From Flavobacterium soyangense (lineage in GTDB: Bacteria > Bacteroidota > Bacteroidia > Flavobacteriales > Flavobacteriaceae), in the NCBI RefSeq assembly GCF_015277675.1, contig NZ_JADHEC010000004.1, positions 62,001-126,000 on the forward strand: 64,000 bases of DNA, written 5' to 3'. Positions within the stretch are counted from its first letter, which is position 1, and every line of letters starts with the position of its first letter. The translations under genes were made by a program, and so were the position numbers. Below are positions 1-64,000 of this stretch, piece by piece. A model generated the notes under the pieces. It had not been told where the DNA came from. It worked only from the letters and a program-made list of their open reading frames with translations, and ran no database searches.

Positions 1-1523
1 ATTATTAGTTCTACTTCATTATTGCTATTAATTACAGGATACATATTTCGTAATATATATTTGCTTGTCCCGTCTGGTTGTTTTAATTCTTCCTCCCAAG
101 TTTTTAGCTCTTTGCATTTCATAATACTATCAAATAGTTTTCTTCTTCCTTCAAGTATACTTATGGGTTTATTTCTCTCTTTAATATAATCTTCATCTTT
201 TTTGCCAATAATCCATTTTCTCAATTTTGTATCACTGATACCCATCGAATTAACATATAAGTAACGATGTTCCTTGTCAAACACGGCAATATCTGAAGGA
301 ATATTATCTAAAATCTTTTCATAGAAATCACGAAGTTTCTCTAGTTTTGTTTCTGCTTCCTTTTCTAATGTAATATCTTCTTCGATAGCAAAAAAATTAG
401 TCACATTTCCTTTTTTATCAAAAATTGGCTGTCCCTTGATTCTTATCCAGTAACCTTCTCCTGATTTAGTATAATTATAGACTTCACAAGCAAAAGGCAT
501 TGAATTCATTATCTGACGCCTCATATAAGCTACTGTTTCATTATCCGTTTCTGCACCCTGTACAAAAAGGCCTGGTTTCATGCCTTTCATCTCAGATAAA
601 TTATAGCCCGTTAATTTTTCATAGGCCCTATTTACCCAATCTATATTTCCTTCAGAGTTTGTAATAATAACAGCATTCACTGTTTCTTGAACAATAATTG
701 ATAGCTTTTCTAATTCTTGTTTATATTTTTTTTCTTTCGTAATATCCCTTCCGTAAATATTTATATATTCTTCATCAAGCATTGCCACACAATCAAAAGA
801 ATAATCTATTTTATTTGAACTCGCTTCAAAGCTCCATCTTTTCGTTTCCTTATCAATTCCTGCTACAATTAATTTAAAAAAATCATCATTACGATAGATT
901 TCTCCTTCATATTCAATAAAATCCAGATTCGAAGCTGCCGGATTATTTTGCAATAAATCTCCTTGATAATTAATTCTTATATTGGGATCTGGGTTTTGTT
1001 TAGGAAATAAAGCAATATCATAAACCTCCTTATTTGCTTTCTTTAATTCATTTTTTTGATTAGAAATTGTGGCAATTAACTCCTTTAAGTCTTCATTTGT
1101 AATTTCAACCGTTTTTAGTACGTGAAGTAAATCAATAAGTGGATCATTCATTGCGAAATCATTAATCATCAAATTATTTTCTCTTAATTGTTCCATAGAA
1201 TCAAACCAAGGTGAACCTAAAAAGAGTATTTCTTGTGTTTCTTCCATATATTCAAACTGACCTCTTAACTTCAATTTTTTGTCCGAACTTAATTCCATCA
1301 CTACCAATTGATTTTGTAATGCGATCAAATCTTCAAATGAATTTATAAGGGTAAGCGGCCTAGGGATTGAGAAAAACTGATTGAAATTAATTATTTTTTG
1401 TATATCACATAATTTGCCTAAAGATTTACCTGTAGACACAATCTTCAAATCCCGATTTATTAAAAAATAAAAAGGAAAAAGTCGATTAAATTGGGTTTCG
1501 CTAAAAGAAAAAGGAATTTTCAT
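1..1523 (-). CDS. HNOBA/PAS sensor protein, partner of H-NOX (3' end outside window)
   Basis: My own translation from the ATG at 1523 stays open to the left edge (about 507 codons), so the C-terminus is missing. The N-terminus has the look of an HNOBA (haem-NO-binding-associated) domain: an LFPFYFLINRDLKIV stretch at about residues 14-28 and the FLGSPW motif near residue 100. A short coiled coil follows (about 140-170), then a degenerate region, a PAS domain at about 275-390 (NAVIITNSEG, ITNFFAIEEDIT-like end) and the start of another PAS from about 395. In the family HNOBA domains pair with H-NOX to pass on NO binding; the output here is probably a histidine kinase but lies outside the window. 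The ATG follows the H-NOX stop by three bases, so the two are surely one operon. Confidence 0.8.
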   Translation of the reverse strand, partial: MKIPFSFSETQFNRLFPFYFLINRDLKIVSTGKSLGKLCDIQKIINFNQFFSIPRPLTLINSFEDLIALQNQLVVMELSSDKKLKLRGQFEYMEETQEILFLGSPWFDSMEQLRENNLMINDFAMNDPLIDLLHVLKTVEITNEDLKELIATISNQKNELKKANKEVYDIALFPKQNPDPNIRINYQGDLLQNNPAASNLDFIEYEGEIYRNDDFFKLIVAGIDKETKRWSFEASSNKIDYSFDCVAMLDEEYINIYGRDITKEKKYKQELEKLSIIVQETVNAVIITNSEGNIDWVNRAYEKLTGYNLSEMKGMKPGLFVQGAETDNETVAYMRRQIMNSMPFACEVYNYTKSGEGYWIRIKGQPIFDKKGNVTNFFAIEEDITLEKEAETKLEKLRDFYEKILDNIPSDIAVFDKEHRYLYVNSMGISDTKLRKWIIGKKDEDYIKERNKPISILEGRRKLFDSIMKCKELKTWEEELKQPDGTSKYILRNMYPVINSNNEVELI

Positions 1524-1526
1524 GGT

Positions 1527-2069
1527 TTACCAGCTTACTTTAAATATTTCGTGGGTATTTCCATCATCACGACTCTGCATTAATTCTATCTTGGAATCTA
1601 TCATATACATTTTAGACAATCCAACAAGCAATCCTCTTACAAATTCCTGTAATCCTTCACGTTTAGAATGGTAATGTATATAAATAGAGTTTTCTTCTAT
1701 ATTGCTTACTTTAAATTCGGGCGGAGTTAATTTTGGATACATTAACATAATCCTGTTATGGAATAAAGGAAGATTTATTAAGAATTCTTTCAAATTATTT
1801 CCTCCCGCTTCCATTAAACCTCCATATTTTTCTTTACCCGTTTTTAACACCCACCATTCACCAAAAGCATTTAAAACCTCACCGACCGAAATATTCAATA
1901 CTTCTGCAGCAGCCCCAGCTAGTTTATAGGTTATATCATCGTCGTACGGTTCGTTACTCAGAAAAAAATCAACATCAACCCCACTTTTCTCTCTTACTTC
2001 TTCCCATTTTTCAGCCCCAAAATTATCAGTTACCAGATCTTGAATGGCTTTGTTTACAATCCCGTACAT
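1527..2069 (-). CDS. H-NOX haem-NO-binding protein
   Basis: Stand-alone H-NOX domain of 180 residues, the normal length of bacterial H-NOX proteins. It begins MYGIVNKAIQDLV as the family does. His104 in LPLFHNRIM is the expected proximal haem ligand. Tyr133-x-Ser135-x-Arg137 (YHSKR) is the YxSxR haem-propionate clamp, and a Pro pair sits at 116-117. No Tyr is obvious at the position that stabilises O2 in the Thermoanaerobacter protein (Glu/Phe around 142-143), which would fit a NO-selective rather than O2-binding sensor; that alignment was done by eye. In other bacteria H-NOX proteins control an adjacent kinase or diguanylate cyclase and influence biofilm formation. The likely partner here is the HNOBA/PAS protein directly downstream. 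Confidence 0.93.
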   Translation of the reverse strand: MYGIVNKAIQDLVTDNFGAEKWEEVREKSGVDVDFFLSNEPYDDDITYKLAGAAAEVLNISVGEVLNAFGEWWVLKTGKEKYGGLMEAGGNNLKEFLINLPLFHNRIMLMYPKLTPPEFKVSNIEENSIYIHYHSKREGLQEFVRGLLVGLSKMYMIDSKIELMQSRDDGNTHEIFKVSW

Positions 2070-2113
2070 AATATGTTTTTTTATAATTTATAAATTAATT
2101 TTCATTAAGATTG

Positions 2114-2170
2114 TTTCTAATTTACAGTTAGAAATATAATTGTATATTTTCAGACAAACATCTTTTGTCT
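2114..2170. promoter_or_regulatory. Two inverted repeats in the H-NOX promoter/leader
   Basis: AGACAAA (2152-2158), a 5-base spacer and TTTGTCT (2164-2170) form a perfect 7-bp inverted repeat that covers the proposed -7 element. TTTCTAA (2114-2120), a 7-base spacer and TTAGAAA (2128-2134) form a second one in the leader. They could be operator sites or chance palindromes in AT-rich DNA. The rest of the 321-base gap between H-NOX and the hybrid kinase shows no gene. Confidence 0.35.
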
Positions 2171-2185
2171 TCAAGTTACATGCAA
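2155..2185 (-). promoter_or_regulatory. Candidate promoter of the H-NOX operon
   Basis: Read on the minus strand, TTG (2183-2185) is followed after 20 bases by GATGTTTG (2155-2162), which matches the Bacteroidota -33/-7 pattern TTG-N19-23-TAnnTTTG except for the first T. The predicted transcript start near 2148 would give a leader of about 80 bases. It suggests that H-NOX and its partner can be transcribed apart from the upstream hybrid-kinase gene. Confidence 0.45.
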
Positions 2186-2390
2186 TCAAATACTTGTCAT
2201 TTTATATTTTTAAAAATTGATGTTGCGAATTTCTGCTTTTGCAATATCTAATGAATAGATTCGGAATTTCACTAGTAAGAATCCGTTTATTTTTCGAATT
2301 TAGAATATTGAATTTCACTGTTTTGATAAAGATCTAATCATTTCTTTTTTATTCTAAATAATTATGCCCAATACGTTATTATAATGCGAA

Positions 2391-5300
2391 TTATAAATTC
2401 AATTCATTTTCTCTAAGTTGAATTACGGCCTTTTCTAAGACCTCTTTTATGACACTAAAAAGAGTTGTTATTTGTTCTTTATCTTTTGTTTCTTTAGCAA
2501 TTTTTTCAAGAAGTTTTATATCTTTAATTATACTTGTTATTCCTAGACTTTCTACGCTGGGTTTTATTTTATGAATCAAACGATTTACTTCCATAAAATC
2601 ATCTACAGGTATTGCTGCTGAAATTTTTTCTATAACTTCTGTTGTTTGTTCTACAAAAACACCTATCATTTTACCAACAAATTCATTGTTTCCTCTGCTT
2701 AAATTAAGTAATGAAGTCAAATTATAGAGTTGATCAGATGTTGATGACCCTTGTGGTAGAACTGTTTTAGGAATGGATGTTTTTTTATTCGTAGTATGTT
2801 TTGCAATTGTTTCTATTAAAATATCTTCCTCAAATGGTTTTGTGACATAATCATCCATTCCTGCTTTACGACATTTGTCGATTTCGGTTTTAAAGGCATT
2901 AGCAGTAAGTGCAATAATAGGTGTAGAAAGATTTAGTTGATTTCTTATGATTCCTGTTGCTTCAATACCTCCCATTTCAGGCATTTGTATATCCATAAGA
3001 ATGACATCGAATTTGTTATTTTTCAATATTTCAATAGCTTCAACCCCATTTTCAGCTTCGGTTACTTTACAGTTGTAATATTGCAAGGAATTTTGAGCTA
3101 CCATTCGGTTTAAATAATTGTCTTCAACCAAAAGAATTGATATATTATCTATACTCGAAACGGGGTCGTCAATATCCATATCATCCATGAACTGATTACT
3201 CCCTTTTGGATACTTGATATAAATATGAAAAGTTGTTCCAACATTTTTTTTACTTTCAATTTCAATTCGTCCGTCCATTAATTTAACAAGCTCGTAAGTT
3301 ATTGACAGACCTAAACCTGTTCCTCCATATTTTCTGGTGACTGCTTTATCTTCTTGAGAAAATTTATTAAAAATAGTTGCCATATAACTATCTTCCATTC
3401 CTATTCCTGTATCCGATATTGAAATTTGTATTTCTTGGGAATGAGCACTATCATCAACGACTTCACAATTTATTGAAATGCTGCCCTTACTGGTAAATTT
3501 TATGGAATTTCCAACAAGGTTAAATAGAATTTGTTGCAATCTAAGTGCGTCACCTTTTAATACTTTTTCAATTTTATTCGAAATGCTAATGTTATAATCC
3601 AATCCTTTTTGTTCCAACAATGGTTGAAGCACCGTTACTACATTTGAAATGGATTTTTCAAAGATAAAATCTTCAGATTCAAGCGACATTTCACCTGCTT
3701 CAATTTTTGAAATATCTAAAATATTATTGATAATTGCCAATAAATGTTTAGAAGCAATAGAACTGTTATCAACGTATTTCTTTTGAAGTTCTGTAAATTC
3801 TTGCTTGTCTAATTCTCTTAAAAATCCAATAATCGCATTTAGCGGCGTTCTTATTTCGTGACTCATATTTGCCAAGAATGTTTCCTTGGCTTTTGAAGAT
3901 TCTAGTGCTTTTGTTTTTTCCTTTTCAAGATCTAACTCCAATTGTTTTTGTTCGGTAATATCTAAATGAATTCCTATAGATCCAATTACATTTCCTTTGC
4001 TGTCAAAATTGGGCGCTCCACTAATTGCCCACCATCTTAGTTCTCCTTTCTTATTTTTAATAGGGAGTTGACAAATTCCTAAAGCCCCTTGTTTTTTGAG
4101 TTTATTTTTAGTTTTAACAGCGTCAAAATCATCTCCAAAAACAAAAAAATCTGATGAATTTTTACCCATAAGTTCAATCATTTCATAACCGGAAATGTTA
4201 GCAAAACTCTGGTTTACATATTGAATGATCTCATTATTATCCACTTCAAGCAATCCAAGGTTCATATGGGCAATAACATTTTTATATTTTTCTTCTTGAA
4301 TTTTGCGGATATTCTCTGCTTCCTTTTTTTCAGTAATATCTTGAATAAACAAACAAAAAAAGTTTCCTCCATTTTGATTGATGGGAATAATTGAGCAATC
4401 CATTGTTAGCTCTTCTCCATCTTGTTTTATACCAATTAATTCAATATGTTTTTTTAAAGTTGCATCGTCGTCTTTTCTTATTCGGTTTCTGTTTTCAGCA
4501 TCATAAATGTTTTTGTTCTGATAAGGGAGTATGGTTTCAATTAATAGTTTTCCCATAATATCTTCTGATTTCCAGCCAAAAACATTTGTCGCCTGACGAT
4601 TCCAAAAAGTTATTTTTCCTTCATTGTCAACATTAACTATTGCATTGAGTGAAGAATTCATTATTAAACTATTTCGCTGCTCACTTTGTTCTAAAAGTTT
4701 TTGATTTTGCATCCTTTGTGTAATATCTGAATATTTCCAGAGGTGTCCTTTGTATTCATTGTTTAGAAAAATGGGGATATAATCTCTTTCAAGAAATCGA
4801 TTATCTACCGTTTCCATAAGCTCACTTATAACAGGCTGTTTAAGATTCATTAATTCATTTATTCTGGGAACAAAACTTTCAGAATCTTTAAATAAATATT
4901 TATCCTCTTCAAAAGATTTTGAAAAATCTACTCCTTCCATACTTTCAGCAGAAAAGGATTTATTTTTTAACTCCCAAAAAAGTTGATTAGAAAAAAGTAT
5001 ATTCTGGTTTTCATCTTCTACAAGAACACCTGAGTTAAGGTTTGCCAATAGGGTTTTAAATAACTCCGCAGTCTCATAAATTTGAATTTCGGCTTCTTTC
5101 CTTTTGGAAATATCCTGAAGAAAAGCACAAAAAAATGTTTCCCCATTTTTAGTAATTGGTGTGATAGTAATCTCAGCAATAAATTCTTCTCCAGCCTTGT
5201 TCACCCCAAAAAGCTCTACCTGTCTATTCAGGAAATCACTATGCCCCTCAACTAAATACTCATAAATGGATTGATCCCAAAGATCTTTGTTACGAACTGG

Positions 5301-7010
5301 AACCATGAAGTCAGTAAATACTTTACCTAATACTTCTTCTTTTTTCCAACCAAAAACAGATTCTGCCTGATCATTCCAGAAAGTTACTTTCCCTCTATCA
5401 TCAACAGTAACTATGGCGTTCAATGCCGAATTCATTATGATTTGAGTACGCTCTTCACTTTGTTCTAAAAGTTTGTAATTTTGTATCCTTTGCGTTACAT
5501 CGGTATATTTCCAAAGATGTCCTTTGTATTCATCGTTGATAAAAATCGGGACATAATCCCTTGATAAAAATTTATTGTCAAATGTTTCAAGAAGTTCGTC
5601 AGTCACTAATTTTTTTTCCCTTAAAATGGTTTCGATTCTGGGACTAAAAGATTCTGCATCTTTAAATGATTCATTTGATAGTTCTGCCGAATCATTATTG
5701 TCAATGCCTATCATTTTTTCAGGAGATAGTGGAATTGAAAAAACATCGCAAAAAAACTGGTTTGTAAACATTATTTTTCGGTTTTCATCCTCAACCAAAA
5801 CACCGGATTGGAGATTGGCTAATAGGGTTTTCAATAATTCAACCGTTTGTAAAAGACTTTTTTCGGCTTTTTTTCTTTTGGAAATATCCTGAAGAAATCC
5901 ACAGAAAAAGGTTTCTCCATCTTGTGAAATTGGAATTACAGATGCTTCACTAAAGAACTCATTACCGCTTTTGTTGAGTAAAATAAATTCTACTTGTTGA
6001 TTAAAATAGGTTTCCTGACCGTTTATTAAATAGTTTTCTATTACAGAATCCCATTTCTCTTTGTTACGTATAGGAATAATTAAATCAATCAGGTTTTTTC
6101 CTAATACTTCCTCTTCTTTCCATCCAAAAATAGTTTCGGCTTGGGGATTCCAAAAAATAATTTTTTTATTACTATCAATTGTAATTATTGAATTCAGCGA
6201 AGAATTCATTATTAAACGATTACGCTCCTCACTTTGTTCTGCAAGTTCTTTACCTTTTACAATTTCAGCTTCGGCATTTTTAATTTCAGTAACATCAAAG
6301 CGAACTGCTAAATATTGAAATGGCTTTTTATTGGCGTCTAAAAAAGGGACAATTGTAGTGTCTACCCAATAAAAATCTCCATTTTTCTTTTTATTTTTAA
6401 TTAATCCTCTCCATATATTACCAGTTGAAATGGTTTTCCATAGGTCTTTAAAAAAGGCTTTCGAATGAAATTTTGAATTAACAAGCTGATGTGTATTTCC
6501 TACCAATTCTTCTCTGTTAAACTCTGATGTTTCGCAAAATTTATCGTTTACGGCTTTTATAATTCCCTTTTCATCAGTAAGAGCAACAAGAGCAGATTGA
6601 TCAAGGGCAGACTTGTAATCTTCAAGCTCCTTCATGTTTTCCAAAAGCGCTGTTTCTGTTTCTTTTCTTTTTTCAATTTGAGCCCTTAAATATTCTGAAA
6701 CAAAAAGCAAATCATCATTATGGTCATACCTTATATCGTAATCTAAATCATCCTTATTAATGCTTTTGTATAAATTATTTGCTGCTATTTGTTTAAATTC
6801 AATTTCTTTTTTTAATTGGTTATTTACTTCGTGATATTCTTTTTCACTTTCTATAAAGGAGTTATCCATTATTTCTTTATCTCTTTCAAAGGCTAAATAC
6901 GAATCATTAACAGATTCAAAAAAGGCCTTAAAAGATGGGTTTTCAAAACATTCAATTGTTAAATGTTTTTTTATTTGTTTTTGTAAAAGCTTGTGATATT
7001 TGTTGTTCAT
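2391..7010 (-). CDS. Multi-PAS hybrid histidine kinase/response regulator with C-terminal Hpt
   Basis: Protein of 1539 residues with no membrane segment, so probably a cytoplasmic kinase. After a coiled N-terminus (about 1-130) there are about seven PAS or PAS-like units up to about residue 1020. Then come HisKA with MSHEIRTPLN (phospho-His about 1049), a HATPase with GTGLGLSI, a receiver (VILMDIQMPEMGG, phospho-Asp about 1338) and an Hpt domain (IHKIKPS, His about 1479). All relay sites are present, giving a full His-Asp-His relay that must pass phosphate to a separate receiver. The PAS array contains a duplicated two-PAS block. The start overlaps the FIST gene stop by four bases (ATGA type), so the FIST protein is its likely input partner, as NosP is for NahK in Pseudomonas. 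Confidence 0.93.
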   Translation of the reverse strand: MNNKYHKLLQKQIKKHLTIECFENPSFKAFFESVNDSYLAFERDKEIMDNSFIESEKEYHEVNNQLKKEIEFKQIAANNLYKSINKDDLDYDIRYDHNDDLLFVSEYLRAQIEKRKETETALLENMKELEDYKSALDQSALVALTDEKGIIKAVNDKFCETSEFNREELVGNTHQLVNSKFHSKAFFKDLWKTISTGNIWRGLIKNKKKNGDFYWVDTTIVPFLDANKKPFQYLAVRFDVTEIKNAEAEIVKGKELAEQSEERNRLIMNSSLNSIITIDSNKKIIFWNPQAETIFGWKEEEVLGKNLIDLIIPIRNKEKWDSVIENYLINGQETYFNQQVEFILLNKSGNEFFSEASVIPISQDGETFFCGFLQDISKRKKAEKSLLQTVELLKTLLANLQSGVLVEDENRKIMFTNQFFCDVFSIPLSPEKMIGIDNNDSAELSNESFKDAESFSPRIETILREKKLVTDELLETFDNKFLSRDYVPIFINDEYKGHLWKYTDVTQRIQNYKLLEQSEERTQIIMNSALNAIVTVDDRGKVTFWNDQAESVFGWKKEEVLGKVFTDFMVPVRNKDLWDQSIYEYLVEGHSDFLNRQVELFGVNKAGEEFIAEITITPITKNGETFFCAFLQDISKRKEAEIQIYETAELFKTLLANLNSGVLVEDENQNILFSNQLFWELKNKSFSAESMEGVDFSKSFEEDKYLFKDSESFVPRINELMNLKQPVISELMETVDNRFLERDYIPIFLNNEYKGHLWKYSDITQRMQNQKLLEQSEQRNSLIMNSSLNAIVNVDNEGKITFWNRQATNVFGWKSEDIMGKLLIETILPYQNKNIYDAENRNRIRKDDDATLKKHIELIGIKQDGEELTMDCSIIPINQNGGNFFCLFIQDITEKKEAENIRKIQEEKYKNVIAHMNLGLLEVDNNEIIQYVNQSFANISGYEMIELMGKNSSDFFVFGDDFDAVKTKNKLKKQGALGICQLPIKNKKGELRWWAISGAPNFDSKGNVIGSIGIHLDITEQKQLELDLEKEKTKALESSKAKETFLANMSHEIRTPLNAIIGFLRELDKQEFTELQKKYVDNSSIASKHLLAIINNILDISKIEAGEMSLESEDFIFEKSISNVVTVLQPLLEQKGLDYNISISNKIEKVLKGDALRLQQILFNLVGNSIKFTSKGSISINCEVVDDSAHSQEIQISISDTGIGMEDSYMATIFNKFSQEDKAVTRKYGGTGLGLSITYELVKLMDGRIEIESKKNVGTTFHIYIKYPKGSNQFMDDMDIDDPVSSIDNISILLVEDNYLNRMVAQNSLQYYNCKVTEAENGVEAIEILKNNKFDVILMDIQMPEMGGIEATGIIRNQLNLSTPIIALTANAFKTEIDKCRKAGMDDYVTKPFEEDILIETIAKHTTNKKTSIPKTVLPQGSSTSDQLYNLTSLLNLSRGNNEFVGKMIGVFVEQTTEVIEKISAAIPVDDFMEVNRLIHKIKPSVESLGITSIIKDIKLLEKIAKETKDKEQITTLFSVIKEVLEKAVIQLRENELNL

Positions 7011-8149
7011 ACTATTTCATTTATGCCAGTAATGGTCATCGTTTGATTTTGAAGTTCGCAATTTGCCATTGGATTAAGCGGAGAAATTTCGCCATAAGAA
7101 TAAAACCCTGTGAGCATTGTACCAGTTCCAAATATTTCTGAAATGGCTTCAATTTCTTCATCGATTCTATTAGGCATAATTAGTTTTCTGCCCACACAAC
7201 TAATTAGGATTGCAATTTTTGGTTTGCTTTTTACCATTTCTATACAGGAATCTGCGGCATCACTAGCCGCGTCAATTAGTCTATCTAAATTAGCTTTCAT
7301 AAACCGGACTTTGCTTCCTTCAGGAATATCTCCGGCAAAGGTTATTGATTGGTTCTCATTGTCAATAGAAAGTATGGTTCTAACGACGGTTATATTATCG
7401 TCATCAAACTTAACCGACAATGGAAAAAGAAGGGCTGAACCAGGCAGTTCGTCTGCATATTTTCCTAAATACGTTTTGTATAAAGTAAGTGCATTATTAT
7501 TGTCTATTTCAAATAATGTGTTTGCTTTCGATTTTGTAACGGTTTTTTCCAGTCCAAAGGATTCCCAACCTCCAAAAGAACCGTGAGACAACACTAACTT
7601 ATCACCATAAAAACCAATGGCTATTATTTTGCCAATTTGTGGAACTTGATTCAAACCAACAAAAGTTTTTTCAAATTTACTTCCGTCTCCAGCTAAACCA
7701 CCGGTAATAAGGACATCTTTCTTTTTTGAAAAATTCATCCCTTTTACCAGCTCGCTGCCATTTACTTTTCCTCCATCAGAAAGCACGAAAATTAATCTTA
7801 AATTTTCTTGAGGCAAATTCTTTATCAAGGTTTTACCTGCTTCATAACTGGATTCGAAATCTTCAATGCTTATTTCCGAAGTTTTTAAGGTAGTAGTTTG
7901 AAACTGGATTGCCACAAGTGAAATGGTATCGTCTAAAACCTCATTTTCATATATCTCTCCTGCCGAAGAACACAAAGCAATTTCGGCATTTGGAAATTTA
8001 TTTTTTATATCAAAAAAGGATTTTTCTTGAGACACTAATACACTTGAACCAAATCCAATTACCAATTGGACTTCTTCAAAAATTAGACTTTCATCATTCT
8101 TTTCCTTACAGAACGAATGGTTTTTATATAAGGCAGATGCTGTTTTCAT
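7007..8149 (-). CDS. FIST-domain sensor protein (NosP-like)
   Basis: 380-residue cytoplasmic protein with FIST_N (about 30-220; LVIGFGSS, LCSSAGEIY, GGLAGDG) followed by FIST_C (about 230-365; YGEISP near the end). FIST proteins are ligand sensors found with kinases and cyclases; some, the NosP group, bind haem and NO. Whether this one binds haem cannot be decided from sequence. It is translationally coupled to the hybrid kinase (four-base overlap), the same pairing as NosP-NahK. An alternative is a small-molecule FIST receptor without haem. Confidence 0.88.
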   Translation of the reverse strand: MKTASALYKNHSFCKEKNDESLIFEEVQLVIGFGSSVLVSQEKSFFDIKNKFPNAEIALCSSAGEIYENEVLDDTISLVAIQFQTTTLKTSEISIEDFESSYEAGKTLIKNLPQENLRLIFVLSDGGKVNGSELVKGMNFSKKKDVLITGGLAGDGSKFEKTFVGLNQVPQIGKIIAIGFYGDKLVLSHGSFGGWESFGLEKTVTKSKANTLFEIDNNNALTLYKTYLGKYADELPGSALLFPLSVKFDDDNITVVRTILSIDNENQSITFAGDIPEGSKVRFMKANLDRLIDAASDAADSCIEMVKSKPKIAILISCVGRKLIMPNRIDEEIEAISEIFGTGTMLTGFYSYGEISPLNPMANCELQNQTMTITGINEIV

Positions 8150-8948
8150 AGTAGTTTAGGATTCTCGGAAGATTGGGTTTAATTGTAGAGGTTGACTTGC
8201 CAATGTCAAGTTTTTTTTGGTTTTTAAAATATCATTTTTGATTCTTATTGAGATAATTCAAAATGATTTCGGCAGTATATTCTTTTATGTTTTTCCTTTG
8301 AAAGAAAAAAAGTATTGTTAATATTGTTAAAAATATGGTTGTCTTCTATCAAGAAAATTTTTAAGAAATTCATAGGTTAATTTTGATTAAAGTGGCAATT
8401 CAATAGTTTACTAAATTACAAAAAAAATAAATAGAAAATATTTTTTTATTTAAAACAAAATTCTATTAAAATAGAAACTAAAAAAGGCACCATTTTTAAG
8501 GATATATATTTTTATTGGATTAGTTCAAAAAATTAGAATCCATTCTTAGTTAATACCTTGTTTATAATCGATTTATGCTTTTTTTAATGTAGTGTATTTT
8601 GTTTATACAGAAAAACGAATTCTATTTATTTACATTAACCTTTTTTAATTAATTGGATTTTAAAACTCATGAAATCTTTCAATTTTATAAATGGAAAATT
8701 TTTGAACTTCAAAGTTGTTTTGATTCTCAGTCCACATCAAAACGACATAAAAACAGCCATCATTTACTTTTTTTTTAACCATAATTTAACTAGTATTAAT
8801 TCAAATATAGGCTTTTCATCGATAAAAAACATCTCTTTAACGATTATTAAATCATCAAACAACTGTCTATCAGTGTATTAAAAAAAACCATTGTATTAAA
8901 AAAAAATGTATATTTAAAAACAAAATAACCCCATAAAAGTTTATAATT
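8150..8948. other. 799-bp divergent intergenic region
   Basis: Very AT-rich, with no convincing gene, between the FIST gene (minus) and the exopolysaccharide locus (plus). It must hold the promoters of both. A TTGACA-N16-TACAAT string on the minus strand (8182-8209) resembles an E. coli sigma70 promoter, which is unusual for this phylum. No TAnnTTTG/TTG pair was found upstream of ugd. The tail has two copies of GTATTAAAAAAAA (about 8875 and 8893). Confidence 0.5.
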
Positions 8949-10301
8949 ATGAAAGTAACAATTGTTGGAAGCGGATATGTTGGACTTGTCACAGGCGCTT
9001 GCTTTTCTGAAGTAGGTATTAATGTTGTTTGTGTTGATATTGACAGTAAAAAAATTGACAATCTCAATAAAGGCATAATACCTATTTATGAACCTGGACT
9101 TGAAGAAATGTTAATGCGAAACATGAAAAAAGGTCGTTTGAGTTTTACTACAAATATTGCAGAAGCCATAAAAGACTCTGAAGTACTTTTCATATCAGTG
9201 GGTACACCACCTGATGAAGATGGAAGTGCCGATTTGAAGTATGTACTGGCAGTAGCCCGTGATTGCGGTAAAAACATGGATGATTATTTGCTTGTAGTTA
9301 CAAAAAGTACTGTGCCAGTTGGTACTTCTGAAAAAGTAAAAAATGCTATTCAAGAGGAATTGAATAAGCGAAAAGTAAATATTGCATTTAATGTTGCTTC
9401 TAATCCTGAGTTTCTTAAAGAAGGAGCTGCGATTGCTGATTTCTTGAAACCCGACAGAATTGTAATTGGATTAGATAGTCAAAGAGCTGAGGATCTCATG
9501 AAAAGCTTATACAAACCTTTTACCCTTAATGGTCATCCACTAATTTTTATGGATATTGTTTCGGCCGAGATGACAAAATATGCTGCAAATGCAATGCTTG
9601 CCACTAAAATTAGTTTTATAAATGATATTGCAAATCTTTGCGAAATAGTTGGAGCTGACATTAACTTGGTAAGAAATGGTATTGGTTCCGATTCTCGGAT
9701 TGGAAACAAATTTATCTACCCAGGAATTGGTTATGGAGGGTCCTGTTTTCCAAAAGATGTACAAGCATTAATTAGAACCGGAAGTGAATACAAATATGAA
9801 CTTCGAATTCTTAAAGCTGTAGAAGACGTAAACAATGATCAAAAGTTAGTGATTTTTAATAAGATTAATAAATATTTTAATGGAAATTTAAACGATAAAA
9901 CAATTGCAATATGGGGTCTATCTTTTAAACCTCAAACAGATGATATGCGCGAAGCACCAGCTTTAAAAATAGTTAAAAAACTACTGGAAGCCGGCGCAAA
10001 AGTTAAGGTATATGATCCAGTGGCTATGGAAGAAGCTAAACATCATTTTGGTGACAGTATTTCTTATTATGATGATCAACATGAAACTTTAATTGATGCT
10101 GATTGTTTGGCTATCCTTACAGAATGGCCAGAATTTAAATTTCCTAATTTTAAAATCGTAAGCAAGTTGTTAAATTCTCCTGCTATATTTGACGGTCGTA
10201 ATATTTATGACAAAAATGAAATGAGAGAACATGGTTTTGATTATTTCTGTATAGGAGTTGACACAACAAAAAATCTCATTGCTTCTTCTTCCATTAATTA
10301 A
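8949..10301 (+). CDS. ugd: UDP-glucose 6-dehydrogenase
   Basis: 450 residues, typical for the family. It oxidises UDP-glucose to UDP-glucuronate with two NAD+. The N-terminal Rossmann motif [13 protein letters not shown] is at residues 7-19; [10 protein letters not shown] near residue 260 carries the catalytic Cys; the C-terminal UDP-binding domain has IWGLSFKP and DGRNIYD. It opens the exopolysaccharide locus and feeds the following decarboxylase. The 46 bases between the stop and the next start suggest one transcript. Confidence 0.97.
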
Positions 10302-10347
10302 ACAATGGCAAGAAATCTTAAAAAAAACAATTAAATTTCTAAAAGAA

Positions 10348-11289
10348 ATGATTACACCTAAAAAAATTCTTGTTACCGGTGGTGCTGGTTTTGTTGGCTC
10401 CCACCTATGCGAACGCTTATTAAAAGAAGGTAATGAAGTTTATTGTCTGGATAATTTTTTTACAGGACAAAAACAGAATATTTTGCATCTGTTAGACAAT
10501 CCATATTTTGAATTGATTAGACACGATGTTACCGCTCCTTATTTTATTGAAGCCGATGAAATTTACAACCTTGCATGTCCTGCTTCGCCAATACATTACC
10601 AGCATAACCCCATTAAAACTATTAAGACTTCGGTTATGGGTGCTATCAATATGTTAGGACTTGCTAAACGAATAAACGCAAAAATACTGCAAGCATCTAC
10701 AAGTGAAGTATATGGCGACCCTCATATTCATCCTCAACCAGAATCCTATTGGGGAAATGTTAATCCAATAGGAGAACGCTCTTGTTATGATGAGGGAAAA
10801 CGCTGTGCAGAAACTTTGTTCATGGATTATCATAAACAAAATAATGTTAAAATTAAGATTATTCGGATATTCAATACATATGGTCCAAAAATGCATCCTG
10901 ATGATGGAAGAGTCGTTTCTAACTTTATCGTTCAAGCTTTAAAAAACCAAGATATTACTGTTTATGGCAAAGGTCAACAAACAAGAAGTTTTCAATATGT
11001 TGATGACTTGGTAGAAGGAATGATAAGAATGATGGCATCGCCAGATCAGTTTACAGGCCCAGTAAATATGGGGAATCCCAATGAATTTACAATTCTTGAA
11101 CTTGCTGAAAAAGTAATAGAACTTACAGGGTCAAATTCGAAAATTATTTATAAACCGTTACCTTCTGATGACCCAATGATGCGACAACCAGACATTTCTC
11201 AGGCAAAAAAAGAACTAAAATGGTCACCGAAAATAGAATTAGATGAAGGCCTAATAAAAACTATAGAATTTTTTAAATCAGTCATATAA
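10348..11289 (+). CDS. UDP-glucuronate decarboxylase (UDP-xylose synthase)
   Basis: Extended short-chain dehydrogenase of 313 residues converting UDP-glucuronate to UDP-xylose. It has [17 protein letters not shown] just after the start, LDNFFTGQK, and SCYDEGKR with the catalytic Tyr-x-x-x-Lys; NLACPASP and [11 protein letters not shown] are typical of the UXS subfamily. I chose ATG 10348: the open frame runs back to 10258, but that would overlap ugd and put an unrelated 30-residue tail before the Rossmann fold. With ugd upstream, it points to glucuronate and/or xylose in the polymer. Confidence 0.93.
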
Positions 11290-11424
11290 GTTAATGTATC
11301 TTTAGCTTTAGTATGATAAATTTGTAATTAAATCCATAATCTTAAAAAAAGAATTGTAGACTTTATTATTAGTTTCATTAAAGTCAATTTAAAAAAAAAG
11401 TGTAAATCTAATATTAAAATAATT

Positions 11425-11805
11425 ATGCAATTATCTGAAAACCCAAACCCGCAATCAATCAAATTATATGATCTTAAATTGATTCATAAAATGTGCCGTG
11501 GAGATGAAGAAAAGATTTTAAAAATGGTTGAAGTTTTTATTAACCAAATTTCACAATCTATTCAAGAAATCATGACCGCTTATTCTGAAAAAGATTTTTT
11601 AAGAATTGAAAAATTGGCACATAAAATAAAACCAACACTAACTTATTTTGGCACTACAATATTAGAAAATGAATTACTAAGTTTAGAAGAATTGGCAATA
11701 AAAAAATCTGAACTATCTGAATTAGAGTTGAAAATTCTAAGTTTTAAAAACCTTACAAAGGAAGTTGTCGACAAAATGAAGAATGATTTTAATATAATTA
11801 ATTAA
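11425..11805 (+). CDS. Hpt-domain phosphotransfer protein
   Basis: 126 residues, one four-helix Hpt domain. His66 in KLAHKIKPTLTYFG is the expected phosphorylated residue; the same H-K-I-K-P string occurs in the Hpt domain of the hybrid kinase at 2391-7010. It should carry phosphate between a hybrid kinase and a receiver, probably the receiver encoded next. A TAAATTTG at 11317-11324 could be a -7 element, though no -33 TTG is placed well. Confidence 0.85.
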   Translation: MQLSENPNPQSIKLYDLKLIHKMCRGDEEKILKMVEVFINQISQSIQEIMTAYSEKDFLRIEKLAHKIKPTLTYFGTTILENELLSLEELAIKKSELSELELKILSFKNLTKEVVDKMKNDFNIIN

Positions 11806-11831
11806 GAAAATTATGAAGAAAAAAAATATTA

Positions 11832-12200
11832 GTGGTGGATGATGAAAAAAGCATCTGTCTTTTATTAGAAAATTTCCTTTCTCAAGACTATGATGTTGTT
11901 TCAATTAATGACGGTCTAGAAGCTTTAGAGTGGCTTGAAGAAAACCTTCCTGATTTAATAATAAGTGATATTCAAATGACTAACATGGATGGTTATGAGT
12001 TTTTGACTAACGTTCGTCAGCGAGGTTTTACAAGACACACTCCCTTTATAATGTTGTCTGGTAGATCCGAAAGTAAAGAACGCATAAAGTGTTACAAACT
12101 AGGTGCCCAAGATTATTTAACAAAACCTTTTAATCCCGAAGAATTAGAAGAATTGGTCAAAAAAAATCTTTTCCCAATTCACTTTGCCATAGAATGGTAA
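11832..12200 (+). CDS. Single-domain response regulator (receiver), start disturbed
   Basis: CheY-like receiver without an output domain. Numbered from GTG 11832, Asp46 in LIISDIQM is the phosphoacceptor, VDDE carries the acidic pair and Lys98 in YLTKPF is conserved. There is no ATG in frame. An ATG at 11813 would give the canonical start MKKKILVVDDE if the run of A at 11819-11826 had seven bases, but it has eight, so that frame ends early. Translation may use GTG or TTG, or the run may be a sequencing error or slip site. It lies 26 bases after hpt and 54 before the sugar-transferase fusion. Confidence 0.82.
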   Translation: MVDDEKSICLLLENFLSQDYDVVSINDGLEALEWLEENLPDLIISDIQMTNMDGYEFLTNVRQRGFTRHTPFIMLSGRSESKERIKCYKLGAQDYLTKPFNPEELEELVKKNLFPIHFAIEW

Positions 12201-12254
12201 TGCTGTAAAAATCGATATTCCCAAACTATCTTAACCGAACATACTTAAATAATT

Positions 12255-13454
12255 ATGGATCCAATTTTAAATATACTATACATTGGCAACTCTCCAGAGT
12301 ATTTTCAAGTTATAAATCATAATGAGAAAATGTCGCTGATAGCCATAGAAAATAGCATTCAAGCTACCAATTATCTTAGTTCGAATACGCCACCCGATGC
12401 TATAATTTGCAATTATAATTTACCCGGAAATAATGGGTTGTTTCTATTTGATTGGATAAAAGAACAAACAGAATACAATGCAATTCCATTCCTTCTTTTG
12501 GCAAAGGAATTTAATAGTGATATTTACAAACTAGCATTCAAAAAACAAGTTGACGATTATTATGTGACCTCGGTTACAAATCCAGAAGACATCTTACATA
12601 GGATCGAATTTCTTAAGCTTAACAAAAAGGCTGCGAAAACATTAAAAATGCCTACGACAAAAGAAGATACTTATCGAATGCCTGTTTCAAAACGTGTTTT
12701 CGATATTTTTGTGGCATCATCTGTATTGTTAGTGGCCTCCCCTTTTTTATTGCTAATATTACTTGCCATAAAATTAGAATCAAAGGGTAAAGTCTATTAC
12801 ATTTCGAAAAGAGTAGGTAGAAAAACTTTTGATTTTTACAAATTACGCTCTATGCGAACCGGTTCAGATGAACTCTTGAAAAAGCTAGCCAAAGAAAAAA
12901 ATCAATACAATACAGAGCAAAAGCCTACCACCAATTTAGCAAACATGTTATGCCCAAGATGCAGCAAATTACCCAAAGGAGAAACTTGCTCACCTGCAAT
13001 GTATATTGACACGCATGAAATTTGTGATTACTGGTTTAATGTCCAAAAAATTGAAGCTGCAAAAAACAATTCTACATTTGTTAAAATCGTTGATGATCCT
13101 CGAGTGACAAGAGTTGGTAAATTTATAAGAAATACCAGTATCGATGAGTTACCGCAACTTATTAATGTACTAAAAGGTGATATGTCTATAGTAGGCAATA
13201 GACCTTTACCCGTTTATGAAGCAGAAATGCTTACAGCTGACACATTATCAAAACGATTTCTAGCTCCTGCCGGAATTACTGGTTTATGGCAGGTGGAATT
13301 GAGAGGAAAAGGTGGCAATATGTCTGAAGAGGAACGAATGCGTCTTGACAATGAATATGCTGAACATTTTAGAGGTGATAATTTCTCCTTTTGGTATGAT
13401 ATCAAACTCATTCTACGTACTATACCTGCCTTACTGCAAAAAGATTCTGTTTAA
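12255..13454 (+). CDS. Pseudo-receiver fused to initiating undecaprenyl-phosphate sugar transferase
   Basis: 399 residues. The N-terminus (1-125) has a receiver fold by sequence but lacks the phosphorylation residues: the acidic pair is Gly11-Asn12, the phosphoacceptor is Asn53 (CNYNLP), and the Lys is replaced in DYYVTSVTNP. The rest is a bacterial sugar transferase of the WcaJ/PssY type: a membrane helix near 150-172, YKLRSMRTG, DDPRVTRVGKFIR, SIDELPQL, GDMSIVGNRP and AGITGLWQV. It transfers the first sugar-phosphate to undecaprenyl phosphate. A Cys-rich insertion (about 232-257) lies between the last two groups of motifs. The receiver may let the Hpt/receiver pair upstream control repeat-unit initiation. 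Confidence 0.92.
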   Translation: MDPILNILYIGNSPEYFQVINHNEKMSLIAIENSIQATNYLSSNTPPDAIICNYNLPGNNGLFLFDWIKEQTEYNAIPFLLLAKEFNSDIYKLAFKKQVDDYYVTSVTNPEDILHRIEFLKLNKKAAKTLKMPTTKEDTYRMPVSKRVFDIFVASSVLLVASPFLLLILLAIKLESKGKVYYISKRVGRKTFDFYKLRSMRTGSDELLKKLAKEKNQYNTEQKPTTNLANMLCPRCSKLPKGETCSPAMYIDTHEICDYWFNVQKIEAAKNNSTFVKIVDDPRVTRVGKFIRNTSIDELPQLINVLKGDMSIVGNRPLPVYEAEMLTADTLSKRFLAPAGITGLWQVELRGKGGNMSEEERMRLDNEYAEHFRGDNFSFWYDIKLILRTIPALLQKDSV

Positions 13455-13466
13455 AATAACAAAAAA

Positions 13467-14219
13467 ATGAAACTACTATTAAAATCTATCTTTATATTAT
13501 ACCTAAATATTTTCTGTATTGAGTATACATTGGCACAAACAACTTCACAAGAAATTATGCCAACAAGTACAAATGAATTCAACTTACCTCCAATTAAAGC
13601 TGTAATAGATTCAGTCCTAAAACGTAATGGAATGGTGCGATTTAGAAAACAGCATGTAGAAGTGGAAGCCAATAAGCTTAAATCGGAAAGGATTTATTGG
13701 ACGAGAAACTTGGGTATACAAGCCGACAGCCGTTATGGCACTTTTGATAATACTTCATTAAGTGCTGATGGAAGTACTTCTACTACTTATATAAACACAA
13801 GCACAAAACAATGGAATTATGGTGTTGGACTCTATCTTAAATTTCCCGTATTCGATATATTAAACAGAAAAAATCAAATAAATCTTGCCAAAATGGAGCT
13901 TGAAGAATCCAAAAGTATGGTGCAATTTCAAGAAGATGAGATCAGACAAACTACTATAAAATTATATCAAGACTTAATTTTAAAGCAAAAATTACTTCAA
14001 ATAAAATCCGAAAGTTTAGGCAATGGAAAGGTCAATATGCAAATGGTCGAAAAGGAATTTAGGAACGGTTTAGTTCCTGTGGCAGAATATGTTAGAATAA
14101 CTAGTATGTCTTCTAATATGGAGTCAGACTATGAATCAGCTAAATCGGAATATTTAGTCGCCAAACAAATATTAGAAGATATGGCAGGATTTGTATTTAA
14201 TGTAACACCTTCAAAATAA
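13467..14219 (+). CDS. TolC-family outer-membrane protein, short
   Basis: 250 residues with a signal peptide (cleavage after TLAQ). The pattern is that of one TolC/OEP repeat: helical segments (VLKRNGMVRFRKQHVEVEANKLKSERI and the coiled region about 140-235) around amphipathic strands (WNYGVGLYLKFPVFD). Normal TolC proteins have about 430 residues and two repeats, so this is half-size. It sits where an OPX/Wza exporter gene is expected, between the sugar transferase and the co-polymerase, which suggests an export role that is not proven. Confidence 0.72.
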   Translation: MKLLLKSIFILYLNIFCIEYTLAQTTSQEIMPTSTNEFNLPPIKAVIDSVLKRNGMVRFRKQHVEVEANKLKSERIYWTRNLGIQADSRYGTFDNTSLSADGSTSTTYINTSTKQWNYGVGLYLKFPVFDILNRKNQINLAKMELEESKSMVQFQEDEIRQTTIKLYQDLILKQKLLQIKSESLGNGKVNMQMVEKEFRNGLVPVAEYVRITSMSSNMESDYESAKSEYLVAKQILEDMAGFVFNVTPSK

Positions 14220-14223
14220 AATA

Positions 14224-16602
14224 ATGAAAATAATTGAATTTATACGACTAATATTGAAGCATTTGAGGCTATTGCTAATTGTGCCACTATTACTTGCTTC
14301 ATTAGTAATACTACTTACCCTTAAGCCACATTTCGAATTTTCATCCCAAACGCTTTTATATACTGGGCTTGCTTCGGGTTCTTCTATTGAAATGGATAAA
14401 ACATTTAATTATCAGGCAACCAATACTGCTTTTGATAATTTAATCAATATTATCCAATCAAGAGAAACTCAAGAAGAAGTAGCCATTAGATTATTAGCAC
14501 AACACTTAATGCTGCCTAAGGCAAACCCAAAATACATTTCGTCTGCCAATTTTGATAAATTAAAAGTAAAAATCCCCCACGAACTTTATGCTTATGTAGA
14601 AAAAGGCAAGAATTCAGGTGGTAATTCAATCGCACTAAATACTTCAGAAGGGTTGTTATTTCCTCCAGAAATAAATCAAATCAATTATGAAAAAACCGTA
14701 AAAAACCTAACTGCCTTAAAAAATAGTAGCAACACCAATTTTGTGTACGAATTACTAAATTTTGAAGATCCTCATTATTCAATTAACGCAATATCTTCGG
14801 TAAAATCTTTAAGAATAGCTAATAGTGATTTAATAAAGTTGACTTATCAAGTTGACGATCCCGGTATTTGCCAACAAACACTAGCCATATATAATGAAGT
14901 TTGTATCAAAAATTATAGAAATATTAAAGAAAATAGATCTGATGCCGTCGTAAAATACTTTGAAGGCCAACTCGCAAACGCCAATGAAAAATTAAAAAAT
15001 GCCGAAGACAAACTCCTTGAATTCAATAAATCGTACAACATCATCAACTATTATGAGCAAAGTAAAGCGGTTGCGAATGTGAAGGAAGATATGGAAGTGG
15101 AATACAACAATAAAAAAGCAGATTTAGCAGGAATTGAAGCAGCAACTAAAAGATTAGAAAAAAAATTAAACATTCAAGATGCCATACAACTAAAGAGCAA
15201 CAGCGTTCTTGAAAAAAAGAAACAATTAGGCGATCTTAATTATAAAATTGCCCTAACGCAAGCCGAAATAGAATCCAGTAATGACGAATTAAGTAAAGTT
15301 AGAATGATTGGATTAAAAAAACAATCCGAAAGTTTGAGCAATGATATTAAACAAAGTATAAATGAATTGTATTCCTATCAAAACACAGTCGATGGATTGC
15401 CTGTAAGCAAAGTACTCCCAGATTGGATGGCCAATACGGTCGAATCTGAAAACATCAAAGCGAAGCTTAAAGTGATGGATGTGGACAATAAAAATTTTCA
15501 AAAACAATACGAAATATATGCTCCAGCAGGTGCAAATATCACCCGAATTGAAAGAGAGATTTCGGTTTCAGAACAAGGTTACATAGAAATTCTTCACGGT
15601 TTAAATTTGGCTAAACTTAAATTACAAGACAATGCATTATCTTCTAACGTAAAAGCAATTGATCCTCCTTTTTATCCCTTATCGCCAATGCCTACCAAAA
15701 GAAAAATACTCATTATCGCAGCAGCGTTTTTGGGATTTATTCTAACTTTTGGAATTATAATAATAATGGAATATTTTGATGACACCCTAAAAAATGCTAA
15801 AAAGGCTGGTGAAATATTGAAATTGCCTTCTTTAGGAATGATGCCTAAAATTTTACTCCATCCAAAAACCATCAATTTACCATTCATTCAAAACCGATTA
15901 ATTGAAATTATTACTCAAAAAATAACACAATTTTTAAGTAAACAAAGCTCTGAAAATGCTGTAAAAACAATAGTTCTTTTTAGCACGCAGAAAATGGAAG
16001 GCAAAACTGTTTTTGCAGGTAATATTGCCCGAGAACTAAAAAAAGAAGGAAAAAGAATACTGTTTCTAAATTATTCTATTGAGCAACAAAATAGTAAAAA
16101 GGAAAGAAAATTTCCTTTTTTGAATAGACTTTTAGGCTATCCAGATCCAACAATTGATTTTGATAATTCTTTTCTATCAGATGTAACAACTTATCTGGAG
16201 CCTTCTGAATATTGTACTTATACAATAGATGAGAGCTTTTATAAAGCAAAAAACTATAAAGATCTTCTTGAGCAAAATAATATAAAACTTGATTTTACTC
16301 CCGATTATGTTATCATTGAATTACCGCCAATAATCTATAACAATTATCCATCAGAGTTATTTACGCATTCTGATATTGACATTCTTGTTTGTCGTTCCAA
16401 CAGATTGTGGTCTGAAGCCGATCAATCAGCATTAAATGATTTACTCCCTATTTCGGGTTCTAAAATGCATTTTGCAATTAATGGCGTTGAACTTAAGGAA
16501 GTTGAGTCGCTATTAGGTGAGTTACCTAAAAAAAGAAGTGAATTTAGAAACAAAATAAAAACGATGTTCCAGTTTCAATTTTTTACTAAAAATCAAATAT
16601 AA
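14224..16602 (+). CDS. GumC/Wzc-like polysaccharide co-polymerase with degenerate kinase domain
   Basis: 792 residues. One membrane helix lies at about 15-35, a long periplasmic Wzz region with coiled coils at about 40-490, a second helix near 495-515 (PMPTKRKILIIAAAFLGF), and a cytoplasmic BY-kinase-like domain to the end. Wzz proteins set chain length and link the polymerase to the exporter. The kinase part looks inactive: the P-loop reads TQKMEGKT instead of PGEGKS/T, the Walker A' segment ILFLNYS has no Asp, Walker B is VIIELPP, and the C-terminus has no Tyr cluster. It starts four bases after the TolC-like gene. Confidence 0.88.
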   Translation: MKIIEFIRLILKHLRLLLIVPLLLASLVILLTLKPHFEFSSQTLLYTGLASGSSIEMDKTFNYQATNTAFDNLINIIQSRETQEEVAIRLLAQHLMLPKANPKYISSANFDKLKVKIPHELYAYVEKGKNSGGNSIALNTSEGLLFPPEINQINYEKTVKNLTALKNSSNTNFVYELLNFEDPHYSINAISSVKSLRIANSDLIKLTYQVDDPGICQQTLAIYNEVCIKNYRNIKENRSDAVVKYFEGQLANANEKLKNAEDKLLEFNKSYNIINYYEQSKAVANVKEDMEVEYNNKKADLAGIEAATKRLEKKLNIQDAIQLKSNSVLEKKKQLGDLNYKIALTQAEIESSNDELSKVRMIGLKKQSESLSNDIKQSINELYSYQNTVDGLPVSKVLPDWMANTVESENIKAKLKVMDVDNKNFQKQYEIYAPAGANITRIEREISVSEQGYIEILHGLNLAKLKLQDNALSSNVKAIDPPFYPLSPMPTKRKILIIAAAFLGFILTFGIIIIMEYFDDTLKNAKKAGEILKLPSLGMMPKILLHPKTINLPFIQNRLIEIITQKITQFLSKQSSENAVKTIVLFSTQKMEGKTVFAGNIARELKKEGKRILFLNYSIEQQNSKKERKFPFLNRLLGYPDPTIDFDNSFLSDVTTYLEPSEYCTYTIDESFYKAKNYKDLLEQNNIKLDFTPDYVIIELPPIIYNNYPSELFTHSDIDILVCRSNRLWSEADQSALNDLLPISGSKMHFAINGVELKEVESLLGELPKKRSEFRNKIKTMFQFQFFTKNQI

Positions 16603-16614
16603 TTAAGTACCCTA

Positions 16615-18003
16615 ATGAAGAAACTTAAAAAAATTGTACGGGAGGATAATTTTCTGTCTTTGACAGGAAATATGGTTATCGCAATTTTGGGTATTGCAGG
16701 ATTTGCATTGCTTACCAGAAGTTTGTCTTTGGAAGTTTTTGGACAATGGGTTTTGTTTATCACCGCAGGTTCCTTTGTCGAAATGTTTCGATTTGGTATT
16801 ACCAATACGGGTTTAATTCGCTATTTGTCTGGTGCAGATGATGCTTCTAGAGTTAAACTAATTGGCTCTAATGCTTTGATAGGTTTTGGAGCAACGGTTT
16901 TAATTGCAATTGTTTTAATCGTATGTAATCTCATTTTTAAAGAAGCCATTGGCAATTCGGGTTATAGTCTGTTTTTCAAATGGTATCCATTATTAGCGTT
17001 TTTAAATCTGCCTTGGAATAATGCCCTCGTAGTTTTGCAAGCCGATAGAAAGTATGGAAAAATATTAGTAATCAAAGCGATAAATAGTGGGGCCTTTTTT
17101 CTGGTACTTTTAGTGAATTTCTTTTTTCTAGATATGACTTTAACACAATTAGTTTTTGCACTTCTAATTATCAATGCTTTCACCTCATTTATCAGTATAA
17201 TTGCTGGTTGGGATGGAACAAAACACATAACAAGTGCCACTGCAGAAACCAATAAAACCTTATTGCATTTTGGAAAATACACCACTTTTACACTAATAGG
17301 AACCAATCTTTTGCGCAGTGCCGATGTCTTGATTATTAGCCTTAGTCCATTAGGTAATGCAGCTGTAGCACTTTATAGCATCCCATTAAAACTGACAGAA
17401 TTGCAACAAATTCCTTTGCGAAGCTTTGTAGCTACAGCATTTCCAAAAATGTCTAAAGCAAGTGTTCATCATCAAATTGAAGAGGTAAAAGATTTGTTTT
17501 ACTCCTATGCTGGTGCGCTTACTTATTTGTTCGTTTTTATAAGTTTATTCACTTTTGTTTTTGCCGAATTTTTTGTGTTTTTACTTTCAGGGAATCAATA
17601 TTTAAAAACAGATCCAATTACAGGATTTAATGTAGTCAATATTGTTCGGGTATTTTCAATTTATGGCTTATTATTACCCATTGATAGAATGACAGGCATC
17701 GGTTTAGACAGTATTAATAAACCTAAAATTAATGCTTTGAAAGTGTTTTTTATGGTTCTTGCCAATGTCATTGGAGACCTCATTGCCATTTTTATATTCA
17801 AATCATTACTCCTTGTTGCGGTTGCATCCATACTATTCACAGTAATTGGTATTTGGATGGGAATGTACTTTTTAGATAAAGAATTGACATTATCGTATAG
17901 AGAAATTTTTTCGAGCGGATTAGATTTTTATTCCACTCTAATTAATAAAGCAACCAATAACCGCTACGAAAGTTATTTTAAGGTGCATAAAAAAGTGAAC
18001 TAA
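16615..18003 (+). CDS. Wzx-type polysaccharide flippase
   Basis: 462-residue polytopic membrane protein with about 12 to 14 hydrophobic segments and the RFGITNTGLIRYLSG motif region of the MATE/MOP oligosaccharide flippases. It should move the lipid-linked repeat unit across the inner membrane. The start is 12 bases after the co-polymerase stop, and the stop overlaps the next start by one base. Confidence 0.88.
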   Translation: MKKLKKIVREDNFLSLTGNMVIAILGIAGFALLTRSLSLEVFGQWVLFITAGSFVEMFRFGITNTGLIRYLSGADDASRVKLIGSNALIGFGATVLIAIVLIVCNLIFKEAIGNSGYSLFFKWYPLLAFLNLPWNNALVVLQADRKYGKILVIKAINSGAFFLVLLVNFFFLDMTLTQLVFALLIINAFTSFISIIAGWDGTKHITSATAETNKTLLHFGKYTTFTLIGTNLLRSADVLIISLSPLGNAAVALYSIPLKLTELQQIPLRSFVATAFPKMSKASVHHQIEEVKDLFYSYAGALTYLFVFISLFTFVFAEFFVFLLSGNQYLKTDPITGFNVVNIVRVFSIYGLLLPIDRMTGIGLDSINKPKINALKVFFMVLANVIGDLIAIFIFKSLLLVAVASILFTVIGIWMGMYFLDKELTLSYREIFSSGLDFYSTLINKATNNRYESYFKVHKKVN

Positions 18004-19481
18004 TGATAAGTTTTAATTCAAACCCTTTTGATAAAAATTCTGGTTCAGCTAGTATCACTAAACCACGGACATTGCTACTATTATTAATAGCAGCAGTCCT
18101 ATTTGCTGTAATTATAGCTAAATTAGAAATTGTTGGTCTAGGTATTTTGTTTGCACTAATACTAGGAGGTATTTATTTGTACAAATTATTTACAAATCCT
18201 ATACTAGGTTTTTTTACAGCAATTGGACTTAATTTTATAGTACTGGGCATCGCGCGCTATATTCCAGGATTACCATTAGGTTTTGGCATAGATGGCATTC
18301 TTATTTTGACCTATTTAGCTTTGTTTTTTTCAAGATTCAAAGAAAGAATTGATTGGTCTCCAGCTAATAAAGACCTTACCTTTTTAGCAGCAATATGGTT
18401 GTTGTATTGCATATTTCAATTAGCAAATCCGGAGGCTCGAAGTGTAGAAGCTTGGATTGCTGGTAGAGGTATTGGGTTTTATTTCTTTTTGTTTATTCCA
18501 CTAACTTTTATGCTTATTAATACCAATAAAAAATTAGACTTATTCCTTTACGTTTGGGGTGTTTTTTCGATTCTTGCCTCAATGAAAGGAATGATTCAAT
18601 TGTTTGTTGGAGTGGATGCAGCGGAGCAAGCCTGGCTCAATGGTGGGGCAGCCCAAACGCATATTTTATTTGGTAAGTTAAGGATTTTTTCCTTTATGAG
18701 TGATGCAGGACAATTTGGTGCAAACGAAGGATTGGCTGGGGTAGTTTTTATTATTTATTCTATGACTAAAAAGGGATTGTCTAAAATGTTTTTCCTAACG
18801 GTTGGGATTTTAGGAATATATGGAATGATGATTTCGGGCACAAGAGGTTCAATAAGTGTGCCTATGGCAGGATTTATGACCTATTTTATTTTGAGCAAAA
18901 ATTTGCGTGTAGTCAGTTTGGGCTTTACTCTAATACTTTTTTTATTTGTTTTTTTCAAATTTACTATGATCGCTAATGGAAATGATCAAATAAGAAGAAT
19001 GAGATCTGCTTTTGACCCCAACGAGCCTTCTTTGCAAGTACGACTTAAGAATCAAGAAATTCTGAAAGGATATTTAGCCTCAAGACCTTTTGGAGGTGGT
19101 ATTGGTCACGCTGGAGACAAAGCACAACGGTTTTTGCCTAATGCATTTCTTTCTCATGTAGCTACAGACAGTTGGTATGTTATGATATGGGCCGAGATGG
19201 GCATTGTTGGATTAACAATTCATTTATGTATTTTGTTTTTTGTTATTGGAAAAGCGTCATACAAAGTAATGTTTAAAATTCGAGACCCTATAGCAAAACA
19301 AAAACTTAGTGCACTTATTGCTGGACTGATGGGAATATTGGCGGCGTCTTATGGAAATGCTGTATTTGGCACGATGCCTACCGCTTTATTAATGTATGCC
19401 ACGATTGCCATTATTTCTAATCCAGAAACCTTTGACACACCACTGATTGAAGAAGGTGATGCGCAATTAATTAAAAGTTAG
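18003..19481 (+). CDS. O-antigen ligase/Wzy-like polymerase
   Basis: 492 residues, about 10 to 12 membrane segments with one large loop (about 330-400) containing RPFGGGIGHAGDK, the usual layout of the Wzy_C/O-antigen-ligase family. SGTRGSISVP near residue 280 is also typical. In this setting it is the likely repeat-unit polymerase; a ligase role is possible but no lipid-A cluster is nearby. Confidence 0.85.
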   Translation: MISFNSNPFDKNSGSASITKPRTLLLLLIAAVLFAVIIAKLEIVGLGILFALILGGIYLYKLFTNPILGFFTAIGLNFIVLGIARYIPGLPLGFGIDGILILTYLALFFSRFKERIDWSPANKDLTFLAAIWLLYCIFQLANPEARSVEAWIAGRGIGFYFFLFIPLTFMLINTNKKLDLFLYVWGVFSILASMKGMIQLFVGVDAAEQAWLNGGAAQTHILFGKLRIFSFMSDAGQFGANEGLAGVVFIIYSMTKKGLSKMFFLTVGILGIYGMMISGTRGSISVPMAGFMTYFILSKNLRVVSLGFTLILFLFVFFKFTMIANGNDQIRRMRSAFDPNEPSLQVRLKNQEILKGYLASRPFGGGIGHAGDKAQRFLPNAFLSHVATDSWYVMIWAEMGIVGLTIHLCILFFVIGKASYKVMFKIRDPIAKQKLSALIAGLMGILAASYGNAVFGTMPTALLMYATIAIISNPETFDTPLIEEGDAQLIKS

Positions 19482-19542
19482 AAAATAAAAAAATAAAGCT
19501 ACTGCGAAAAAAACAAAATTTAAAACTGTAAAACCCCAAATC

Positions 19543-19940
19543 ATGAACTACAGAAACATTAATAATTTGAATAATATCATCATCAAAAGATTAAATACTA
19601 TTCCTCTAGATTTCGACTTAATCATTGGAGTCCCATGAAGTGGCATGCTGACAGTAAATTTGTTGTCGCTATACTCAGTAAGCCATACACTAATATTTAT
19701 TCCTTTGTATAAAGTAATATTTATAAGGATGGCGCAAGAAGTAAATTATTAGATATTTAATAATTTAAAAAAAAATTGGCGATAGATGATAGTATAGCAG
19801 CGGGGTCAAACGTACCGGCATGTGCCAATATGTATTCTATTAATATCTATTTGCCCACTGCCGATAAACTTGATTAAGGTTTTTTTGATTTAGAAACAAA
19901 GAAAAAATTAAATTTAGAACAATCGAAATTAGTAGCTTAA
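19543..19940 (+). pseudogene. Decayed phosphoribosyltransferase-like gene of the EPS locus
   Basis: ATG 19543 opens a frame reading LDFDLIIGVP and then a TGA (19636-19638) where Arg is expected, followed by SGML. The IIGVP-R-SGML start is typical of PRTase-like proteins in polysaccharide loci. A shifted frame continues SKPYTNIYSF and then KDGARSKLLDI. A further frame reads AIDDSIAAGSN (19779-), the PRPP-loop signature, up to TAA 19875 and then an open tail to TAA 19938. So at least two stops and two frameshifts break it. It fills the otherwise empty 461-base gap between the polymerase and the next glycosyltransferase. Confidence 0.75.
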
Positions 19941-19942
19941 GT

Positions 19943-20863
19943 ATGAGAGAACTTCCATTAGTATCTATTATAACAGTTAATTATAATGGAACAGAAATTA
20001 CAGATCATTTTTTAAACTCATTGTTGCAAATTTCATATAAAAACATAGAAGTTTTTGTTGTTGATAATGCTTCGAAGGTTTTACCCGATGAACTTAAAAT
20101 AAAATACCCATTTATCAAATTAATTAAAAGTAAAACCAATGTAGGTTTTGCAGCAGGTAATAATTTAGGAATGCGAGCAGCAAAAGGTAAATATTTTTTT
20201 CTTTTAAATAATGATACTGAGGTTGCACCAAATTTTTTGGAACCAATTGTTGAGTTAATGGAAACCAATGAAAACATTGGTATCGCATCATCTAAATTGC
20301 TATATTACAGCAAACCAAATACCATTCAATACGCAGGTCATAATGGAATAAATGTATATACAGGAAGAGGTTTTGTAGTTGGTTATTTGAATACAAATTC
20401 TGAAAAATATAATACTTCATACAAAACGGAATTAGCACACGGTGCAGCCATGATGATTAGTAGAAAGGCATTGAATAAAATAGGTTTAATGGCAGAACTG
20501 TTCTTTTTATATTACGAAGAAATTGATTTTTGCGAAAGGGTAAAACAAGCCGGTTTTGAAATATGGTTTTGTGGTCGTTCAGTGGTTTATCATAAAGAAT
20601 CAATGTCAACGGGTAAGTCAAGTCCACTAAAAACATATTATTTAACGCGCAATCGATTAATTTATTCAAGGCGAAATACAAAAGCATTTCAACATTACGC
20701 GTGCGTTTTATTCTTCTTATTTATTTCATTTCCAAAAGGAGTTTTGGAATTATTTTTTAAAGGCGAATTTACATTACTAAGCGCTTTTACAAGAGGGGTA
20801 ATTTGGCATTTTAAAGGAAATGACATTTACAATAATGAAGGAATTATTTACGATGACTTTTAA
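19943..20863 (+). CDS. Family 2 glycosyltransferase
   Basis: 306 residues. GT-A fold motifs: VSIITVNYNG at the N-terminus, FVVDNAS, NVGFAAGNN, LNNDTEV (the DxD-like metal site), and YYEEIDFCERVKQAG near residue 190. The pattern fits rhamnosyltransferase-like GT2 enzymes; donor and acceptor cannot be told. It starts just after the PRTase remnant. Confidence 0.9.
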   Translation: MRELPLVSIITVNYNGTEITDHFLNSLLQISYKNIEVFVVDNASKVLPDELKIKYPFIKLIKSKTNVGFAAGNNLGMRAAKGKYFFLLNNDTEVAPNFLEPIVELMETNENIGIASSKLLYYSKPNTIQYAGHNGINVYTGRGFVVGYLNTNSEKYNTSYKTELAHGAAMMISRKALNKIGLMAELFFLYYEEIDFCERVKQAGFEIWFCGRSVVYHKESMSTGKSSPLKTYYLTRNRLIYSRRNTKAFQHYACVLFFLFISFPKGVLELFFKGEFTLLSAFTRGVIWHFKGNDIYNNEGIIYDDF

Positions 20864-20981
20864 TTATTTATTGTTCAAAGTAACCGTTATCACCACAAAA
20901 TTTAACAAGTTTGCCATATTAATTTCAACCAATTATTAGACCTTTAGAAATAGTAAAAAATAAAAATTTAATTGATGTATT

Positions 20982-22166
20982 ATGATATTATTTAATTTGA
21001 TAGAAACCGTTTTTCTTCTCCTGTTTGGATTGGCTACGTTGTATATTTTTGTGTTTTCAATCGCAGGTCTGTTTTACAAACAACCTACTTTTATATCAAA
21101 AGGAAAACTGAAAAAAATTGCAGTGCTCATTCCGGGATACAAAGAAGATGAAGTCATTATTGAGGTAGCCAATTCGGCATTATTACAGGATTATCCCTCC
21201 AATCTTTTTGATGTAATTATCATCGCAGATTCTTTTTTAGAAGAAACGCTCCAAGAATTAAGAGCATTACCCATAAAACTGATTGAAGTTAGTTTTGACA
21301 AAAGTACCAAATCCAAAGCGTTGAATAAAGCGATGGCTTCCCTCAACGAAAATTATGAGATTGCCGTGATTTTAGATGCCGATAATTTAATGGCTCGTGA
21401 TTTTTTAGGGAAAATAAATGCCGTTTTTGAACACGGTTATATTGCTGTACAAGGGCATCGAACAGCAAAAAACACAAATAATTCTTGGGCAATTCTAGAC
21501 GCAGTTAGTGAAGAAATAAACAATCATATTTTTAGAAAAGGCCACATAGCCTTGGGACTTTCGTCAGCTATAATTGGTTCGGGAATGGCTTTTAAATATG
21601 ATTATTTTAAATCGCTGATGTCAACAGTTACAGCAGTAGGTGGTTTTGATAAAGAAATTGAATTGAAAATGCTAAAGGCTGGCCACAGAATTATTTACCT
21701 TGACGATGCTTTAGTTTATGATGAAAAAATACAAAAAGCAGACGTTTTTGGAAATCAAAGAAGACGTTGGCTGTCTGCACAATTGCATTACTTCAGAAAA
21801 GATTTTTTGAATGCGCTAAAAGACCTTCTATTAAAAGGAAATATTGATTATTTTGACAAAGCAATTCAATTTATTCAGCCACCAAGAGTTTTATTATTGG
21901 GTGGCGTCATTGTTTTTGGAGGATTATTTGTGGTAAGCAATTATTTATTTGACAATGATATCATATTTACTTACAGTTGGGGTATAATTGCAATAGCCTG
22001 TGTTTTGTCATTCCTTTTTTCAATACCAAAATCATTTTACAATTTAAAAACACTTCAAGCTTTGCTGAGTTTACCAAAAGGAATGCTTATGATGTTGTTG
22101 TCTTTACTAAAAATAAAAGGAGCGAACAAAAAATTTATTCATACCAAACATGGCACTACCATTTAA
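20982..22166 (+). CDS. Membrane-bound family 2 glycosyltransferase
   Basis: 394 residues. One N-terminal helix (about 5-27), then a GT2 catalytic domain with AVLIPGYKEDE, ILDADNL (DxD) and QRRRWLSAQ (the QxxRW acceptor motif), then two or three C-terminal helices (about 305-380). The QxxRW site and the helices indicate a processive or polyprenol-using GT2. It has 118 bases of AT-rich leader. Confidence 0.88.
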   Translation: MILFNLIETVFLLLFGLATLYIFVFSIAGLFYKQPTFISKGKLKKIAVLIPGYKEDEVIIEVANSALLQDYPSNLFDVIIIADSFLEETLQELRALPIKLIEVSFDKSTKSKALNKAMASLNENYEIAVILDADNLMARDFLGKINAVFEHGYIAVQGHRTAKNTNNSWAILDAVSEEINNHIFRKGHIALGLSSAIIGSGMAFKYDYFKSLMSTVTAVGGFDKEIELKMLKAGHRIIYLDDALVYDEKIQKADVFGNQRRRWLSAQLHYFRKDFLNALKDLLLKGNIDYFDKAIQFIQPPRVLLLGGVIVFGGLFVVSNYLFDNDIIFTYSWGIIAIACVLSFLFSIPKSFYNLKTLQALLSLPKGMLMMLLSLLKIKGANKKFIHTKHGTTI

Positions 22167-22232
22167 AAAAAATATTGGATTAGCTTCAATTTTTATGTAC
22201 AAAGTATAATTTTCCACAAAAACTAAAATAGT

Positions 22233-23390
22233 ATGAAAATAGGAATTGAAGGTCAACGTCTTTTTCGCAAGAAAAAACATGGCATGGATATGGTGGCTTT
22301 GGAATTGATAAGAAACCTACAACTTATTGATACCGAAAATGAGTATTTCATCTTCGTAAAACCCGATGAAGACAATACCGTTTTAAAGGAAACCCCAAAT
22401 TTTAAAATTATTGAACTTGATGGCGGTTCTTATCCAATGTGGGAACAAATAGCATTGCCTAAGGCGGCCAAAAAATACGGTTGCGAGATTTTGCATTGCA
22501 CCAGTAATACAGCTCCCATTTTTACTGACATTCCATTGATTACCATACTGCACGACATCATATATATGGAGAGTAGCTATTATAAAATATTGACCGGAAG
22601 TGCAACACCTTATCAAAAATTTGGCAATGCTTATCGTAAATTAATTGTGCCGTGGGTCGTGAAGAAAAGCGACAAAATAGTTACCGTTTCCCACTTTGAA
22701 AAAAATAGAATTGGGGAATTTTTTGGAATGAAAGACGACATACGCCTTACTGCAATTTATAATGGTGTTAGCACGCATTTCAAACCAATTACTGATGCAT
22801 CCGAATTGAAGAGAGTTAAAGAAAAGTATCACCTACCGGATCAGTTTTTCTTTTTTCTTGGCAATACAGATCCTAAAAAAAACACCATTGGCACCTTAAA
22901 AGCTTTTTCAGATTTTTTAAAGCAAAGCAAAACCGATTATAAGCTGGTGATGCTGGATTATGACACACACGAACTCGAGAAATTATTAATCGAAATTGGC
23001 GACAAAGACTTCATCAAAAACATTGTGTTAACAGGATATGTAATCAATACCGATTTGCCGGCCATTTATTCTTTGTGTACCATTTTTCTATACCCCTCTT
23101 TAAGGGAAAGTTTTGGTATTCCAATGCTTGAAGCGATGGGTTGTGGTGTTCCTGTAATCACCTCCAATACTTCCTCGATGCCAGAAGTTGCTGGTGATGC
23201 TGCCCACATTATCAATCCCTACAATCCAGAAGAAATCACGCAGGCCATTATCAAAATTCTTGGGGATAAAAGCTATTATGACACACTTTGCAAAAAAGGA
23301 ATTGAGCGAAATAAATTATTTTCTTGGAAAAATATGGCAGAGCAAGTTCTTGTATTGTATAATGAAATAAATACACAACATCATGATTAA
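22233..23390 (+). CDS. Family 4 glycosyltransferase
   Basis: 385 residues, GT-B fold: N-terminal MKIGIEGQRLFRKKHGMD, linker VTVSHFEKNRI, C-terminal Rossmann half with FFLGNTDPKKN and YPSLRESFGIPMLEAMGCGVPVI-type donor site (residues about 285-315) including the E-x7-E pair. A retaining glycosyltransferase of unknown sugar. Its end overlaps the next gene by eight bases. Confidence 0.9.
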   Translation: MKIGIEGQRLFRKKKHGMDMVALELIRNLQLIDTENEYFIFVKPDEDNTVLKETPNFKIIELDGGSYPMWEQIALPKAAKKYGCEILHCTSNTAPIFTDIPLITILHDIIYMESSYYKILTGSATPYQKFGNAYRKLIVPWVVKKSDKIVTVSHFEKNRIGEFFGMKDDIRLTAIYNGVSTHFKPITDASELKRVKEKYHLPDQFFFFLGNTDPKKNTIGTLKAFSDFLKQSKTDYKLVMLDYDTHELEKLLIEIGDKDFIKNIVLTGYVINTDLPAIYSLCTIFLYPSLRESFGIPMLEAMGCGVPVITSNTSSMPEVAGDAAHIINPYNPEEITQAIIKILGDKSYYDTLCKKGIERNKLFSWKNMAEQVLVLYNEINTQHHD

Positions 23391-24597
23391 GGGTCAAGAC
23401 ATTATTGTAATAGGAATACAGGCTTGGGACATAGAAATAGGCAGTAATTGCAAAAATATTGCCGTAGAATTTGCCAAAAACAATCGGGTGCTTTATGTAA
23501 ATCCGCCGATGATGAAATCGACGGAACGCAACGACAAACACAAAGAAAGTATTCAAAAAAGAATCCGAATCAAAGAAGGTTTAGAACCCGATTTAGTCAA
23601 AATTAGTCCAAACTTGTGGAATTTGTATCCAAAGCATACGATTGAATCTATTAATTGGCTTCCATCTCATTCCCTTTTTAAGATTTTAAACAAACGAAAT
23701 TCACGACGGTTTGCCAATGATATTCTAACTGCGATTTCCCAATTAAATTTTAAAGACGCTATACTATTTAATGATAGTTCAATGTTTTTAGGACAGCATT
23801 TAGGGGAGTTTTTGGAGCCAAAAGTGTATGTTTATTATATGCGCGATTATCTTGTAAAAGTACCGTATTGGCAAAAACATGGTGAGCGTTTAGAACCTGA
23901 AATTATCAAAAAAGCCGATGTATTGACCACCAATTCTGAATTTTTCTCCGACTTTGGTTTGCAGCACAATCCGAATAGTTTTATGGTCGGTCAAGGATGC
24001 GATGTTTCGCATTTTAGTGACGAAGATGATGCTATAAAAATCCCAGATGCATTCAAAGACATTCCAAAACCTGTAATTGGCTATGTTGGCTTTTTGACTT
24101 CGCTTAGACTAGATATTGATCTGATAGAACACATTGCTAACCAAAGACAAAACTGGAGTGTTGTTTTAGTAGGTCCAGAAGACATACATTTCAAAAATTC
24201 AAATTTGCATAATTTACCTAATGTTTATTTTTTAGGAAGTAAAAATGAATCAGAATTGCCAGCTTATGTAAAAGGGTTTGATGTAGCCATGAATCCACAG
24301 TTAATCAACGACTTAACTGTAGGGAATTATCCTCGAAAAATAGACGAGTATTTAGCGATGGGGAAACCTGTAATCGCAACCAAAACAAAAGGTATGGAGA
24401 TGTTCAAAGAGTTTGTGTACCTTGGTTCGACAAAAGAAGAATATATTGTTTTAACCGAAAAAGCTTTAACTGAAAATTCTGAAGAACTAGTGTCAAAAAG
24501 AATTCACTTTGCAAAAAGCCATACTTGGGAGAACAATGTTAAAGCCATTTACAACGCAATTATAACAGCCACTAAACACAAAATAAAATGGGATTAA
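23383..24597 (+). CDS. GT-B glycosyltransferase
   Basis: 404 residues. The C-terminal half shows VGFLTSLRLD, LVGPED, NVYFLGSKNESELPAYVKGFD and the donor-binding stretch PRKIDEYLAMGKPVIA, as in GT4-like enzymes. The N-terminus lacks a signal peptide and begins GQDIIVIGIQAWD. It overlaps both neighbours (8 and 10 bases), so it is in the same transcript. Sugar specificity is unknown. Confidence 0.85.
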   Translation: MIKGQDIIVIGIQAWDIEIGSNCKNIAVEFAKNNRVLYVNPPMMKSTERNDKHKESIQKRIRIKEGLEPDLVKISPNLWNLYPKHTIESINWLPSHSLFKILNKRNSRRFANDILTAISQLNFKDAILFNDSSMFLGQHLGEFLEPKVYVYYMRDYLVKVPYWQKHGERLEPEIIKKADVLTTNSEFFSDFGLQHNPNSFMVGQGCDVSHFSDEDDAIKIPDAFKDIPKPVIGYVGFLTSLRLDIDLIEHIANQRQNWSVVLVGPEDIHFKNSNLHNLPNVYFLGSKNESELPAYVKGFDVAMNPQLINDLTVGNYPRKIDEYLAMGKPVIATKTKGMEMFKEFVYLGSTKEEYIVLTEKALTENSEELVSKRIHFAKSHTWENNVKAIYNAIITATKHKIKWD

Positions 24598-25202
24598 AAG
24601 AAAAAATAAAATCGAATGAATCATTAAAAAAACTTGTTCATTGGTCTATTATGATTCCAAAACAAGCCAGACCAAGATTATGGGTCAAATGGTTTGTGAA
24701 TCCATTTTTTCATAAAAAAGGGAAAGGTGCTCGTGTTAGACCAAGAACGAGAATGGATGTTGTGCCTTGGAATAAATTTGAATTAGGAATAGATTCTACA
24801 ATTGAAGATTTTTCGGCAATAAACAATGGCGTTGGCGATGTTATTATTGGCGATAGAACAAGAATTGGTTTAAGCAATACCATTATTGGTCCAGTAACGA
24901 TAGGGAATGATGTTAGACTAGCTCAAAATATAACACTATCTGGCTTAAATCATAACTACGAAGATGTTAGCCTTCCCATTCATGTGCAGGGAGTTTATAC
25001 TTCTCCCATCATCGTTGAAGATGACTGCTGGATTGGAGCCAATGTTGTTGTCGTAGCCGGAGTTACTATTGGCAAACATTCGATTGTGGCTGCAGGATGC
25101 ATTGTTACCAAAAATATTCCGCCGTTTTCAGTTGCTGTGGGCAATCCAGCAAGAGTTATAAAAACGTATAATCCTGAAACGAAGACTTGGGAAAAAGTTT
25201 AG
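24588..25202 (+). CDS. Hexapeptide-repeat acyltransferase
   Basis: 204 residues. A left-handed beta-helix region runs from about 75 to 185 with repeats such as IGDRTRIGLSNTIIGP, IGNDVRLAQN and IGANVVVVAGVTIGK. LNHNYEDV carries the catalytic His of the WbbJ/LacA type. It probably O-acetylates a sugar of the repeat unit. It overlaps the glycosyltransferase upstream by 10 bases. Confidence 0.9.
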   Translation: MGLKEKIKSNESLKKLVHWSIMIPKQARPRLWVKWFVNPFFHKKGKGARVRPRTRMDVVPWNKFELGIDSTIEDFSAINNGVGDVIIGDRTRIGLSNTIIGPVTIGNDVRLAQNITLSGLNHNYEDVSLPIHVQGVYTSPIIVEDDCWIGANVVVVAGVTIGKHSIVAAGCIVTKNIPPFSVAVGNPARVIKTYNPETKTWEKV

Positions 25203-25235
25203 AAAGCAATTATAAAAGAATCAAAATTTAATTAC

Positions 25236-26246
25236 ATGAAAGCACAAAAAGATACAACTATAGAAACGCTGAGAGGTGCTGTTATCATTTTGGTAGTTAT
25301 AGGTCACGTTATTGGATCGGCCTCAGATGGTGGTATGAAGGTTAGCGATGATTCTTTTTTACGTTATTTCTACTACACATTTATAGACCCCATACAAATG
25401 CCACTTTTTACTGTCATTGCTGGCTGGGTTTATACACTAAGACCTGTTGTTCGTGAAAAAATAAATGATTTTATACAAAAAAAAGTATTGCGAGTCTTGG
25501 TTCCAATGCTAGTGGTTGGAATCTGTTACTTTTTGCTACAATATTTTACACCAGGTACCAATAACAAAGGAAATCTATTAGATATTTGGAAATTATTGAT
25601 ATTCCCTTACACCTTGTTTTGGTATTTATACTCACTTTTTCTGGTTTTCGTTATCATCGCTTTTATCGATTCTTTTCATAAAATGAATACCATAAATAAT
25701 TGGCTTATTATTTTTTGTATATCCTTTTTTATGTTATTATTAAGAGATACTATTATTCCTTCCGAACAACCTAATTATTTCAGTTATAAAGGTACGATCT
25801 ATCTCTTGCCTTGTTTTGTTTTAGGAGTTGGATTAAATAGATTTAAAGCCTTTTTCCAAGGACGAATTATGAAATATTCCATTCCTATAATTTTAGTACT
25901 TTGTGTTATCATCCAACAATTATCTTGGTTCAAAGTCATCGATTATTCGGTTCATAAAGATACTATTGTTGGCTTACTTATCGGACTTTTAGGAACTATG
26001 ATGCTACTGCGATTTCATCTAAAAACAAACTGGTTAATCTGGTTTGGAGGATTTGCCTATTCCATTTATTTATTTCACGCCTTTGGAACTGCCGGCGGAA
26101 GAATTATTCTAAAGAGATTTGACATCCATTCATCGGCTTTGATTTTTATAGTTTCTTTAACTGCTGGCTTATTATTACCTATTGTAGCAGAAAAAATTCT
26201 AGATAAATTTAAAATAACAAGGATGCTATTTCTTGGAAAAAGTTAA
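25236..26246 (+). CDS. Membrane acyltransferase, family 3
   Basis: 336 residues with about ten membrane helices. ETLRGAVIILVVIGHV at residues 7-22 is the signature start of the Acyl_transf_3 family, with the active-site His in IGH. It likely O-acetylates the polysaccharide. With the hexapeptide enzyme it is the second acyltransferase in the locus. Confidence 0.88.
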   Translation: MKAQKDTTIETLRGAVIILVVIGHVIGSASDGGMKVSDDSFLRYFYYTFIDPIQMPLFTVIAGWVYTLRPVVREKINDFIQKKVLRVLVPMLVVGICYFLLQYFTPGTNNKGNLLDIWKLLIFPYTLFWYLYSLFLVFVIIAFIDSFHKMNTINNWLIIFCISFFMLLLRDTIIPSEQPNYFSYKGTIYLLPCFVLGVGLNRFKAFFQGRIMKYSIPIILVLCVIIQQLSWFKVIDYSVHKDTIVGLLIGLLGTMMLLRFHLKTNWLIWFGGFAYSIYLFHAFGTAGGRIILKRFDIHSSALIFIVSLTAGLLLPIVAEKILDKFKITRMLFLGKS

Positions 26247-26296
26247 TATCCAAATATGACTTAAAAAATAATACTAACCTACTAAACTAAACTGCT

Positions 26297-27487
26297 ATGC
26301 AAATATTACAAATTACCTTTTGGATACTACTTTTTATAATCGTATACACTTATGTGGGTTATGGTATTTTATTGTACCTCATTATTAAAATCCGTAGGGC
26401 TTTTAAAATTGGACAAAAACCAATTCTTAATCCAGATTATGAACCAGAAGTTACCTTATTTATAGCCGCATATAATGAGAAAGACTATGTTGAGGCAAAG
26501 ATGAAAAATTCATTAGAACTAGATTATCCAAAAGAAAAATTAAATATCATTTGGGTTACCGATGGTTCCGATGATGGCACACCAGATTTATTGCGCCAAT
26601 ATCCCAATACAACTGTTCATCATCTAGACGCAAGAAATGGAAAAATTGGTGCTATGAACCGCGGAATGGCATTTGTTAAAACGCCTATAGTAATTTTTAG
26701 TGATGCCAATACGGGACTTGGTAAAGAATCCATACGACGTATTGTGAATCTATTTGCTTCGCCAAAAGTAGGTTGTGTTTCTGGCGAAAAAAGAATCATC
26801 AGTAAAGAAACTGATGTTGCTTCTGGTGCTGGTGAAGGTTTATATTGGAAATACGAATCTACTCTAAAAAAATGGGATGCTGAACTATATTCCGTTGTAG
26901 GAGCAGCGGGCGAATTGTTTGCCATTCGAACCGAATTATACCGTCATGTAGAGCCTGATACTTTGCTGGATGATTTTATAATTTCATTAAGAGTCGCACA
27001 AGATGGCTATACAATTCAATACGATCCAGAAGCTTATGCTATTGAAACGGCTTCTGCGAATGTAAAAGAAGAATTAAAACGAAAAATCCGAATTTCTGCA
27101 GGTGGAATTCAAGCTATTGTGCGGTTGCGCTCTTTGCTCAACATTTTTAAATATGGTACACTTTCATTCCAATACATTTCTCATCGTGTGTTGCGTTGGA
27201 CATTAACGCCGCTTTGTTTGGTTATTTTAATTCCGTTACTGTCTATTTTAGCATTTAATGAAGGTGTTTTTAGTTTTGGACTCTATGCCACCTTATTCTG
27301 GTTGCAATTGCTTTTCTATGTTGCGGCTTTAACCGGTTGGTTCTTGGAAAATAGAGAAACTAGGATAAAAATGCTATTTGTTCCTTACTACTTTTTCATT
27401 ATGAATTTATCGGTTGTTTTAGGGTTTTTCCGCTATATGAAAAAATCGCAATCGGTAAACTGGGAACGATCAAAACGAGCTAGCTAA
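26297..27487 (+). CDS. Family 2 glycosyltransferase with membrane helices
   Basis: 396 residues: an N-terminal helix (about 3-28), GT2 catalytic motifs VTLFIAAYNE, WVTDGSDDGT and FSDANTG (DxD-like), DDFIISLRVAQDGY, and RKIRISAGGIQAI in place of QxxRW, then C-terminal helices (about 290-380). This layout is seen in polyprenyl- or processive GT2 enzymes of exopolysaccharide loci. Confidence 0.88.
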   Translation: MQILQITFWILLFIIVYTYVGYGILLYLIIKIRRAFKIGQKPILNPDYEPEVTLFIAAYNEKDYVEAKMKNSLELDYPKEKLNIIWVTDGSDDGTPDLLRQYPNTTVHHLDARNGKIGAMNRGMAFVKTPIVIFSDANTGLGKESIRRIVNLFASPKVGCVSGEKRIISKETDVASGAGEGLYWKYESTLKKWDAELYSVVGAAGELFAIRTELYRHVEPDTLLDDFIISLRVAQDGYTIQYDPEAYAIETASANVKEELKRKIRISAGGIQAIVRLRSLLNIFKYGTLSFQYISHRVLRWTLTPLCLVILIPLLSILAFNEGVFSFGLYATLFWLQLLFYVAALTGWFLENRETRIKMLFVPYYFFIMNLSVVLGFFRYMKKSQSVNWERSKRAS

Positions 27488-27527
27488 ATAAAAACACCCT
27501 TAATCTAAATATAAAAAAATACTAAAG

Positions 27528-28100
27528 ATGAACAGAAGAAGTGCCATCAAAGGAATTTTAGCAGTAGCAGGACTTGGTTATGCTTCTGTAATTGGTGTAA
27601 AATATTTCATTGGACAATCGAACAAAGACAGAAGAAAATTAAAAGCGCAAGCGGCGCTAATTGCCGAATTAACAAACGTCATCATCCCTCCAACAACAAC
27701 TCCGGGTGCAAAAGAAGCATTGGTACACGAATTCATCATTAGTTATATGGAAGACTGTTCTTCCATGAAAGAATACAATAATTTTACAAATGGATTGACC
27801 GAGTTGCAGGAGAATTGTGTTAGCAATTACAACAAATATTTTGAAAACTGTACTGCCGTTCAAAAAAATGAAATTGTTAAAGATTTAGACAGCGACTCGG
27901 GCTCCACAGGAATAATATCTAAAATTAGTAATAAGTTACAAGGACGCTCTTTTTATGATATTTTAAAATCTCTGACCATCGAAGGCTATTGCACCTCCGA
28001 AATGGGCGCAACACAACACCTTGTTTACCAACTCATACCGGGTAAATACAATGCGATTACGCAATTAAGTAAAAATCAAAAATCCTGGGCAACAAAATAA
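27528..28100 (+). CDS. Gluconate 2-dehydrogenase subunit-3-like protein
   Basis: 190 residues with a Tat-like leader: Arg3-Arg4 before a hydrophobic stretch (AIKGILAVAGLGYASVIG). Residues from about 45 (LTNVIIPPTTTPGAKEALVHEFI) fit the gluconate 2-dehydrogenase subunit 3 family, which partners GMC-type flavin dehydrogenases and helps their export. The GMC gene follows after seven bases, so it is the probable small subunit of that enzyme. Confidence 0.85.
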   Translation: MNRRSAIKGILAVAGLGYASVIGVKYFIGQSNKDRRKLKAQAALIAELTNVIIPPTTTPGAKEALVHEFIISYMEDCSSMKEYNNFTNGLTELQENCVSNYNKYFENCTAVQKNEIVKDLDSDSGSTGIISKISNKLQGRSFYDILKSLTIEGYCTSEMGATQHLVYQLIPGKYNAITQLSKNQKSWATK

Positions 28101-28107
28101 TTAGACT

Positions 28108-29793
28108 ATGATAAATCAAACACCAAAAAACACCTTCGATGCTATAGTGGTTGGCTCAGGAATAAGCGGAGGTTGGGCTGCCAAAGAGCTCACCGAAGGA
28201 GGTTTAAAAACTTTGCTATTAGAAAGAGGTCGCAATGTGCAGCATATCATCGATTATACAACTGCTTTAAAAAGTCCTTGGGATTTTAAAAATAGAGGGC
28301 ATTTGTCCGAAAAAGAATTAGAAGAAAGACCTGTTCAAAGCAGTCACTGTGATGACACCAACAAACATTTTTATGTTAACGATAAAGAGCATCCTTATAC
28401 TCAAGTTAATCCTTATAAATGGATACGAGGTTACCAGGTTGGTGGTCGTTCCTTAACTTGGGGACGCCAATGCTATCGTCTTTCGGATTTGGATTTTGAA
28501 GCCAATAAAAAAGATGGACACGGCGTTGATTGGCCTATTCGATACAATGATTTGGCCAAATGGTACGATTATGTTGAAGAATATGTAGGCATTAGTGGTC
28601 GTGCAGAATCATTGCCACAATTGCCCGATGGTGTTTTCTTGCCACCAATTCCGATGAACGCGGTAGAATTACATTTACAAGAAAAAATAAAAGCAGCATA
28701 TTCAGATCGGGTTATTATAAATGGTCGAGTTGCTAATTTAACCGAGGCCAAAAACGGCAGAGGTCCGTGTCAATATCGCAATTTATGTAGCAGAGGTTGT
28801 CCGTTTTCTGGTTATTTTAGCAGTAATTCATCAACATTATTGGATGCTCAGGAAACTGGTAATTTAACCCTTCGAGCAGATTCTATTGTAAAAGAAGTGA
28901 TCTACGATGAAACGCAAAAAAAAGCAATTGGTGTTGTGGTCATTGACGCCATAACTAAAGTTGAAACTAGTTATTATGCAAAAATAATTTTCTTGAATGC
29001 TTCAGCCATTGCGACAGCCGCCATTTTACTGAATTCTGTTTCGCCTTCTTTTCCTAATGGATTGGGCAATTCTAGTTTACAAGTTGGACATAATCTAATG
29101 GATCACGTTGTAAATGAAGGTTCTTATGGAACATTTGACGGTTTACAAGATAAATATTATGAAGGCAGATCTCCAGGGACAATTTACATACCAAGATTCC
29201 AAAATTTAGATACTAAAACTAAAAAAACCGACTTTGTCAGAGGTTATGGTATTCAAGGAAAAGGTGATAGAGAAAACTGGCAATCAGTAGATACAGTTGG
29301 TTTTGGAGCTTCTTTGAAAGCTTCGTTGGCAACTCCAGGAAAATGGGAGATTACTTTAGGCGGACGAGGAGAATCGCTTCCCAATTACGACAATAAAATC
29401 ACATTAGATCCTGAAAATGTAGATCAATGGGGACTTCCAATAATCAAGGTTGACTTTAAATACCGAGAAAATGAACTGGCGATGTTGGAAGACATGACCA
29501 AAGCCAGCGAGGAAATGCTTACAAAAGCAGGGTTTAAAAATGTTGGAAGTTATAGAACGTATCCTGCTCCAGGTTCTGCAGTACACGAAATGGGAACTGC
29601 CAGAATGGGACACGATCCCAAAACATCGGTTTTAAATAAAAACAACCAAATGCACGATGTCAAAAATGTTTTTATTACTGATGGAAGTTTTATGGCATCG
29701 TCAGGTTGTCAAAATCCTTCACTAACTTACATGGCCATTACAGCTAGAGCATGCAAATATGCACTTGAACTTTTCAAATCAGACAAATTATGA
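28108..29793 (+). CDS. GMC-family flavin oxidoreductase
   Basis: 561 residues. The N-terminal FAD motif VVGSGISGGWAAKELTEGG is at about 11-29. GGRSLTWGR is the second FAD contact, and the C-terminal catalytic part has HEMGTARMG and GCQNPSLTYMA. CRNLCSRGCPFSGY-type Cys residues (about 220-235) are usual in this subgroup. It has no signal of its own and may be exported with its Tat partner. It probably oxidises a sugar or alcohol; the substrate is unknown. Its stop overlaps the next start by four bases. Confidence 0.9.
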   Translation: MINQTPKNTFDAIVVGSGISGGWAAKELTEGGLKTLLLERGRNVQHIIDYTTALKSPWDFKNRGHLSEKELEERPVQSSHCDDTNKHFYVNDKEHPYTQVNPYKWIRGYQVGGRSLTWGRQCYRLSDLDFEANKKDGHGVDWPIRYNDLAKWYDYVEEYVGISGRAESLPQLPDGVFLPPIPMNAVELHLQEKIKAAYSDRVIINGRVANLTEAKNGRGPCQYRNLCSRGCPFSGYFSSNSSTLLDAQETGNLTLRADSIVKEVIYDETQKKAIGVVVIDAITKVETSYYAKIIFLNASAIATAAILLNSVSPSFPNGLGNSSLQVGHNLMDHVVNEGSYGTFDGLQDKYYEGRSPGTIYIPRFQNLDTKTKKTDFVRGYGIQGKGDRENWQSVDTVGFGASLKASLATPGKWEITLGGRGESLPNYDNKITLDPENVDQWGLPIIKVDFKYRENELAMLEDMTKASEEMLTKAGFKNVGSYRTYPAPGSAVHEMGTARMGHDPKTSVLNKNNQMHDVKNVFITDGSFMASSGCQNPSLTYMAITARACKYALELFKSDKL

Positions 29794-30836
29794 AAAAAAT
29801 AAAATTATTACTGTTCTTTGGCATCGTTTGCTTTACCATTTTACTAATAACCTCCTATATAATTAAACGTCCTTCTTATACTATTAAAACCGCTGGAAAG
29901 CTATATATTGTTAATAAACGTAGCAGCAGCATTACTGTTTTCGATTTGAATCAAGGCAAAGAAATCACAGAAATTCCTATTGACGAAGAACCTCACGAAA
30001 CAACAACTTTGAACGACAAAAGTAAAGTTGTAGTGACAAATTATGGAACGCTCGAAGTTTTAGGAAAAAGCATAACGGTTATTAATGCAAAAACCAACAC
30101 AGTAGAAAAAAAGATTGAGCTCGCGGGAAGTATTGCGCCACACGGAATTGCTGCTTTTCCAAAATCCAATAAAGTCGCAGTTGTAACAGATATTGGCAAT
30201 AACTTATTGGTGGTTGATGTACAAAAAGGAATAATCGAAAAAAATATTCCTACGCAACAAGTTGTCAGCCATCTTTTAGTGCTAGATCCTACAAAACCTT
30301 TGGCGTATGTAAGCAACATAAATTCAGGCTCTGTAAGTGTTATAGACCTTGAACTCGAAAAAGTAATTAAAATAATTTCTTGTGGCCAAGGCACAGAAGG
30401 GATTGATATTACACCCGATGGAACCGAACTATGGGTAACGAATGGTAAAGACAATACTGTCTCAGTTATTAGCACCGACAGCTACAAAACAACACATATT
30501 TTAAGAACTGGAAAACAATCTTTACGTTTAAAATTTACAATTAATGGCAAACAATGTCTGGTAACGAACGCTCAAGACGGCACTATAACGGTTTATGATC
30601 AAAAGTCTAAAAAACAAATTAAAAAAATAATGCTTCATGGAAAAGCCAATCTTGTCGAAAAAATATTTTATCATACGCCACGTCCGGTTGGTATTTTGAT
30701 GCATCCCAATGGATTTTATGCTTTTATTGCCAATTCTAACGCAAATAAAATTGAAGTAATTGACATGCGAACGCTAACCGTAGTAAGTAATATTGGTACA
30801 GATAAAATTCCAGATGGAATGACATTTGTGAAATAG
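29790..30836 (+). CDS. YncE-like beta-propeller protein
   Basis: 348 residues: one N-terminal membrane anchor or uncleaved signal (about 5-24), then repeats of about 42 residues (KLYIVNKRSSSITVFDLN, LAYVSNINSGSVSVIDLE, ELWVTNGKDNTVSVIST, YAFIANSNANKIEVIDM) that form a seven-bladed propeller. Such proteins are periplasmic or surface-bound. It is coupled to the GMC gene by a four-base overlap, suggesting a part in the same oxidative module. No catalytic residues are recognised. Confidence 0.87.
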   Translation: MKKIKLLLFFGIVCFTILLITSYIIKRPSYTIKTAGKLYIVNKRSSSITVFDLNQGKEITEIPIDEEPHETTTLNDKSKVVVTNYGTLEVLGKSITVINAKTNTVEKKIELAGSIAPHGIAAFPKSNKVAVVTDIGNNLLVVDVQKGIIEKNIPTQQVVSHLLVLDPTKPLAYVSNINSGSVSVIDLELEKVIKIISCGQGTEGIDITPDGTELWVTNGKDNTVSVISTDSYKTTHILRTGKQSLRLKFTINGKQCLVTNAQDGTITVYDQKSKKQIKKIMLHGKANLVEKIFYHTPRPVGILMHPNGFYAFIANSNANKIEVIDMRTLTVVSNIGTDKIPDGMTFVK

Positions 30837-30985
30837 AATAAGCATTAAAATGAAGATATTCTGCTTTGAATTATGCAACTATTGAAGAATTTAACAATCA
30901 AATTAATTACAAAAATGTAGCCTAACTTAATCTGCTCTTCTTATTTGCATATCCAATAAGAAATTCATATTTAATTGAATAAGCT

Positions 30986-31016
30986 AACCCGCGAGTGAAA
31001 ACTTGCAGGTTTTTTC
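30986..31016 (+). terminator. Rho-independent terminator closing the EPS locus
   Basis: AACC-C-GCGAG, loop TGAAAA, CTTGC-A-GGTT followed by six T. It lies 150 bases after the propeller gene and is the first strong terminator after 8949. Confidence 0.8.
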
Positions 31017-31088
31017 ATTTATAAGAATTGCATTTTTGAAATAAAAAATGCCGAACTTTGAATGTATAACAATAAAAATTTTAACAGC

Positions 31089-31493
31089 ATGACCCTACAC
31101 ATAGAAACTCCCGCGCTACTTTTCTCCGCAACTTCATTGATTTTATTGGCTTACACGAATCGATTTCTTACGATTGCCTCTATTGTGAGAGAACTTAAAA
31201 AAACTTACGATAAAGAAGAAGATAAGAGTATTTTACTTGAAATAAAAAATCTAAACCTGCGATTGACACTGATTCGAAATATGCAATTGTATGGTGTTCT
31301 GTGTTTGTTTTTCTCCGTTTTCGCCATGCTTTTGCTATTTTTGGAACAACAATTATTCAGTATTTATCTTTTTGGATTAAGTTTACTTACGTTGCTTATC
31401 TCTTTAGGAATATCGTTTTGGGAAATCAGTATCTCTATCAATGCCTTGCGTTTGCATTTGAGCGATTTGATGGATAAAAAAGAAATGAAATAA
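31089..31493 (+). CDS. DUF2721 membrane protein
   Basis: 134 residues from ATG 31089 (an upstream in-frame ATG at 31062 would add nine residues). It has three hydrophobic segments and the pattern LLAYTNRFLTIASIVREL that marks DUF2721 proteins. A GAACTTTG at about 31052, close to the Bacteroidota -7 consensus, favours the later start. The function is unknown. The next gene follows after 12 bases. Confidence 0.75.
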   Translation: MTLHIETPALLFSATSLILLAYTNRFLTIASIVRELKKTYDKEEDKSILLEIKNLNLRLTLIRNMQLYGVLCLFFSVFAMLLLFLEQQLFSIYLFGLSLLTLLISLGISFWEISISINALRLHLSDLMDKKEMK

Positions 31494-31505
31494 TGAATCA
31501 GAATA

Positions 31506-32156
31506 ATGAAAAAAAAGAATTCTACAGATAAAAAATACCTTTACAAGTTGGCTTTTGGGTTAGCTTTTTTCACGATTATATACAACATCATAGAAGGACT
31601 TGTTGCTGCTTATTTTGGTTACGAAGACGAAAGTCTAGCATTATTTGGTTTTGGAATAGACAGTTTTATAGAAGTAATTTCCGGATTGGGTATTGCTCAT
31701 ATGGTGCTCCGCATTCAGTCAAATCCTAATAGTAATAGAGACAGTTTTGAAAAAACTGCATTACGAATTACTGGTTTTTCATTTTATGCACTAGTCATAG
31801 GAATGGTAATATCTGCTATTTATAACATTTTGACAGGAAACAAACCTGAGACCACTTTTTGGGGAGTCATAATTGCTCTTGCTTCCATCATAATAATGTG
31901 GATTTTAATTATTGAGAAGAAAAAAGTGGGAAAACTATTAGATTCTGATGCCATCCTCGCTGATGCTGAATGTACAAAAGTTTGCATTTATATGTCTATC
32001 GTTTTACTTATAAGCAGCGGAATATATGAACTGACAAACTTCGCTTATATTGACAGTTTTGGGACACTAGGACTCGCTTATTTTGCATTTAAAGAAGGTA
32101 AAGAATGTTTCGAAAAAGCGAAACACAACAAATATTGCTCTTGCGAAAATGACTGA
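31506..32156 (+). CDS. Cation-efflux-family membrane protein
   Basis: 216 residues with five or six membrane segments. The pairing of GLVAAYFGYEDESLALFGFGIDSFIEVISG-like acidic motifs (residues about 28-58) with a second helix pair (LLDSDAILADAECTK) is that of the transmembrane part of cation diffusion facilitators. It lacks their cytoplasmic C-terminal domain. The tail has CSCEND. The metal is not predictable. Confidence 0.75.
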   Translation: MKKKNSTDKKYLYKLAFGLAFFTIIYNIIEGLVAAYFGYEDESLALFGFGIDSFIEVISGLGIAHMVLRIQSNPNSNRDSFEKTALRITGFSFYALVIGMVISAIYNILTGNKPETTFWGVIIALASIIIMWILIIEKKKVGKLLDSDAILADAECTKVCIYMSIVLLISSGIYELTNFAYIDSFGTLGLAYFAFKEGKECFEKAKHNKYCSCEND

Positions 32157-32261
32157 AATTTGAATAAGGATCAGTTAAAAGTTTTGTTCTAAAAAACTGA
32201 AACCGGTACTATACAACTCATAACTATACCCTATTTTTACACCTCATTAAATAAAATAAAA

Positions 32262-32492
32262 ATGTCTGATATTTCTTTAACAGAATGGGTAGGTTACTTA
32301 GCTTCATTAGTATTAATGATTTCATTTCTAATGAAAAATATTAATACATTACGAATAATAAATTCAATTGGCGCAATATTATTTGTGGTTTATGGCATTT
32401 TGTTAGTAACATCATGGCCTATAATTATCACCAATACTTTCATATTAGGAGTAAATATTTATTACTTAACAAAACACTACCGAAGCAACTGA
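32262..32492 (+). CDS. Small YgjV-like three-helix membrane protein
   Basis: 76 residues, three hydrophobic helices (about 8-25, 32-50, 52-70). EWVGYLASLVLMISFLMKN and SIGAILFVVYGILL resemble one half of YgjV-family and PQ-loop proteins. Function unknown; it may act as a dimer. No partner gene is obvious. Confidence 0.65.
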   Translation: MSDISLTEWVGYLASLVLMISFLMKNINTLRIINSIGAILFVVYGILLVTSWPIIITNTFILGVNIYYLTKHYRSN

Positions 32493-32583
32493 TTTCAATT
32501 ATCATCGAGATAATTAATATTAATCGGCTACGATTAAAAAAGATGATTAACTGTGTTTTGCTTAATAATTTAACAAATAATTT

Positions 32584-32613
32584 TTGTTTAGATAATTTTT
32601 TAACTTAATTTCG
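32584..32613 (+). promoter_or_regulatory. aqpZ promoter
   Basis: TTG (32584-32586), 19-base spacer, TAATTTCG (32606-32613), one mismatch to TAnnTTTG. The predicted leader before ATG 32642 is about 22 bases. Confidence 0.6.
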
Positions 32614-32641
32614 TTTTAATTAACAATCTAAATTTAACATT

Positions 32642-33349
32642 ATGAGAAAATTATCAGCAGAATTTTTTGGAACGTATTGGTTGGTGTTTGGAGGTTGTGG
32701 CAGTGCTATTTTTGCTGCCGGAATTCCTAATTTAGGAATTGGATTCGTAGGGGTTTCTCTTGCATTTGGCTTAACAGTTTTGACAATGGCTTATGCAGTG
32801 GGCCATATTTCTGGAGGTCATTTTAATCCAGCAGTTTCTTTCGGATTATGGGCAGGAGGCCGTTTTTCTGCCAAAGAATTAGTGCCTTACATTATTGCAC
32901 AATGTATTGGAGCTCTTGCAGCTGCTGGGACATTATTCGCTATCGCTTCTGGAAAAGCCGGTTTTGCAATTGATGCTACTAAAGCTGGTGCTTTTGCCTC
33001 CAATGGTTTTGGTGCGTTTTCTCCTGATGGTTATTCTATGCAATCGGCTTTTATAGCAGAATTTATGTTGACACTATTTTTTCTTCTTGTAATTCTTGGC
33101 GCAACTGATAAATTTGCTAACGGAAAATTTGCTGGGATTGTCATTGGATTAGCTTTAACATTAATCCACTTAATCAGTATTCCTATTACTAATACCTCTG
33201 TAAATCCTGCCCGTTCTTTGTCTCAGGCATTATTTGTAGGCGGCGAGCCATTATCTCAAGTTTGGTTATTCTGGCTTGCGCCAATATTGGGTGCTATTGT
33301 TGCTGGTTTGATATATAAAAATCTACTCCAAGATCAGGCTGTAGCATAG
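32642..33349 (+). CDS. aqpZ: Aquaporin Z
   Basis: 235 residues, six membrane helices and both NPA half-helices: [13 protein letters not shown] (about 58-70) and [12 protein letters not shown] (about 183-194). The second motif's Arg and the residues around it match water-selective AqpZ rather than GlpF, which needs an Asp after the second NPAR. It has its own promoter and a strong terminator, so it is monocistronic. Confidence 0.96.
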
Positions 33350-33371
33350 ATTCAAAATAATGCTTTTTTTT

Positions 33372-33415
33372 AAGAGAAAAGCAAAGTTAAAATCTTCGCT
33401 TTTCTCTTTATTTTT
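33372..33415 (+). terminator. aqpZ terminator
   Basis: AAGAGAAAAGC (33372-33382) pairs perfectly with GCTTTTCTCTT (33398-33408), with T-rich flanks on both sides. Its right arm overlaps a TATTTTTG (33409-33416), the likely old -7 box of the alkB remnant. Confidence 0.85.
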
Positions 33416-33420
33416 GCAAT

Positions 33421-33734
33421 ATGAATTCAATTTTTCAATCAAAACCGACAACTCTAAATATATTAATGCTGAAATCATTTATTATCGTCATTTTTTTTGA
33501 CAAAAAAGAGGCGGATGCCATTTTTGCTCAATTAACAACAGATATTCCTTGGCAACAAAACAAGATGAGATAAAAGTTTATGGAGAAATCCATCAACAAC
33601 CACGTTTGACAGCTTTATTTGGAAGTTTATTACTAATGAAAGGAACAACCCAGCATTTCTGGAAACACCAAATTCCGAAAACGTCAAAACCAATCGGTTC
33701 CAGAATAAATCTAACATTCCGAATAATTGAATAA
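33421..33734 (+). pseudogene. alkB: Broken alkB-like gene (2OG-Fe(II) oxygenase, DNA repair)
   Basis: Pieces of an AlkB homologue in different frames. ATG 33421 gives MNSIFQSKPTTLN; a second frame gives AEIIYYRHFF up to a T8 run; then FFDKKEADAIFAQLTTDIPW returns to the first frame. A five-base insertion shifts it again to DEIKVYGEIHQQPRLTA. This joins directly to FGSLLLMKGTTQHFWKHQIP and SRINLTFRIIE. About 90 codons with the HxD iron ligands are missing between PRLTA and SLLLMKG. AlkB is about 200 residues; about 105 codons remain. It cannot be functional. Confidence 0.85.
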
Positions 33735-33755
33735 TTAAGCTGTAATAAAAATCAT

Positions 33756-33763
33756 TAGATTTG
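33756..33763 (+). promoter_or_regulatory. Candidate -7 element of the desaturase-family gene
   Basis: TAGATTTG is a perfect TAnnTTTG match 18 bases before ATG 33782. The nearest upstream TTG (33727-33729) is 26 bases away, longer than usual, so support is partial. Confidence 0.4.
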
Positions 33764-33781
33764 AAACCAAATATTTGAATT

Positions 33782-34609
33782 ATGAATGAAATCGTTTCTT
33801 ACTTTTCCGCTATTCCGTCATCCCATAGAAGTCTAATTCTAGTAGGCGGAATAACTATTTTTTGGTTGATAGAAAATGCTTTTCCTCTTTTTAAGTTTAC
33901 TTATAAAAAATGGCATCATGCAGGAATAAATTTTTTCTTGACTTTTACAACCATCCTTATTAATTTTTCTTTGGCTTTTATTTTATTAAAAACTTCAGAT
34001 TGGACTATTGCCAATAATTTTGGCGTTTTACAATGGCTACCAACAATGCCTTTATGGCTTTACGCCTTGATTGGCTTGCTTTTGTTAGATTTAATCGGAG
34101 CTTATTTGGTTCATTTAATGGAACATAAAGTCAAATTCCTTTGGCGATTTCACTTGATTCATCATACTGATACCTGGGTCGATACAACTTCGGGAAACAG
34201 ACATCATCCTGGAGAAAGTGTCATCCGTTTTGTGTTTACAACTCTTGGCATTTTAATAGTTGGTGCACCAATGTGGCTCGTTTTTATGTATCAAACAATA
34301 TCCGTTGTTTCCACACAATTTACTCATGCAAATATTGCGTTACCTAAAAAATTTGATGATTTTTTGAGTTATTTTATCGTTTCACCGGATATGCACAAAG
34401 TACACCATCATTACGCATTGCCATATACTGATAGTAATTACGGAAATATTTTTTCGGTTTGGGATCGGATATTTGGAACATTTATGACACTTTCAAAAGA
34501 TAAAGTCATTTACGGAATTGATACTTATATAAAGCCCGAAGAGAACAATCAATTGAATAATTTATTAAAAATACCATTCCAAGAACAACGTTCTGCAGAA
34601 AATAGCTAA
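33782..34609 (+). CDS. Sterol desaturase/fatty acid hydroxylase family protein
   Basis: 275 residues, four or five membrane helices, and the His clusters of the diiron hydroxylase superfamily: HLMEHKV (about 118), FHLIHHTD (about 134), RHHPGES and HKVHHHY (about 204). It probably hydroxylates or desaturates a lipid or carotenoid at the inner membrane; substrate unknown. The gene is alone on its strand segment. Confidence 0.9.
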   Translation: MNEIVSYFSAIPSSHRSLILVGGITIFWLIENAFPLFKFTYKKWHHAGINFFLTFTTILINFSLAFILLKTSDWTIANNFGVLQWLPTMPLWLYALIGLLLLDLIGAYLVHLMEHKVKFLWRFHLIHHTDTWVDTTSGNRHHPGESVIRFVFTTLGILIVGAPMWLVFMYQTISVVSTQFTHANIALPKKFDDFLSYFIVSPDMHKVHHHYALPYTDSNYGNIFSVWDRIFGTFMTLSKDKVIYGIDTYIKPEENNQLNNLLKIPFQEQRSAENS

Positions 34610-34734
34610 AAACCATAAAAAAAATTGGTTTAAGATAAAAAGTAATTATTTTTTTTATTAATATTGGTCAATAATTTGAAAAAAAAATCTATTAATCATT
34701 AACCCTTATAAATAATTGAATTAATTTTCACCTA

Positions 34735-35013
34735 ATGAAAAAGAGTAACCGCACAGAATTAAATTGGGAACAAACAGAAAAACTTGTTACGTTTGCCTTA
34801 GAGGAAAAAAACCCTTTTGAAATCATCAAAAAAGAATTTGGCTTAGCCGAAAAAGAGGTTCTTGAGATCATGAAAAAAAAGATGCCCGCAGAAAAATTTG
34901 AAATGTGGAAAAAGAAAGCTTTAGCAAGTAAACCTAAACCTAAACCTGCTAAAATTGATGATTTTGATGAAGATTTAGACGGCAAATATTATATAAAAAA
35001 CAAACTTGATTAA
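34735..35013 (+). CDS. DUF2805 (TIGR03643) small protein
   Basis: 92 residues. Residues 8-62 (LNWEQTEKLVTFALEEKNPFE, FGLAEKEVLEIMKKKM, FEMWKKK) match the short helical DUF2805 family, whose helix-turn-helix look suggests nucleic-acid binding. A Lys/Pro stretch (KPKPKPAK) and an acidic tail follow. Function unknown. Confidence 0.82.
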   Translation: MKKSNRTELNWEQTEKLVTFALEEKNPFEIIKKEFGLAEKEVLEIMKKKMPAEKFEMWKKKALASKPKPKPAKIDDFDEDLDGKYYIKNKLD

Positions 35014-35019
35014 AAATCA

Positions 35020-35047
35020 AACTCCTGAATCACAGGAGTTTTTTTTA
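35020..35047 (+). terminator. Terminator after the DUF2805 gene
   Basis: AACTCCTG, loop AATCA, CAGGAGTT, then a T run: a perfect eight-pair stem. Confidence 0.9.
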
Positions 35048-35137
35048 TTAATCCTTTTTTATGCCCATAAACACTTTTATGGGTTGTAACAATTTTATCC
35101 TTTCAAAGTCATATAGACAAACTAACAATCAAAATAA

Positions 35138-36997
35138 ATGAAAAAAATAATTTTTGCATTTGCATTCGCTTCAGTTATATGGAGCTGTAAAACGACAAGT
35201 TCTACTGTTGCTACTTCTGTGAAAGAAGAAGTTCAGATTAACATTAATCTAAATGACATCAAAGACGACAAAGTTTTGGTTACTGTAAAAACTCCAAAAA
35301 TTAAAACAGATGAAATTACTTATCATATTCCAAAGACCGTCCCAGGAACCTATTCAGAAGATAATTTTGGAAGATATATTGATAATTTAAAAGCCTTTGA
35401 TAAAAAAGGAAATCTATTGACTGTAAAAAAAACAGACGAGAATTCGTGGACTATCACCAATGCAAAAAACTTGGATAAAATCACTTATTGGGTAAACGAC
35501 ACTTTCGATACAGAAAAAGGCAAAGGTTTTGGCAGTGAAGATATATTTTCCCCTTGTGGTTCAAATATCGATGCTGGCAAAAATGTAATGCTCAACACAC
35601 ATTGTTTTATTGGTTATTTTACGGATTTTATGTCAGTTCCGTATCAATTAACCGTTTTGCATCCAGCAGGGCTTTGGGGCGCAACGTCAATGATTGATAA
35701 GGATTCAACTGACACAAATGATCTGTTTGTAACCTCGCGTTATGCCGAATTGGTTGAAAATCCAATTATGTATTCAAAACCGAACTACACCACTTTTGCC
35801 GTTGATAATATGGAAATTCAAATTGCTGTGTATTCTCCCAACGGAAAAATAACTGCCGAAAATATTACGCCTGAAATGAAAAAGGTAATGACAGCCCAAA
35901 AACATTTTTTAGGTTCGATAAATACTACCAAAAAATACAGCGTATTGTTGTATCTGTCTACAATGAAAAATGATGCTCAGGGTTTTGGAGCACTGGAACA
36001 CCCTACTGCAACCACTGTTGTTTTACCTGAAATAATGCCTGCAGAAGCATTGACCAAAGAGTTAAAAGATATTGTTTCGCATGAGTTTTTTCATATTCTG
36101 ACCCCTTTAACCGTTCATTCTAAGGAAATTCAAAATTTTGATTACAACGCTCCAAAAATGTCAGAGCATCTATGGATGTATGAAGGTGTAACGGAATATT
36201 TTGCCAATCTTTTTCAAATAAATCAAGGATTAATTGACGAGAGTGAATTTTATACCCGAATAGCAGAAAAAATCCATAGAGCCAATACAATGAATGACAC
36301 AATGCCATTTACAACAATGAGTCGCAATGTGTTGATTTCACCATATAAAGAACAGTATTTAAATGTTTATGAAAAAGGGACATTGATTGGAATGTGCATA
36401 GATATAATCATCCGAGAGAAAAGTAATGGAAAAAGAGGAATTCTTGATTTAATGCAAAAATTATCAAATGAATACGGGGTTTCAAAAGCATTCAATGATG
36501 ATGAACTTTTTGCGAAAATCACGGAATTGACTTATCCGGAAGTTGGTGATTTCCTGAAGACTTATGTTTCAGGACCAACACCTATTCCATACGCCACTTA
36601 TTTGGCAAAAGTTGGATTAACAAACTTAACTTTAAAAAAACCAGCCAGTATATTTTCGAAAGGAAGAACAAGATATATCTCCGTTGATAAACAAACTAAG
36701 GAAATTATTGTTGTTCCAAATATTGAATTAAACGAATTCTTTACAAACCTAAATCTTAAAGGTGGCGATGTTTTGATGGCTGTCAATGAAAAACCATATT
36801 CACTTGATAATATCTATGAATTAATAGGTGACAGTTCAAAATGGAAAGAAAACGACGCAATTTCCGTAAAAATAAAACGTGATGGAAAAGAACAAACCAT
36901 AAAAGGAATAGTAAAACTTCCATATGAAGAAATAGAAAGCCTTGAAGCAACTGACAAAACAAAATCAGCACTAAAAGAAACTTGGTTAAAAGGATAA
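35138..36997 (+). CDS. M61-family-like metallopeptidase lipoprotein with PDZ domain
   Basis: 619 residues. Lipoprotein signal ends IWSC (Cys at about 17). The N-terminal half is the beta-rich domain of M61 glycyl aminopeptidases; the zinc site HEFFH lies near residue 315, with WMYEGVTEY giving the third ligand Glu about 37 residues later. Near residues 500-595 is a PDZ-like domain (GGDVLMAVNEKPYSL). Probably an envelope aminopeptidase; monocistronic with its own terminator. Confidence 0.88.
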   Translation: MKKIIFAFAFASVIWSCKTTSSTVATSVKEEVQININLNDIKDDKVLVTVKTPKIKTDEITYHIPKTVPGTYSEDNFGRYIDNLKAFDKKGNLLTVKKTDENSWTITNAKNLDKITYWVNDTFDTEKGKGFGSEDIFSPCGSNIDAGKNVMLNTHCFIGYFTDFMSVPYQLTVLHPAGLWGATSMIDKDSTDTNDLFVTSRYAELVENPIMYSKPNYTTFAVDNMEIQIAVYSPNGKITAENITPEMKKVMTAQKHFLGSINTTKKYSVLLYLSTMKNDAQGFGALEHPTATTVVLPEIMPAEALTKELKDIVSHEFFHILTPLTVHSKEIQNFDYNAPKMSEHLWMYEGVTEYFANLFQINQGLIDESEFYTRIAEKIHRANTMNDTMPFTTMSRNVLISPYKEQYLNVYEKGTLIGMCIDIIIREKSNGKRGILDLMQKLSNEYGVSKAFNDDELFAKITELTYPEVGDFLKTYVSGPTPIPYATYLAKVGLTNLTLKKPASIFSKGRTRYISVDKQTKEIIVVPNIELNEFFTNLNLKGGDVLMAVNEKPYSLDNIYELIGDSSKWKENDAISVKIKRDGKEQTIKGIVKLPYEEIESLEATDKTKSALKETWLKG

Positions 36998-37016
36998 AGA
37001 AAATCATTAATACATA

Positions 37017-37052
37017 AAATCCCAATTTATTACAAATAGATTGGGATTTTTT
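37017..37052 (+). terminator. Terminator after the M61-like gene
   Basis: AAATCCCAAT and ATTGGGATTT form a perfect ten-pair stem around a 13-base loop, followed by T. Confidence 0.88.
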
Positions 37053-37211
37053 ATGAAATCACCATTAATAAGTCGTTTGCGCAAGCAAACACAAAAAAAG
37101 CAATACCATATATGACCGCTAAAAAATAACTTATACATATATGAAATTCCAAGAGCACAATAGTTACTATTTCCAACAATTTGCTTTATTTTGCAAAAAA
37201 CAAAAAAAACA

Positions 37212-37922
37212 ATGAAAAAATTCATTCTTGCCTTCTTTACACTTCTAATTTTAGCTTCTTGTAATAAGGAAGTCTCAAAAACAAATCTACATCTTACCGG
37301 AAATATCAAAGGTTTAAAAAAAGGAACTTTATACATACAAAGAGTGGTTGATACAAGTCTTGTTGCAATTGACACTATCAACATTGATGGAAATTCAAAA
37401 TTTGAAACTGATGTAGACTTAAAATCATCCGAAATGCTGTATTTATTTTTAGACAGAGGTGTCACGAATTCAAAGGACAATAATATTCTATTTTTTGCCG
37501 AACCCGGAAAAATGAATGTTGATACCAATCTGGATTCTTATCTTTCCAGTGCAAAAATAACTGGCTCAAAAAATCAAGAAAAATATGAAGAGTATCTAAA
37601 AATAAACACTCGTTTTAGAGATGAAAATCTTGATCTAATAGAAAAAAAATTCAATGCTATCAAAAGCAATAACTCGAAAGCTTTAGATAGTATAAATGCA
37701 AAACAGGATAACAACACCAAACGTAAATATTTGTTTGCCACTAATTTTGCCATCAATAATAGAGGATATGAAGTGGCTCCGTATATTGCCTTGACAGATA
37801 TTTATGATATCAATATCAAATATTTAGATACCATTCAAAAATCAATGTCACCAAAAGTGGCACAATCACTTTATGGTAAAAAGTTGACCCAGTATGTGGC
37901 AAAAATTAAAGCCCAGAAATAA
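37212..37922 (+). CDS. DUF4369-type lipoprotein
   Basis: 236 residues from ATG 37212; the frame opens at 37191, but only the later start puts MKKFILAFFTLLILASC, a clean lipoprotein signal, at the N-terminus. Residues 30-120 (LTGNIKGLKKGTLYIQRV) fit the DUF4369 domain that heads many Bacteroidota thioredoxin-like lipoproteins. No thioredoxin CxxC follows; the C-terminus is helical. Function unknown. Confidence 0.8.
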   Translation: MKKFILAFFTLLILASCNKEVSKTNLHLTGNIKGLKKGTLYIQRVVDTSLVAIDTINIDGNSKFETDVDLKSSEMLYLFLDRGVTNSKDNNILFFAEPGKMNVDTNLDSYLSSAKITGSKNQEKYEEYLKINTRFRDENLDLIEKKFNAIKSNNSKALDSINAKQDNNTKRKYLFATNFAINNRGYEVAPYIALTDIYDINIKYLDTIQKSMSPKVAQSLYGKKLTQYVAKIKAQK

Positions 37923-37945
37923 ACATAATTTAGCTCTATAAATTC

Positions 37946-37985
37946 AAAACCCGTCTTGTTTCAAACAACAAGACGGGTTTTATTA
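37946..37985. terminator. Bidirectional terminator
   Basis: AAAACCCGTCTTGTT (37946-37960) and AACAAGACGGGTTTT (37967-37981) form a perfect 15-pair stem between convergent genes, with A/T tracts on both sides, so it can serve both. Confidence 0.92.
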
Positions 37986-37998
37986 TTAACAGGAATAT

Positions 37999-38481
37999 TT
38001 ATCTAAGACCAACCGTAATAGCGGCAATAATCACACCTGCAAAAATTAAGGCATAGAAACATAACATAATTACTGCCAAAACTCCAATAAACTTATAATG
38101 AGATTTCAAATACCCGAATGATTTAGCTAGTTTTTCCGAATCATTATTGCGAAAAGCAAACCTTAAATTAGAAGCAAACCTATTCAAATAATATATTGGA
38201 AAGAAATAAAGTGTGGCAATTATCAAATATAAAGCTGTTATAAATGAACCTCCCATAGACATCATATTGCCCATTTCCCTACTCATATTACTCATAAATG
38301 AAAACAGTGTTCCTGCAAAAATTGCAGCCAAAACAATGAAGCTAATTCCTATGTAACCTAGAATGGATAAAAAATAAGCCCATTTTGCTGCTTCTTTCAG
38401 AAATCCTTTTGCAGATTCATTTAACTTCAATTCAAAATCATCAATCGTAGATTCTTCTGATGGTACAAGCATTTCTTTCAT
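37999..38481 (-). CDS. DUF5362 membrane protein
   Basis: 160 residues from ATG 38481. The frame can be extended to a TTG at 38508, but a perfect -7 element (CAAATTTA on the plus strand, 38506-38513) lies there, so the later start is right. A short acidic N-terminus is followed by four hydrophobic helices (about 35-62, 75-98, 130-155) with SFGYLKSHYKFIGVL, as in DUF5362. Function unknown. Confidence 0.78.
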   Translation of the reverse strand: MKEMLVPSEESTIDDFELKLNESAKGFLKEAAKWAYFLSILGYIGISFIVLAAIFAGTLFSFMSNMSREMGNMMSMGGSFITALYLIIATLYFFPIYYLNRFASNLRFAFRNNDSEKLAKSFGYLKSHYKFIGVLAVIMLCFYALIFAGVIIAAITVGLR

Positions 38482-38603
38482 ATCAATTTTATTTGAGTTA
38501 GATTTCAAATTTAATGAAAATACAAAAACAATATAGATTTAAAATTAAAAAACCCTAATTACTTGCAAAATAAGTAGTTAGGATTTAATTTTAAACTTAA
38601 ATG

Positions 38604-38686
38604 TGACCACGGCGGGATTTGAACCCGCACGCCCTTGCGAGCACCAGCCCCTCAAGCTGGCAAGTCTACCGTTTCTCCACGTGGCC
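38604..38686 (-). tRNA. tRNA-Leu (anticodon GAG)
   Basis: 83 bases with the long variable arm of class II tRNAs. Acceptor stem GGCCACG/CGTGGTC (one G-T pair), anticodon stem CCAGC/GCTGG around TTGAGGG, T-loop GGTTCAAATCC, discriminator A. It is the last tRNA of a minus-strand cluster. Confidence 0.95.
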
Positions 38687-38688
38687 TA

Positions 38689-38734
38689 AAAAAATATAGA
38701 GACGTCTGCCTCAGCGAACGTCTCTATATTTTTT
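38689..38734. terminator. Long perfect hairpin between tRNA-Lys(CTT) and tRNA-Leu
   Basis: A 17-bp perfect inverted repeat (38689-38705 with 38718-38734), core ATAGAGACGT, 12-base loop, A6 and T6 ends. It looks like a bidirectional terminator, yet it lies inside a tRNA cluster read from right to left, between two genes. It could end the Lys unit or serve as a processing hairpin. Confidence 0.7.
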
Positions 38735-38735
38735 G

Positions 38736-38808
38736 TGACTCGACTGGGGCTCGAACCCAGGACCCCAACATTAAGAGTGATGTGCTCTACCAACTGAGCT
38801 ATCAAGTC
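38736..38808 (-). tRNA. tRNA-Lys (anticodon CTT)
   Basis: 73 bases. Acceptor GACTTGA/TCGAGTC, anticodon loop CTCTTAA giving CTT, standard T-arm. The anticodon stem CATCA/TGTTG has a T-T mismatch at 29-41. The sequence is nearly that of the two Lys(TTT) genes beside it, so it arose by duplication. Confidence 0.93.
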
Positions 38809-38850
38809 TTTAGACTATCAAGATTCTTTTAATGTATGCGTATTATATTG

Positions 38851-38923
38851 TGACCCGACTGGGGCTCGAACCCAGGACCCCATCATTAAAAGTGATGTGC
38901 TCTACCAACTGAGCTATCGAGTC
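38851..38923 (-). tRNA. tRNA-Lys (anticodon TTT), copy 1
   Basis: 73 bases. Acceptor GACTCGA/TCGGGTC, anticodon stem CATCA/TGATG fully paired around CTTTTAA, T-loop GGTTCGAGCCC. The tRNA sequence is the same as in the next copy. Confidence 0.96.
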
Positions 38924-38960
38924 AATGATTCAAAAAACGTATGCTATAATCACAAATTTG

Positions 38961-39033
38961 TGACCCGACTGGGGCTCGAACCCAGGACCCCATCATTAAA
39001 AGTGATGTGCTCTACCAACTGAGCTATCGAGTC
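38961..39033 (-). tRNA. tRNA-Lys (anticodon TTT), copy 2
   Basis: Same sequence as the copy at 38851-38923, separated from it by 37 bases. It is the first gene of the cluster and directly follows the promoter. Confidence 0.96.
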
Positions 39034-39056
39034 ATTTCGTTTCTTGAATGCGGGTG

Positions 39057-39087
39057 CAAATATAAGGTCTTATTTTTAATTTTTCAA
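39057..39087 (-). promoter_or_regulatory. tRNA cluster promoter
   Basis: On the minus strand TTG (39085-39087), 20 bases, TATATTTG (39057-39064): a perfect Bacteroidota promoter. It sits 24 bases before the first tRNA-Lys. The same TATATTTGCA core precedes tRNA-Thr at 58509. Confidence 0.82.
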
Positions 39088-39159
39088 AGCTATTTTATTA
39101 TAAATTTGTCTTTTTTAAACAAAACTACTTAACGCCTTAGTATATAAGGTTTTATTCAA

Positions 39160-39678
39160 ATGAGAAAAATTATTTTATTAGGTTATATGGGTTGTGGAAA
39201 GTCTACAATTGCCAATAGATTGTCAAATAGTACTAATATTCCTTACATAGATTTGGATAAAATGATCGAAGAGCGAGTAAACTTATCCATAAAAGAAATT
39301 TTTGAACAGCGAGGTGAAATTTATTTCAGAAAACTGGAGCGAGACGTTTTTATTGAATTATTGAATGCTCCCGAAAATTTAATTATTGGTTTGGGAGGTG
39401 GAACTCCTTGCTATGCCAATAATCATGAATTATTAAAAGGTGAAAACATTTTATCTATTTATTTAAAAGCTTCGGTTGAAACTTTATTTGAAAGATTGAT
39501 TTCCAATAAAAGCAAACGACCGATAATAGCAGATAAAAACGATGAGGAAATGAAGGAATTTATAGCCATACACCTTTTTGAAAGAAGTTTTTATTACAAC
39601 CAAGCACAATATAAAGTGAATATAGATGGCAGAACGAAGGACGAAACTACCCAGGATATTCTAGCTATTTTAGCTTAA
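39160..39678 (+). CDS. aroK: Shikimate kinase
   Basis: 172 residues, normal for AroK. It phosphorylates shikimate with ATP in chorismate synthesis. P-loop GYMGCGKST at residues 8-16; shikimate-site DLDKMIEERV (about 32-41); FRKLERDV; GLGGGTPC (about 78-85); lid region with SKRPII. Its last nine bases overlap the end of the convergent phosphoribosyltransferase gene. Confidence 0.96.
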   Translation: MRKIILLGYMGCGKSTIANRLSNSTNIPYIDLDKMIEERVNLSIKEIFEQRGEIYFRKLERDVFIELLNAPENLIIGLGGGTPCYANNHELLKGENILSIYLKASVETLFERLISNKSKRPIIADKNDEEMKEFIAIHLFERSFYYNQAQYKVNIDGRTKDETTQDILAILA

Positions 39679-40170
39679 ATAAGCATAATTATCGCCATTT
39701 TCATCAAAAACAACCTGAACATGTTCTAATGAAGAGGTAGAAAGTGAAATTCCTTTAAAATCAGCTTTTACTGGGTATTTTTTGTGATTTCTATCCACAA
39801 GGACAGCCGTCTTGAATTTCTTTAAAGGCACGTCAAGAAAATGTCTGACGGCATATATTAGGGTGGTTCCGGAATTCAGCACATCATCCACAAGAATCAA
39901 ACCTTTATTGGTGTATTCTTCTTTTGTTAACGAAGTGTTTATTGGTAATTCAGGATTTTGTTTATTGATTCGAACCTCACAAAGTGAAACTTTCAGAGTT
40001 GAAATTTTATTTAATGCATCCGCAATTTTTTTTGCAAACGTAAATCCATTCGAAGCAATTCCTGCGATAACAATTTCTTCTTCATCTACGAATGTTTCAT
40101 AGATCTGGTAAGCAATTCTTTTTATGGTATGCTCAATTTCCTGATTCGATAAGATGATATTCTTACTCAT
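39670..40170 (-). CDS. PyrR-like phosphoribosyltransferase
   Basis: 166 residues, type I PRTase fold. LVDDVLNSGTTL (about 92-103) is the PRPP-binding loop; IAGIASNGFTFAKKIADAL is the N-terminal PPi loop region; VDRNHKKYPVKADFKG is typical of the PyrR group. It may be a uracil PRTase or pyrimidine regulator, but no pyr genes are near, so the substrate stays open. The gene ends inside the end of aroK on the other strand. Confidence 0.85.
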   Translation of the reverse strand: MSKNIILSNQEIEHTIKRIAYQIYETFVDEEEIVIAGIASNGFTFAKKIADALNKISTLKVSLCEVRINKQNPELPINTSLTKEEYTNKGLILVDDVLNSGTTLIYAVRHFLDVPLKKFKTAVLVDRNHKKYPVKADFKGISLSTSSLEHVQVVFDENGDNYAYLS

Positions 40171-40184
40171 TGCAATATTTTTTT

Positions 40185-40192
40185 CAAAGATA
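40185..40192 (-). promoter_or_regulatory. -7 element of the PRTase gene
   Basis: TATCTTTG on the minus strand, a perfect TAnnTTTG, 15 bases before ATG 40170. No well-placed TTG upstream. Confidence 0.5.
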
Positions 40193-40268
40193 AAAAGAGT
40201 TCTTTCTATTTTATTAGTTTAACCGAATTAAATGTGGTTTATGTTTTTTTTAAATGAAATTGAATGCT

Positions 40269-40661
40269 TCATTCTGTTTCTTCAGCGTCAGTTTTAATTT
40301 CATTGCCAAACTCATCAATATCGCGTCTGTCTTTTTTGGTAGGTCTTCCTGTCCCGTTTTTCCGATAATGTTCTTTCGATAATTTCAGTAATTCTAAATG
40401 CTCATACACTTCAGCCGGCGTTTCATTTTTTCTATAAATATCAACTAGTTTAGCACCCACGCGATTATCCGGAATGTCCAGCACAGTAATTATTTGTGTG
40501 ATTTGGTCTTTTCTAAAAGTGATCTTATCGGTAGGAAAAACCTCTTTCGAGGGTTTAGCAACCAGGCCATTTACAGTGACATGATTTTTTTTACAGGCCT
40601 CTGTAACCATATTACGGGTCTTATAATATCGCACACACCATAAATATTTGTCTATTCTCAT
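40269..40661 (-). CDS. S4-domain RNA-binding protein (Hsp15-like)
   Basis: 130 residues from ATG 40661. The S4 domain is at the N-terminus (RIDKYLWCVRYYKTRNMVTEACK, VTVNGLVAKPSKEV). A basic tail carries RKNGTGRPTKKDRRDID, as in heat-shock protein 15, which binds stalled 50S subunits. The frame opens 15 residues earlier, but that stretch overlaps the promoter and is not part of the family. Confidence 0.9.
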   Translation of the reverse strand: MRIDKYLWCVRYYKTRNMVTEACKKNHVTVNGLVAKPSKEVFPTDKITFRKDQITQIITVLDIPDNRVGAKLVDIYRKNETPAEVYEHLELLKLSKEHYRKNGTGRPTKKDRRDIDEFGNEIKTDAEETE

Positions 40662-40675
40662 AAATTTTCCAAAAT

Positions 40676-40706
40676 CGAAGTTAAATTGTTTACAAAAATA
40701 AATCAA
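40676..40706 (-). promoter_or_regulatory. Promoter of the S4-domain gene
   Basis: TTG (40704-40706), 20 bases, TAACTTCG (40676-40683), one mismatch. On the other strand the same 78-base gap holds TTG (40686-40688), 23 bases, TATCTTGC (40712-40719), a weaker candidate for the divergent FKBP gene. Confidence 0.55.
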
Positions 40707-40739
40707 AATTGTATCTTGCGCACTTAAAAATTAGCAATA

Positions 40740-41816
40740 ATGAACAAATTTAAGTTTTATTTTATTCTATTAATTACAACGGTTTCTTTATTTTCTTGTT
40801 CTAAGAATGATCCTAATACACCCGTCGAGCCACCGAGAGATTATGCTACACAATATGCCGTTGATATTGTTGACATTGAGGAATACTTAAACAAAAATTA
40901 TATAACCGTTGTAAATCATCCTGGTTTTGTAGATGATCAGAATGTAACGATAACAAAAATTGACGCTGCACAACCATCCATTATGTCCTATTTGAATTCC
41001 GCCACTTATCCTAAACTTTTGACTAAGGATATAAGCCAAAATAACATAATTTATAAATTATATTATTTAGTTTTAAGACCCGGAGTAGGGCATTCTCCTT
41101 GTAATGCTGATGGTGTAATGACATCTTATAGAGGGGATTATTTAGAACGTACGGGGTCTACAGGGTCTACTGTTACAACACTTACCGCTACTAAATTTGA
41201 AGAAGTAATTTACCCTCAGGCCATGATAAGTTTGTTTACCACAATATCAGGATGGAGTGAAACTTTTCCAATCTTTAAAACAGGAACATATACAGCAAAT
41301 GCCGACGGAACTATAACACGCAACGATTTTGGTGCTGGTGTGATGTTTCTTCCTTCTGGATTAGCCTATTATAATTCCGGATCGGGTTCAATTCCTGCTT
41401 ATTCGCCTTTAGTATTTAGTTTTAAATTATATGAATTACAAAGATTAGATCAGGATAATGATGGAATTCCATCATATCAAGAAGATCTTAATGGAGATGG
41501 TTATGTTCGAACTTTGGCTACTGGTGTTGTAAATCCTGATGACACTGATGGAGATGGAATCCCTAATTTTTTAGACGTTGACGATGATGGAGACAATTAT
41601 ACCACAAAATTGGAAATTACAAAACCAGCAGGAACTAATTCTGGTTTAAGTGCTTATTTTCCTTATGATCCAATTGTAGATAACCCTCTGACAACGGCTA
41701 TTGAAACCGAAACAAAAGGTATTCCTGAATATTCAGCAGCAGGAACTCCGGATTATACAACTCCTACAAGATTAAGAATACATCTTGACAAAGCGCATCA
41801 CACTGCAAAACCATAA
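40740..41816 (+). CDS. FKBP-type peptidyl-prolyl isomerase lipoprotein with calcium-motif repeats
   Basis: 358 residues. Lipoprotein signal ending LFSC (Cys about 20). An FKBP core at about 100-235 (YRGDYLERTGS, VMFLPSGLAYY, IPAYSPLVFSFKLYEL) with the usual loop order but changed active-site aromatics. Then repeated DxDxDG motifs (DQDNDGIPS, NGDGYVRT, DTDGDGIPN, VDDDGDNY), as in thrombospondin type 3 calcium sites, up to residue 290. A periplasmic or surface protein; activity as an isomerase is uncertain. Confidence 0.85.
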   Translation: MNKFKFYFILLITTVSLFSCSKNDPNTPVEPPRDYATQYAVDIVDIEEYLNKNYITVVNHPGFVDDQNVTITKIDAAQPSIMSYLNSATYPKLLTKDISQNNIIYKLYYLVLRPGVGHSPCNADGVMTSYRGDYLERTGSTGSTVTTLTATKFEEVIYPQAMISLFTTISGWSETFPIFKTGTYTANADGTITRNDFGAGVMFLPSGLAYYNSGSGSIPAYSPLVFSFKLYELQRLDQDNDGIPSYQEDLNGDGYVRTLATGVVNPDDTDGDGIPNFLDVDDDGDNYTTKLEITKPAGTNSGLSAYFPYDPIVDNPLTTAIETETKGIPEYSAAGTPDYTTPTRLRIHLDKAHHTAKP

Positions 41817-41840
41817 TTTTTTGGTGAAGTTGAATCAAAT

Positions 41841-41877
41841 AAAAAACCTCGAGAGACTAAACTTTCGAGGTTTTTTT
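41841..41877 (+). terminator. Terminator after the FKBP lipoprotein gene
   Basis: AACCTCGA and TCGAGGTT form a perfect stem around a 12-base loop, with A6 before and T7 after. It may also serve the convergent transketolase genes. Confidence 0.9.
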
Positions 41878-41900
41878 ATGGTGAAAAATAAGCAAAAATC

Positions 41901-42854
41901 TTATTTTCTCTTAATCACTTTTTCTACAGCAGCTACAATCGCCTGATTGTTTAACTTGTATTTCTCCATTAATTGTTCTGGAGTTCCGCTTTCGCCAAAA
42001 CTGTCCTGAACAGCAACAAACTCTTGCGGAGATGGATTGTTCAAAGCTAATACTCTGGCAATGCTTTCGCCAAGACCACCAAGAATATTATGTTCTTCGG
42101 CAGTAACCACACATTTGGTTTTTGCCAATGATTTCAAAATCGCTTCTTCGTCTAATGGTTTGATGGTATGAATATTGATTACTTCGGCAGAAATTCCTTT
42201 TGCTTCCAAAGCTTCGGCTGCAACAAGCGCTTCCCAAACTAAATGTCCTGTAGCAATAATCGTTACATCTGTTCCTTCGTTTAATAGAATGGCTTTTCCA
42301 ATAATAAATGGTTCGTCAGCAGGCATAAAATTTGGCACCACCGGACGACCAAAACGCAAATAAGCAGGGCCGTGATGATCTGCTAGAGCTATTGTTGCAG
42401 CTTTTGTCTGATTGTGATCACAAGTATTGATTACAGTCATACCCGGCAACATTTTCATTAGTCCAATGTCTTCTAATATTTGGTGAGTTGCACCATCTTC
42501 ACCCAAGGTTAATCCCGCATGAGAGGCACAAATTTTTACGTTTTTATCAGAATATGCCACTGATTGACGAATTTGGTCGTAAACTCTTCCTGTAGAAAAG
42601 TTAGCAAAAGTTCCCGTGAATGGAATTTTTCCGCCAATGGTTAATCCCGCTGCAATCCCAATCATATTGGCTTCGGCAATCCCAATTTGGAAAAAACGCT
42701 CCGGATGATTTTTCTTGAAATCGTCAAATTTTAACGAACCAATTAAATCAGCACAAAGTGCCACCACTTTTTCATTTTTTTGACCTAATTCAGTCATTCC
42801 CACTCCAAAACCGGAACGAGTATCTTTACTTCCTGTATTTATATATTTTTTCAT
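41901..42854 (-). CDS. Transketolase, C-terminal half
   Basis: 317 residues: the pyrimidine-binding domain (MTELGQKNEKVVALCADL, GIAEANMIGIAAGL with the catalytic Glu, TFANFSTGR, HAGLTLGEDGATHQ) and the C-terminal transketolase domain (TVIATGHLVWEAL, GLGESIARVLA). With the N-terminal half encoded upstream it makes a two-subunit transketolase using thiamine diphosphate in the pentose phosphate pathway. Split transketolases are common in this phylum. Confidence 0.95.
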   Translation of the reverse strand: MKKYINTGSKDTRSGFGVGMTELGQKNEKVVALCADLIGSLKFDDFKKNHPERFFQIGIAEANMIGIAAGLTIGGKIPFTGTFANFSTGRVYDQIRQSVAYSDKNVKICASHAGLTLGEDGATHQILEDIGLMKMLPGMTVINTCDHNQTKAATIALADHHGPAYLRFGRPVVPNFMPADEPFIIGKAILLNEGTDVTIIATGHLVWEALVAAEALEAKGISAEVINIHTIKPLDEEAILKSLAKTKCVVTAEEHNILGGLGESIARVLALNNPSPQEFVAVQDSFGESGTPEQLMEKYKLNNQAIVAAVEKVIKRK

Positions 42855-42941
42855 TTTTCTTAATTGAAAGATTTAAAGATTTTAAAATTGAAAGATTTAG
42901 TGTTGAATCTGAAATCTATAATCTAAAATCTACAATCTGAT

Positions 42942-43793
42942 TTAGTAATCGCTTTCGCCTTCAGTATAGTTTTGACCCAAAGCATTTTCGAGTTGTGCAT
43001 CATTTGGTGCTTTTCCGTGCCATGCGTGACTGTACATCATAAAATCTACTCCGTTACCCATTTCTGTATGCAATAAAACACAAACAGGTTTTCCTTTTCC
43101 GGTTCTAGATTTGGCATCAGCCATTCCGGCGATAATCGCTTCAATGTCGTTTCCTTTTTCAATTTCCAAAACATCCCAATCAAATGCTTCGAATTTAGCT
43201 TTCAAACTTCCCATTGCCAAAACTTCGTCCGTTGTTCCGTCAATTTGTTTTCCGTTTACATCGACTGTTGCAATCAGATTATCCACTTTTTTAGCAGAAG
43301 CATACATTATGGCTTCCCAGTTTTGACCTTCCTGCAATTCGCCATCTCCGTGCAAGGTGTAAACCAAATGGTTGTCTTTGTTCAATTTTTTTGCTTGAGC
43401 AGCACCAATGGCAACTGATAATCCTTGTCCCAAAGAACCTGAAGCAATTCTCACACCTGGTAATCCATCGTGAGTTGTTGGGTGACCTTGTAATCTAGAA
43501 TTTATTAGACGGAAAGTAGCTAATTCCGATACTGGAAAATAACCACTTCTTGCCAATACGCTGTAAAAAAGCGGAGAGATATGACCATTAGATAGGAAGA
43601 ATAAATCTTCACCAATTCCATCCATATCAAAACCTGGTTTTCTGTCCATTATGTTTTGGTACAAGGTGACCATAAACTCAGTGCAACCAAGAGAACCTCC
43701 AGGATGACCTGAATTAACAGCGTGAACCATACGAAGAATATCTCTTCTGACTTGGATAGTTAAATCGTTTAATTGTTGTGTGTTAGGCTTCAT
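42942..43793 (-). CDS. Transketolase, N-terminal (thiamine-diphosphate) half
   Basis: 283 residues. AVNSGHPGGSLGCTE is the conserved start region, GSLGQGLSVAIGAAQA the cofactor motif, and GDGELQEGQNWEAIMYA the GDG-x(about 25)-N magnesium/ThDP motif. It pairs with the C-terminal half 87 bases downstream; that short gap has direct repeats of AATCTAAAATCT type and no terminator. Confidence 0.95.
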   Translation of the reverse strand: MKPNTQQLNDLTIQVRRDILRMVHAVNSGHPGGSLGCTEFMVTLYQNIMDRKPGFDMDGIGEDLFFLSNGHISPLFYSVLARSGYFPVSELATFRLINSRLQGHPTTHDGLPGVRIASGSLGQGLSVAIGAAQAKKLNKDNHLVYTLHGDGELQEGQNWEAIMYASAKKVDNLIATVDVNGKQIDGTTDEVLAMGSLKAKFEAFDWDVLEIEKGNDIEAIIAGMADAKSRTGKGKPVCVLLHTEMGNGVDFMMYSHAWHGKAPNDAQLENALGQNYTEGESDY

Positions 43794-43818
43794 TTTATAT
43801 GTAAAAGTTAAACTGTTG

Positions 43819-43849
43819 CAAATGTAATTTTTATTTTGCCGTAAGACAA
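43819..43849 (-). promoter_or_regulatory. Transketolase operon promoter
   Basis: TTG (43847-43849), 20 bases, TACATTTG (43819-43826) on the minus strand: a perfect match, 25 bases before ATG 43793. Confidence 0.8.
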
Positions 43850-43884
43850 ATGATTTTCGGAATAGTTATTATGGGTTATGAGCA

Positions 43885-43912
43885 TAAAAAAAAGTCCTAA
43901 ATAAGGACTTTT
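43885..43912 (-). terminator. Terminator of the rhodanese pair
   Basis: On the minus strand AAAAGTCCT, loop TATTT, AGGACTTTT and further T. It lies 79 bases after the stop of the second rhodanese. Confidence 0.85.
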
Positions 43913-43991
43913 CAATGGGAAAGAGGACATTTAAAAACTATATTTTTGCCTTTTCGAGGGCAGTATATTTTTTATTTAATTTCTTTGTTCG

Positions 43992-44306
43992 TTATAATTT
44001 ACTTTGAAGACTATACCAGCCTCCGCCATTGTATACCTGAGTGAAACCATTAGCCTTTAAAATTCCTTTTGCAGATGCACTTCTCATTCCCGAAGCACAA
44101 CAAGTAATTACGGGTTTATTTTTGTCTTTCAGTTTGTCCAAGTTGTTTCTTAAAGTATCAACTGAAATATTGATAGATCCTTTTATGTGACCGCCGGCAA
44201 ATTCGGCTTTGGAACGAACGTCCAAAATTATTGCCCCATTTTTTACCAATTCGGCATAGTTTACTCCTGATCCAATTCCGAATAATTTTTTTAATGTGTT
44301 GATCAT
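43992..44306 (-). CDS. Rhodanese-domain protein (second of a pair)
   Basis: 104 residues, one rhodanese domain: ILDVRSKAEFAGGHIKGSINI and the active loop CCASGMRS with the catalytic Cys near residue 70, then VYNGGGWYSL. A short hydrophobic N-terminus (NTLKKLFGIGSG) is not a clear signal peptide. It probably carries persulfide sulfur. It follows the other rhodanese after seven bases. Confidence 0.92.
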   Translation of the reverse strand: MINTLKKLFGIGSGVNYAELVKNGAIILDVRSKAEFAGGHIKGSINISVDTLRNNLDKLKDKNKPVITCCASGMRSASAKGILKANGFTQVYNGGGWYSLQSKL

Positions 44307-44313
44307 TTTTTGA

Positions 44314-44598
44314 TTATTTGCTTAAAGATTTATAATAATTTACGTTTAGCCATGAACCGCCATTATAACATTCGATGCCATATTGTGAAAGGAAATGATG
44401 CGCTTGACCACTTCTTCCGCCTGATACACAGCACAATATTAATGGGGCTTTCAGTGCTTTTAATTCTTCTATTCTTTCCGGGATTTCACTCAGGGGAATG
44501 TTGATGGAATTGGCTACATTGCCACCCATAAATTCTCCATAAGTTCGTACATCCACTATTGTACCTAGATTTTCTTTTATTAATTTTTCTATATCCAT
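44314..44598 (-). CDS. Rhodanese-domain protein (first of a pair)
   Basis: 94 residues from ATG 44598; the frame extends to a TTG at 44613, but the ATG fits the domain better. IVDVRTYGEFMGGNVANSINIP and the active loop CCVSGGRSGQA with the catalytic Cys. Two single-domain rhodaneses in tandem may act in sulfur transfer or redox signalling. The upstream region carries three palindromes. Confidence 0.9.
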   Translation of the reverse strand: MDIEKLIKENLGTIVDVRTYGEFMGGNVANSINIPLSEIPERIEELKALKAPLILCCVSGGRSGQAHHFLSQYGIECYNGGSWLNVNYYKSLSK

Positions 44599-44620
44599 TT
44601 TTTCAACTTTCAATTATTTT

Positions 44621-44699
44621 ACACTTTATAAAGTGTCTTCTGCATTATTATAATGCAAAATAAATGCAACGATTATACTTTGATAGTAACTTTAGTTAC
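44621..44699. promoter_or_regulatory. Three palindromes upstream of the rhodanese pair
   Basis: ACACTTTATAAAGTGT (44621-44636) is a perfect 16-bp palindrome. TGCATTATTATAATGCA (44641-44657) is perfect around one central base. GTAACTTTAGTTAC (44686-44699) has 6-bp arms. All lie within 101 bases of ATG 44598. They look like operator sites, for example for a CRP/FNR-type regulator on the last one; no regulator gene is next to them. Confidence 0.5.
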
Positions 44700-44770
44700 A
44701 CAAGTTGAAATTTGTTTTGTTACAATAGAAATGTTTTTACAAAAACAATAAATTTTTTAAGAATATTCAT

Positions 44771-44796
44771 AAAAAAAGCCCGTAAAACAGGCTTTA
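44771..44796 (-). terminator. Terminator of the ferritin-like gene
   Basis: Minus strand AAAGCCTGT, loop, ACGGGCTTTTTTT with one mismatch; 23 bases after the stop. Confidence 0.75.
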
Positions 44797-44818
44797 TTTA
44801 AAACAGTATATAGCGAAA

Positions 44819-45370
44819 TTACCACTCATCATCTAAATCTGCTGCATCAATATTGATGTTTGATAAGGCAATTTTAGTTAAAGCCGCATCTACTTTTTTC
44901 TCTTCGGCTAGTGTCATTGCAATCAATTCTTCTGCTTTTTCTTCTCCAAGTGTTACTGCATAAGCGTGCAAAGTCCCGTAAGTGGCAATTTCATAGTGTT
45001 CAACTTTTTGTGCAGCAGCTATGATTCCTGCATCACGAACATCGCCCAATTCAGTTTCACTCATCATAATTTCACATTCTTTTATCAATCCTTCCATGGC
45101 TTTACATTTTTTTTCATCCGCTTTATTTCCAATGGAATCAAATGTTCTTTCTAAACGTGTTATGTGTTCTTCCGTTTCGGTCAAATGTTTTTTTAAGGCT
45201 CGAATTAGTTCTGGGGAGGAAGCATTTTTTGTCATTTTTTTCAATGCCGGAATCATTGATTTTTCTGCCCAAAACATTTCTTTCAATTCAGCTTCAAATA
45301 AATCTCTTAAACCTTGTGCAGCATTCGATTTTGCTTTTACAATTCCTTGTTTTTTGATAATCGTTTCCAT
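44819..45370 (-). CDS. YciE-like ferritin-like protein (DUF892)
   Basis: 183 residues, all helical. LRDLFEAELKEMFWAEKSMI (about 21-40), HLTETEEHITRLERTF (about 81-96), KVEHYEIATYGTLHAYA (about 127-143) and LAEEKKVDAAL give the Glu/His positions of a ferritin-like diiron bundle. DUF892 proteins are linked to stress in other bacteria. Monocistronic. The 210 bases upstream show no other gene. Confidence 0.92.
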   Translation of the reverse strand: METIIKKQGIVKAKSNAAQGLRDLFEAELKEMFWAEKSMIPALKKMTKNASSPELIRALKKHLTETEEHITRLERTFDSIGNKADEKKCKAMEGLIKECEIMMSETELGDVRDAGIIAAAQKVEHYEIATYGTLHAYAVTLGEEKAEELIAMTLAEEKKVDAALTKIALSNINIDAADLDDEW

Positions 45371-45580
45371 AATAGTTAATTTAAAGATTAATTTTTCTGT
45401 TTGTAATATCGATTAGATACCAAATCTGATTCGGATATTAACGATTTTTAATTTTATAAAATTACCAATATTATTTTTAAATACCTGTTAATTAACTAAT
45501 TATAATTAAGAATTCTTTTAGAAATGAAAAAAATAATTTTTGAATTGTGTTTTTAGATTAATAATTTTCCCTTTTTTGAA

Positions 45581-46750
45581 TTAAAAACTCCATCTGCTTC
45601 TTATAAAAATATTGGTTTCTAAATTTTTATAAGAGTTCGCTTGGTCTGCAAAAAAAGATTGCGCCATAAAATCCAAATCAAAATTTGTTGCAACATTCCA
45701 AGCAAAAGAGGGAATTAGAATCAGTGTATTCTTCACAGGAGAATAAATAAAAGAGAAGTTAAATGAGGAAATAGGTGAGATTGTTTTCAGGGCCATGAAA
45801 TGAAAATTATATTCGAACGGAAAAAGCATTTTGGCAGATACATTAAAGTTATAAATGCCTTTACCAATCATAAAATCATTCGTGTGATTGCTGTTGTAAA
45901 GCATTGTGAGCGCTAGATACCAATCGTTTTTGTAGGTTTGGTCAACCATTAATGACAAGCAGAAATTTTCGGATGAATCCAATGAGTTCTGTTTTGGAAT
46001 AAAATAACTCATCTCCCCTTTAAATCCTGCCTCTTTGATACTTCCTGCCCAACCTCCGCCAACTACAAAATCGGTTTGGTAAATTCCGCTTAAAAGTTGG
46101 AAGTCATACTTTTTTCTATTCCATTTGTAGAGTACCGCCGCAATTTGCTCCTCACTGTTTTTGCTGGCTTTGTAAGCCAATTCGAATGAAGTATTATGCT
46201 GCAAATTATGTTGGATTCTAACAGCATCGCTTCCCGGTCGTTCTTCATAATCGAATTCCAACAGATTAAAGGCATTGAAAAGGTCATTTGGATTCCAGAC
46301 GTTGTTAATTCCCCAATTGATGCGCTGTCTTCCAATAATAACTTCCCATTTTTCATCGGAATATTGCAGCAACATCCGGTCAACTGTCGATTGTGCCACG
46401 AAGGATTTTTCGTTTACCCATAAATGCGAAAGATCAAAAAAGCCGTTATCTTGGTTGATGAGGCCTCCAAAATTTGGTGTTTGTTCTATTTGTTCACCAT
46501 AAAAAATTCGGTTGCGAACTTCTAATCGTCCAGAAAATTTAGGTGCAATATTGAATTTAAAATTCAGCCGATTATGAATAAGATTTGTCGAAGCATTGGA
46601 ATCAATTTTCTGGACGAAAGTCGTGTTTTGAATGTACTTGATATAGCCTTGAAGTTCTACCCACGATGGTTTTGAATCATTGGTTTGAGCATTAATTAGG
46701 ATGCTTGAGAAGGATAAAAATAGTGTGAATATGTATTTAGTATAGTTCAC
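45581..46750 (-). CDS. Outer-membrane beta-barrel protein of an envelope-transport operon
   Basis: 389 residues, signal peptide cleaved after INAQ. Alternating hydrophobic strands and a C-terminal aromatic residue (IRSRWSF) indicate an outer-membrane barrel. GRQRINWGINNVWNPNDLF (about 137-155) and YEERPGSDAVRIQ recall DUF1302-type barrels. It is the last gene of the operon with two FtsX permeases, an ATPase and a LolA-like protein, so it may be the outer-membrane end of that system. Substrate unknown. Confidence 0.75.
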   Translation of the reverse strand: MNYTKYIFTLFLSFSSILINAQTNDSKPSWVELQGYIKYIQNTTFVQKIDSNASTNLIHNRLNFKFNIAPKFSGRLEVRNRIFYGEQIEQTPNFGGLINQDNGFFDLSHLWVNEKSFVAQSTVDRMLLQYSDEKWEVIIGRQRINWGINNVWNPNDLFNAFNLLEFDYEERPGSDAVRIQHNLQHNTSFELAYKASKNSEEQIAAVLYKWNRKKYDFQLLSGIYQTDFVVGGGWAGSIKEAGFKGEMSYFIPKQNSLDSSENFCLSLMVDQTYKNDWYLALTMLYNSNHTNDFMIGKGIYNFNVSAKMLFPFEYNFHFMALKTISPISSFNFSFIYSPVKNTLILIPSFAWNVATNFDLDFMAQSFFADQANSYKNLETNIFIRSRWSF

Positions 46751-46773
46751 GATTTATTCTTAAAATAGTATGG

Positions 46774-47481
46774 TTATATATGCTCGACAGTCGTTGGTGC
46801 AGTATCGGAAACAATTTTCCCGTCTTCGAGCGTGATGACTCTTCGGGCGCGGTTGATAACTCTTTGATCGTGAGTCGAAAAAACGAAAGTCATATTTTCT
46901 TCCTGATTGAGTTTTAGCATCATATCCAATAAATTTTCAGCCGAAACCGAATCAAGATTTGCTGTAGGCTCGTCGGCCAAAATAAACTGCGGCTTTGGTG
47001 CCAATGCTCTTGCCACGGCCACTCTTTGTTGCTGACCACCCGATAATTCTCTGGGTCTTTTATTGATTTTATCTTCCATTCCAATTTGTTTCAGCAATTC
47101 TAAAACCCGTTGTTCTCTCTCTTTTTCAGGTCTTTTCTGCAAAAGCATTATGAATTCAATATTTTCCTTGGCGGTAAGCACCGGAATTAAATTGTAGGAT
47201 TGAAACACAAACCCAATGTTATTCAATCGGAAATCTACCAATTCATTGCCTTTCAAAGCGGTAATATTGGTTCCGTTAATCTCGACAAAACCTTCGGAAG
47301 GAATATCCAAACCACCAAGCATATTCAGCAAAGTCGTTTTTCCGGAGCCCGAAGGTCCTTTGATGGCCGTGAATTCTCCCCGTGAAATATGCAGGTGAAC
47401 CTTGTTTAACGCATAAACTGGAATGGTTTTTTCATCGTATATTTTCGATAAATTGTGCGCATCAATTACTGTTTCTCTCAT
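46774..47481 (-). CDS. LolD/MacB-type ABC transporter ATPase
   Basis: 235 residues from ATG 47481; a 40-residue extension in frame would overlap the permease gene. Walker A GPSGSGKTT, Q-loop FVFQSYNLIPVLTA, signature LSGGQQQR, Walker B FILADEPT, switch FSTHD. This group energises FtsX-type permeases for lipoprotein or macrolide/lipid movement in the periplasm. It sits five bases after the permease. Confidence 0.95.
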   Translation of the reverse strand: MRETVIDAHNLSKIYDEKTIPVYALNKVHLHISRGEFTAIKGPSGSGKTTLLNMLGGLDIPSEGFVEINGTNITALKGNELVDFRLNNIGFVFQSYNLIPVLTAKENIEFIMLLQKRPEKEREQRVLELLKQIGMEDKINKRPRELSGGQQQRVAVARALAPKPQFILADEPTANLDSVSAENLLDMMLKLNQEENMTFVFSTHDQRVINRARRVITLEDGKIVSDTAPTTVEHI

Positions 47482-47486
47482 CGCAA

Positions 47487-48704
47487 TTATTTTTTTAAGG
47501 ATTCGGCGGGTTTTAATTTCAAGGCTCTTTTTGCAGGAAATAAGGCCGAAAAGAGCGCAGTCAGTATTATTAAAATCACAATATTTCCAAATTGGTTCCA
47601 AGTCAAAGTAGGATAAATAATGGAGCTGTATCCAAAGCTGGAATACACTTCCGAAAATTCGCTAAAGTTGATTCCTGTTTGATTTGTTATTCCAATAGTG
47701 GCAAAGGCAAGTAAAATTCCTATTGGGCAGCCGGCAAGAATCAGGAAAAAAGTTTCTAGAATAATCATCATAAAAATTTTGAACTTATTCATTCCCAAAG
47801 CAAGCAGCATTCCAATTTCTCGTGTTCTTTCCAAAACCGACATCATCATCGTGTTGACTATCCCAAAAGCCAAGGCAAGCAAAATAATTCCCATAAAAAT
47901 ATAAACCATTTGGTCTCCAACAGAAACCGTTAATCCAAGTTCTGGCGAAATTTCCATCCAGTTTTTGATTTCTGATTTAGGAAATTGTTGGGACAAGTTT
48001 TTTTGAATTTCTAGTACAGATTTACTCGAATGTAGCAAGACTGCAATTTCATTGATGGCTTTCGGAATTCCGGCTAGCGAATCCACATCGGTGATTTTCA
48101 CAAAAACATTGGCATCATCATAAGGACCGTTTATGGTTTTGTAAATGGCACAAATCCGGAACGCAGCCGATGCGAGATTGCCCTCTCTATCCTGAAAAGT
48201 CAGAATAGTTTTCTTGTTTAAATTGAGTTTTAGTTTCTTGCGGAGCTTTTCGCTGATGAGTATTTCATTCTCTTTTTTTGGATTAAAATAACTCCCTTTT
48301 ATTATTTTTCCTTTGAGGTTGGTTAGCAATTGTTCTTCGGCTGGCATCACTCCGTTTATAGTTATTCCGCTGCTTCCCGAGGCTGATGCTATCATTCCCT
48401 TGATAATAACTCGCCCGGCTACAGCTTTTATTTCTTGCTTATTGGCAATTTTTTCAAGCATTTTCCTGCCTTCGGGCAAATAATATTTTATTTCATAATC
48501 CTTTCTGAACTCGGGATGATGCAACTGAATATGGGATAATTCACTGCTAATAGCTGAATTGATGCGTTGTTCAATCATTCCGTTATAAAAAGCCATCATA
48601 AAAATTCCGGTCCATAATCCAATGCTTACCGCTGTGATGATAATGAGGCTTCTTTTTCTGCTCCTCCAGATGTTTCTGCTCGCTATTTTGGTCAACATTT
48701 TCAT
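47487..48704 (-). CDS. FtsX/LolE-type ABC permease
   Basis: 405 residues: an N-terminal helix (about 18-40), a periplasmic MacB_PCD-like domain (about 45-260), then three helices (about 265-295, 315-345, 370-390) with VLERTREIGMLLALGMNK, the FtsX cytoplasmic loop. The tail SLKK is typical. It likely forms a heterodimer with the next permease. Confidence 0.92.
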   Translation of the reverse strand: MKMLTKIASRNIWRSRKRSLIIITAVSIGLWTGIFMMAFYNGMIEQRINSAISSELSHIQLHHPEFRKDYEIKYYLPEGRKMLEKIANKQEIKAVAGRVIIKGMIASASGSSGITINGVMPAEEQLLTNLKGKIIKGSYFNPKKENEILISEKLRKKLKLNLNKKTILTFQDREGNLASAAFRICAIYKTINGPYDDANVFVKITDVDSLAGIPKAINEIAVLLHSSKSVLEIQKNLSQQFPKSEIKNWMEISPELGLTVSVGDQMVYIFMGIILLALAFGIVNTMMMSVLERTREIGMLLALGMNKFKIFMMIILETFFLILAGCPIGILLAFATIGITNQTGINFSEFSEVYSSFGYSSIIYPTLTWNQFGNIVILIILTALFSALFPAKRALKLKPAESLKK

Positions 48705-48711
48705 TTTACTT

Positions 48712-49926
48712 TTATTTTTTCATTGCATTAACAGGATTTAAACTACTCACAAACCACAATGGATACAAGCCAATAAGAGTTGCCATAAATAAAACAATCA
48801 ACGATTGGGTAAAAAATATACGCAAATCAAATTCAGCCGGGAATAAGGCTTCGAAGCCAAATTGCTCGTACGCTTTTGCAATTTCACCGCTAAAACGGAT
48901 TGGTTTTTCCTGTAAATAAATCACTGATGGCATACTGAGCAGTATTCCTAAAACAACGCCAAGCAGCGTAATCAGAAAGGTTTCGCCCAAAAGAATCATT
49001 TTTAATTTGCTTTTTTTCATTCCAATGGCGATGAGCATTCCAAATTCATACATCCGTTCGACGGTCATCATTAAAATGGTTCCAAAAAGTCCAAAACCGA
49101 TGATGAGATACAATATTCCCGAAAAAATGTAAAATGAAAAACCATCTGCTTTGATGTGGTTCGAGATTTCGGGCATCATTTCCTGCCAAGGCATTACTTC
49201 GTAATTTTTTCCAATCGATGGCTGCAGGTTTTGGACAATGGCATTCATTCTTTCTGGATTGTCAATTCCCAAAGACAAGGAAGTGAGCCTATTTTCGGCA
49301 CTCAAATAATATTGAGTTGCTGACAATGGCAAATAGACAAAAGCATCATTCATTTGTGGCGAAGCCAGATGCACAATGCCTTTTATCTTGAATTTCCCCG
49401 CAGCCATTACACCGTGATACCCTTGACCAAACAATACAATGGTGTCGTTTACAGAAGCATTAATCCTTTTTGCCAGACCTTCTGCAAGAATCACAACCTC
49501 TTCCCTATTTTGAAAATAAGCCCCTTTTATGATTTTGTTTTTTAGTTGTGTCAACTCATTTTCCTTTACGGCATCTGTGCCCACGAGCATACATCCTTTG
49601 GTTGAATTTCCTTTTGAAATCAGGACAAAAGTTTCCAATCTAGGAACGATTACATTTATTTGGGGATTTTGTTTGAGTTTTTTAATTAGGGAATTATCCA
49701 AAGCAAAGCAATTGTCGAGCACTTGTTCGTCCCAATATCCTTTTTGATGTATTTGGACATAACCCGAATAATAACCCACGACGTTTTTGATTAAATTGTT
49801 GAAAACGCCATTCTGGAATGATTTCATTATAATGGCAAACAAAACGGCAAACGCAATCGAAGCCATTGTGATTAGCGTTCGGCGGCTGTTGCGCCAAAGG
49901 TTTCTCCAGATTAGTTTCAGTATCAT
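48712..49926 (-). CDS. FtsX/LolC-type ABC permease
   Basis: 404 residues with the same layout as its neighbour: helix 1 at about 17-38, periplasmic domain to about 265, helices at about 270-295, 315-340 and 370-392, with MTVERMYEFGMLIAIGMKKSK. Four bases overlap the LolA-like gene and seven separate it from the second permease, so the products are coupled. Confidence 0.92.
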   Translation of the reverse strand: MILKLIWRNLWRNSRRTLITMASIAFAVLFAIIMKSFQNGVFNNLIKNVVGYYSGYVQIHQKGYWDEQVLDNCFALDNSLIKKLKQNPQINVIVPRLETFVLISKGNSTKGCMLVGTDAVKENELTQLKNKIIKGAYFQNREEVVILAEGLAKRINASVNDTIVLFGQGYHGVMAAGKFKIKGIVHLASPQMNDAFVYLPLSATQYYLSAENRLTSLSLGIDNPERMNAIVQNLQPSIGKNYEVMPWQEMMPEISNHIKADGFSFYIFSGILYLIIGFGLFGTILMMTVERMYEFGMLIAIGMKKSKLKMILLGETFLITLLGVVLGILLSMPSVIYLQEKPIRFSGEIAKAYEQFGFEALFPAEFDLRIFFTQSLIVLFMATLIGLYPLWFVSSLNPVNAMKK

Positions 49927-50669
49927 TTTACTCTGGTGATGTTTTGGGTCGTGAAAAACAAATCCTCTATTGGAGTGTCAAAAACAATCGAATTGTAGAT
50001 TAATACGGTTTTGTTCCCTTTTTTGTTGGCAGGAACCATTTCCATTTTTCCGGGCAATAATCGTCCGCCAAACATTTTTATGTCACTACAATTCATGGTG
50101 TTTATCAACACTTTGTCTTCGTCAAAATACTCAACGTGAAGCATCATAAAATCCTTTTTGTCAATCGCCATAATGACTTTTCCCCAGACGACTGCTGATT
50201 TTGGTTTTGGTATCAACTGAATTTTATAGCATTCCCTTCCATCAATAACGACTTCTTCTAAAAACGAATGATTGTAATCTTCCAGAATGGAGGCTTCTTT
50301 GACCAAATCATCATTGGTAAAATCAGTTCCCATCCAGCTTTGGCTCATCATCGATGGTGGCATTTTGATGTTCCGTTCAATGGAGGGAATCCAGTTCCAG
50401 ACTTCTTTGTTTCTTTTTAAAAAGACCACTCCTTTTTCTTTGGCCGGAGCCAAAACCAATGCTAAACTCAGATTATTGCCCTTTGTCCAGCTTTTTACTG
50501 TCATTTCCCGAGACCAAGTGGGACGAATGATTTGAATGGTGATGTTGGCAATTGAGGTTTTACCTTTTGCCTTTTCGTCAGCTTTTTTTACAATGTCTTT
50601 TGCGTCTTGGCCAAAGGCTGAAAGGATAAACAGTAAATGAAAAAACAGAAGAAATAGCGTCTTTTTCAT
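49923..50669 (-). CDS. LolA-like outer-membrane lipoprotein-sorting protein
   Basis: 248 residues, signal peptide ending SAFG. The fold pattern (ITIQIIRPTWSREMTVKSWTKG at about 43-64, KEVWNWIPSIERNIKMPPSMM, DYNHSFLEE, YKIQLIPKPKSAVVWGKV) matches LolA-like periplasmic carriers annotated as lipoprotein-sorting proteins. Such proteins are often encoded with lipid-type transporters. As first gene of this operon it may carry a lipid or lipoprotein from the FtsX complex across the periplasm. Confidence 0.85.
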   Translation of the reverse strand: MKKTLFLLFFHLLFILSAFGQDAKDIVKKADEKAKGKTSIANITIQIIRPTWSREMTVKSWTKGNNLSLALVLAPAKEKGVVFLKRNKEVWNWIPSIERNIKMPPSMMSQSWMGTDFTNDDLVKEASILEDYNHSFLEEVVIDGRECYKIQLIPKPKSAVVWGKVIMAIDKKDFMMLHVEYFDEDKVLINTMNCSDIKMFGGRLLPGKMEMVPANKKGNKTVLIYNSIVFDTPIEDLFFTTQNITRVK

Positions 50670-50712
50670 AACTAACTTTTTTAAAGGTAAAAATGCTAGA
50701 TTGTCACTCTCT

Positions 50713-50743
50713 CAAAGGTAATTATATATCCAATAAAACACAA
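50713..50743 (-). promoter_or_regulatory. Promoter of the LolA/FtsX operon
   Basis: TTG (50741-50743), 20 bases, TACCTTTG (50713-50720) on the minus strand: a perfect match, 44 bases before ATG 50669. Confidence 0.8.
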
Positions 50744-50816
50744 CCAAAAGCAGCATTTATTTGTTAATAAATACTGATTTACAGTTTGTTACGATGCGCT
50801 TCTGTTTTGAATTTTT

Positions 50817-51392
50817 TTATTTTCGAGTAATAGATAAAATTAATATTTCAGGTTTGAAATATTGTTCCTGTTCCGGATGAAGTTGTTGAATTTTTTTGAC
50901 CACATCCATTCCTTTGGTAACTTTTCCGAAAGCGGCAAAACCTTGTCCGTCTTTGTTTCTTTTGCCTCCAAAATCTAAAGAAGGTTGGTCATTGATGCAA
51001 ATAAAAAAACTGCAAGTAGCCGAATCGGGTATGTCTCTCGCCATAGAAATCGCTCCGTTTTTATGAAGAACTCCTGTTTTTGAAGTTCTTTCGAGTGGAA
51101 TCGCTGCAAAGACTTTTGTAGAATCGACTTCACCTCCTTGAATCACCTCAATTTTTACAGAATCTTTAGCCTGATTGTTTAAAGTTACCGAACGAAAAAA
51201 AGTCGTGCTGTCATACAAATGGGCATCGACATATTTCAAAAAATTGGCTACAGTAATGGGAGCTTTTTTTGGATATAATTCGACGGTAATGTCGCCCAAA
51301 GATGTTTTAATGATACAAGTTTCCTTTTTTTGTGCGGAAGCATTCGTGATTGTAAAAAGTAAAACTATTAATGTTAGGAAGAATTTTTTCAT
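50817..51392 (-). CDS. Secreted cyclophilin-type peptidyl-prolyl isomerase
   Basis: 191 residues with a signal peptide (NASAQ). Cyclophilin core: ITVANFLKYVD, TTFFRSV (the catalytic Arg), IQGGEVDSTK, GAISMARDIPDSATCSFFICINDQPSLD and FAAFGKVTKGMDVV. The usual FHRVI/GF motif is changed to FFRSVTL, as in many Bacteroidota members. It begins 14 bases after the VOC gene, so the two are probably cotranscribed. Confidence 0.92.
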   Translation of the reverse strand: MKKFFLTLIVLLFTITNASAQKKETCIIKTSLGDITVELYPKKAPITVANFLKYVDAHLYDSTTFFRSVTLNNQAKDSVKIEVIQGGEVDSTKVFAAIPLERTSKTGVLHKNGAISMARDIPDSATCSFFICINDQPSLDFGGKRNKDGQGFAAFGKVTKGMDVVKKIQQLHPEQEQYFKPEILILSITRK

Positions 51393-51406
51393 CGTTTTGT
51401 CAGCTA

Positions 51407-51763
51407 TTAGATACTTTGCCCGAAAGTGAGCAAGTTGTTGTCTGGGTCAAGAACTGAAAATTCCTTTTGTCCCCAAGGTTTTATTTCTAATTGCCCATTG
51501 GGATGGATGCTTGTTTTATTGTCCAATACCGTTTGGTAAAAGTTGTCAATATCATTTGTTCTGATATAAACTTGTCCGTAGTTTTCTTTTGGATCCAGCG
51601 TTTTGAACTCAAAAAAATGAATTTGAATGCTTTCTTTTTGCATCATTAAATAGCCATCATAGTCAGCATTTCCAAAATCTTGAAAGCCTAGCTTGTCACT
51701 ATAAAAGTTTCTTGTTGCCTTTTTGTCGCGCATTGGTAACTTTGGATGAATGGCTGTAAGCAT
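51407..51763 (-). CDS. Glyoxalase/bleomycin-resistance (VOC) family protein
   Basis: 118 residues from ATG 51763. One VOC unit pair: HPKLPMRDKKATRNFYSDKLGFQDFG, IHFFEFKTLDPKENYGQVYIR, and PWGQKEFSVLDPDNNLLTFGQ at the end. It resembles BLMA-type binding proteins. The frame can start at 51820, but the extra 19 residues come from a repeat that matches the end of the upstream sulfurtransferase gene, so I used the inner ATG. Confidence 0.88.
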   Translation of the reverse strand: MLTAIHPKLPMRDKKATRNFYSDKLGFQDFGNADYDGYLMMQKESIQIHFFEFKTLDPKENYGQVYIRTNDIDNFYQTVLDNKTSIHPNGQLEIKPWGQKEFSVLDPDNNLLTFGQSI

Positions 51764-51789
51764 TTTTATTGCTGTTTTTGTTGTATGTA

Positions 51790-51836
51790 ATTGAAGAGTT
51801 GGAGTGGGCACGGATTGCAAATCCGCGCTATCGGGG
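51790..51836. repeat. REP-like palindrome, possibly a copy of the sulfurtransferase 3' end
   Basis: GCACGGATTGCAAATCCGCGC (about 51808-51828) is a near-perfect palindrome with G-T-tolerant arms. About 48 bases around it match, at roughly four in five positions, the stretch at 51905-51952 inside the end of the sulfurtransferase gene, in the same orientation. It is either a local duplication or a REP-type element. Confidence 0.55.
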
Positions 51837-51870
51837 TAAGCATATTTGATGAATTGAATTTTTATTTCAG

Positions 51871-52791
51871 TTATTGTTTTTTATTTGTTTTTGTAACAAT
51901 TAATAATTGAGGAGTTAGAGCGGGCATTGACTGCAAATCCGTTCTATTGGCATGTATTGCTTTATTATTTCTACTCCATTCACTCCAAGAACCAACATAT
52001 AGTTTTGGAATTTCCAAGCCAGCATATGCGATTGCTAAAAGGGAATGACAAGCTGTAACGCCCGAACCGCAATGAACAATTATATTTTCGGCTTCAACAT
52101 TTCCAAATATCTTTTCATACTTCTCTTTTAGCAAATTCGGAGATAAAAACAGTCCGTTTTCGTCTAAATTTTCAGTAAAAGGGACATTTATTGCCCCTGG
52201 GATATGTCCTGCAATTAAATCAATTGGTTCAATTTCGCCATTATATCGCTCAGCGTCACGAACATCAATTACAATATGATTTTCGTTTTGTGAAACTTTT
52301 TCAACTTCTTCAATTTCGGCAATTTTTAATTTCCAATTAGTAACTTTATATGTTTCGGTTTTATTAATAATTTCTGTTTTTGAACTGATTGGAAAGTTAT
52401 TCTTTTCAGCTTCTTGAATTCCACCATTAAGAACTTGGACTTTTTCATGACCGATAGATTTCAACATCCACCAAAATCTTGCCGATGCATTTGAGCCATT
52501 TTTGTCATCATAAATTATGATGTGACTTTTTGGTGAAATTCCAAGATTTGATACTGTTTTTGCAAAATTTTCAATTTTCGGTAACGGATGCCTTCCGCCA
52601 ATTGACAAATCATCATTAATTTCGGCAAGTTGCGTGTTCAAATCTATAAATATTGCCCCTTCTAAATGTTTTGCTTCATAATTTAATTTCGCGTTTTTTC
52701 CATTACTAACATCTACAATAATTAAGTTTTCAGATTTATATAATGTCAGCAATTCTTGTGCTTGAATAATTGGAGAAATATTTATAGTCAT
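51871..52791 (-). CDS. Thiosulfate/3-mercaptopyruvate sulfurtransferase
   Basis: 306 residues with two rhodanese domains. The N-terminal, inactive one (about 10-135) has VDVSNGKN, HLEGAIFIDL, GRHPLP and YDDKNGSNASARFWWML. The C-terminal active one (about 160-290) has VIDVRDAERYNGEIEPIDLIAGHIPGAINVP-type residues and HCGSGVTACHSLLA with the catalytic Cys. The CGSGVTA loop is usual for mercaptopyruvate sulfurtransferases. Probably cytoplasmic. Confidence 0.92.
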   Translation of the reverse strand: MTINISPIIQAQELLTLYKSENLIIVDVSNGKNAKLNYEAKHLEGAIFIDLNTQLAEINDDLSIGGRHPLPKIENFAKTVSNLGISPKSHIIIYDDKNGSNASARFWWMLKSIGHEKVQVLNGGIQEAEKNNFPISSKTEIINKTETYKVTNWKLKIAEIEEVEKVSQNENHIVIDVRDAERYNGEIEPIDLIAGHIPGAINVPFTENLDENGLFLSPNLLKEKYEKIFGNVEAENIIVHCGSGVTACHSLLAIAYAGLEIPKLYVGSWSEWSRNNKAIHANRTDLQSMPALTPQLLIVTKTNKKQ

Positions 52792-52861
52792 TTTTTTTAT
52801 TTTATATTTAAATGAAAATGTATCATTTTTTACAAATTATTGAGTGAGTTTTTTTCTTATT

Positions 52862-53084
52862 CCATTTAATCTTTGAATTTACTGGAATATTGTTGTTTTA
52901 ATTGCCGTTGACTTTAGTCAACGGAATTTATAGTAAATATTGAATTGGCTTTAGCCAAAACAGTTATGCAATTTTGGCTAAAACCAATAAATGCAGCTTC
53001 TAAAAGACCTTTGGCTAAAGCCAAAGGCAATTGAATCCAAAAGAATTGACTCTCTTTATAATAGTGTTTTCAAAGATTAAATGG
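52862..53084. repeat. Nested inverted-repeat element (MITE/REP-like)
   Basis: Outer arms: a perfect 16-bp inverted repeat CCATTTAATCTTTGAA at 52862-52877 and its complement at 53069-53084. Inner arms: AATTGCC at 52900 and GGCAATT ending at 53032. Each inner end holds a hairpin (CCGTTGACTTTAGTCAACGG at 52904-52923; CTTTGGCTAAAGCCAAAG at 53009-53026), and TTGGCTTTAGCCAA lies between. It fills most of the 309-base gap, with no ORF inside. It looks like a mobile, non-coding repeat; no clear target duplication is seen. Confidence 0.65.
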
Positions 53085-53100
53085 TATTATTCCAATTCTT

Positions 53101-54327
53101 TTATGCCTTCTCCTTCACAAAACCATCAATCACTTTTTGGTAATAATCATAGGTAGTTTTAGCGATAGATTCCCAACTGAAAATTTTCAAAACACGTTCT
53201 CTTCCAGCTTTTCCCATTTGGGTTGCCAAGGTTTCGTCTTCTAGCAAAATATTAATTTTGGCTGCAAAAGCTTTCTGAAAAGCTTCTGGATTTACAGGAT
53301 TAAAATCAGTTCTGGAAACACTTTCGAGTGTTACTAAATAACCCGATTCTCCTTCGACAATAATTTCTGGAATTCCCCCTACGTGGCTTCCAACAACAGG
53401 CGTTTCGCAAGCCATCGCTTCGAGGTTGATGATGCCAAACGGTTCGTATAAAGATGGACAGGCAAAAACACGGGCGTGGCTGTACAACACTTTTATTTTT
53501 TCACGTGGCAACATTTCCGAAATTAAAATCACACCTTCTCTTTCTTTGCGTAAATCGGCAATCAGGGCTTCGGTTTCGAGCTCGATTTCTTTGGTATCTG
53601 GAGCTCCTGCGCAAAGCACGATTTGGGAGTTTTTGTTAAAATGTTTGGCTGCGGCAATCAATTGCGAAATCCCTTTTTGACGTGTAATTCGTCCCACAAA
53701 AAGCACAAACGGAATGTTGGGATTGATGCCATATTCTAAAAGTAAATTGTTGTCAAATGTTGGCTGATAAAATTCCGGATCAATTCCGTTATGAATTACG
53801 GTCACTCTTTCAGGATTGACGCCATAGGCTTCGACGACATCTTCTTTCATTTGTTGGCTTACGGCAATAATTCCATCGGCGGCGTTGTAAGCACTATTTT
53901 CTATCCAACGCGAAAGGAAATAACCGTTGCCTAATTGTTCCACTTTCCAAGGACGATGTGTTTCTAAACTGTGAGTGGTTAAAATCAAAGGCGATTGCAA
54001 TAATTCACGCGTCATAATTCCGGCAAGATGTGTATACCAAGTATGACAATGAATGACATCGGCCTCAGGTGTGGCTTGCGACATTTCGACATTTCGACTC
54101 ATATTGTGAAACATTTTGATGTGCGGATTGGCATCATCGACCATTTTGGTTAATGAAGAATTAATTCCACGAACGTGCATTGAATCGGTATCCACATTTT
54201 GGTCGCCAAAGCAACGTACTTCAACTTGTCCTAATTTGGCTAATTCCTGGCTTAAAAAATCAATGTGAACACCAGCACCACCATAAATATTAGGTGGGAA
54301 TTCATTGGTAAAAAGAGCTATTTTCAT
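53101..54327 (-). CDS. Glycogen-synthase-like family 4 glycosyltransferase
   Basis: 408 residues from ATG 54327. N-terminus KIALFTNEFPPNIYGGAGVHIDFL with the nucleotide-sugar loop; C-terminal half with FVLFVGRITRQKGI, ACPSLYEPFGIINLEAM (the E-x7-E donor site) and ETPVVGSHVGGIPEI. This is the pattern of the GT4 glycogen synthases first described in actinobacteria. No glgB or glgC is nearby, so the acceptor stays open. I rejected the in-frame extension to 54378 because a -7 box lies in it. Confidence 0.88.
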   Translation of the reverse strand: MKIALFTNEFPPNIYGGAGVHIDFLSQELAKLGQVEVRCFGDQNVDTDSMHVRGINSSLTKMVDDANPHIKMFHNMSRNVEMSQATPEADVIHCHTWYTHLAGIMTRELLQSPLILTTHSLETHRPWKVEQLGNGYFLSRWIENSAYNAADGIIAVSQQMKEDVVEAYGVNPERVTVIHNGIDPEFYQPTFDNNLLLEYGINPNIPFVLFVGRITRQKGISQLIAAAKHFNKNSQIVLCAGAPDTKEIELETEALIADLRKEREGVILISEMLPREKIKVLYSHARVFACPSLYEPFGIINLEAMACETPVVGSHVGGIPEIIVEGESGYLVTLESVSRTDFNPVNPEAFQKAFAAKINILLEDETLATQMGKAGRERVLKIFSWESIAKTTYDYYQKVIDGFVKEKA

Positions 54328-54375
54328 TTTGATGGGATTTATTTTTGTGATGGTAAAATCAAACTTTTTTGAAAT

Positions 54376-54383
54376 CAAATATA
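54376..54383 (-). promoter_or_regulatory. -7 element of the glycogen-synthase-like gene
   Basis: TATATTTG on the minus strand, a perfect TAnnTTTG match 48 bases before ATG 54327; no TTG at the usual distance. Confidence 0.45.
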
Positions 54384-54494
54384 ATAAATATAGCGTATCT
54401 ATAACGAAAGCTAATATATGAATTAGTTAATAAATTTTAAAACCTGCAAAAAATAAAAAAAAACCGAAAATTACTTTCCGATTTTCAAGTTAAT

Positions 54495-55559
54495 TTATTT
54501 TTTTAATTGGTCTCTAAAAATTTTTTCGAATTTTTCAATTTTGGGTTGAATTACCATTTGGCAATAGGGTTTGTTTTTATTGTTTTCGTAGTAATTTTGA
54601 TGGTAATCTTCGGCTTTGTAAAATTGGGTTAATGGTTCCAAAGTAGTTACAATTTGGTTATTATAAACTTTTTCGGCAGTTAATTGATCAATAATAGAAT
54701 GAGCTTCATTTTTTTGCTCTTCGTTTGCATAAAAAATTACAGAGCGGTATTGGGTTCCAACATCTGCACCCTGACGGTTTAAAGTTGTCGGGTCATGAAC
54801 AGTAAAGAAAACTTTAAAAATTTCATCTAGGCTGGTAACTGTTTTGTCATAAGTGATTTGCACAACTTCTGCATGGCCTGTTCTTCCGGTACAAACTTCT
54901 TCATAAGTAGGATTTGGATTTTTTCCTCCGGCAAATCCTGAAACTACAGATTTTACTCCTTCTAATTTTTCGTAAACTGCTTCTACACACCAGTAGCAAC
55001 CTCCGCCAAGCGTTATAGTTTCTAGATTGTTATTGCTTTTATTTTCTGAGATTACTTCATCCGGCACAAAATCTAATGCTATTGAATTCATACAATATCT
55101 TTTGCCTGTTGGCGCAGGTCCATCATCAAAAAGATGCCCTAAATGGCCATCACATCTGCCGCAAAGTGCTTCAATTCTATTCATTCCATACGAATTGTCT
55201 TGTTTGTAAATTACGCTGTTCTTGTTTTCCTGTTCAAAAAAACTTGGCCAGCCGCAACTACTGGCAAATTTCTGGTCAGATTTAAATAATTTATTACCAC
55301 AAGCGGCACAATAATATGTGCCTTTTGCATCAGAGTTCCAAAGTTTTCCTGTAAAAGCTCTTTCAGTATGAGCATTTCTTGAAACAGCGTATAAGTCTGG
55401 GGACAATACTTTTTTCCATTCGGCATCAGTAATATGGAGTTTTGTAGTGTCAGTATTTGAATAATAAAGGTTTCCTGGTTTGCTGATTGAATTTTTCATA
55501 TTTGAGGGTTTTTGTGTGAAGTTTTGATTGTTTGCTGCTTGCCTACAGGCTTGGAGCAT
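54495..55559 (-). CDS. MsrB-MsrA fusion methionine sulfoxide reductase, signal peptide interrupted
   Basis: MsrB domain first (about 40-180: YYCAACGNKL and CGRCDGH zinc pairs, SCGWPSFF, KRYCMNSIALDF with the catalytic Cys), then MsrA (about 190-340: GGGCYWCVEAVYEKLEG with the catalytic Cys, GHAEVVQITYD, YRSVIFY). It repairs both methionine sulfoxide isomers. In frame upstream, ATG 55610 begins a lipoprotein signal reading MKTKKAIS, then TAG (55584-55586), then PVFIISLFMLQAC. So the ancestral protein was an exported lipoprotein. The current product must start at 55559 or 55499 and should be cytoplasmic, unless the stop is an error. Confidence 0.9.
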   Translation of the reverse strand: MLQACRQAANNQNFTQKPSNMKNSISKPGNLYYSNTDTTKLHITDAEWKKVLSPDLYAVSRNAHTERAFTGKLWNSDAKGTYYCAACGNKLFKSDQKFASSCGWPSFFEQENKNSVIYKQDNSYGMNRIEALCGRCDGHLGHLFDDGPAPTGKRYCMNSIALDFVPDEVISENKSNNNLETITLGGGCYWCVEAVYEKLEGVKSVVSGFAGGKNPNPTYEEVCTGRTGHAEVVQITYDKTVTSLDEIFKVFFTVHDPTTLNRQGADVGTQYRSVIFYANEEQKNEAHSIIDQLTAEKVYNNQIVTTLEPLTQFYKAEDYHQNYYENNKNKPYCQMVIQPKIEKFEKIFRDQLKK

Positions 55560-55723
55560 AAAAAGAGATATTATAAAAACAGGCTACGAAATCGCTTTTT
55601 TGGTTTTCATTTTGATGATTTAAATTTTAAATTTAAAGCTTTAAAATTAATCTATTCGATGATTAAACCCTCGTTAAACTTTTCATAAACTTTCTACAAT
55701 CACATAATCCATTTCTTTTTTTG

Positions 55724-55731
55724 TATTTTTG
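55724..55731 (+). promoter_or_regulatory. -7 element of the idi operon
   Basis: TATTTTTG, a perfect TAnnTTTG, 16 bases before ATG 55748; no well-placed -33 TTG. Confidence 0.5.
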
Positions 55732-55747
55732 ACAAGCTTAAAAAGAT

Positions 55748-56284
55748 ATGAAAGAAGAAAACGTAATATTAGTAAATCAAAAGGATGAGCAAATAGGCTT
55801 GATGCCTAAATTGGAAGCCCATGAGAAAGCACTTTTACATCGTGCTTTTTCGATTTTTGTTTTAAATGATAAAAATGAAATAATGCTCCAGCAACGAGCC
55901 AATCAGAAATACCATTCCCCTTTGTTGTGGACAAATACTTGTTGTAGTCATCAGCGCGAAGGCGAAACTAATATTCAAGCAGGAAGTCGAAGATTATTTG
56001 AAGAAATGGGTTTTAAAACTGGTTTGAAAGAGTTATTCCATTTTATTTACAAAGCACCTTTTGATAATGGATTGACAGAGCACGAACTCGATCACGTTAT
56101 GATTGGTTATTACAATGATGAACCAAAAATTAATTCAGAGGAAGTAGAAAACTGGAAATGGATGAGTATCGAAGACGTGGTAAAAGACATTCAGTTGCAA
56201 CCCGAAATTTACACCATTTGGTTTAAAATTATTTTTGATGAGTTTTATCATTTTTTAGAAGAACATAAAATTTCTAACCTCTAA
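55748..56284 (+). CDS. idi: Isopentenyl-diphosphate delta-isomerase, type I
   Basis: 178 residues, Nudix fold. It converts IPP to DMAPP. TNTCCSHQREGE (about 65-76) carries the active-site Cys and metal His; AGSRRLFEEMGF is the changed Nudix box; ELDHVMIGYYN and EVENWKWMSIEDV close it. First gene of a four-gene plus-strand run with gaps of seven bases or less. Confidence 0.95.
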   Translation: MKEENVILVNQKDEQIGLMPKLEAHEKALLHRAFSIFVLNDKNEIMLQQRANQKYHSPLLWTNTCCSHQREGETNIQAGSRRLFEEMGFKTGLKELFHFIYKAPFDNGLTEHELDHVMIGYYNDEPKINSEEVENWKWMSIEDVVKDIQLQPEIYTIWFKIIFDEFYHFLEEHKISNL

Positions 56285-56291
56285 CTTCAAC

Positions 56292-56702
56292 ATGAGAGTA
56301 ACCATTTCAAGAAAAGCCCATTTTAATGCGGCACATCGATTGTATCGAAAAGATTGGACTTTCGAGCAAAACGATGCTGTTTTTGGCAAATGCAATAATC
56401 CTAATTTTCACGGGCACAACTATGAATTAATTGTTAGTATAACTGGAAAAATTAATCCCGAAACCGGTTATGTGATGGATATTAAGGATTTAAGTGATTT
56501 GATTTTAGAAGAAGTAGAAAAGCCTTTTGACCATAAAAACCTGAATCTTGATGTTCCCGAATTTGAAAATCTAAATCCAACTGCCGAAAATATTGTGGTA
56601 GTCATATGGAATAAAATTAGAAAAAGGATAAAACCGGAATTAGATTTAGAAGTTGTTTTATATGAAACGCCTCGAAATTTTGTAACTTATAAAGGAGAAT
56701 AA
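56292..56702 (+). CDS. 6-pyruvoyl-tetrahydropterin synthase/QueD family
   Basis: 136 residues. Zinc His in FNAAHRLYR and FHGHNYEL; the catalytic Cys in FGKCNNPNF; GYVMDIKDL and FDHKNLNLDVP; a terminal TPRNFVTYKG stretch with Glu before it. It may make 6-carboxytetrahydropterin (QueD, for queuosine) or act in pterin synthesis; the motifs alone do not settle this. Its stop overlaps the next start by one base. Confidence 0.9.
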   Translation: MRVTISRKAHFNAAHRLYRKDWTFEQNDAVFGKCNNPNFHGHNYELIVSITGKINPETGYVMDIKDLSDLILEEVEKPFDHKNLNLDVPEFENLNPTAENIVVVIWNKIRKRIKPELDLEVVLYETPRNFVTYKGE

Positions 56703-57157
56703 TGGGACTACAAGTAGGAGATAAAATCCCCAATTTTTCAGCAAAAGATAATGATGGTAATGATTTTGAAAGCGCATCCATCATTGGTAAAAAACCTGTT
56801 GTTTTTTATTTTTATCCAAAAGACAATACGCCAGGTTGCACCGCTCAAGCTTGCAGTTTTCGAGATAAATATGAAGATTTTAAAGATTTAGGAGCCGAAG
56901 TTATTGGCATCAGCAGTGATAGCATTGCTTCTCACGAAAAATTTATTCAGAGATATAAGTTACCCTTTATTTTGCTTTCGGATTCTGATAAAAAAATTAG
57001 GAATCTTTTTGGCGTAAAGCCTAATTTATTTGGTCTTCTTCCCGGCAGAGTAACATATGTGGTTGATAAAAATGGAATAATCCAATTGGTTTTTGATAGT
57101 TTAGTGGCTACAAATCATATTCCCAGAGCATTAGAAATAATTAAGAAATTAGTATAA
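56702..57157 (+). CDS. bcp: Peroxiredoxin of the BCP/PrxQ group
   Basis: 151 residues. PKDNTPGCTAQACSF (about 40-54) has the peroxidatic Cys (TPGCT) and, five residues on, the resolving Cys of the PrxQ type. GISSDSIASHEKFIQRYKLPF and PGRVTYVVDKNG complete the thioredoxin-like fold. It reduces peroxides in the cytoplasm. Confidence 0.95.
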   Translation: MGLQVGDKIPNFSAKDNDGNDFESASIIGKKPVVFYFYPKDNTPGCTAQACSFRDKYEDFKDLGAEVIGISSDSIASHEKFIQRYKLPFILLSDSDKKIRNLFGVKPNLFGLLPGRVTYVVDKNGIIQLVFDSLVATNHIPRALEIIKKLV

Positions 57158-57160
57158 ATA

Positions 57161-58129
57161 ATGAATTATAATATATACCCATTACAATTTGAGCCCATTT
57201 TAAAAGAAAGAATTTGGGGCGGAACGAAGTTAAAATCAATTCTAAATAAACCCATTATTTCTGATATTACTGGTGAAAGCTGGGAAATATCAACTGTTGA
57301 AGGTGATGTAAGTGTGGTTTCTAATGGAGTTCTAGCAGGAAAATCACTCAACGAATTGATTGATTCATATCCGGAAGATATATTAGGAACGGACGTTTAC
57401 AAGCGATTTGGCAAACAATTTCCATTACTTTTTAAATATCTTGATGCTCGCGAAGATTTATCTATACAAGTACATCCTAATGATGAATTAGCCAAAAAGC
57501 GTCATAATTCTTTTGGAAAAACTGAAATGTGGTATGTCCTGCAGGCCGATGAAAATGCCAGAATAATTGTTGGATTTAAAGAGAATTCCAATGCCAATGA
57601 ATATGTTGAAAATCTAAAAAACAAAACACTGCTTACTATTCTTGATGAGGTGAAAGTAAAAAAGGGAGATGTTTTCTTTCTGGAAACCGGAACGGTTCAC
57701 GCCATTGGTGCTGGATTGGTTATTGCCGAAATCCAGCAAACATCGGATATTACGTATCGTTTGTATGATTTTGAAAGAGTTGACAGTCAGGGAAATTCAA
57801 GGGAATTACATGTTGATTTAGCTTTAGAAGCTATTAATTACAATAAAATAGATACTGAAAAAAGTTACAACACCACTCTAAATCAATCAAATACCGTTGT
57901 GAATTGTCCTTATTTCACCACTAACTTTCTACCATTAGATGGAAAAGTTGAAGTAAACAAAACGGGAAATACATTTACGGTTTATATGTGTGTAGAGGGT
58001 AATTTTGAAATAGAATGCAACAATACAAAATTTCAATATAAAAAAGGAGATACTATTTTAATCCCTGCTAGCTTGAAGGCTTTTATTCTCAATGGAAAAG
58101 CTTCAATTTTAGAAATTTATATTTCATAG
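57161..58129 (+). CDS. manA: Mannose-6-phosphate isomerase, class I
   Basis: 322 residues, the short Bacillus-type ManA. It interconverts fructose-6-P and mannose-6-P. WGGTKLKSIL at the start; the zinc site QVHPNDELA (about 103-111) with Glu in KTEMWYVL; a further His in TGTVHAIGAGLVIAEIQQ; catalytic Arg in TYRLYDFER. It supplies mannose for GDP-sugars and polysaccharides. Last gene of the idi run. Confidence 0.93.
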   Translation: MNYNIYPLQFEPILKERIWGGTKLKSILNKPIISDITGESWEISTVEGDVSVVSNGVLAGKSLNELIDSYPEDILGTDVYKRFGKQFPLLFKYLDAREDLSIQVHPNDELAKKRHNSFGKTEMWYVLQADENARIIVGFKENSNANEYVENLKNKTLLTILDEVKVKKGDVFFLETGTVHAIGAGLVIAEIQQTSDITYRLYDFERVDSQGNSRELHVDLALEAINYNKIDTEKSYNTTLNQSNTVVNCPYFTTNFLPLDGKVEVNKTGNTFTVYMCVEGNFEIECNNTKFQYKKGDTILIPASLKAFILNGKASILEIYIS

Positions 58130-58152
58130 TCGGTAATAGAAAGATTATATGT

Positions 58153-58160
58153 ACTTTTGC
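58153..58160 (+). promoter_or_regulatory. -7 element of the small helical protein gene
   Basis: TACTTTTG, a perfect TAnnTTTG, 28 bases before ATG 58188. It overlaps the start of the longer open frame at 58149, which supports the inner ATG. Confidence 0.5.
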
Positions 58161-58187
58161 AATCGCAAATTAAAATTAAAAAATAAA

Positions 58188-58457
58188 ATGGCAAACGTTA
58201 AGAATTTAAAAAAAGACATCAACTACGTTTTAGGAGATATTATTGAAGCAGTTTACTTGTTTGAAATTTCTACTACAGGAAAACCAACAACAGAAACTAA
58301 CGCTTTAATCGATGAAGCAATAGCAGCTTTTGATACTTTGATTACAAAAGTAAACGCTAAAAAAGTTGAAGATAAAAAAGCCCACTTCAAACAAATCAAT
58401 GTTGAATTGGAACAAACTGCAAATCAATTGATTGCTAAAATCAACGAATTACAGTAA
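58188..58457 (+). CDS. Conserved small helical protein, function unknown
   Basis: 89 residues from ATG 58188; I rejected a 13-residue extension. It is all-helical by composition, with many Lys, Ala, Glu and Asn residues (KKDINYVLGDIIEAVYLFE, DEAIAAFDTLITKVN, NVELEQTANQLIAKINEL), no signal and no membrane segment. It carries its own promoter and lies just before tRNA-Thr. I do not recognise a family with a known function. Confidence 0.75.
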   Translation: MANVKNLKKDINYVLGDIIEAVYLFEISTTGKPTTETNALIDEAIAAFDTLITKVNAKKVEDKKAHFKQINVELEQTANQLIAKINELQ

Positions 58458-58486
58458 AAAAAGTCAATAAAAAGGTCTGATTTTTT

Positions 58487-58516
58487 TTGGAAAATTAAAA
58501 TTCAGACTTATATTTG
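58487..58516 (+). promoter_or_regulatory. tRNA-Thr promoter
   Basis: TTG (58487-58489), 19 bases, TATATTTG (58509-58516): a perfect consensus, 15 bases before the tRNA. Confidence 0.82.
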
Positions 58517-58531
58517 CAAACGTAATGAGTC

Positions 58532-58605
58532 GCCAGCGTAGCTCAGTTGGCTAGAGCAGCTGATTTGTAATCAGCAGGTCGTGGGTTCGAGTCCCTCCGC
58601 CGGCT
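58532..58605 (+). tRNA. tRNA-Thr (anticodon TGT)
   Basis: 74 bases. Anticodon stem GCTGA/TCAGC around TTTGTAA, T-loop TTCGAGT, D-arm GCTC/GAGC. Two mismatches are present: A4-C69 in the acceptor GCCAGCG/CGCCGGC and T50-T64 in the T-stem. CCA is not encoded. Confidence 0.93.
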
Positions 58606-58612
58606 CTTTAAT

Positions 58613-58647
58613 AAAACCATCTAACATTTGTTAGGTGGTTTTTATTT
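58613..58647 (+). terminator. tRNA-Thr terminator
   Basis: AAAACCATCTAAC, loop ATTT, GTTAGGTGGTTTT and more T: a 13-pair stem with one mismatch. Confidence 0.88.
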
Positions 58648-58993
58648 TAGAATACTTTGGAATGAAAGTAAATAGAGGATCAATCGGGATTTTTTAATTT
58701 TAAACCTAAATTATTTCAGTATTTTAAGTTTAACCTACTTAATTTTCATTGACTTATTAGCAAAGCTATCATAATGATATGGACTTTTCATTAATTCTGG
58801 ATTTGGATAAATAAAGTTTTTTTGCCATGTTGAAAAGCAAAATAAATTAAGAAAAAAAAATTTAAAATTATTTTGAATAAAAAATAATAAATTAGAAATT
58901 AAGGTGTTATCAATATATAAAAGACAAATAAATTTGCTTATTAATTACAAAAGCATAACTTAGCCCACACATTATCAAAAGTTTAGCATAAAT
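58648..58993. other. 346-bp AT-rich intergenic region
   Basis: No gene, strong hairpin or consensus promoter was found. It is mostly A/T runs and probably holds the promoter of the small secreted protein that follows. Confidence 0.5.
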
Positions 58994-59323
58994 ATGGAAA
59001 AAATTGAAACGACATTAAGAAGCAATTTATCGGCATTTTTTTTCTTAACATTTATATTATTGGGCATATGCAATGCAAATTCACAAACTGTTTTTTACGA
59101 CTCCGTATGTAAACAAAAATATGCGTTGATTGATGTTCATAAAACTTACGAAAGAGTCATAGACAAAGGCTACGATTCTATTGAAATGTTTGAATACTTA
59201 GGGAATTATTATTATGAAAGTAAAGATTTTGAAAAATCTAAACTATACTTTGACATCTTATTCAAAAAATACAAATTGTCTCAGATTTCTCCAAAAAGTA
59301 TAGCGTTATACAAAACTCTTTAA
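58994..59323 (+). CDS. Small secreted TPR-like protein
   Basis: 109 residues. A signal peptide (about 12-31, ending ANSQ) and then a TPR-like helical hairpin: DVHKTYERVIDKGYDSIEMFEYLGNYYYESKDFEKSKLYFDILFKK contains the A-G-Y-F spacing of one to two repeats. Many flavobacterial envelope proteins start this way, so it might be a remnant of a larger one, but the stop is followed directly by a terminator. Function unknown. Confidence 0.65.
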   Translation: MEKIETTLRSNLSAFFFLTFILLGICNANSQTVFYDSVCKQKYALIDVHKTYERVIDKGYDSIEMFEYLGNYYYESKDFEKSKLYFDILFKKYKLSQISPKSIALYKTL

Positions 59324-59350
59324 TACTAGTAAAATTAAAATACAACAAAT

Positions 59351-59388
59351 AAAAAATGCCTCAATAATAACAATATTGAGGCATTTTC
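59351..59388. terminator. Bidirectional terminator
   Basis: AAAATGCCTCAATA (59353-59366) and TATTGAGGCATTTT (59374-59387) form a perfect 14-pair stem between convergent genes. Confidence 0.92.
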
Positions 59389-59430
59389 ATCAGAACTAAT
59401 AATCTTGGAATCCTAAATTAATTAATTTAA

Positions 59431-59958
59431 CTATTTTCCTTTTGTAGCTTTCTTCAAATCATCACCGCCTGGAATTTTCATTTTATCTGTAAGTACAGAA
59501 ATTTCACTTAGGTTAAAATTACCTGTTAATGACATCAATACGGTTTGATTTTCCTTGTTTCCGCCTTCAATAAACATCAAAAGTTCCTTGACTTGATTGT
59601 CATTTACTCCGGATTTTACCATTATTCTTACGTTTTTTCCACCATCATTTACACGCATCAATTCCTCTAACCCGGCAGTTTTAACGTACTTGTCCGCAGA
59701 CAATTTCATATCAGCAGAAACTCGGGTACTGGTTGTTGTAAACACTTTCAGGTTATCCAGCTTTTTCATCAAGTCAAAATACTGTTGGGTTTCCTTGTCA
59801 TTGGAATCTACTTTTACGCTTCCCATCATTTGGAACATTTTCTTATTGACTATTATCGAAGTCACATCGTCTTGTCCGTCATATTTATCGAAAGCCGATT
59901 GGGCAAAAAAAGCATTGGAAACTAATGTTACTACTACTGTTATTATAAATCTTTTCAT
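59431..59958 (-). CDS. DUF4252 protein
   Basis: 175 residues with a signal peptide (ending FFAQ). The body (DDVTSIIVNKKMFQMMG, LDNLKVFTTTSTRVSADM, LEELMRVNDGGKNVRIMVKSG, ELLMFIEGG, LMSLTGNFNLSEISVLTDKM) fits DUF4252, small secreted proteins found beside ECF sigma operons in Bacteroidota. It is the third gene after the sigma and anti-sigma-like genes and is a likely part of that regulon. Confidence 0.88.
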   Translation of the reverse strand: MKRFIITVVVTLVSNAFFAQSAFDKYDGQDDVTSIIVNKKMFQMMGSVKVDSNDKETQQYFDLMKKLDNLKVFTTTSTRVSADMKLSADKYVKTAGLEELMRVNDGGKNVRIMVKSGVNDNQVKELLMFIEGGNKENQTVLMSLTGNFNLSEISVLTDKMKIPGGDDLKKATKGK

Positions 59959-59969
59959 CGTTATTGTTT

Positions 59970-60422
59970 TTATTGTTGTTTAAAAATTAAGTTTTTCGAA
60001 TTCTCGTATTCCTGAATGTATTGTACGCTTTCAATTCCGGTATTTAAATGGGTTGATAGCATTGATAATGCTTTTTGTGTTTCTCTGAAAGCAATTTCCG
60101 GATTGTCATAAGTTCCTAAATCCGTATCTTGATTTACATTATTGTAATTAAAATAACTATATGTCCCAATTCCCAGCAAAACAACAACCGAAGCAGCAAT
60201 TGACAACCAAGTCAAATTTCGTTTTGTGGATTTTAATACCATTTCCTGCTCAAAATTTTGCTCTTTAGCCAGTATTAAATAATCAAAAAGAGGTTTATAT
60301 TGTTCTATATTTGGTGAAACATTTAACGAAGAAAAATAGTCTCGCAACTCTATCTCCTCGGAAATACTGGTTTCTCCCCGAAAGTATTTTTCTAAAAGAC
60401 TTTCAATTTTATTTGATTCCAT
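59970..60422 (-). CDS. Anti-sigma-factor-like membrane protein
   Basis: 150 residues: a cytoplasmic N-terminus (about 1-68; LLEKYFRGETSISEEIELRDYFSS), one membrane helix (about 72-90) and a periplasmic tail with a coiled stretch. This is the usual form of an ECF anti-sigma factor, though no zinc motif is seen. It overlaps the sigma gene by 14 bases. I infer that it holds the sigma factor at the membrane. Confidence 0.75.
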   Translation of the reverse strand: MESNKIESLLEKYFRGETSISEEIELRDYFSSLNVSPNIEQYKPLFDYLILAKEQNFEQEMVLKSTKRNLTWLSIAASVVVLLGIGTYSYFNYNNVNQDTDLGTYDNPEIAFRETQKALSMLSTHLNTGIESVQYIQEYENSKNLIFKQQ

Positions 60423-60918
60423 AACTGTGTGCTTTTGTCAAATATTCCCTGACTGTTTTTCGTGCTCTCGAAAGTGCCACGCGAATGGCAGTTTCATTCA
60501 TATCCATTATTTTAGCAATTTCCTCAAATTCATATTGTTCTATATCGCGTAACTGGATAATCAATCGTTGTTGGACCGGCAATTGATTAATGCTCTTTTC
60601 AACCCAATCCAGGCTGTCATTGTCTTCCAATATTTTTTCAAAACTTGGCTCATTATTGGCAAAATCAGTATTAACAATTTGGAGATTTCCAACTCTTTTA
60701 GATTTCAATTGATCCAAACAATAATTTTTTGTCATCGTCATTGCAAAGGCCTCAACATTATTATAATCATCTAAATTTTGGTTTCTGCTCCACAATTTTA
60801 CCAATACTTCCTGAGTCGCATCTTCCGCTTCTTCAGAGCTTATGAGCAATCGCTTTGCCAGTCTATAGACTTTGTCTTTGAAAGGAGCAATCAATTTCAC
60901 AAACTCATTTTGACCCAT
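60409..60918 (-). CDS. ECF RNA polymerase sigma factor
   Basis: 169 residues from ATG 60918 (an ATG three codons earlier is also possible). Region 2: KVYRLAKRLLISSEEAEDATQEVLVKLW (about 17-44); region 4: LPVQQRLIIQLRDIEQYEFEEIAKIMDMNETAIRVALSRAR-type helix-turn-helix (about 110-152). It is followed by the membrane protein and a DUF4252 gene, so it probably controls its own operon in response to an envelope signal. Confidence 0.92.
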   Translation of the reverse strand: MGQNEFVKLIAPFKDKVYRLAKRLLISSEEAEDATQEVLVKLWSRNQNLDDYNNVEAFAMTMTKNYCLDQLKSKRVGNLQIVNTDFANNEPSFEKILEDNDSLDWVEKSINQLPVQQRLIIQLRDIEQYEFEEIAKIMDMNETAIRVALSRARKTVREYLTKAHSYGIK

Positions 60919-61037
60919 AAAAAGCATCTATTAAAACGGTTATACAATCAAGACGAATCTAAACTATTTTTGTTACAAATTATCATTAAATAAAACTAAA
61001 ATAGGTATTTTTACGTTCAGTATATTAAAAAAGAAAT

Positions 61038-62489
61038 ATGAGAACAACCTACAAATTTATTATCGCCTTGCTTATAGCCTCTTTTACTTTTCAAAGTTGT
61101 CAAGACAATGACGATGTAGCGGCTCCAAAGAATTTAGAAGTTCAAAATTTTATCTGGAAAGGCCTAAACCTATATTACTTATGGCAAGCTGATGTCCCAA
61201 ATTTAGCTGACGATCGATTTGCAACTCAAACACAGTTGAACACCTTTTTATCAGGATATCCCGTTCCAGAAAACTTATTTGACGCATTAAGGGTAGATAA
61301 AACTATCGATAGATTCAGTTGGATTGTGAGCGATTATTTAGAATTAGAAGGACAACTTCAAGGAACGACAAACAACAATGGAGTAGAATTTGGTTTAAGC
61401 TATAAACCGTCAAGTACAACCGAAATAATTGGTTGGGTTCGTTATATCATTCCAGGTTCTAATGCTTCAACAAAAAATATCAAACGTGGCGATGTTTTTT
61501 ATGGCGTTAACGGAACCCAACTTACCATTAGCAATTACGAGACATTATTGTTTGGTTCAAACAATGACTATACCCTGAATCTAGCTGACATAAACGGCGG
61601 TGCATTTACACCAAACGGAAAATCAGTCGCCTTGACGAAAACCATTTTAGATGAAAATCCTATTTTTTTAAATAAAGTAATTGCTTCAGGTTCCCATAAA
61701 ATTGGATATTTAATGTATAACGGATTTTATGCCAATTACGACACCCGACTCAATGATGCTTTTGGCTCGCTTAAATCACAAGGAATTACTGATTTAGTGC
61801 TTGATTTAAGGTACAATGGAGGTGGTTCAATACAAACTGCAGCCAGATTAGCAAGTATGATTACAGGAACTTTCACTGGGCAAGTTTTTGCAAAGCAACA
61901 ATGGAATGCTAAAATAGAATCGTATTTTGCAGCCAACGACCCTGAATCTTTAAAAAATTACTTTACCGACAAAATAGAAACTACCGCCATAAATAGTGTT
62001 GGTATGACAAAAATTTATATTCTCACTTCAAAAAGTACTGCTTCTGCAAGTGAATTAGTGATTAACGGACTGAAACCCTACATCACCGTTGTACAAATAG
62101 GAGATGTTACTGTTGGAAAAAACGTTGGCTCAGTTACCTTATATGATTCCCCAACATTTGGAAAAGAAAACAGAAACCCAAACCATCGCTACGCAATGCA
62201 GCCCATAGTTTTGAAAATTGTTAATGGTGTAGGTTTTGGAGACTATCAAAGCGGTTTAATTCCTAACTTTGAATTAAAAGAGACTTTAAGTACTCTTGAT
62301 GTTCTTGGCAGTTCGACAGAGCCTTTATTGAGTCTTGCCATTGCGAAAATTACGGGAACAGCCAAAATTAAACAATACACACCCGGAATTCAATTTGATT
62401 ATTTTAAAGATTCAAAATCTATAAATGGCATACAAAATCAAATGTATCTTGACAAAGCCCCGGAAGGTTTATTGAAAGCTTTGGAATAA
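61038..62489 (+). CDS. S41-family peptidase lipoprotein
   Basis: 483 residues. Lipoprotein signal ending FQSC (Cys about 21). A tail-specific protease layout: N-terminal helical cap (about 35-90), PDZ-like part (about 110-190; IKRGDVFYGVNGTQL), then the S41 core with VLDLRYNGGGSIQTAARLA and STASASELVINGL (catalytic Ser near 334) and a Lys in VGKNVGSV about 25 residues on. An envelope protease; substrate unknown. It diverges from the ECF operon. Confidence 0.92.
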   Translation: MRTTYKFIIALLIASFTFQSCQDNDDVAAPKNLEVQNFIWKGLNLYYLWQADVPNLADDRFATQTQLNTFLSGYPVPENLFDALRVDKTIDRFSWIVSDYLELEGQLQGTTNNNGVEFGLSYKPSSTTEIIGWVRYIIPGSNASTKNIKRGDVFYGVNGTQLTISNYETLLFGSNNDYTLNLADINGGAFTPNGKSVALTKTILDENPIFLNKVIASGSHKIGYLMYNGFYANYDTRLNDAFGSLKSQGITDLVLDLRYNGGGSIQTAARLASMITGTFTGQVFAKQQWNAKIESYFAANDPESLKNYFTDKIETTAINSVGMTKIYILTSKSTASASELVINGLKPYITVVQIGDVTVGKNVGSVTLYDSPTFGKENRNPNHRYAMQPIVLKIVNGVGFGDYQSGLIPNFELKETLSTLDVLGSSTEPLLSLAIAKITGTAKIKQYTPGIQFDYFKDSKSINGIQNQMYLDKAPEGLLKALE

Positions 62490-62502
62490 AATTATAAACC
62501 AT

Positions 62503-62543
62503 AAAAAAACGAGGCTTTCATTACTGAAAGCCTCGTCTTTTTT
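62503..62543. terminator. Bidirectional terminator
   Basis: ACGAGGCTTTCA (62509-62520), loop TTAC, TGAAAGCCTCGT (62525-62536), with A7 before and T6 after; between the S41 gene and the convergent receptor gene. Confidence 0.93.
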
Positions 62544-62557
62544 AATTCAAATTGAAA

Positions 62558-64000
62558 TTACAAATTAAAAGCCAATCCTACTTTGAAGTTTCGTCCAAGC
62601 GCGCTGTAGCCTGCATTTTCGACAAAATCAGCATTCAAAATATTATTTACTGTTCCAAAAATAGTCAACCTATTTTTTACCAATTCACATCGAATGGTAG
62701 CGTTTACTAATTGGTAAGAACCCAAAACAACATTCTGTATCGCATATGTATTCCCATCAAAAAAAACGTCTTTTCTGCTGTCAACATATTGATAACTTAC
62801 ATTTAAAAAGGCTCTCTTATTAATCTGAAAATCCAAAGAAGAATTCACTTTATGTTTCGGAATCAAACGATCCAAGGCTTCATCTACTTGTGTAAAAGTG
62901 TAATTGGAAATCCATTTGATGTTTTCACTGATGGCAAAAGTGATTTCGGTTTCTATCCCTTTGGCTTTATTGGTTCCGTCTATGTTGATGTATTTATAGG
63001 CAGGCGAAAACCCGATAAAATTAGCTTGTTTCCGATAAAATCCCACTACCGAAAATTGGAGTTTTTTATCCAAAAGTTGCGTTTCAAAACCAGTCTCTAT
63101 GGTCGAGTTTTTTTCTGGTGTCAAATTAGAGTTTCCAAATTCAGAATACAATTGATACAAACTTGGAGTCACAAAAGCAGTGCTATATGAAGCCAATATT
63201 TTCAACGGAATGGCTTTGAAATCATACGAAGGATTTACATTATAAACCAACTGATTTCCGTATTCGCTATGAATATTCAAACGTGCGCCAGCATTGACAT
63301 TCAACCCAAAATCCGAGGTAAAAACTCCATTAACATATGGATCAATCATATTGAATTTAGTGGTTTCCTTTGCAATATTCCCGTATGGAGTTTCGCTATT
63401 CATATCGAAAAACTGATATTGAACTCCAGTAACTAAAAATAATGATTTAGAAAACTCATATTTATTGTACCCATCAACATTCACGTTTCTAGAATCGTAT
63501 TGCGAAAATCCAACTGTTCCGGAATAACTGTCTAATTCATTATAAGAACGAGTTATTTTATTGAAACTGGAATTCAGGATAAATTGGCCATTGTTATACT
63601 TGTATTTTGGCATAAAACCAAATCGAAATTGCTCTGTTTTTGAATTATTCGCACTAACATCGTTTGTTCCCGTGTTGTCAAAACCACCATCATAATCATT
63701 GTTGATTTTGTCGAAATTTCCAAAAAAATCCAAAGTTATTTTCTCCGAAGCTTTATAACCCAATTTAGTTAAATAATTGATTCTCGAAAAACGATCATAT
63801 TCATATTTAACACCTCCATTCGGCGGAGCAATTTGTGATATTCCATTAGTTTCTGTGCTGTTCAAAGAGGCAAAATAATTCAATTTTTTCACGTTTCCAT
63901 TCACTGAAAATCCTTGATTTAAATCCTCTAAACTTGTTTTTTTATCAGTTGAAGTATTGTTGGTTCCCGCATTAAAATAAGCATTTCCCTGAATTGCCTT
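62558..64000 (-). CDS. TonB-dependent outer-membrane receptor (5' part outside window)
   Basis: The frame is open from the right edge through 481 codons to the stop at 62558, so the signal peptide and plug are missing. What remains is the C-terminal part of a 22-strand barrel: alternating strands such as FGFMPKYKYNNGQFILNSSF, the receptor motif IETGFETQLLDKKLQFSVVGFYR, and a terminal strand NFKVGLAFNL ending after a hydrophobic residue. It is BtuB/CirA-like in arrangement. The ligand (cobalamin, siderophore or other) cannot be told without the upstream region. Confidence 0.9.
   Translation of the reverse strand, partial: KAIQGNAYFNAGTNNTSTDKKTSLEDLNQGFSVNGNVKKLNYFASLNSTETNGISQIAPPNGGVKYEYDRFSRINYLTKLGYKASEKITLDFFGNFDKINNDYDGGFDNTGTNDVSANNSKTEQFRFGFMPKYKYNNGQFILNSSFNKITRSYNELDSYSGTVGFSQYDSRNVNVDGYNKYEFSKSLFLVTGVQYQFFDMNSETPYGNIAKETTKFNMIDPYVNGVFTSDFGLNVNAGARLNIHSEYGNQLVYNVNPSYDFKAIPLKILASYSTAFVTPSLYQLYSEFGNSNLTPEKNSTIETGFETQLLDKKLQFSVVGFYRKQANFIGFSPAYKYINIDGTNKAKGIETEITFAISENIKWISNYTFTQVDEALDRLIPKHKVNSSLDFQINKRAFLNVSYQYVDSRKDVFFDGNTYAIQNVVLGSYQLVNATIRCELVKNRLTIFGTVNNILNADFVENAGYSALGRNFKVGLAFNL

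Follow-up and report, generated by a model that had tools for sequence, protein, structure and literature searches.

The window analysed, a stretch of 64,000 nucleotides from Flavobacterium soyangense, carries five open reading frames on the minus strand between 50669 and 45581. In gene order these encode a predicted LolA-like periplasmic carrier (49923-50669; Pfam PF17131, E 1.4e-53), two FtsX/MacB_PCD permeases, FtsX2 (48712-49926) and FtsX1 (47487-48704), a LolD/FtsE/MacB-type ATPase subunit (46774-47481; ABC_tran, E 9e-35; the ATG start was our choice) and a putative outer-membrane beta-barrel, related to DUF1302 by profile comparison (45581-46750; GTG start). The first two genes overlap by 4 bases, and gaps of 7, 5 and 23 bases follow. 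The open reading frames and their Pfam matches agree with the original prediction of five tightly spaced genes of these types at this place, and the five families support its view that the components span every envelope layer from inner to outer membrane. The genes had also been placed under one perfect promoter. An exact match to TTTG-N24-TACCTTTG, the Bacteroidota-type promoter consensus, does exist at 50713-50748 on the minus strand, but this pattern is no more frequent in the window than expected by chance (10 matches against 9.25). About 50 bases around it were kept in two of ten aligned relatives (L003 and L006) and not in the other eight, and a sigma-70 scan of 43500-53000 gave nothing at the reported promoter, with 33 sites found against 32.7 expected. 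The match thus indicates a promoter for the operon only weakly.

The carrier clears the PF17131 gathering cut-off by a wide margin (181.8 bits against 30). The classic LolA family, PF03548, was absent from its Pfam matches, and its scores fell under the NCBIfam cut-offs of LolA1_Flavo (16 bits against 100) and LolA3 (23 against 83). Judged by eye, it starts with a signal sequence that has no lipobox cysteine. Its top PDB matches, by sequence and by fold alike, were 9tp6, 3bk5, 3buu and 4z48, which we take, by their structure titles, to be PF17131/DUF1329 members. The predicted model (pLDDT 81) gave TM-scores of 0.69-0.78 to these four structures, and of 0.38-0.45 to classic LolA among the best 50 structure matches listed. 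The family match and the fold scores bear out the proposed LolA-like protein, and the model supports a placement nearest to the PF17131/DUF1329 folds rather than to classic LolA.

Both permeases matched FtsX and MacB_PCD in Pfam, and their closest solved relatives by sequence were the lipoprotein releasers LolF and LolE, so that a lipoprotein cargo is conceivable. The best NCBIfam match of the ATPase was LolD (TIGR02211), at 231 bits and below the cut-off of 308. These likenesses could be explained by a second, specialised Lol route, in which the PF17131 carrier would receive certain lipoproteins released by the ABC transporter, and the barrel would replace LolB as receptor or aid surface exposure; alternative lipoprotein routes have been suggested for Bacteroidota (PMC11885536). 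However, the carrier fold is far from classic LolA and under the LolA1 and LolA3 cut-offs, and P. gingivalis LolA3, one of the fold matches of the carrier, is described as binding LolB only weakly (PMC13103446). No LolB receptor was found among the five operon genes. The permeases reached 124 and 107 bits against the LolCE cut-off (TIGR02212, 362 bits), and the best LolC/E candidates of the genome, encoded elsewhere, were also under this cut-off at 171 and 170 bits. Since these candidates score higher and a PF03548 LolA match lies elsewhere in the genome, outside the operon, the operon is probably not the general lipoprotein route, and the same observations count against a specialised one, which we regard as unlikely.

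The barrel gave no direct match in searches of Pfam, NCBIfam or PDB sequences, and no Pfam family, DUF1302 (PF06980) included, was reached at E values up to 1. It has a signal sequence and a C-terminal Phe, as judged by eye. Its predicted model was of low confidence (pLDDT 64) and barrel-like, resembling porins in general in the fold search. A comparison of its profile with DUF1302, in contrast to the controls, gave 99.58% (E 7.7e-24, 323 columns), the controls being Porin_O_P (35.6% over 40 columns), FadL (20% over 68 columns) and column-shuffled profiles (at most 0.9% in 20 runs). DUF1302 and Porin_O_P, taken as unrelated families, themselves gave 74% over 94 columns in such a comparison. 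Direct matches to DUF1302 were obtained for some members of the barrel family, namely 3 of 14 at E up to 1, and 10 of 33 at E up to 0.01; weak matches to other barrel families were seen for Wzi (4 of 33) and MtrB_PioB (1 of 33). The profile comparison with its controls and the direct matches in some family members support the proposed relationship, so that, judged by profiles, the barrel of the window is probably a DUF1302 relative, with a likeness that goes further than the one shared by barrels in general.

The whole five-gene order was found in 49 of the 54 distinct loci examined at length (55 loci, L056 of the barrel-found set being the same locus as L008 of the carrier-found set). Of the loci found through the carrier, 13 of 18 had the full set in the same order and on one strand, and in the other five the contig breaks off within the operon. 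Of those found through the barrel, for which 40 of the 53 matches were taken as long loci, 35 had the full set; four of the five exceptions came from one genus whose carrier does not adjoin the operon, and one was cut by a contig end. The order was also present in Persicobacter (L023) and in a Vibrio campbellii record (L021). In the short loci the ATPase gene adjoined the barrel gene in 30 of 30, the window's own being one, and FtsX1 was present in 29, the remaining locus being cut by a contig end. Such recurrence of the whole set in order argues against a chance association. It also did not refute the original prediction, which would have fallen had the operons of relatives lacked the barrel and LolA-like genes. 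Mirror-tree correlations in the 44 loci with clean single ORFs were 0.78-0.87, as raw values without correction for the species tree. Small ORFs lie between operon genes in L018, L080, L081 and L088; by eye they resemble insert proteins of the four-helix-bundle, GxxExxY and DUF559 kinds, and they were set aside. The operon is single-copy in 51 of the 52 barrel-bearing genomes of the class. These are 52 of 295 class genomes, a patchy distribution that also speaks against a specialised Lol route.

It had further been claimed that known analogues use RND/MMPL pumps and that here an ABC pair takes the place of the pump. A phylum survey of PF17131 (134 rows by hand count, every second row taken) gave 67 places: 36 with a two-permease ABC transporter, ATPase and barrel, seven with a one-permease ABC transporter, ATPase and barrel, six with MMPL and barrel, 13 with a lone carrier, and five that were other or cut. 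One ABC set was without a barrel. For this survey a gene was counted as a barrel if at least one of four profiles scored it above 15 bits. Two of the four were built partly from barrels later scored (L156, L157, L159, L160; the DUF1302 rows of the L096-L098 genomes). DUF1302 occurred in 9 of 292 phylum genomes, in seven of the nine directly beside a PF17131 gene. Profile comparison with the window-type barrel gave 95%, 77%, 52% and 0.1% for one-permease barrels, and two MMPL-associated barrels gave 70% and 49%; at the MMPL loci the barrels were profile-related for L140 and L096-L098 and weakly so for L133 and L121. Because MMPL (RND) pumps adjoin a PF17131 carrier and mostly related barrels in the same phylum, the claim about the ABC pair is supported, and a specialised Lol route loses further ground. 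A tree of the carriers was built from 13 two-permease loci, the window and the other pump types, with proteins above 330 residues trimmed to the last 270 and with L117 and L152 (contig edges) and L161 (no match) omitted. It had four changes of pump label, against a minimum of three and a shuffled mean of 23.8, and the carriers of the MMPL loci sit outside the two-permease group. Recent, repeated pump swapping was not supported, as the labels cluster on the tree. The grouping of carriers by pump type suggests an old split.

Of the 54 distinct homologous loci, 21 have a TetR-type regulator directly upstream; TetR_N was matched in Pfam by 21 of 24 upstream ORFs scanned (25 listed, minus the L056 duplicate and L081, which had a misread frame, plus L064). 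When 535 neighbouring ORFs from the 54 loci were clustered, with families named by eye, the TetR cluster spanned 20 loci and every other cluster eight at most, so the neighbours point to no cargo. The upstream regulator would fit control by a small molecule. It could also be read as the sensor of a system whose main role is efflux of foreign hydrophobic toxicants, in keeping with the lack of recurring biosynthesis neighbours (by eye) and with AmeABCD as a precedent (PMC6394551). However, no TetR was found among the six genes flanking the operon of the window, no TetR-cluster member beside the nine named Flavobacterium copies, and none within 6.5 kb of the seven one-permease loci, and such a main role appears rather improbable. 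TetR genes were present within 6.5 kb in the MMPL loci L096-L098 and L140.

We infer, with slightly more confidence than doubt, that the five proteins form an export system powered by ATP, with a small lipid or another membrane-partitioning hydrophobe as cargo, and that this is the ABC counterpart of AmeABCD-type RND/DUF1329/DUF1302 exporters. The two LolC/E-like permeases and the ATPase would draw the cargo out of the inner membrane at its outer leaflet, and the PF17131 carrier would take it into its groove and cross the periplasm. A soluble shuttle is suggested since TolC was not found among the five operon genes, nor a membrane-fusion protein among the five operon and six flanking proteins. 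The DUF1302-like barrel would receive the cargo and insert it into, or pass it through, the outer membrane. The ABC pump would stand in for the RND pump, the system otherwise working as AmeABCD-type exporters do. The LolF/LolE likeness of the permeases, the lack of a direct DUF1302 match for the barrel of the window, the 13 lone carriers among 67 places, the ABC set without a barrel, the uneven barrel kinship, the poor barrel model and the genus with an unlinked carrier were counted against lipid export. The direction could also be the reverse, as in Mla-like retrograde traffic or uptake, with the barrel admitting a hydrophobe or removing stray lipid, the carrier moving inward and the ABC transporter re-inserting the cargo. 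LolCDE and MacB work outward, and Pfam gave no MCE or substrate-binding domain in the five operon proteins; both points make inward traffic very doubtful, even though in Thalassolituus long-chain alkane raises the levels of an MMPL protein, a LolA-like protein and a porin-like neighbour, the porin being proposed by the authors to let alkanes through (PMC6304351).

For the export reading we propose, tentatively and with more reservation than for export as such, a dedicated ATP-driven machine for surface lipids in Bacteroidota, parallel to Lol, Lpt and Mla, with an ABC extractor, its own soluble carrier and a DUF1302-type outlet barrel that would take a lipid across the outer membrane, derived from an ancestral carrier-barrel pair that works elsewhere with RND pumps. 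The operon bears on how lipids beyond LPS and lipoproteins get to the outer membrane, especially in Bacteroidota. It is a compact set linking ABC and RND pumps to one carrier-barrel module, and this link eases study of the DUF1302 and DUF1329/PF17131 families.

Among known systems, MacAB-TolC shares the FtsX/MacB_PCD permease domains. MacB is a permease fused to its ATPase, whereas here the ATPase is a separate protein and neither a MacA adaptor nor TolC is among the five genes. The Lol system, LolCDE-LolA-LolB, shares the permease and ATPase families and the logic of a soluble carrier; the operon differs in its carrier subfamily, in lacking LolB, in the added DUF1302-like barrel and in permeases under the LolCE cut-off. 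No published description of an ABC plus DUF1302-type system was recognised in the portions of the open-licence literature covered. The Borrelia cluster BBJ23-29, in the available account (PMC13078400), combines the LolA-like BBJ28, the MacB/LolE-like BBJ26-27 and the Omp85 barrel BBJ25; like the operon it unites an ABC transporter of the LolCDE kind, a LolA-like carrier and an outer-membrane barrel in one cluster, a likeness drawn from the genes, but it differs in the Omp85 type of its barrel, a homodimeric permease and two TPR proteins. The Bacteroidota MMPL operons (L096-L098, L121, L133, L140) have a PF17131 carrier and a barrel as here, with MMPL as the pump. The P. gingivalis PG1178-81 region is perhaps of the same MMPL kind by its published annotation, with a putative barrel (PMC10434189). 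Finally, AmeABCD of Castellaniella defragrans consists of the HAE3-type RND pump AmeD, the DUF1302 barrel AmeA, the DUF1329 protein AmeB and AmeC, and its deletion lowered monoterpene tolerance and raised Nile Red accumulation (PMC6394551). In AmeABCD the pump is RND instead of ABC, it has an extra COG4447 protein, and its barrel has 605 residues, against 389 in the operon, where the barrel is a DUF1302 relative at profile level only. Common to both, at the level of profiles and folds, are a DUF1302-type barrel, a carrier of the LolA superfamily and an inner-membrane pump encoded together.

Five ORFs follow one another on the minus strand from 50669 to 45581, with one 4-base overlap and then gaps of 7, 5 and 23 bases. 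Pfam assigned the first gene to a LolA-like protein of PF17131 (the carrier) and the second and third to two FtsX/MacB_PCD permeases (FtsX2 and FtsX1), and the fourth was identified by Pfam and NCBIfam as a LolD/FtsE-type ATPase. The fifth encodes a 389-residue barrel, for which no match was found in Pfam, NCBIfam or PDB. Judged by eye, both the carrier and the barrel have a signal-like N-terminus, and the barrel ends in Phe. On one side the operon borders genes for a cyclophilin, a glyoxalase-like protein and a rhodanese, and on the other genes for a DUF892 protein and two rhodaneses; no regulator or transporter is present among these six. At E 0.001 the genome contains no further PF17131 gene, and a LolA (PF03548) match near the cut-off lies on a different contig. 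With the LolCE profile, two other permeases of the genome scored higher (171 and 170 bits) than the operon pair (124 and about 106), all below the cut-off.

A carrier scan of named genomes yielded 18 loci, 13 with the complete set in identical order and strand; in the remaining five (L003, L010, L015, L017, L019) the contig ends within the operon. A Persicobacter sp. (L023) and Vibrio campbellii, the latter on a 2-Mb replicon (L021), likewise have this order. Of the 295 class genomes searched with the barrel, 52 were positive, our own included, and these belong to 36 of 155 genera. The ATPase gene adjoins the barrel gene in all 30 short loci, the window being one, and FtsX1 is present in 29, the single miss being a contig end. 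Long loci, taken for 40 of the 53 barrel matches, all have the order FtsX2-FtsX1-ATPase-barrel, with the carrier upstream in 35. The other five are L093, at a contig start, and four loci of a single genus (L084, L087, L089, L090), where three genomes encode a carrier elsewhere (314-330 bits to the carrier-family profile) and the fourth is only 74% complete. Since the order is retained across both carrier-found and barrel-found loci, the absence of barrel and carrier genes from the operon in relatives, which would have spoken against the original prediction, was not observed, the exception being the unlinked carrier in one genus.

Further ORFs are interposed among the operon genes in some loci. 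By eye, small insert-like ORFs (four-helix-bundle, GxxExxY or DUF559) occupy gaps in L018, L080, L081 and L088, and in L080 every one of the five gaps separating called genes. An extra FtsX2 accompanies the usual pair in L078, L080, L082, L083 and L088. The operon is patchily distributed within Flavobacterium: the phylum survey found PF17131 in our genome and one other (G221) and in none of 16 further genomes of the genus. L003 and L010, two contigs from a MAG under the title Klebsiella pneumoniae, each have a Flavobacterium-like operon; because carrier identity is 95% and 85%, the label or the bin is probably wrong.

The barrel could be placed by profile comparison. Its family profile matched a DUF1302 profile, built from eight DUF1302 proteins of the same phylum, at 99.58% (E 7.7e-24, 323 columns), compared with 35.6% over 40 columns for Porin_O_P and 20% over 68 columns for FadL, control barrel families of the same class, and at most 0.9% for 20 column-shuffled profiles. 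Weighing against so clear a separation, DUF1302 itself matched Porin_O_P at 74% across 94 columns in the same test. Members of the family also matched DUF1302 directly, 3 of 14 at E up to 1 (the best at 3.8e-6) and 10 of 33 at E up to 0.01; the window's own barrel was not among them. Weak Wzi matches occurred in 4 of 33 members and MtrB_PioB in one. Because the barrel model is of low confidence (pLDDT 64) and resembles porins in general, it contributes little beyond the word barrel.

PF17131 is present in 103 of 296 genomes of the phylum, and alternate listed places were taken, giving 67 loci. The two-permease ABC arrangement with ATPase and barrel accounts for 36, including a rearranged one (L137) whose barrel scores only 17 bits. 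Seven have one permease with ATPase and barrel, six an MMPL pump with barrel, and one an MMPL gene at a contig edge; 13 are carriers alone, two of them at contig edges. Single loci have a broken or miscalled ABC pump with barrel (L120), an ABC without barrel (L144), a cut locus (L149) and no carrier call (L161). Compared with the window's barrel family, one-permease barrels gave 95% (four pooled), 77%, 52% and 0.1%. In the sorting of the loci, the scores of the one-permease barrels are partly circular, the profile used having been made from four of the seven, with L146, L155 and L158 outside it. Among the MMPL operons, the barrel of L140 matched this family at 99.4% and those of L121 and L133 at 70% and 49%, and that of L096 exceeds the DUF1302 cut-off. 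DUF1302 itself was found in 9 of 292 genomes, directly adjoining PF17131 in seven.

In a quick carrier tree (n = 78) pump labels change four times, against a minimum of 3 and a shuffled mean of 23.8. A single group (98) holds 51 of 53 two-permease rows, L137 and L144 being placed outside it, and the one-permease rows form a separate group (97). The MMPL rows make up no single group, and the stand-alone carriers are placed among them; six rows have long branches and unsure placement. We read these data as a single carrier-barrel module that ABC and RND pumps joined anciently, the carrier having stayed pump-specific. Ten PF17131 genes without nearby pump or barrel (L141-L143, L145, L147, L148, L150, L151, L153, L154) cluster as one group. 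Between the MMPL and carrier genes of L096 (6766-7335) and L098 (8280-8846) lies an ORF of some 189 residues that looks secreted and, by eye, is perhaps thioredoxin-like.

The best solved matches of both permeases are LolF and LolE, with MacB poorer, and no membrane-fusion protein or TolC was found among the five operon proteins or the six flanking ones. The carrier model (pLDDT 81) matched P. gingivalis LolA3 (9tp6), 3bk5, 3buu and the DUF1329 protein 4z48 with TM 0.69-0.78, and classic LolA with TM 0.38-0.45 among the 50 matches listed. A carrier profile search of PDB sequences at E 0.01 recovered these same four entries and no classic LolA. Binding of LolB by P. gingivalis LolA3 is described as weak (PMC13103446). 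Invariant positions are densest at carrier residues ~89-127, which include the model's sole low-confidence loop, 105-124; this segment could serve as a lid or a docking site.

The original prediction placed the operon under a perfect promoter. A TTTG-N24-TACCTTTG match does lie upstream, but the pattern occurs about as often as by chance (10 matches in the window, 9.25 expected). Of ten relatives aligned, L003 and L006 conserve a block of some 50 bases surrounding the match; it was not seen in the other eight. TetR_N was found in 21 of 24 scanned ORFs immediately upstream of the carrier, or 21 of 54 distinct operon loci. In the 67-locus survey, where TetR was called at a loose threshold, one lay within 6.5 kb in 17 of the 36 loci with two permeases, in none of the 7 with one permease and in 5 of the 7 MMPL loci. 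The six genes that border the window's operon include no TetR. Low iron or hemin strongly induces operons of TetR, MMPL and 'lipoprotein-sorting' genes in P. gingivalis and Prevotella, according to two reports (PMC10434189, PMC10470040).

On balance we lean slightly towards export as the operon's role, with ATP powering the movement of a small lipid or hydrophobe to the outer membrane. Lipoprotein transport, inward traffic and toxicant efflux as its main role are less probable alternatives. On a plasmid of Enterobacter bugandensis (L025), genes for a ketosynthase and a malonyltransferase border those for an ABC ATPase, a permease, a carrier of the PF17131 type and a 462-residue protein that has no Pfam match; this hints at a related set exporting a polyketide-type lipid. 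No description of an ABC system with PF17131 and a DUF1302-type barrel was recognised in the open-licence literature searched. The closest experimentally tested precedent is AmeABCD, the RND/DUF1329/DUF1302 exporter of Castellaniella defragrans, deletion of which lowered monoterpene tolerance and raised Nile Red accumulation (PMC6394551). The closest published ABC case is Borrelia BBJ23-29, a proposed exporter of a non-polar ligand, whose barrel is Omp85 (PMC13078400).
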